Shown piece after piece: positions 1 to 23,588 of a stretch of 23,588 nucleotides of DNA. Each line of letters starts with the position of its first letter. Positions within the stretch are counted from its first letter, which is position 1. This DNA comes from DASVDK01 sp036562265 [NCBI: Thermodesulfobacteriota bacterium] (GTDB lineage: Bacteria > DASVDK01), in the NCBI GenBank assembly GCA_036562265.1, contig DATCKS010000523.1, forward strand, positions 1-23,588, in the 5' to 3' direction. The notes beneath the pieces are model-generated. The model did no database searches and had not been told where the DNA came from. It saw nothing but the letters and a program-made list of their open reading frames with translations. Position numbers and translations under genes: made by a program.

Positions 1-290
1 AGGACGTCCTGGCGTCGGGCGTCGTCATCACCGGTGGGGCGACCATCATGGAGGGGATGACGGAGCTGGCGGAGCAGACGTTCAACCTGCCGATCCGGCG
101 GGGCTACCCCATGGGGATCGGCGGGCTCGTCGACGTGGTCAACAGCCCCATGTACGCGACCGGCGTCGGCCTCGTGCTGTACGGCCTCAAGCACCAGCAC
201 GAGGAGCCGCGGCGCTTCCGGGTGGGAGAGCCGCGCCTCTTCGCCAAGGTCGCGCAGCGCATGAAGTCCTGGTTCTCGGAGTATTTCTAG
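1..290 (+). CDS. ftsA: Cell division protein FtsA, C-terminal part (truncated by window edge)
   Basis: This is the 3' end of an actin-like ATPase of the divisome, which tethers FtsZ to the inner membrane. The first complete codon is at position 3, and about 95 residues are visible before the TAG stop. They include the late nucleotide-binding signature [13 protein letters not shown], the stretch [12 protein letters not shown] that is typical of FtsA, and a C-terminal [10 protein letters not shown] that looks like the amphipathic membrane-targeting helix. A complete ftsZ follows after 55 nt, the normal ftsA-ftsZ order, which supports the call. MreB or DnaK relatives would not end in this helix or sit before ftsZ. 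The start lies upstream of the window. Confidence 0.93.
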
Positions 291-345
291 GCGTGCAGAC
301 ACAGCCGGCGCGGATCCGGGGAGCCGCGGTCGGCGGGAGGCGTTC

Positions 346-1620
346 ATGATCCAGTTCGAGGACGAGGTGGGCACGCACAACGCCCGCATCAAGGTCATCG
401 GGGTAGGGGGAGGCGGCTGCAACGCGGTCAACACGATGATCGGCGCACAGCTCCACTCCGTCGACTTCATCGCGGCCAACACCGACCGCCAGGCGCTCGA
501 GGCGTCGCGCGCCGGCATGAAGATCCAGCTCGGCGCCAAGCTCACGCGTGGGCTCGGCGCCGGCGCGAACCCGGAGGTCGGCCGCAACGCCGCCCTCGAG
601 GACCGCGAGCAGATCCGGGAGATCCTCTCGGGCAGCGACATGGTCTTCATCACCTGCGGGCTCGGCGGCGGCACCGGCACCGGCGGCGCGCCGGTCATCG
701 CCGAGATCGCCAAGGAGGTCGGCGCCCTCACGGTGGCCGTCGTGACCAAGCCGTTCCTCTTCGAGGGGAAGAAGCGCCTCAAGCAGGCGGAGGAGGGCTG
801 GCGGCAGCTGCGCAACGTCGTCGACACGCTCATCACCATCCCGAACCAGCGGCTGCTCAACATCGCCGGCAAGTCGACCTCGATGCTCGACACGTTCAAG
901 CGGGCCGACGAGGTCCTCCTGCAGGCGGTGAAGGGGATCTCGGACCTGATCACGATCCACGGCCTGATCAACCTCGACTTCGCCGACGTGCGGACGATCA
1001 TGGCCGAGACCGGCATGGCGCTCATGGGGACCGGCACGGCCTCGGGCGATAACCGGGCGGTCGAGGCGGCGCAGAAGGCCATCAGCTCGCCGCTCCTCGA
1101 GGACGTCTCGATCCAGGGCGCCCGCGGGGTCCTCATCAACATCACCGGCGGCCCGAGCCTCACCCTCTTCGAGGTGAACGAGGCCTCGACCCTCATCCAG
1201 GAGGAGGCGCACGAGGACGCCAACATCATCTTCGGCGCGGTCATCGACGAGTCGATGACCGACGAGATCCGCGTGACGGTCATCGCGACCGGCTTCGGCG
1301 AGGACCGGGATCGCCGGGAGGAGCGGCCCACCTCGGGCTTCACCGTGAAGCCGGGCGGCCTCACGCGACGCACCCTTGGCGCGACGATGCCGGCGACGCA
1401 GGCCGCGACCACCCAGCTCGAGTACCCGGCCTACCTCCGGCGGACGCGCGAGTCGGCCATGCGGGAGGCGGCGGCGCTCGGCGAGGCGATGCACCGGGTC
1501 GGCCGCGCGGAATCGGCGCTCGACCTCGGGCGCTACCCGCGCATCCCGGTCGCACCGGCGCTCGACGAGGACGACTACGACGTGCCGGCGTTCCTCCGCC
1601 GGCCGGCCGCGGCGGACTGA
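346..1620 (+). CDS. ftsZ: Cell division GTPase FtsZ
   Basis: Tubulin-like GTPase that polymerises into the Z-ring at midcell; 424 residues. The start ATG has a good upstream GGGAGG. Visible features are the N-terminal nucleotide loop [13 protein letters not shown], the tubulin signature GGGTGTG at residues 107-113, and the T7 synergy loop [12 protein letters not shown] low-complexity linker covers roughly residues 325-410. Near the C-terminus is YDVPAFLRR, the conserved peptide that contacts FtsA and other partners, followed by only a few residues. Length and motifs are normal. No obvious terminator separates it from the kinase gene 68 nt downstream, so read-through into the regulatory genes is possible. 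Confidence 0.98.
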
Positions 1621-1688
1621 TGTCGGACTGCTGATCGGGGTCGGGACGTCGAGAGACGGGTAGGGACTCGACCCAGGGGAGGGGGAGC

Positions 1689-2894
1689 GTGAGGGTCCAG
1701 GACTCTGGCACCGACGGGGTGGCCGCCCTGGCGACCGCCCTGCCGGCGGCGCTCGCGCGGGCGGCGGGGGCCTACGGCGGGGTGTTGCTCGTCGCCGACG
1801 AGCCGGGCGGCGATCTCGTCCCGCGGGGGGTCGCCGCGGCCGACCGGCGGCGGCTGCCGCCGACGCCGCGCACGGGAGGGGAGTTCCCGGCGCTCGCGGC
1901 GACGCATCCGCTGGCGCGCTGGCTCGCCGAGCGGGGCGTCGCGCTCGCCCGGGGCGGCGCCGGGGAGCCGCCCGAGGGGCGCACGTGGCTCGCCGACCTC
2001 GGACTCGACGCGGCGCTGGGGCTCGTCGAGCCGGAGGCCCGGCGGCTCGCGGGGGCCGTCCTGCTCAGCGGGGGGACGCGGCCGCTCGGCCGCCGCCGTC
2101 TCGCCGCCTTGCTCGAGACGTCGGCCTTGAAGCTCGAGGCGGCGCGGCTGCGCGATCGGCTCCGCACGACGCAGGCGGCGCTCGAGCGGGCGGAGCGGCT
2201 CGTCGCGCTCGGCACGCTGACCGCCTCGCTGGCGCACGAACTCAAGAACCCGCTCGTGGCCATCCGCACGTTCGCCCAGCTCCTCCCCGAGCGCTACGAC
2301 GACCCCGACTTCCGCGGCCGCTTCGCGCCGATCGCCCTCGCGGAGATCGACCGGGCGACGTCGCTCCTCACCGAACTGCTCGACTTCGCGCGCGCGCCGA
2401 GGGACACGGCCGCGCCGGTCAGGTCGCTCGAGCCGGCCGACGTGAACGCGATCCTGGGTCAGATGCTGACCCTGGCCGAGGCGGAGGCACGCGGCCGGCG
2501 CATCCGCATCGCCCGGCGGCTCGACCCGAGCCTGCCGCGCGTGGTCGCCGACCGCGACCGGATGAAGCAGCTCTTCCTGAACCTCCTGCTCAACGCCATC
2601 GAGGCGATCGACGGCGACGAGGGGGAGGTCACCGTCGAGACGGCGACGCGCGTGGAGGCGGACGGGGCGTTCGTCGCGATCGACGTGAGCGACACCGGCA
2701 GCGGCATCGCACCGGCCGACCTCCCCTCGCTCTTCACCCCGTTCTTCACCCGCAAGCCGTCGGGCGTCGGCCTCGGGCTCTCCGTCTGCCGGGACATCGT
2801 GCACGCGCACAGCGGCCGCATCGAGGTCCACAGCGAGCCGGGCCGCGGCACGACGGTGCGCGTCCGGCTCCCCGTGGCGGGGGCGGCGTCGTGA
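1689..2894 (+). CDS. Sensor histidine kinase (GAF-like, HisKA, HATPase_c), soluble
   Basis: Two-component histidine kinase of 401 residues. GTG start with GGAGG six bases upstream. Residues about 10-145 look like a divergent GAF sensor. A short coiled coil leads to the HisKA dimerisation domain with phospho-acceptor His183 in SLAHELKNPLVAIRTF. The ATPase domain is complete: N-box NLLLNAIEAI, G1 DTGSGI, F-box LFTPFFTRKPSG and G2 VGLGLSV. No transmembrane segment is visible, so it should sense a cytoplasmic or partner-borne signal. The stop overlaps the next GTG (GTGA), and an NtrC-type regulator lies two genes on, making it an NtrB-like cognate kinase by context. The signal is unknown. Confidence 0.93.
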   Translation: MRVQDSGTDGVAALATALPAALARAAGAYGGVLLVADEPGGDLVPRGVAAADRRRLPPTPRTGGEFPALAATHPLARWLAERGVALARGGAGEPPEGRTWLADLGLDAALGLVEPEARRLAGAVLLSGGTRPLGRRRLAALLETSALKLEAARLRDRLRTTQAALERAERLVALGTLTASLAHELKNPLVAIRTFAQLLPERYDDPDFRGRFAPIALAEIDRATSLLTELLDFARAPRDTAAPVRSLEPADVNAILGQMLTLAEAEARGRRIRIARRLDPSLPRVVADRDRMKQLFLNLLLNAIEAIDGDEGEVTVETATRVEADGAFVAIDVSDTGSGIAPADLPSLFTPFFTRKPSGVGLGLSVCRDIVHAHSGRIEVHSEPGRGTTVRVRLPVAGAAS

Positions 2895-4711
2895 CGCGCC
2901 GCCGCCGGATCCTCGTCGTCGACGGCTCGCCGAGCGTGCGGGAGTCGGTGCGCATGATCCTCGGGGCCGAGTACGAGGTCGTCACCGCCGCGTCGCCGGA
3001 GGACGCCGTCGCCGAGGCGGCGCGGCAGCGCCCCGACCTGGTCCTCGCCGGCGGGCCGGCCGGCCAGCCGCGGCGCCCGGCGGGCGCCGCCCCCTGGGCG
3101 GCGCGACTCGCGCGCGACCTCGGCGCGACGTCCGTCGTCGAGCTGACGCTCCCCTTCGGCGTGGCCGACCTGCGCGGCCGCGTCCGGCGGGCGCTCGCCG
3201 CCGGCGCCAGCGAGCCGGCCGCGGCCGAAGAGGCGGCGGTGCCCTGGCCGCCCGGGTTCGTACGGGCGCTCCTCGAGACCGCCGATCCGTCGGGCCGGCT
3301 CGGCCGCGTTGCCGCGTCCGCCGCGTCGACGGGGCTGCCCGTGCTCCTGGTGGGCGAGCGGGGAACGGGGCGGGAGAGCCTCGCGCGAGCCGTCCACGCG
3401 GCCGGACCGGACGCCGCCGGGCCCTTCGTCGTGCTCACCTGCGCGGGGCTCACGCCCGAGGCGCTCGAGTCGAGGCTCGCGCGCGTGACGGCCGCGGGCG
3501 CGCGGCCGACGCTCTTCCTCAAGGGGGTCGACGACGCGAGCCCGGCGCTCCAGGCGGCCCTCCTCGAGCGGCTCGCCGACGGGCGGCTCGGTCGCGGCGC
3601 GCGGCCGATCGCGTCGGCCTCCGAGGCGCTCGACCAGCGCCTCGAGTCGGGCGCCCTGGACGAGGCGCTGGTCGAGGCGCTCGGCGTGCTGCGTCTCGAC
3701 CTGCCGCCCCTCAGGGAGCGGCCGGAGCTGATCGCCGCCCTCGCGCCGTTCATGTTCGAGCGGATTCGCGAGGAGGGACGGCTGTCGCGCACCTGCCGGC
3801 TCACCCCCGAGGCGCAGGCGCGGCTCGCCGCCTACGTGTGGCCCGGGAACCTGACGGAACTCTCGCGGGTGCTCGCGCGCAGCGCCGCGCTGGCCGACCG
3901 CGACCTGCTCGACGCCGACGAGGTCGATTTCGGGTTCGGCGCGGCCTCCGCGCCGGCCGAGGAGGCCGCCCGGCCGCCCCGAGGGGCCGGCGTCGAGAAC
4001 GGCCACGAGCCGGCGCCGCCGTCGCCGGCCGCCGATCGGCACTTCGCCGCGCTCGCCGCCGAGCTGGCGCACGAGATCAAGAACCCGCTCGTGGCGATCA
4101 AGACGTTCACGCAGCTCCTCGGCGAGAAGTTCGACGACGCCGAGTTCCGGCGGGAGTTCTACGCGGTGGTGCGGCGCGACGTCGAGCGGATCGACCACCT
4201 GGTGGAGGGGGTCCTCCACGCGGCCGACGCCGTGCCGACCGAGCCGCGCCCGACCGATCTCAACGCGGTCCTCGAGGCGGTGCTCCGCGAGAGCGAGGGG
4301 TGGATGGTCGAGCGGAGGGTGGTCGCCTTCAAGGACCTCGGCGACCGGATCCCCATGGCGCTCACCGACCCGGCGCAGGCCCGGGCGGCGCTCTTCAACG
4401 TCGTCGCGCGGGCCCTCGCCTCGCTGCCGGCCGGCGAGGACCTGTTCCTCGCCACGCGCGGCTCGCGCGACGGCGTCGAGGTGGTCGTGAGCTACCGCGA
4501 CGCGAGCCCCCACGGCGTGGGGCTCCTCGGCGAGCGGGGCGAGGAGCTGGAGCTGACGCTGGCCCGTGCGGCGCTCGAGCGCGCCGGCGGCCGGCTCACG
4601 GTGCGGCGCGAGCCCGGCGGCCGGACGACCGTCGCGCTCGGCTTCCGTGCGGCGGAGGCCGAGCGGCCGGTCCAGCCGGTCCGGCCGGTGCCGGGCCGTC
4701 GAATGGCCTGA
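2891..4711 (+). CDS. Chimeric pseudo-receiver / pseudo-NtrC AAA+ / HisKA-pseudokinase protein
   Basis: A 606-residue protein starting at GTG 2891, overlapping the upstream kinase stop. Residues 1-105 follow a receiver fold (ILVVDG...PDLVLAGG), but the acidic pair is DG, the phospho-acceptor Asp is replaced by Ala/Gly, and the TKPF lysine is TLPF. Residues about 130-340 match an NtrC AAA+ module (TGLPVLLVGERGTGRE, LDLPPLRERPELI, VWPGNLTEL). However, Walker A Lys is Arg161, Walker B LFLDE reads LFLKG, and the GAFTGA loop is missing. Residues about 385-600 are a HisKA domain keeping His394 (AELAHEIKNPLVAIKTF), then an ATPase-like region without recognisable N, G1 or G2 boxes. Reading frame and codon use are intact, so this is not a decayed gene. 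A scaffold, phosphotransfer partner or allosteric subunit is inferred. Confidence 0.85.
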   Translation: MTRRRRILVVDGSPSVRESVRMILGAEYEVVTAASPEDAVAEAARQRPDLVLAGGPAGQPRRPAGAAPWAARLARDLGATSVVELTLPFGVADLRGRVRRALAAGASEPAAAEEAAVPWPPGFVRALLETADPSGRLGRVAASAASTGLPVLLVGERGTGRESLARAVHAAGPDAAGPFVVLTCAGLTPEALESRLARVTAAGARPTLFLKGVDDASPALQAALLERLADGRLGRGARPIASASEALDQRLESGALDEALVEALGVLRLDLPPLRERPELIAALAPFMFERIREEGRLSRTCRLTPEAQARLAAYVWPGNLTELSRVLARSAALADRDLLDADEVDFGFGAASAPAEEAARPPRGAGVENGHEPAPPSPAADRHFAALAAELAHEIKNPLVAIKTFTQLLGEKFDDAEFRREFYAVVRRDVERIDHLVEGVLHAADAVPTEPRPTDLNAVLEAVLRESEGWMVERRVVAFKDLGDRIPMALTDPAQARAALFNVVARALASLPAGEDLFLATRGSRDGVEVVVSYRDASPHGVGLLGERGEELELTLARAALERAGGRLTVRREPGGRTTVALGFRAAEAERPVQPVRPVPGRRMA

Positions 4712-4723
4712 CGAGGAGACCCC

Positions 4724-6190
<1,467 letters not shown>

Positions 6191-6207
6191 CAAGTAGCGG
6201 AAACGCG

Positions 6208-6237
6208 CCCCGCGCGGGGGGCCCGGCCGAAGGCCGG
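6208..6237 (+). terminator. Two adjacent GC hairpins after the NtrC-type gene (possible weak terminator)
   Basis: CCCC-GCGC-GGGG (6208-6219) is followed by CCGGCC-GAA-GGCCGG (6223-6237), beginning 17 nt after the stop codon. No U-tract follows, so intrinsic termination is uncertain; RNA 3'-end stabilisation or Rho-linked termination is equally possible. Confidence 0.35.
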
Positions 6238-6340
6238 AGCGCCGTGACGCGGGCTCGTGGGCGGCGCGCGGACACGGGGTGGGGCGCTCCCGCCGCCGCG
6301 CCGGCGTGACGCCCTTTGGCGGCATGGGCGCACAAAGTTG

Positions 6341-6362
6341 CCCGGATGATCGGGTGTCCGGG
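6341..6362. promoter_or_regulatory. Candidate upstream activating site (inverted repeat) for the NtrC-type regulator
   Basis: CCCGGA and TCCGGG form a 6-bp inverted repeat with a 10-nt spacer, about 103-124 bp upstream of the sigma-54 element. A second palindrome, GGCGTGACGCC, lies at 6303-6313. The spacing suits a dimeric enhancer-binding protein, but such short palindromes are common in GC-rich DNA. Binding by the neighbouring regulator is inference. Confidence 0.3.
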
Positions 6363-6464
6363 CCCGGTGGTGCCGCGCCGCGTCACCGGCACCGTTTGGA
6401 AAAGCGACACGACGGCGAGGGCTTCCGGCGTCCGGAGGCGGCGAGCCCTGCACGCGGCCGGTCG

Positions 6465-6480
6465 TGGCAAGCGCCTTGCA
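6465..6480 (+). promoter_or_regulatory. Sigma-54 (-24/-12) promoter
   Basis: TGGCAAGCGCCTTGCA matches the sigma-54 consensus TGGCACRNNNNTTGCW at every fixed position except one (A for C at position 6), with exact GG-to-GC spacing. It lies 39 nt upstream of the receiver-HD-GYP start codon, so transcription would begin near 6491. The gene immediately upstream encodes an NtrC-family activator, which such a promoter requires. Confidence 0.75.
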
Positions 6481-6519
6481 ACCTAGCGACGGGATCACTC
6501 CGGCCGGAGAGCGACACCG

Positions 6520-7689
6520 ATGAGCCAGGCCACGATCCTCGTAGTGGACGACGAACTGGGCCCGCGAGAATCGTTGCGGATGATCCTCAAGCCGTCGTAC
6601 GAGGTCCTGACCGCCGAGAGCGGCGCGCGGGCGCTCGAGCTTCTGCGCGAGCGCCGGGTCGACGTCGTGACGCTCGACCTCAAGATGCCCGGCCTCTCGG
6701 GCACCGAGGTGCTGGAGGCGGTGAAGGGGCTCGATCCGCGGATCGAGGTCATCATCATCACCGGGTACGGCTCGCTCAAGAGCGCCACGGAGGCCATCCG
6801 GTACGGCGTGGCGGACTACATCGCCAAGCCGTTCAACGTGGCCGAGATCCTCTCGGTGGTCGACCGGGCCGTCGCCCGGCGCGATCAGGCGCTCAAGGTG
6901 GACGCCCTCCTCAAGGGGCTCGAGGCCGACGGCGGAACGGGCGACGGGGAGCGCCGCGCCGGCTCCGCCTTCGCCGCGCTGCGGCAGCGGCTGCGGGGCC
7001 TCGTGCAGCGAGAGCCCGGCCAGCGGGCCGCCGCGCCCATCGACTCCCTCGAGTTCGTCAAGGTCCTCGCCGCGGCCCTCGAGAGCAAGGACGCCTACAC
7101 CCACGGCCACTCGCAACGCGTCGCGCACTACGCCGCCATCCTCGGGCAGGACCTCGGCCTCTCCGACCGCGAGCTGCGCGATCTGCAGATCGGCTCGTTC
7201 CTGCACGACATCGGCAAGGTGGGGGTCTGCGAGCAGTACATCAAGAAGCAGGGGCGGCTCACGCCGGAGGAGTGGGCGGTCGTCCGCGCGCACCCGGAGA
7301 AGGGGGCCGAACTGATCGCCCCGCTTCGCCTCGGGCCGGCCGTCGTCTCGGCGGTGCGGCACCACCACGAGCGGATCGACGGCCGCGGCTTCCCCGATCG
7401 GCTCGGCGGCAGCGACCTCTCCGTCACGGCACGCATCGTCTGCATCGCCGACGCGTACGACGCGATGACTTCCGATCGGCCCTACCGGCGGGCCCTCTCG
7501 CGCGACGCGGCGCGCCAGGAACTCAAGCGTTGCGCGGGCACCCAGTTCGACCTCGACTTCGTGGAGCGCTTCCTGCGGGTGCTCGACAAGCACCCCTGGC
7601 TCGACCAGAACAGCGAGGCGCCGGTGAAGAACGGACGGGTGGTATCTGGCGCCTGGGCCGGCGGGATCCTCGCTGGAGGACACGCATGA
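6520..7689 (+). CDS. Response regulator with HD-GYP c-di-GMP phosphodiesterase output
   Basis: RpfG-type protein of 389 residues. ATG start preceded by GGAGAG. The receiver (1-120) has VDDE, phospho-acceptor Asp53 (VVTLDLKMPG), ITG and IAKPF. A linker of about 50 residues leads to HD-GYP (about 170-370), beginning SLEFVKVLAAALESKDAYTHGHS. Metal and catalytic motifs are present: His229-Asp230 in LHDIGK, HHHERIDGRG, and IADAYDAMT. The signature tripeptide reads GFP (290-292) rather than GYP, a conservative change. It should hydrolyse c-di-GMP to pGpG or GMP under phosphorylation control. A sigma-54 promoter lies upstream, and its stop overlaps the PilZ gene (ATGA), indicating one operon. Confidence 0.94.
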   Translation: MSQATILVVDDELGPRESLRMILKPSYEVLTAESGARALELLRERRVDVVTLDLKMPGLSGTEVLEAVKGLDPRIEVIIITGYGSLKSATEAIRYGVADYIAKPFNVAEILSVVDRAVARRDQALKVDALLKGLEADGGTGDGERRAGSAFAALRQRLRGLVQREPGQRAAAPIDSLEFVKVLAAALESKDAYTHGHSQRVAHYAAILGQDLGLSDRELRDLQIGSFLHDIGKVGVCEQYIKKQGRLTPEEWAVVRAHPEKGAELIAPLRLGPAVVSAVRHHHERIDGRGFPDRLGGSDLSVTARIVCIADAYDAMTSDRPYRRALSRDAARQELKRCAGTQFDLDFVERFLRVLDKHPWLDQNSEAPVKNGRVVSGAWAGGILAGGHA

Positions 7690-8444
7690 CCGACCTGGCA
7701 ACGCGCACGCCCCGCGAGGGCGGCAAGCGGATCCTCGTGGTGGACGACGTGAAGCTCTTCCGCGACCTCGTGCACATCGTCCTCGGCGGCACCGGTTACG
7801 AGATCCTCTCCGCCGAGAACGGGCGGGAGGCGCTCGAGATCGCGCGGCGCGAGCGGCCCGATCTGGTGCTCCTCGACCTCTACATGCCGGAGATGGACGG
7901 AGCGGCCACCTGCCGCGCGATCCGCGGCGAGCCGGCGCTGGCGGACATCCCGGTCATCATGGTCACCTCGGGCGGCGACCCGAGCGAGGTGGCGCGCTGC
8001 GTCGAGGCGGGGTGCGACGACCTCGTGCTCAAGCCGATCCGCCGAGGGCCCCTCGTCCGGAAGATCACGGGGCTCGTCGACGAGCGCGCCTTCCAGCGGG
8101 TGCGCGTCCCGGTCGACGTGCCGGTCGAGTTCGGACCGGCCACGGACCGCGTGGGCCGCGCGGGCCGGGCCGTCAACATCAGCGCCGGCGGCCTCTTCGT
8201 CGAGACGCCCGAGCCGGCCGACTGCGGCACCGACCTCGCGCTCTCCTTCGTCCTGCCGGTCGCCGAGACGAGCGAACCGGTCACCGCGACCGGCCGCGTC
8301 GCCTGGGTCAACGGCCACCCGGAGCGGCGCAAGCGCGACTGCGGGCCCGGCATGGGGATCGCCTTCCGCGACCTGTCCGACGCCGGCCGCTCGGCCATCA
8401 CCCGCTTCGTCCGGATCCGCCGCCGCGCGGCGCTCGTGGCGTAG
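7686..8444 (+). CDS. Receiver-PilZ protein (c-di-GMP-binding response regulator)
   Basis: A 252-residue protein whose ATG overlaps the HD-GYP stop codon (ATGA), so it is probably translationally coupled. The receiver (about 14-128) has VDDVKLF, phospho-acceptor Asp64 (LVLLDLYMPEMDG), MVTS and LKP. The PilZ domain follows at about 130-245. It carries the c-di-GMP-binding pattern RxxxR as RAFQR (134-138) and NxSxxG as NISAGG (164-169), then GRVAWVN and GMGIAF strands. It would sense the nucleotide degraded by the preceding gene product and be tuned by phosphorylation. Output is probably protein-protein, as no DNA-binding or enzymatic domain is seen. Confidence 0.92.
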   Translation: MTDLATRTPREGGKRILVVDDVKLFRDLVHIVLGGTGYEILSAENGREALEIARRERPDLVLLDLYMPEMDGAATCRAIRGEPALADIPVIMVTSGGDPSEVARCVEAGCDDLVLKPIRRGPLVRKITGLVDERAFQRVRVPVDVPVEFGPATDRVGRAGRAVNISAGGLFVETPEPADCGTDLALSFVLPVAETSEPVTATGRVAWVNGHPERRKRDCGPGMGIAFRDLSDAGRSAITRFVRIRRRAALVA

Positions 8445-8445
8445 A

Positions 8446-8476
8446 GTCAGGAGGGGGGCTCCGCCCCCCTCCTGAC
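8446..8476 (+). terminator. Perfect 14-bp hairpin after the receiver-PilZ gene
   Basis: A 14-bp perfect stem (8446-8459 with 8463-8476) closed by the loop TCC starts 2 nt after the stop codon. This is the position and strength expected of an operon-end terminator. It lacks a U-tract; AACCTCCCC follows. Confidence 0.55.
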
Positions 8477-8581
8477 AACCTCCCCATTCTCTCAATCGCT
8501 CCGGGCGGAGTGAATCCGCCCTCCGCTCCAGACGCACCGCCGGTGTCTCCGTCACCGACCCTCCGCCCCCCTCCTGACAAC
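8459..8581. repeat. Direct repeat pair of 21 nt (8459-8479 and 8561-8581)
   Basis: The loop and 3' arm of the hairpin, running from CTCCGCC to CTGACAAC, recur exactly 102 bp downstream at 8561-8581 without the matching 5' arm. The pair may be remnants of a duplicated terminator-like element or of an extragenic repeat family. Confidence 0.7.
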
Positions 8582-8816
8582 TCGCCAATGGCAACAGCGA
8601 GTCGCGCCACGCAGGCGGCGCAACCTCCCCGTGGCGCGATCCCCCCGGCGGCAGCAGGTCGGGCCTCCGCTCCAGATGGGCGGCGACGTCCCGACGACAG
8701 GTGACGGAGAGGCGCGCCGGAAGGGTGGCGCGGCCTTCCGATGACGTGATGACTCGCGGCGGCGTGCGTCCGACCGTCGCTCCGGAGCGACCCGTGGGCG
8801 GCGGCACCGCCGGTCC

Positions 8817-8845
8817 TTGATTTTCGGGAGCCGAAGCAGTAGCTT
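8817..8845 (+). promoter_or_regulatory. Possible sigma-70 promoter upstream of the GAF-HD-GYP gene
   Basis: TTGATT (8817-8822), a 17-nt spacer, then TAGCTT (8840-8845). The -35 match is good and the -10 weak. This is the most AT-rich stretch in the region and lies about 95 nt upstream of the chosen start codon. Confidence 0.35.
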
Positions 8846-8938
8846 GACTCTCCGAGAGGTGATCTTCCTCTCAGTTCTCCGTCACGCGTGATGCCATTCG
8901 CCCCTCGGCGGGCATACCTCGGGGAGAGGCAGGCCGTC

Positions 8939-10645
8939 GTGTCTTCGTCGTCGGTGGTCCTGATCGACAGGGCCAACCACTTCACCGACGAGTACTTCAG
9001 CGTGCTCACCGACAGGAAGTTCACGGTCCGTCGGGTGACGAGCCTGGAGGAGGCGGAAGTCGCGATCGCCCAGGGCCGGGGCGAGGCGCCCGACCTGCTC
9101 CTCCTGAACGGCTCGGGCCGGCCGCCCGCCGAGACGGTGAGCGACCTGGTCCGGCTGCGCGAGCGGCACCCGGACCTCCCGGTGATCCTCCTGGTGCTCG
9201 CGCCGGATCCGGCGCTGGCGGCGCGCGCGCGCGCGCTCGGAGCCGCTGCCGTGCTGGCCGCCCCCTGGCTGCCGCGCGACGTCGTCGCGGCGTTCGAGCA
9301 GGCGAGCGAGACGCGGCGCCGCCGGCTCGCCGCGGCCCGCGCGCGGACCGACTCGTACGAGGTCGTGCGGGCCCGCCTCGAGGCCGAGACCCGGCGGGCC
9401 AACGACCTCGAGCGCGCCAACGCGCGGCTCGCCCGCGAACTCGAGGCGGCGCGCGAGGCCGCCTCGCGCATCGGCGAGACGCTCAAGGTGATCCAGCGCC
9501 AGAAGGCGACCCTCGACACCCGCCTCGCCCAGATGCGTGCCGTGGCGGCGCTCTCGGCGTCGCTCGCCGGACGGCGCGACGGCGAGACCATCGCCGAACT
9601 GGTCGTCCGCGAGGCGGCGCGGCTGCTCGGCGCGGACGCCGCGGCCCTTAGGCTGCTCGACGACGGGCAGCCCGAGTCGCTGCGCCCCCGCTTCGTGCTC
9701 GGTGGCGGCACGGCCCCGCTCGCGGAGATCCGCCGCGGGGAGGGGATCCAGGGATGGGTGGCGGAGACGGGTCGCCCCCTGGTCGTTTCCGACGCGTCGC
9801 GCGATCCCCGCGTCCTGCCGCAGGAGCGGGCCGGCCGCAACGGCGAGCGGATCGCCTGCGTCCCGGTGGCGGTGCGCGACCGGATCCTCGGCACGCTCAT
9901 CCTCAACCGCACCGGCAAGCAGGCCCCGTTCACGAGCGGCGACCTCGAGCTTCTGGCCACGCTGGCGGCGCAGGCCGGCGTGGCGCTCTACCAGGCCGAG
10001 CAGGCCGCGGCGATCGAGCAGGGGTACCTCGCCTCCATGCACGCCCTCGTACGGAGCATCGAGGCGCGCGACCCGGCCCGCGTCGACCACTCGGACAACG
10101 TCGCCTTCTTCTCGCTCAGGCTCGCGCGCGCCATCGGCCTCGACGAGGCGCGCCAGACGGTCCTCAGGCGGGCCGCCCTGCTCCACGACGTGGGCCAGGC
10201 GCTCATCAGCACCGCGATCAGCGGCAAGCGCGACCGGTTCACCCCGACGGAGCTCGCGGTCATGCGGGAGCACCCGGTGCTCGGGCACCAGATGCTCGAG
10301 CCGGTCGAGTTCCTCGGCGAGGCGCGGGCCGTCGTTCGCGACCATCACGAGCGCTTCGACGGGGCCGGCTACCCCGACGGCCGCTGCGGCGAGGACCTCT
10401 CGCTCGAGACCCGCATCGTGTCGATCGCCGAGGCGTTCGATTCCATGACGCGCGAGCGCGCGTACGGTCCCGCTCTCTCGGTGGAGGCGGCCGTCGCGGA
10501 GCTGCGCGCCCACCGGCGCACCCAGTTCGACCCCGATCTGGTCGATCGGTTCGTGGAGCTCATCGACAGCGACGGGACGGGGACGGACCTCGCCGAGGAG
10601 GCGCCGCGCGTGGCGGAGGCGGCCGGCGGCGGCGCCGCCGCGTGA
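8939..10645 (+). CDS. Pseudo-receiver / coiled-coil / GAF / HD-GYP protein
   Basis: GTG 8939 is chosen because GGGGAGAGG lies nine bases upstream and the fold begins at once (SSVVLIDRANHF). Starts at 8888 or 8891 in the same frame lack a ribosome binding site. The product has 568 residues. Residues 1-115 resemble a receiver, but the phospho-acceptor is Asn57 (LLLLNGSG) and there is no KP loop. A coiled coil spans about 125-190, a GAF domain about 195-355, and HD-GYP about 360-550. HD (416-417), DHHERFDG and GYP (477-479) are kept. HDIGK reads HDVGQ (Gln420), and the usual ADAxDAMT reads AEAFDSMT (Glu498 for a metal-ligand Asp). C-di-GMP phosphodiesterase activity is therefore plausible but not assured. 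The next gene follows after 10 nt. Confidence 0.9.
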   Translation: MSSSSVVLIDRANHFTDEYFSVLTDRKFTVRRVTSLEEAEVAIAQGRGEAPDLLLLNGSGRPPAETVSDLVRLRERHPDLPVILLVLAPDPALAARARALGAAAVLAAPWLPRDVVAAFEQASETRRRRLAAARARTDSYEVVRARLEAETRRANDLERANARLARELEAAREAASRIGETLKVIQRQKATLDTRLAQMRAVAALSASLAGRRDGETIAELVVREAARLLGADAAALRLLDDGQPESLRPRFVLGGGTAPLAEIRRGEGIQGWVAETGRPLVVSDASRDPRVLPQERAGRNGERIACVPVAVRDRILGTLILNRTGKQAPFTSGDLELLATLAAQAGVALYQAEQAAAIEQGYLASMHALVRSIEARDPARVDHSDNVAFFSLRLARAIGLDEARQTVLRRAALLHDVGQALISTAISGKRDRFTPTELAVMREHPVLGHQMLEPVEFLGEARAVVRDHHERFDGAGYPDGRCGEDLSLETRIVSIAEAFDSMTRERAYGPALSVEAAVAELRAHRRTQFDPDLVDRFVELIDSDGTGTDLAEEAPRVAEAAGGGAAA

Positions 10646-10655
10646 CACCCGCTCC

Positions 10656-12680
10656 ATGGCCACGCCGCTTCCAGCCACTCGCCAGTCGGGCTTCGCGCAC
10701 CGCGACGTCTGGCAGCCGATCCAGGACGGGCTCGCGCGCCTGTCGGGGCTGCGCATCGTGCTGCTCGGCGCGTCGGGCGAGGCGTGGTCGACCCCCTCGG
10801 GCGTCCTGGCTCCGGCGGTCGAGCGGATCGAGGCGCGCGGGGAGGCGTCGCGCGAGCGGGCGCTCCTGGCCGCCAGGGTGCGCGGGGAGCCGATCACCTA
10901 CCTGGCGTCCACCGGACTTCAGGCCTTCGTCGTGCCGGTCGACACGCCGCAGGGGCGCGTCTTCCTCGCGGGGGGGCACGCCTTCCCGGCGCCGCCCGAC
11001 GAGGGCCACCGCCAGCGGCTCGCGCGCGACCTCGGACTCGACGCGGACGGGCTCGACGCGCTCCTCCAGAGCCTCCCGGTCCTCGCGCCGGCGGCGTTCC
11101 GCGCCCTGGTGCAGACGCTCGACCGGGTAGCCCGCTCGGTCCTCGGGGGGCTCGGCGAGGCCGACCGGGCGCGCCGGCAGGTGGACCGCGCCTCCACGCT
11201 CTTCGCGCTCGCACCCGACCTGGTCGACACCGGCGCGACCGCCGACGGCGAACAGCTCGCCCTCCAGGCGATCGGCGTGCTCTTCGACGTGCCCGCCGCG
11301 GCCATCCTGACGCGGGAGCCGGGGGCGGACACCTACCGCGCGGCAGCCGCCTTCGGCGCGCCGGGGCTCGACCTGGCCGGTCTCGTCGTGCGGCCCGGCG
11401 GCGCCGGCGCCTTCGGCCGGGCCCTCGCCGCGCCCGAAGGGCCCGCGCAGCCGATCGAGACGCGCGACGTGTACGAGATCCTCAAGTCGGGTTTCCCGGG
11501 GGAGGTGCAGAGCGTCCACGCCTTCCCGATGGCCGACGGGCACGGTTCGCTCCTGGTCCTGGTCAACGCCGACCTCGGCCGCGCCGACGTGGACCTCGTC
11601 GCGGCCTTCGCCAGGCAGGCGGGCGTCGCCCTCGAGACGCGGCGCCTCAGGCTCGAGGTGGCCCGTCGCGAACGCGACCTCGCGGCCCTCGCGGAGGCCG
11701 GCGGCGCGGTGTCGTCCGCGCTCGACTCGACCGAGCTCTTCCGCATGATCCTCGAGAGCGCCGCCGCCATGGTCGGCGCGAACCTCGGCTCCCTCATGCT
11801 CCTCGACGAGGCCCGCGGCGAGCTGGCCATCAAGGCCACCAAGGGGCTGCACGAGCGGATCGTCGAGCAGTTCCGGATCCGGCCGGGGGAGGGGATCGCC
11901 GGGATGGTCGCCGCCACGCGGGAGGCGATGCTCGTGCGCGACGTCGAGACCGACGCGCGCGTCGGCCGGCGCAACCGGCCCCGCTTCAAGAGCCGCTCGT
12001 TCGTGAGCCTGCCGCTGCTCGTGAAGGGACGGGCCATCGGCGTCCTCAACCTCGCCGACAAGGCCGGCGGCGAGCCGTTCGACGAGACCGACCTCACGCT
12101 GCTGTCGGCCGCGGCCGCCCAGGCGGCCATCGCCATCGAGCGCTCGGCCTTCTACGAGCGGTCCGAGGCGCTCAAGCGGATCTCGATCACCGACGGCCTC
12201 ACCGGGCTCCTCAACCGGCACTACTTCGAGGAGCGCCTCACCGAGGAGATCGACCGCGCGACGCGGACGAAGTCCCACGTGAGCCTCGTCATGATCGACA
12301 TCGACGGCTTCAAGGCGTTCAACGACACGCACGGGCACGTGGAGGGCGACCAGGCGCTGCGGCTCACGGCGGCGAGCATCCGGGGGGCGGTGCGCACGAT
12401 GGACATCGTGGCGCGCTACGGTGGGGAGGAGTTCGCGGTGATCCTGCCCGAGACGGGCCGCGCGGAGGCGATCGCGATCGCGGAGCGGATCGTGCGGGAG
12501 GTCGAGGCGCTGACGCACATCGTCGAGGGGGAGAGCATCAGGCTCACGATCAGCGCCGGGGTGGCCGAGTTCCCGGACGACGCCTCCTCGCTGCGCGAGC
12601 TGATCGTCCGGGCGGACAAGGCCCTCTACGCGGCGAAGGCGGCCGGGAAGAACCGGATCGGCGTCCCGCCGTCCCGCTAG
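10656..12680 (+). CDS. Sensory diguanylate cyclase (PocR-like, GAF, GAF, GGDEF)
   Basis: A 674-residue cytoplasmic enzyme predicted to make c-di-GMP from two GTP. Residues about 15-130 resemble a PocR-type ligand-binding domain (tentative). Two GAF domains follow at about 195-325 and 345-505. The GGDEF domain (about 515-670) contains DGLTGLLNRHYFEE and DIDGFKAFNDTHGH. The active site is GGEEF at 589-593, and the product-inhibition I-site RTMD (580-583) sits exactly five residues before it. The cyclase should thus be active and feedback-inhibited. ATG 10656 lies 10 nt after the HD-GYP gene with no clear Shine-Dalgarno, suggesting coupling. Synthesis and degradation proteins are therefore encoded together. 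Confidence 0.94.
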   Translation: MATPLPATRQSGFAHRDVWQPIQDGLARLSGLRIVLLGASGEAWSTPSGVLAPAVERIEARGEASRERALLAARVRGEPITYLASTGLQAFVVPVDTPQGRVFLAGGHAFPAPPDEGHRQRLARDLGLDADGLDALLQSLPVLAPAAFRALVQTLDRVARSVLGGLGEADRARRQVDRASTLFALAPDLVDTGATADGEQLALQAIGVLFDVPAAAILTREPGADTYRAAAAFGAPGLDLAGLVVRPGGAGAFGRALAAPEGPAQPIETRDVYEILKSGFPGEVQSVHAFPMADGHGSLLVLVNADLGRADVDLVAAFARQAGVALETRRLRLEVARRERDLAALAEAGGAVSSALDSTELFRMILESAAAMVGANLGSLMLLDEARGELAIKATKGLHERIVEQFRIRPGEGIAGMVAATREAMLVRDVETDARVGRRNRPRFKSRSFVSLPLLVKGRAIGVLNLADKAGGEPFDETDLTLLSAAAAQAAIAIERSAFYERSEALKRISITDGLTGLLNRHYFEERLTEEIDRATRTKSHVSLVMIDIDGFKAFNDTHGHVEGDQALRLTAASIRGAVRTMDIVARYGGEEFAVILPETGRAEAIAIAERIVREVEALTHIVEGESIRLTISAGVAEFPDDASSLRELIVRADKALYAAKAAGKNRIGVPPSR

Positions 12681-12701
12681 CGCCGGGCCGCCGTCCGACG
12701 C

Positions 12702-13094
12702 TCACCCGAGGACCTTGACGACGAGCGTTCGACTGCGCGGGCCGTCGAACTCGCAGAAGTAGACGGCCTGCCACTGACCGAGGACGAGCTTGCCGTTCTC
12801 GACGAGCAGCGTGACGCTCGACCCGATCAGGCTCGCCTTGACGTGCGCGTCCGAGTTCCCCTCCGAGTGCACGTAGGGACCCTGTCGCGGGACGGCCGCG
12901 GCGAGCGCCCGGTCGAAGTCGGTGCGGACGTCGGGGTCGGTGTTCTCGTTGAGCGTGACGGCGGCGGTCGTGTGCGGGCAGAACACGAAGCAGAGCCCCG
13001 ACATGACGCCGCTCTCGCGCACTACCCGGCGGATCGGCTCGGTCATGTCGACCATCTCGACCCGCGACGTGGTCTGAAGCTTGAGCGTCTTCAT
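12702..13094 (-). CDS. yjbQ: YjbQ/UPF0047 family protein (secondary thiamine-phosphate synthase-like)
   Basis: A small conserved protein of 130 residues starting MKTLKLQTTS. A start 18 nt upstream (13112) is possible, but the family begins near the chosen Met. The family signature is clear: FCPHTTAAVTLNENTDPDV in the middle, GQWQAVYFCEFDGPR near the end, and conserved His residues. Some members can supply thiamine-phosphate synthase activity weakly; the true physiological role is not settled. It is the only minus-strand gene in the window. It converges on the diguanylate cyclase gene (21 nt apart) and diverges from maf with only 25 bp between start codons. Confidence 0.92.
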   Translation of the reverse strand: MKTLKLQTTSRVEMVDMTEPIRRVVRESGVMSGLCFVFCPHTTAAVTLNENTDPDVRTDFDRALAAAVPRQGPYVHSEGNSDAHVKASLIGSSVTLLVENGKLVLGQWQAVYFCEFDGPRSRTLVVKVLG

Positions 13095-13119
13095 GGCCGG
13101 CCGTGCTACCACACCCCCG

Positions 13120-13737
13120 ATGACCCGTCAAGACGTGCGGATCGTCCTTGCCTCCGCATCGCCGCGCCGACTCGACCTGCTCAGACGGGTCGGCCTCGCG
13201 CCGGAGGTGGCGCCGGCCGACGTGGACGAGCGCCTGCTCCCGGGCGAGGCGCCCGACGCGGCCGCCCGCCGGCTCGCCGCCCTCAAGGCCGACGCCGCCT
13301 GTCGGCAGATCGAGTCGGGGCCGGCGTTCGTGATCGCCGCCGACACGATCGTGGCGATCGACGGTCAGTCGCTCGGCAAGCCGGCCGACGCGGCCGAGGC
13401 GGTCGCGATGCTCGAGCGGCTGTCGGGCCGGACGCACGAGGTGCACACCGGCTTCGTCGTCGCCGGGGCCGCAGGGGCGGCCGAGGGGCGGCGCGTGGCG
13501 TCGGTCGTGACGACCCGCGTCCGGGTGAAGCGGCTCTCGCGGGCCGAGATCGACGGCTACGTCGCGACGGGGGAGCCGTTCGGCAAGGCCGGTGCATACG
13601 CCATCCAGGGCGCCGGCGCGTTCATGGTGACGGCCGTGGAGGGATCGGTGACGAACGTAATCGGCCTGCCGCTCGCCGAGGTGCTCGAGGCGCTGGTCGC
13701 CCTCGGCGGTCCGGGGGCCTTCGGGAGCGGGGCGTGA
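13120..13737 (+). CDS. maf: Maf-family nucleoside triphosphate pyrophosphatase
   Basis: A 205-residue house-cleaning pyrophosphatase that hydrolyses non-canonical or modified NTPs such as dTTP/UTP or methylated nucleotides; the exact subclass cannot be assigned here. Motifs: [12 protein letters not shown] at the N-terminus; [16 protein letters not shown] with catalytic-region Asp75; the loop [11 protein letters not shown]; and [14 protein letters not shown] followed by VTNVIGLPL. The start ATG 13120 immediately precedes the conserved beta-strand; upstream in-frame codons add an unsupported leader. Its stop overlaps the yggS GTG (GTGA), so the two form an operon. Confidence 0.95.
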
Positions 13738-14462
13738 GTGGGTTCGCCGAACGGCTGTCGGCCGTCCGGGCGCGCATCGACGCCGCGGCCCGCCGCGCCG
13801 GGCGAGACCCGGCCGAGGTCCGGCTCGTGGCGGTCTCCAAGCTACAGCCCGTCTCCGCGCTCGCCGAGGCGCTGCTCGCCGGACAGACCTGCTTCGGCGA
13901 GAACTACGTGCAGGAGGCCGTCGCCAAGCAGGCGGCGCTGGCGGAGCATCCCGACCCGGCGGTCCGCCGTGCGGCGGCGGGGGCCGAGTGGCACCTCGTC
14001 GGCCCGCTCCAGCGCAACAAGGCCCGCGACGCCGTCCGACACTTCGCCCTCGTGCACTCGGTCGATCGGGAATCGCTCGGCGAGGCGCTGGCCCGGCGAG
14101 CCGAGGCGGAGGGGCGCTCGCTGCCGATCCTCGTGCAGGTGAACATCAGCGGCGAGGCGACCAAGGCCGGCGTCGCGCCGGAGGAGGCCGCCCGCCTGAT
14201 CGAACGACTCCTCGACCTGCCGGGCCTGTCGGTGCGCGGCCTGATGGCCATCCCGGCGCCCGCCTCTTCGCCCGAGGCGGCGCGCGCCCCGTTTGCCGCG
14301 ATGCGCCAGCTGCGCGACCGGCTCGTCGAGGCCGGGCTGCCGCGCACGGCGCTCGCGGAGCTGTCCATGGGGATGTCGGACGACTTCGAGGTGGCCGTGG
14401 AGGAGGGGGCGACGCTGGTCCGGGTCGGCACGGCCCTGTTCGGCCAGAGGCCCCCGAAGTAA
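13734..14462 (+). CDS. yggS: YggS/PROSC family pyridoxal-phosphate homeostasis protein
   Basis: A 242-residue PLP-binding protein with a single TIM-barrel domain, controlling free PLP and affecting amino-acid metabolism. The start GTG 13734 overlaps the maf stop and has GGAG upstream. PLP lysine Lys36 lies in AVSKLQPV. Other family blocks are [59 protein letters not shown], and the phosphate-binding end [28 protein letters not shown]. Length is normal. In many bacteria yggS lies near division genes; here it lies about 12 kb from ftsZ. Confidence 0.96.
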
Positions 14463-14501
14463 CCCCCCCGAGGCGGTATCGTACGGGGCAGGCCGGTCGG
14501 T

Positions 14502-14530
14502 TTGACAGGTGGAACCCCCGGAGTTATAAG
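14502..14530 (+). promoter_or_regulatory. Strong sigma-70 promoter of the liv operon
   Basis: A perfect TTGACA (14502-14507), a 17-nt spacer, and TATAAG (14525-14530, five of six to consensus), followed by the AT-rich AGGCAAAACA where transcription should start (about 14537). It is the best housekeeping promoter in the window and lies 40 nt after yggS. Confidence 0.82.
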
Positions 14531-14536
14531 AGGCAA

Positions 14537-14810
14537 AACACTGTCTTGCGGCTGCGGCCCGCCGCCCGGCGTGTGGCCGGCTCGAGCGGGTCGGCGTGCG
14601 CGGGCCGCGGCCAACCGGCCTGCGTGCGCGCCCTGTCAGACGGGTGTCGCGGCTCGACGGGGAGGTGCCCGACGCTCCGAGGCGATCGGGTCGGCCGCGA
14701 GTCGGCTCCCGTGTGCCGGCACAGCCGGCCAGGGCCGGCCGCGCCTTCGGGCGCGTGCGATCCCCAGGGCTCGGGGCGGGCTATCGGCCCGGCCTCAGAG
14801 GAGGTTCCCG
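14537..14810 (+). other. Long structured 5' leader of the liv operon
   Basis: From the predicted start site to the livK ATG there are about 274 nt with no supported gene. The distal part holds GCCGGCC-AG-GGCCGGC (14724-14739) and GCGCC-TTCG-GGCGC (14741-14754), the latter with a stable UUCG tetraloop. The Shine-Dalgarno AGAGGAGG lies at the end. No known riboswitch consensus was recognised. Regulatory function is inferred from length and structure only. Confidence 0.45.
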
Positions 14811-15950
14811 ATGAAGAAGCAGGTGTTCGCGCTGGCGGCAGCGCTCGTCGTAGCCGCCGCCGGCTTCGCGACCGATGTCACGGCCGCCACGTACAAGATC
14901 GGCGTCGCCGGCCCGATGACCGGCGACCAGGGGAAGATGGGCCAGGACATCCACAACGGCGTGAAGCTGGCCATCCAGGAGTGGATGGCGGAGAACCCCG
15001 GGCACAAGGTGGAGACCGTCGTCGGCGACGACCAGCACGACCCCAAGCAGGCCGTCGCGGTCGCCAACAAGTTCGTGAACGAGGGGGTCATCGGCGTCAT
15101 CGGGCACTACAACTCGTCCTGCTCGATCCCCGCCTCGACCGTCTACCTGGAAGGCAACATCGTTCAGATCACCCCGGCCTCGACGAACCCCACCTTCACC
15201 GACCGCGGCATGTGGAACGTCTTCCGCGTCTGCGGGCGCGACGACCAGCAGGGCATCGTGGCGGCGAAGTTCGTGGCCGACAAGGGCATCAAGCGGATCG
15301 CCATCCTGCACGACAAGACGACCTACGGCCAGGGCCTGGCCGACGCGTTCCGCGACGCGCTCAAGAAGAACCACAACATGGAGCCGGTCTTCTACGGCGG
15401 CATCACCCAGGGCGACAAGGACTTCACGGCGGCGCTGACCTCCGTGAAGGCGCAGAACCCCGAGGTGCTCTACTTCGGCGGGATCTACCCCGAGGCCGGA
15501 CTCCTCGCCAAGCAGGCGAAGGACCTCGGCATCAACGCGCGCTTCATGAGCGGCGACGGCACGATCGACCCCGAGTTCGTGAAGATTGCCGGCAAGGCGG
15601 CGGCCGAGGGGAGCTGGCTCACCTTCTCGCCGGACATCCGGAACATCCCGACGGCCAAGGCGTCGGTCGAGGCGTACGAGAAGCAGTTCGGTCCGGTCGG
15701 GCCGTACTCGATCTACAGCTACGTCTCGGCGAAGATCCTGCTCGAGGCCGTGAAGGCGACCGGCGCGAAGAGCGCGCGCGACAGCAAGAAGATCGCCGAT
15801 CACATCCGCAACACCACCTGGAACACGGCGTACGGGACGCTCAAGTTCGACAAGAAGGGTGACGTCACGGAGTCGCCCTACGTCGTGTACGAGACCAGGG
15901 ACGGGAACTTCGTCCAGATCACCGGCCTCAACCAGCAGGCGTCCAAGTAG
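14811..15950 (+). CDS. livK: Branched-chain amino acid ABC transporter, periplasmic binding protein
   Basis: A LivJ/LivK-type periplasmic binding protein of 379 residues. ATG follows AGAGGAGG. Residues 1 to about 26 form a Sec signal peptide (MKKQVFALAAALVVAAAGFA...), with cleavage probably near TAA-TYK. There is no lipobox Cys, so it should be a soluble periplasmic protein. The mature part shows IGVAGPMTG, VGDDQHDPKQA, HYNSSCSIPAS, ITPASTNP, HDKTTYGQGLAD and GGITQGDKDF, a good match to E. coli LivJ/LivK order. It delivers leucine, isoleucine, valine or a related amino acid to LivHMGF. LivJ and LivK cannot be separated by sequence here. Confidence 0.95.
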   Translation: MKKQVFALAAALVVAAAGFATDVTAATYKIGVAGPMTGDQGKMGQDIHNGVKLAIQEWMAENPGHKVETVVGDDQHDPKQAVAVANKFVNEGVIGVIGHYNSSCSIPASTVYLEGNIVQITPASTNPTFTDRGMWNVFRVCGRDDQQGIVAAKFVADKGIKRIAILHDKTTYGQGLADAFRDALKKNHNMEPVFYGGITQGDKDFTAALTSVKAQNPEVLYFGGIYPEAGLLAKQAKDLGINARFMSGDGTIDPEFVKIAGKAAAEGSWLTFSPDIRNIPTAKASVEAYEKQFGPVGPYSIYSYVSAKILLEAVKATGAKSARDSKKIADHIRNTTWNTAYGTLKFDKKGDVTESPYVVYETRDGNFVQITGLNQQASK

Positions 15951-15975
15951 ACGCGCCATGCCCCGAGGGGAGTGA

Positions 15976-15998
15976 CGCGCGGGCGATCCGCCCGCGCG
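15976..15998 (+). terminator. Intercistronic hairpin between livK and livH (attenuator-like)
   Basis: A perfect 10-bp stem CGCGCGGGCG / CGCCCGCGCG with loop ATC, 25 nt after the livK stop, with no U-tract. Such a hairpin after a binding-protein gene commonly protects the upstream mRNA or partly terminates, giving more binding protein than membrane components. Confidence 0.5.
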
Positions 15999-16044
15999 CC
16001 GCTCCCTCGCGTTCGCCGATTCAGTCCACGAGGACGTGCCGCCC

Positions 16045-16977
16045 ATGCCCGGTGCCGAACACGCGGCGTTCGCCATCTTCCTGCAACAACTCGTCAACGG
16101 CATCACCATCGGCAGCGTCTACGCGCTGATCGCGCTCGGCTACACGATGGTGTACGGCATCATCGAGCTGATCAACTTCGCCCACGGCGAGATCTACATG
16201 ATCGGCGCCTACCTCGGCATCGTCCTGCTCTCGCTCCTCACCGCGGTGGGGCTGGCCGATGCGAGCCTGATGCTGACGATGATCCTCGTCTTCGCCGGGG
16301 CGATGCTCGTCTGCATGATGTACGGCTTCACGCTCGAGAAGGTCGCCTACAAGCCGCTTCGGGGCGCCCCGCGCCTGGCGCCGCTCATCAGCGCGCTCGG
16401 CATGTCGATCTTCCTGCAGTCCTTCGTCTTCCTGGCGCAGGGGGCCCGCCCGAAGGTCTTCCCGCACCTGTTCTCGGGCGTCGGCTTCGACCTCGCCGGC
16501 GCGCGCGTCACCTACATCCAGGTCTTCATCCTGGTCGTGTCGATCGTTCTCATGATCATCCTCAACTACTTCATCCGGCGGACCAAGACGGGCAAGGCGA
16601 TGCGCGCCACGGCCCAGGACCGCCGGATGGCGGCCCTGGTCGGCATCAACGTCGACCGCGTCATCTCCACGACGTTCGTCATCGGCTCCCTGCTCGCCGC
16701 CGTGGCCGGCGTGATGGTGGCCATGTACTACGGCTTCGTCGACTACTTCATCGGCTTCCAGGCCGGGCTCAAGGCCTTCACCGCGGCGGTCCTCGGCGGC
16801 ATCGGCAACATCCCGGGCGCCATGCTGGGCGGGATGCTGCTCGGCCTGATCGAGGCCTTCGGGGCGGGCTACATCAGCAGCGAGTACAAGGACGTCTTCG
16901 CCTTCTCGATCCTCGTGCTCGTCCTGATCTTCCGGCCCGCCGGCCTGCTCGGCGAGCAGACGCCGCAGAAGGTATAG
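16045..16977 (+). CDS. livH: Branched-chain amino acid ABC transporter permease LivH
   Basis: Inner-membrane permease of 310 residues, one half of the translocation channel. ATG 16045 is preferred, with GAGG about eleven bases upstream; an in-frame GTG at 16036 is an alternative. The N-terminus shows LQQLVNGITIGSVYALIALGYTMVYGIIELINFAHGE, with more than half of it diagnostic of LivH. About eight hydrophobic segments follow. The cytoplasmic ABC-contact loop TGKAMRATAQDRRMAALVGI is present, as is GGIGNIPGAMLGG near the end. It lies 94 nt after livK and 6 nt before livM. Confidence 0.95.
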   Translation: MPGAEHAAFAIFLQQLVNGITIGSVYALIALGYTMVYGIIELINFAHGEIYMIGAYLGIVLLSLLTAVGLADASLMLTMILVFAGAMLVCMMYGFTLEKVAYKPLRGAPRLAPLISALGMSIFLQSFVFLAQGARPKVFPHLFSGVGFDLAGARVTYIQVFILVVSIVLMIILNYFIRRTKTGKAMRATAQDRRMAALVGINVDRVISTTFVIGSLLAAVAGVMVAMYYGFVDYFIGFQAGLKAFTAAVLGGIGNIPGAMLGGMLLGLIEAFGAGYISSEYKDVFAFSILVLVLIFRPAGLLGEQTPQKV

Positions 16978-16983
16978 GCAGAC

Positions 16984-18486
16984 GTGGCCGCGATCGTCCG
17001 CCGCGCCCTCGACACGCCGGCCGTACGCCCCTGGGCGCTGGGGCTCTGGTTCGGCCTCCTGTCGCTCCCGCTCATGATCACGAGCGACCCGGGCTACCAG
17101 GACCCGTACGGCTACCACGGGGCCCACCGGGCGCTCTACGTCTTCGCCACCGTCGTCGTGGTCGCGTACCTCTGGCAGGTCGATCAGGCCATCTGGCCGC
17201 GCCTGTCGCCCGCGGGGCGCAAGCGGGTCGGGATCGCCGCCCTGGTCCTGACCGTCCTGACGGTCCTGGCGCTGAGGGACGTGTTCGGCCAGGCGCTCCA
17301 CGGCACCCTTGCCGGCGTGGGCGGCGAGGGGCTCGTGTACCTCCTGGCCGGCGTGTTCCTGGTGTACGCGCTGCGCGGCCTGACGCCGGACACCACGGCC
17401 GACGGCGGGGCGGGCCCGGGCGTCTGGCAGCGGCACCGCCGGTGGCTCGCGCCGGTCGGTCTGGTCGTCCTGCTCGTCGCGCCGATCTTCATGAACCGGT
17501 ACACGGCCGACGTCGCGGTGCAGGTCGGCATCTACATCACGCTCGCCCTCGGCCTCAACATCGTCGTCGGCCTGGCGGGGCTGCTCGACCTCGGGTACGT
17601 GGCGTTCTACGCCGTGGGCGCGTACACGTACGGGCTCCTCTCGCAGGGGCTCGGGATCCCGTTCTGGTACGCCCTGCCGCTCGGCGGCGTCCTCGCCGCG
17701 ATCTTCGGCGTCCTGCTCGGCATCCCGGTGCTCCGCCTGCGGGGCGACTACCTCGCCATCGTCACCCTCGGCTTCGGGGAGATCATCCGGATCGTCCTCA
17801 ACAACTGGGACGAGGTGACCAACGGACCCAACGGCATCCTCGGCATCCCCAAGCCGAAGCTCCCCTTCGAGTTCGTCATCCCCGGCGTGCCCGAATGGCT
17901 CGACCCGGCCGGCGAGCTGGTGATCGGAGGGGTGCTCCGGACGCCGCACGGGCTCTACTACGTCATCCTCGCCATCGTGCTCTTCACCGTCTTCGTCGTG
18001 AACCGGCTCAACAACAGCCGGATCGGCCGGGCCTGGATCGCGCTGCGCGAGGACGAGGTGGCGGCCGAGGCGATGGGGATCGACACGACCAAGACGAAGC
18101 TGCTCGCCTTCGGGCTCGGCGCCACCTGGGCCGGCTTCGCGGGGACGTTCTTCGCGGCGAAGCAGAGCTTCATCTCGCCCGAGTCGTTCACCTTCTTCGA
18201 GTCGGTCATCATCCTCTCCATGGTGGTGCTGGGCGGCATGGGGAGCATCCCCGGCGTGATGCTGGGGGCCGCGGCGCTGGTCGTGCTGCCCGAGATCACG
18301 CGCGAGTTCGCGCTCTACCGCACGCTCATCTTCGGCCTGGCCATGGTGGCCATGATGGTCCTCCGCCCCCAGGGCTTCGTCGGCAGCGCCAGGCGTGCCG
18401 TCGAGCTTCGGGGCGGCGACGAGCCGCCGGCCGTCAAGGACGAGGCGGCGACCGATCAGTCGCTCTACGAGGCGCAGCGACGATGA
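16984..18486 (+). CDS. livM: Branched-chain amino acid ABC transporter permease LivM (N-terminally extended)
   Basis: The second permease, 500 residues, GTG start 6 nt after livH. Residues about 170-480 are the conserved core: TLALGLNIVVGLAGLLDLGY, LRLRGDYLAIVTLGFGEI, the ATPase-contact loop GRAWIALREDEVAAEAMGID, and GGMGSIPGVMLGA. Residues 1-170 add extra hydrophobic segments, with loops rich in Tyr, Gly and Arg; E. coli LivM is about 425 residues. The C-terminal tail is charged. The stop overlaps the livG start (ATGA), so livM and livG are translationally coupled. Confidence 0.94.
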   Translation: MAAIVRRALDTPAVRPWALGLWFGLLSLPLMITSDPGYQDPYGYHGAHRALYVFATVVVVAYLWQVDQAIWPRLSPAGRKRVGIAALVLTVLTVLALRDVFGQALHGTLAGVGGEGLVYLLAGVFLVYALRGLTPDTTADGGAGPGVWQRHRRWLAPVGLVVLLVAPIFMNRYTADVAVQVGIYITLALGLNIVVGLAGLLDLGYVAFYAVGAYTYGLLSQGLGIPFWYALPLGGVLAAIFGVLLGIPVLRLRGDYLAIVTLGFGEIIRIVLNNWDEVTNGPNGILGIPKPKLPFEFVIPGVPEWLDPAGELVIGGVLRTPHGLYYVILAIVLFTVFVVNRLNNSRIGRAWIALREDEVAAEAMGIDTTKTKLLAFGLGATWAGFAGTFFAAKQSFISPESFTFFESVIILSMVVLGGMGSIPGVMLGAAALVVLPEITREFALYRTLIFGLAMVAMMVLRPQGFVGSARRAVELRGGDEPPAVKDEAATDQSLYEAQRR

Positions 18487-19253
18487 AGCTGCTCGAGACG
18501 CGTGGCCTCTCCCGCTACTTCGGCGGGCTCAAGGCGGTCGACAAGGTCGACATGGTGATCGAGGAGGGCGCCATCGTGGGGCTCATCGGCCCCAACGGCG
18601 CCGGCAAGACGACGCTCTTCAACACGATCACGGGGCTCTACGCGCCGACGGAGGGCGACGTCATCTTCCGCGAGACCGAGTCGCTCGTCGGTCTCAGGCC
18701 CTCGCAGGTGACGAGCCGCGGGCTCGCCCGCACCTTCCAGAACATCCGGCTCTTCGCCGAGATGACCGCCCTCGAGAACGTCATGGTCGGGGCCCACTGC
18801 CGTACCCGGGCGGGCGTCATCGGCGCGGTCTTCCGCACGCGCGCCCAGCGCGAGGAGGAGCGGGCGCTCGTGCGGCGGGCGCGGGAGCTGCTCGACTTCG
18901 TGGGGCTCGGGCGGCACGCGGACACCTGGGCCAAGAACCTGCCCTACGGCGACCAGCGCCGGCTCGAGATCGCCCGGGCGCTCGCGACCGACCCCGCGCT
19001 CCTCCTCCTCGACGAGCCCGCGGCCGGCATGAACCCGCAGGAGACCGCCGCCCTCATGGACCTGATCCGCCGCATCCGCGACAGCGGCCGGACGGTGCTG
19101 CTCATCGAGCACCACATGAAGCTCGTCATGGGGATCTGCGAGAAGGTCGTCGTCCTCGACCACGGCGTGAAGATCGCCGAGGGGCCCCCCGCCGAGATCC
19201 AGCGCAATCCCAAGGTGATCGGCGCGTACCTTGGTCAGGAGGCGTCGGCGTGA
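18483..19253 (+). CDS. livG: Branched-chain amino acid ABC transporter ATP-binding protein LivG
   Basis: One of two cytoplasmic ATPases driving the transporter; 256 residues. ATG overlaps the livM stop. Walker A GPNGAGKTT is at 36-44. The LivG-specific insert around TFQNIRLFAEMTALENVMVGAHCRTR follows, then the signature as LPYGDQRRLEIARAL (a normal LivG form of LSGGQ), Walker B LLLLDEPAAGMN, and the switch histidine in IEHHMKLV. The C-terminus GAYLGQE is typical. Unlike in most liv operons, the next gene is separated by about 250 nt of structured repeat. Confidence 0.96.
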   Translation: MKLLETRGLSRYFGGLKAVDKVDMVIEEGAIVGLIGPNGAGKTTLFNTITGLYAPTEGDVIFRETESLVGLRPSQVTSRGLARTFQNIRLFAEMTALENVMVGAHCRTRAGVIGAVFRTRAQREEERALVRRARELLDFVGLGRHADTWAKNLPYGDQRRLEIARALATDPALLLLDEPAAGMNPQETAALMDLIRRIRDSGRTVLLIEHHMKLVMGICEKVVVLDHGVKIAEGPPAEIQRNPKVIGAYLGQEASA

Positions 19254-19265
19254 GCCGGCGCCGAG

Positions 19266-19490
19266 GAGGCGAGCGGCCACCGGTGGTTGGCGACCCGCAG
19301 GGTCGCCGACGAGCGGAGCCGCGGCTTCGCCGCGGCGGAGCGGACTTCGGCCGCGAGCCGTTGGGGAAGGTGCGGCGCAAGCCGCACCGTGAGGCGAGCG
19401 GCCACCGGCGGTTGGCGCGCCGAGAGGCGCGCCGAGGAGCGGAGGCCCGGCTTTGCCGGGCCGGAGCGGACTTCGGCCGCGAGCCGTTGG
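19266..19490. repeat. Tandem structured repeat (two ~100-nt copies) between livG and livF
   Basis: Copy 1 is 19266-19364 (99 nt) and copy 2 is 19391-19490 (100 nt). Each runs from GAGGCGAGCGGCCACCGG to GCGAGCCGTTGG. Each contains two perfect 8-bp stems: 19289-19296/19300-19307 and 19318-19325/19329-19336 in copy 1; 19414-19421/19426-19433 and 19444-19451/19455-19462 in copy 2. Between the copies, 19369-19376/19381-19388 form a further 8-bp stem with a GCAA loop. The stems differ between copies, but every change is compensated (four changed base pairs), while only two positions differ outside the hairpins. The last two Gs of copy 2 form part of the livF Shine-Dalgarno. Probably an extragenic repeat family or structured RNA; not a known insertion sequence. 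Confidence 0.85.
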
Positions 19491-19502
19491 AGGAAACGGC
19501 TG

Positions 19503-20210
19503 GTGCTTAGGCTCGAGGACGTCCACACGAGCTACGGGCACATCCGCGCGCTCAAGGGCATCTCGCTCGACGTCCAGGCGGGCGAGATCATCTGCCTCAT
19601 CGGCGGCAACGGCGCCGGCAAGTCCACGACCCTCATGACGATCAGCGGCATCCTCCGCCCGCACCGCGGCCGCATCCTCTTCAAGGGCGAGGAGATCCAG
19701 GGGGTCCCGGCCGACGCCATCGTCGCCCGGGGGATCAGCCAGGTCCCGGAGGGGCGCCGCATCTTCCCGCGGCTCACCGTGCGCGAGAACCTCGAGATGG
19801 GCGCCTTCCTGCGCAAGGACCCGGTCGGGATCCGGGAGGACCTCGACCGCGTCTTCGGCCTCTTCCCGGTCCTCAAGGAGCGGCAGCGACAGCTCGGGGG
19901 GACGCTGTCGGGCGGCGAGCAGCAGATGCTCGCCATCGCGCGCGCCCTCATGGCGCGGCCGGCGCTCCTCCTGCTCGACGAGCCGTCGCTGGGGCTTGCG
20001 CCGATGATCGTCCAGCAGATCTTCCAGATCATCCGGGAGATCAACGCGCAGGGGACGACCGTGTTCCTCGTCGAGCAGAACGCCCACATGGCGCTGTCGA
20101 TCGCCCACCGGGGGTACGTCATGGAAACCGGCAACATCGTCCTCGTGGACGAGGCGAGCCGGCTCCTCAAGAACGAGACGGTCCGCAAGGCCTACCTCGG
20201 TGAGGCCTGA
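19503..20210 (+). CDS. livF: Branched-chain amino acid ABC transporter ATP-binding protein LivF
   Basis: The second ATPase, 235 residues, the usual LivF length. GTG 19503 is chosen because GGAGG (19489-19493) precedes it and the conserved LRLEDVHTSYGHIRALKGIS begins at once. The frame stays open upstream through the repeat, but that part reads as Arg/Ala-rich translation of the repeat and is not family sequence. Walker A GGNGAGKST is at 34-42, signature LSGGEQQMLAIARAL, Walker B LLLLDEPSLGLAP, and switch region FLVEQNAHMAL. The C-terminus KAYLGEA is typical. Confidence 0.96.
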   Translation: MLRLEDVHTSYGHIRALKGISLDVQAGEIICLIGGNGAGKSTTLMTISGILRPHRGRILFKGEEIQGVPADAIVARGISQVPEGRRIFPRLTVRENLEMGAFLRKDPVGIREDLDRVFGLFPVLKERQRQLGGTLSGGEQQMLAIARALMARPALLLLDEPSLGLAPMIVQQIFQIIREINAQGTTVFLVEQNAHMALSIAHRGYVMETGNIVLVDEASRLLKNETVRKAYLGEA

Positions 20211-20229
20211 TCGTGGCGAGGGCCGCGTC

Positions 20230-21234
20230 GTGAGGGTCCTCTCGCGCGCCGACCTCGAGAGCCTGCTCACCCCCCGCGCCGCGCTCGACGCGCTCGAGGC
20301 GGCGTTCCGGGCCTCGGCCGAGGGGCGGATGAGCGCGCCGGTCCGCCTGCCGGTGGAGGTGCCGGGCGACGGCGCCGCGGCCGGCGGCGTCATCCTGTAC
20401 ATGCCGGCGGCGGAGCGGCCGGGGGGCGCCGGCGGCGGCGCCTCGGGAGCCAAGATCGTCTCGGTCTTCCCCGGCAACCCGGCTCGCGGGCTGCCGCTGA
20501 TCCACGCCGTCTACCTGCTTCAGGACGCGGCGACCGGCCGTCCCGTCGCGCTCCTGGAAGCGGGCTGGCTCACCGGCCTCAGGACGGCCGCCGCCTCGGC
20601 GCTCGCCGCCACCCGGCTCGCTCGCGCCGACGCCTCGACCCTGGCGCTCCTCGGGGCCGGCGTCCAGGCGTCGTCCCACCTCGAGGCGATGCTCGACATC
20701 CGGCCGATCACCCGCGTCGTCGTCGTCGCCCGCTCGATCGCGAGCGCGGAGCGCTTCGCCGCCGCGACGCGCGCCAGGCACCCGGGGCTGACCGTCGAGG
20801 CGACGACCGACGCGGACGCGGCCGTGGCGGCGGCCGACGTGGTCGTCGGCGCCACGACGAGCCCGACCCCGGTCGTGCACGGCGCCGCGCTCAAGCCCGG
20901 CGCCTTCGTCGCCCTGGTGGGGGCCTTCACGCCCACGACGCGGGAGGCCGACACCGAGGCGATCCGGCGCGCCCGCGTGTACGTGGACACCTACGAGGGC
21001 GCGCTGGCGGAGGCGGGCGACCTCCTCATCCCCATCGGCGAGGGGGCGTTTCGCCGCGAGGACATCGCCGGCGACCTCGCCGGTCTGGTCTCCGGGCGAG
21101 TCGAAGGTCGCCGCGGGCCGGACGAGGTGCTGCTCTTCAAGTCGGTCGGCGCGGCGATCGAGGATCTGGCCGTCGCCACGCTGGCCGTCCGCCTGGCCGA
21201 GGCGCGGGGGATCGGCCGCGAGGTCGCCCTCTGA
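20230..21234 (+). CDS. Ornithine cyclodeaminase / mu-crystallin family dehydrogenase
   Basis: An NAD(P)-dependent enzyme of 334 residues. GTG 20230 has GCGAGGG upstream; GTG 20200 is an in-frame alternative overlapping livF. Family blocks: GAKIVSVFPGNP (substrate-site Lys), GRPVALLEAGWLTGLRTAAASALA (Arg), and the Rossmann loop LLGAGVQA at about 140-147. True ornithine cyclodeaminases have a catalytic Asp in a VGxD.PGK segment. Here that segment reads LVGAFTPTTRE, with Phe233. The product is therefore more likely an imine/ketimine reductase or amino acid dehydrogenase than an ornithine cyclodeaminase. Its place after livF suggests use of an imported amino acid. Confidence 0.85.
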   Translation: MRVLSRADLESLLTPRAALDALEAAFRASAEGRMSAPVRLPVEVPGDGAAAGGVILYMPAAERPGGAGGGASGAKIVSVFPGNPARGLPLIHAVYLLQDAATGRPVALLEAGWLTGLRTAAASALAATRLARADASTLALLGAGVQASSHLEAMLDIRPITRVVVVARSIASAERFAAATRARHPGLTVEATTDADAAVAAADVVVGATTSPTPVVHGAALKPGAFVALVGAFTPTTREADTEAIRRARVYVDTYEGALAEAGDLLIPIGEGAFRREDIAGDLAGLVSGRVEGRRGPDEVLLFKSVGAAIEDLAVATLAVRLAEARGIGREVAL

Positions 21235-21308
21235 CCGCCCGATGACGGGCGGGGCCGGCCTCGCTCCCGCGTCCCGTCGACGAGCCGATCGAGTAGGGTA
21301 CCCTGGTG

Positions 21309-21350
21309 CCGGTGACGCACCGGTTTCGGCCCTCCCCGGCGGGAGGGCCG
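21309..21350 (+). terminator. Two tandem hairpins after the cyclodeaminase-family gene
   Basis: CCGGTG-ACG-CACCGG (21309-21323) is followed by a 10-bp stem CGGCCCTCCC / GGGAGGGCCG with loop CGGC (21327-21350). The palindrome GGGTACCC lies just before, at 21297-21304. No U-tract is present. Termination after the liv transcript, or a structured leader of the next gene, are both possible. Confidence 0.45.
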
Positions 21351-21418
21351 TTCACGGTCGCCGGCCGCCTCGTGCCGGCCGACCTCGATCGACCACCGCG
21401 AACCGACGAAGGAGCCTG

Positions 21419-22417
21419 ATGAAGACCGTGACGATGGGCCGGACGGGCCTCAAGGTATCGGAGATCTGCCTCGGAACGATGACCTTCGGCGTGCAGTGCG
21501 ACGAGGCGACCTCGTTCCGCATCATGGACCGGGCGTTCGACGGCGGCGTGACGTTCTTCGACACGGCCGACGTCTACCCGCTGCCCCACAGCTACGCGAC
21601 CGTCGGCCGGACGGAGGAGATCGTCGGCCGCTGGCTGCGGGAGCGCCGCCGGCGCGACGACATCGTCCTGGCGACCAAGGGGCACGACCCGATGAGCCCG
21701 CGCCCGACCGACCGAGGCAACTCCCGCAAGCACCTGACGGCCGCGCTCGACGCGAGCCTGCGGCGGCTCGGGACCGACTACGTGGACCTCTACCAGGTCC
21801 ACCGCTGGGACCCCGAGACGCCCATCGACGAGACGCTGCGCGCGATGGACGACTTCATCCGGGCCGGCAAGGTGCGCTACGCCGGCTGCTCGAACTTCAA
21901 GGCCTGGCAGCTTGCGAAGTCGCTCTGGGTGAGCGACCGCCTCGGCATCGCCCGGTTCGACTGCATCCAACCCCGTTACAACCTCCTGCACCGCGAGGCC
22001 GACGACGAGCTTCTGCCGCTCTGCCGGGCCGAGGGGGTCGGGGTGATCGCCTACAACCCGCTCGCCGGCGGCTTCCTCTCCGGCAAGTACCGGAAGGGAC
22101 AGGAGCCCGGGGAGGGGACCCGCTTCACGCTCGGCAAGGCGGGGGAGATCTACCGGCAGCGCTACTGGGAGGACGCGCAGTTCGAGGTGGTGGAGACCCT
22201 CCGGACGCTCTTCGAGCGGCGGGGCCAGTCGCTGGCGACGGCGGCCGTCGCCTGGGTGCTGCGCCAGCCCGGCATCACCTCGGCGATCGTCGGCGCCTCC
22301 CGGCCCGAGCAGCTCGACGCCACGCTGGCGGCGACGACCTTCACGTTCGACGACGAGACGCTCGCCGCCTGCGACGCCGCGTGGTTCCGCATCCCCCGCC
22401 GCATCCACGCGCAGTAG
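21419..22417 (+). CDS. Aldo/keto reductase
   Basis: An NADPH-dependent oxidoreductase of 332 residues. ATG 21419 has GAAGGAG upstream; the frame extends further upstream but without family sequence. The catalytic tetrad is intact: Asp48 and Tyr53 in FDTADVY, Lys87 in LATKGHD, His128 in YQVHRWD. Further blocks are MTFGVQ, RLGTDYVDLYQVH, IRAGKVRYAGCSNF, QPRYNLLHRE, VIAYNPLAGGFLSGKY, and the cofactor-binding end SAIVGASRPEQLD. It reduces carbonyl compounds; the substrate cannot be predicted. It resembles the YghZ/Tas/IolS-type branch. It appears to be its own transcription unit after two hairpins. Confidence 0.93.
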   Translation: MKTVTMGRTGLKVSEICLGTMTFGVQCDEATSFRIMDRAFDGGVTFFDTADVYPLPHSYATVGRTEEIVGRWLRERRRRDDIVLATKGHDPMSPRPTDRGNSRKHLTAALDASLRRLGTDYVDLYQVHRWDPETPIDETLRAMDDFIRAGKVRYAGCSNFKAWQLAKSLWVSDRLGIARFDCIQPRYNLLHREADDELLPLCRAEGVGVIAYNPLAGGFLSGKYRKGQEPGEGTRFTLGKAGEIYRQRYWEDAQFEVVETLRTLFERRGQSLATAAVAWVLRQPGITSAIVGASRPEQLDATLAATTFTFDDETLAACDAAWFRIPRRIHAQ

Positions 22418-22442
22418 ATCCGTCGATCGACCCTTGACACCT

Positions 22443-22469
22443 GCCGGGGACCGTGCCACGGTCCCCGGC
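22443..22469 (+). terminator. Strong hairpin after the aldo/keto reductase gene
   Basis: A perfect 12-bp stem GCCGGGGACCGT / ACGGTCCCCGGC with loop GCC, extendable by a T-G wobble and a C-G pair, 25 nt after the stop. There is no U-tract. A TTGACA lies directly upstream (22434-22439), so an operator function is an alternative. Confidence 0.5.
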
Positions 22470-22508
22470 GGGACGAGGCGCGGGCGCGCCGTTCGGTGGA
22501 GATCCGCG

Positions 22509-22544
22509 ATGGCAGGACGACGCACGTTCGGCCGGCACCGATGA
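22509..22544 (+). CDS. Possible 11-codon leader peptide overlapping the mgtE start
   Basis: ATG 22509 has GGAG (22498-22501) at ideal 7-nt spacing and encodes MAGRRTFGRHR. Its TGA overlaps the mgtE ATG as ATGA. mgtE itself has no clear Shine-Dalgarno, so translation of the short frame could feed mgtE by reinitiation. Four of the eleven residues are Arg. A chance short frame in GC-rich DNA cannot be excluded. Confidence 0.35.
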   Translation: MAGRRTFGRHR

Positions 22545-23588
22545 CGATCGACCTCTCGCCCGACGCCGCGCCGATCCGACCGTCCGAGCTGGCCGATGCC
22601 TGGCCGGTCCTCTCCCTCGAGGAGCGCCTCGAGGGCTTCAGGCTCCTGCCGCGCCCCGAGGCCGAGGACTTCTTCCTGGGCCTCCCCGCGCGCGATCAGG
22701 CCGAGCTGCTGCTCGCCCTTCCGGCGTCGGATCGGCGGTCGTGGATCCGCCTCGTGCCGCCGGACGACGCGGCCGACGTCATCCAGGCCTCTCCCCCCGA
22801 GCATCGGGACGGGCTCCTGGCGCTGCTCGACTGGACCACCCGCGTCGAGGTCACCGCCCTCCTGGCCTACGCCGAGGACGCCGCCGGCGGCCTCATGAAC
22901 CCCAGGTACGCCCGCCTGCGCCCCGAGATGACCGTGGACGAGGCGATCCGCTACCTGCGCCGCCAGGTCCGCGAGCAGCTCGGCACGATCTACTACCTCT
23001 ACGTCATCGACGCCGACCAGCGCCTCCTCGGCGTCGCGTCGCTCCACCAGCTCTTCGCCGCGCCTCCCGAGCGCAAGGTCCGCGACATCATGCGGACCGA
23101 CGTCGTGACCGTCCCCGAGCAGATGGACCAGGAGGCCGTGAGCCGCCTCTTCGCGCAGCACGACCTCATCGCCATCCCGGTCGTCGACGCCGAGGGGCGC
23201 ATGAAGGGGATCGTCACGGTCGACGACATCGTCGACGTGGTGCAGGAGGAGGCGACCGAGGACATCCAGAAGATCGGCGGCACCGAGGCGCTCGAGGCGC
23301 CCTACCTCGAGGTCGGCTTCGGCGAGCTGCTCAGGAAGCGCGCCGGGTGGCTCTCGGTCCTCTTCCTCGGCGAGATGCTCACCGCCTCCGCCATGGCCGG
23401 CTTCGAGGACGAGATCGCCCGGGCGGTCGTGCTCGCGCTCTTCGTGCCGCTCATCATCAGCAGCGGCGGCAACTCCGGGTCACAGGCGTCCACCCTGGTG
23501 ATCCGCGCCATGGCGCTGGGGGAGGTCAAGCTGCGCAACTGGTGGCGGGTGCTCCGCCGCGAGGCGCTCTCGGGCCTCGCCCTCGGCC
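22541..23588 (+). CDS. mgtE: Magnesium transporter MgtE, N-terminal three quarters (cut by window edge)
   Basis: Mg2+ channel of the MgtE/SLC41 type in the inner membrane; about 349 of roughly 450 residues are present and the frame is open to the window end. Residues 1-118 are the acidic helical N domain (LLALPASDRRSWIRLVPPDDAADVIQ). Residues about 119-245 are the paired CBS Mg2+-sensing domains (LLGVASLHQLF, VRDIMRTDVVTVPE, IAIPVVDAEGRMKGIVTVDDI). A linker helix leads to transmembrane segments from about residue 262, with the conserved IISSGGNSGSQASTLVIRA. An in-frame GTG at 22496 would add 15 residues but has no ribosome binding site. CBS sensing should gate the channel by cytosolic Mg2+. 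Confidence 0.95.
   Translation, partial: MTIDLSPDAAPIRPSELADAWPVLSLEERLEGFRLLPRPEAEDFFLGLPARDQAELLLALPASDRRSWIRLVPPDDAADVIQASPPEHRDGLLALLDWTTRVEVTALLAYAEDAAGGLMNPRYARLRPEMTVDEAIRYLRRQVREQLGTIYYLYVIDADQRLLGVASLHQLFAAPPERKVRDIMRTDVVTVPEQMDQEAVSRLFAQHDLIAIPVVDAEGRMKGIVTVDDIVDVVQEEATEDIQKIGGTEALEAPYLEVGFGELLRKRAGWLSVLFLGEMLTASAMAGFEDEIARAVVLALFVPLIISSGGNSGSQASTLVIRAMALGEVKLRNWWRVLRREALSGLALG

Follow-up and report, generated by a model that had tools for sequence, protein, structure and literature searches.

A recurring receiver–AAA+–kinase pseudo-enzyme as a putative phosphotransfer partner of an NtrC-type regulator

The gene at positions 2891 to 4711 (forward strand) encodes a 606-residue pseudo-enzyme in which a receiver, an NtrC-type AAA+ domain, HisKA helices and a HATPase-like domain follow one another. 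It is a member of an apparently undescribed family of bacterial signalling proteins, for which 62 homologues were found. The gene lies in a window, which is the whole stretch of DNA analysed, of 23,588 nucleotides from contig DATCKS010000523.1 of a Thermodesulfobacteriota bacterium. The family combines three disabled enzyme domains with one invariant histidine, is under selection and recurs in a four-gene setting. With moderate confidence, the protein is read as a kinase-derived receiver-docking partner of the adjacent NtrC, and most likely as a histidine phosphotransferase that also restrains NtrC. Judged from residue conservation, the HisKA helix is the core of the family.

The coding sequence is open over 606 codons in a single frame, and its GTG start overlaps the TGA stop of the preceding kinase gene by four bases (GTGA, 2891–2894). 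In a window with a G+C content of 73%, the third-position GC of the gene is 0.964, compared with 0.968 in the preceding kinase and 0.978 in the following NtrC, and it stays between 0.93 and 0.99 in blocks along the gene. The preliminary description of this DNA, made from the sequence alone, had reported an intact frame with codon use like that of its neighbours, and these values agree with it. Pfam recognises only the separate domains of the protein, namely Sigma54_activ_2 (8.5e-19), AAA_lid_14 (7.5e-11) and HisKA (1.7e-10). Response_reg (20.2 bits, cut-off 30.2) and HATPase_c (15.1 bits, cut-off 26.4) remain under their cut-offs.

The catalytic positions were assigned by alignment to the window's own NtrC. 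The pseudo-receiver (residues 1–105, 2891–3205) retains the first acidic residue, D11, which is followed by G12. Its phospho-acceptor position is taken by glycine (LVLAG) and its lysine position by leucine (LTLPF), so that the reported loss of both residues is borne out. The pseudo-AAA+ core (residues 140–274, 3308–3712) has the Walker A sequence GERGTGR, whose last residue, R161, replaces the lysine, and a Walker B that reads LFLKG, both as first described. The sensor I asparagine and both arginine-finger positions are lost. The GAFTGA loop had been described as deleted over about 22 residues; its tip is indeed wholly absent, but the distance from Walker A to Walker B is 50 residues versus 65 in the neighbouring NtrC, which makes the deletion only about 15 residues long. 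The AAA+ lid (AAA_lid_14, residues 275–357, 3713–3961) retains its WPGN motif and has lost the sensor II arginine. The HisKA (DHp) helices (4046–4228) carry His394 in the context LAHEIKNP, together with Asn398, Pro399 and Val401, and the preliminary description was right that the histidine and its surroundings are well kept. In the degenerate CA (HATPase-like) domain (4229–4651), the ATP-binding N, G1 and G2 boxes of an active HisKA kinase are absent, and the window's protein has no N-box-like or G-box-like motif. Among 54 members, an N-box-like motif is seen in two and a G-box-like motif in three. The claim that the kinase ATPase boxes are gone thus holds for the ATP motifs but not for the domain, as the C-terminal part of the family still matches the CA domain of the neighbouring kinases with an hhalign probability of 99.7%. 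The Fis-type DNA-binding domain HTH_8 found no match in the window's protein or in six homologues scanned. By its residues, the protein falls short of what a normal kinase, a normal receiver or a normal sigma54 activator requires. A structure model built from six rows (the window's protein and proteins of related loci) adds little because its confidence is low (mean pLDDT 63) and because all 50 PDB matches listed are NtrC-family AAA+ proteins.

The family was collected from genomes outside the window's own lineage, and its 62 homologues (27 + 26 + 9) give 63 members with the window's protein. In the phylum of G002 (the genome with locus L002, recorded as Olavius algarvensis Delta 4 endosymbiont), 29 of 395 genomes match at 1e-28 and 27 of the matches reach into HisKA. 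The class of G118 gave 37 matching genomes out of 148; 29 of these matches reach into HisKA, three of them counted before, and a further search of these 148 genomes yielded no more. When the window's NtrC was used as query in that class, 19 of 148 genomes matched at 1e-100, and nine of the 16 loci examined hold a further member missed by the first probe; the 16 loci come from the matching genomes other than three in which a member was known before. The AAA+ parts of the first 28 members, the window included, fall into a single group apart from 24 NtrC rows (support 100/99; rows L026 and L042 left out), and their HisKA/CA parts likewise into a single group apart from 24 kinases (support 100/100; seven other kinases left out). 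The window's copy sits on a long branch, and long branches leave the inner order, including its own place, unsure.

Searches elsewhere gave no further member among the matches examined. Probe P0001 matched six loci on genome contigs, and the three examined (L001–L003) are ordinary NtrC or kinase genes. Thirteen pattern matches on viral contigs include no relative. Around G001, none of 60 genomes matches at 1e-30; in its phylum 19 of 297 match at 1e-25, the farthest ending at residue 392, so that no member was seen. This absence is a soft one, since the phylum search scored four candidates per genome and probe P0001 misses divergent members, nine of which were found only via NtrC. One of G701–G703 has no match and two have matches that end by residue 350, and the class and family of G097 are represented by one genome. 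The best 25 of the 42 NCBIfam families matched by the protein all score under their cut-offs. Among the matches listed from a literature search whose scope was open-licence papers, with subscription papers mostly outside it, no title or abstract start describes a receiver–AAA+–HisKA protein. The protein is placed, as a variant, among kinase-derived phosphotransfer or pseudo-kinase proteins.

The window's protein could in principle be a product of local decay or an artefact of assembly. Its copy has lost both Walker A and Walker B, it lies on a long branch, and the sampled relatives are not close. Set against this are 62 homologues that share the core and the gene neighbourhood, an intact coding signature and purifying selection among relatives. 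A dS could be computed for 12 of 13 pairs, and in these the whole-gene dN/dS lies at 0.08–0.44; the values are simple Nei-Gojobori counts, uncorrected for base composition, and several of the dS values are near or at saturation. Selection had been proposed to maintain the gene, and these ratios, none of them near 1, uphold that view. A local pseudogene or assembly fusion is rejected on these grounds and is left with a very small probability, in keeping with the domain order that recurs in homologues, usually beside a kinase and an NtrC. Homologues with intact motifs, which would point to mere decay of this copy, exist only in part: 6 of 54 members combine a plausible Walker A with a plausible Walker B, and the GAFTGA loop is absent from all 54.

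The domains are not equally conserved. A receiver is present in 41 of 54 members and absent in 13, a pattern that needs at least four changes on the tree, read as losses. Its aspartate is lost in 40 of the 41 (glycine in 30), and its lysine is kept in 28. The Walker A lysine is retained in 25 of 54, and the arginine-finger, sensor I and sensor II positions vary. Even the start of the P-loop (GE-x-G) is missing in eight of 63 members (L090, L092, L100–L105). These eight have no recognisable receiver and retain the helix ELAHE-x-x-NPLVTIKTF or a near form of it. In the whole family, the histidine, the asparagine at H+4, the proline at H+5 and the valine at H+7 are each found in 63 of 63 members, and glutamate at H+1 is kept in 51 (arginine in nine, glutamine in two, lysine in one). 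Mean pairwise identity over the 63 rows is highest in the HisKA part, at 0.48 versus 0.24–0.37 elsewhere. In 11 of 13 pairs the HisKA part is also the one with the lowest dN/dS, judged by dN for pairs with a saturated dS (its values in the exceptions are 0.43 for L015–L020 and 0.36 for L022–L027), and the CA part reaches a dN/dS of 0.75. Against the phosphotransfer reading, a similar gradient is seen in active kinases, whose HisKA part is also better conserved than the CA part (0.77 versus 0.56). The preliminary description had proposed a scaffold or a phosphotransfer or allosteric partner linking the flanking kinase and NtrC. That was the right kind of answer, but the three dead domains are of unequal weight, as the losses of receiver, Walker A lysine and P-loop show.

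This pattern also bears on the idea that the protein is a modulating subunit, whose dead AAA+ domain would join NtrC rings through AAA+ and lid surfaces and poison or tune them, with HisKA merely recruiting it. In 28 rows the invariant columns include lid and PLRER residues, and the uniform lack of the GAFTGA loop together with an altered loop in the linked NtrC would suit such a role. The loss of the P-loop in eight members that keep the HisKA helix speaks against it, as do the varying arginine-finger and sensor positions. As a main function, ring poisoning was lowered on account of these eight members, and the modulating subunit is regarded as unlikely.

The pseudo-enzyme gene stands between two intact partners. 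Upstream lies a HisKA/HATPase sensor kinase (1689–2894, forward strand; HATPase_c 1e-28, HisKA 1.5e-13 in Pfam), the presumed phosphate source. Downstream, after 12 bases, begins an NtrC-type response regulator (4724–6190, forward strand, intact by Pfam) whose loop reads GAFTDA. The fourth gene (6520–7689, forward strand) encodes a receiver with an HD-GYP-type output (NCBIfam NosR family 1.6e-63, under cut-off) and has the helix RESLRMIL in common with NtrC. Neighbours were counted for 54 members, the window included and the nine members from the NtrC query left out. Of the 51 members with further sequence on their contig, 48 are directly followed by NtrC. The contig ends past the member in L021, L023 and L088; NtrC is missing in L018 and L040, and L015 has an NtrC-like partial frame about 620 bases downstream. 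Contig ends truncate some of the downstream NtrC frames, and in L073 and L080 the NtrC frame is split. In 32 loci the gene is preceded by a HisKA/HATPase kinase with a comparable HisKA part. The homologous upstream kinases scanned (L022, L030, L065) have 7TM and GAF parts, to which the window's kinase gives no Pfam match. Within the stretch read, no upstream kinase was matched in 11 L041-type loci, in L089 or in the orphan L040, and nine of the 11 have a divergently oriented NtrC in its place. The presence of NtrC next to the gene is thus more regular than that of the kinase. A further receiver gene is found in 36 loci, the window included; among those scanned it is a receiver-HD-GYP in the window and L030 and a receiver-kinase in L022, L041, L064, L069, L078, L079, L082 and L089. 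The aspartate motif is kept in 42 of 42 readable NtrC and in 35 of 36 fourth genes, and the lysine is kept in both kinds. A sigma54 promoter scan gave two sites versus 1.8 expected and so no evidence of such promoters.

A comparison of docking surfaces links these genes. The stretch H+4 to H+16 is taken here as the receiver-facing helix, after kinase-receiver complexes. For ChpT, helix alpha1 below the histidine is described as the bound element (PMC3433190). In 32 loci, the pseudo-enzyme and its own neighbouring kinase are 0.77 identical over H+4 to H+16 and 0.28 identical over helix 2; from this difference, the two probably face the same receiver and have different dimer partners. A heterodimer or dimer exchange of the pseudo-enzyme with the kinase is unlikely, given the diverged helix 2. 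On the receiver side, the helix of NtrC matches that of the fourth gene at 0.50 in 33 loci, versus 0.19 to 17 other receivers. The kinase, the dead kinase and the two apparently live receivers therefore seem to have one docking code in common. Shared ancestry could explain both matches, as pairs from the same locus are no better than pairs across loci (H+4 to H+16, 0.77 with the own kinase versus 0.79 with other loci's kinases; receiver helix, 0.50 in both cases).

The invariant histidine and the common docking code fit a phosphotransferase such as Spo0B, ChpT or PhyT, of whose traits the family has the HisKA-like helices with histidine (63 of 63) and a CA-like domain without ATP motifs. Against this reading stand the 12 of 63 members with no acid at H+1, the two pairs in which another part has a lower value than HisKA, and the 12 loci and the orphan L040 that gave no kinase match upstream in the stretch read. 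Between a scaffold, a phosphotransfer partner and an allosteric partner the sequence cannot decide, and it leans towards receiver docking with phosphotransfer. In the proposed mechanism, the kinase would phosphorylate a receiver, either that of the fourth gene or NtrC itself. The histidine of the pseudo-enzyme would then take the phosphoryl group and hand it to NtrC or take it back off; both this transfer and its direction are inferred. The unphosphorylated pseudo-enzyme might sequester NtrC, as PhyT does PhyR. The dead AAA+ and receiver domains would have been left over from an NtrC-type ancestor, and in members that are less degraded they may make additional contacts with NtrC.

Two other accounts leave out the relay. 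The protein could be a phosphatase or phosphate sink, a tunable off-switch whose HisKA helix docks phosphorylated NtrC and strips the phosphate. HisKA phosphatases use the position H+4, and an acid at H+1 is also used in that reaction. The invariant asparagine at H+4 and the preserved receiver-facing helix are compatible with this account, but the acid at H+1 is missing in 12 of 63 members and the histidine in none, and we consider it rather unlikely. Alternatively, a pure scaffold or decoy could tether kinase and NtrC without any histidine chemistry. Such a role would agree with the dead catalytic sites of the window's protein and with the adjacency of kinase and NtrC in many loci; it has no need of a phospho-accepting histidine that is invariant across 63 diverged members, and its probability is rated low.

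To our knowledge, PhyT has no receiver or AAA+ domain, and ChpT and Spo0B have no fused receiver or AAA+ part. The phosphotransferase reading nevertheless finds its nearest working model, by analogy, in PhyT of alphaproteobacteria. PhyT is described as having a degenerated catalytic kinase part and a conserved histidine and as working with kinases, the extra receiver SdrG and the final regulator PhyR; it passes phosphate from the extra receiver on to the regulator and sequesters this regulator in its unphosphorylated state (PMC5898713). It differs in being membrane-anchored and in serving PhyR, which acts on an anti-sigma factor (PMC5898713). ChpT and Spo0B, likened here by their descriptions, have a helical hairpin with a phospho-carrying histidine (PMC3433190, PMC11210211), and the CA-like domain of ChpT is described as not using ATP (PMC3433190). 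The PrsK/PrsR system resembles the neighbours: the 7TM-GAF kinase of L030 scores 176 bits (TIGR02916, cut-off 300) and its NtrC 469 bits (TIGR02915, cut-off 502.6). Both scores are under the cut-offs, the window's proteins reach only 89 and 395 bits, and the available part of the account of that system names PrsK, PrsR and PrsT and no gene of the pseudo-enzyme kind (PMC1569441). Caulobacter NtrC likewise has an AAA+ domain without the sigma54 contact motif GAFTGA, but it carries a DNA-binding domain where the pseudo-enzyme has HisKA and CA (PMC12421884). Bacterial pseudo-receivers and pseudo-histidine kinases have also lost key receiver residues or kinase functions, and the part of their description at hand includes no receiver–AAA+–HisKA protein (PMC12632262).

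The NtrC linked to the pseudo-enzyme has itself changed. Asparagine, aspartate or histidine replaces the second glycine of GAFTGA in 49 of 53 member-linked NtrC (43, L080 and nine from the NtrC-query loci, with partial or split rows left out of the 43), and glycine is kept in L024, L074, L090 and L092. Among 28 other NtrC-like frames of the sampled loci (19 that passed a motif filter and nine from NtrC-query loci), one has a residue other than glycine. Fisher's test on 49/53 versus 1/28 gives 3.5e-16, which is not to be read as a probability since the rows are related. In ten kinase-NtrC pairs with no member in the stretch read, one is changed (L043, GAFTHA) and L044, L045 and L093–L099 keep the glycine. 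The association is suggestive of a loop change tied to the pseudo-enzyme partner. GAFTDA and GAFTHA are described in Desulfovibrio activators, which are held to remain functional (PMC4641369), and the NorR variants G266D and G266N are reported to retain activation while no longer being repressed by the regulatory domain (PMC2941729).

A wider reading, possible though doubtful, is that of a phosphorelay hub: an ancient NtrC-type regulator-kinase fusion, catalytically emptied, whose histidine would pass phosphate among three partners, namely the kinase, another receiver and a dedicated, loop-altered NtrC, with control of the activator moved from its own receiver to a dead partner. If true, this would be a previously undescribed class, and with a relay here the range of phosphorelays would come to include this group of NtrC/sigma54 regulators. 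Because intact partners adjoin the pseudo-enzyme gene, the role of pseudo-receivers and pseudo-kinases is directly testable in this family. The changed loop of the linked NtrC offers a second handle, as aspartate or asparagine at that position is described as freeing NorR from its regulatory domain (PMC2941729).

The family member with the least degraded AAA+ part is found at the homologous locus L024 (L024:8007-10010), which retains the Walker A lysine, the aspartate and glutamate (DE) of Walker B, both arginine fingers, and the sensor II arginine. The GAFTGA motif is missing from this protein and is still present in the linked NtrC-type regulator. The motif is likewise retained by the NtrC genes that accompany the two family members in which glutamine directly follows the invariant HisKA histidine (LAHQLKNP, L090 and L092). 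At two further loci, the linked NtrC is broken into two frames in the contigs (L073:1916-3373 and L080:2473-3838).

In the window, an FtsZ gene (346-1620) lies immediately ahead of the signaling cluster. In genome G097, BLAST and inspection by eye place an orphan family member (L040) after an MreB-like gene, 3′ of ftsZ and 5′ of a YggS-like gene, with neither a kinase nor an NtrC match adjoining it. A beta-ketoacyl synthase-like gene, recognized by eye, is located immediately 5′ of the kinase in L028, L030, L034, L035, and L038 and at a distance of a few genes in L024 and L039.

Antisense to the signaling cluster, the minus strand carries an ATG-started frame of 1288 codons (2459-6325), which is probably a by-product of the 73% G+C content. 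A sigma54-like site with one mismatch (6465-6480) is positioned approximately 40 bases 5′ of the receiver-HD-GYP gene; a promoter scan of the whole window returned two sites of that kind versus 1.8 expected. The same gene opens a series of apparent c-di-GMP genes (6520-12680), in which it is followed by receiver-PilZ, GAF-HD-GYP, and GAF-GGDEF genes, the last three being assigned by eye only.
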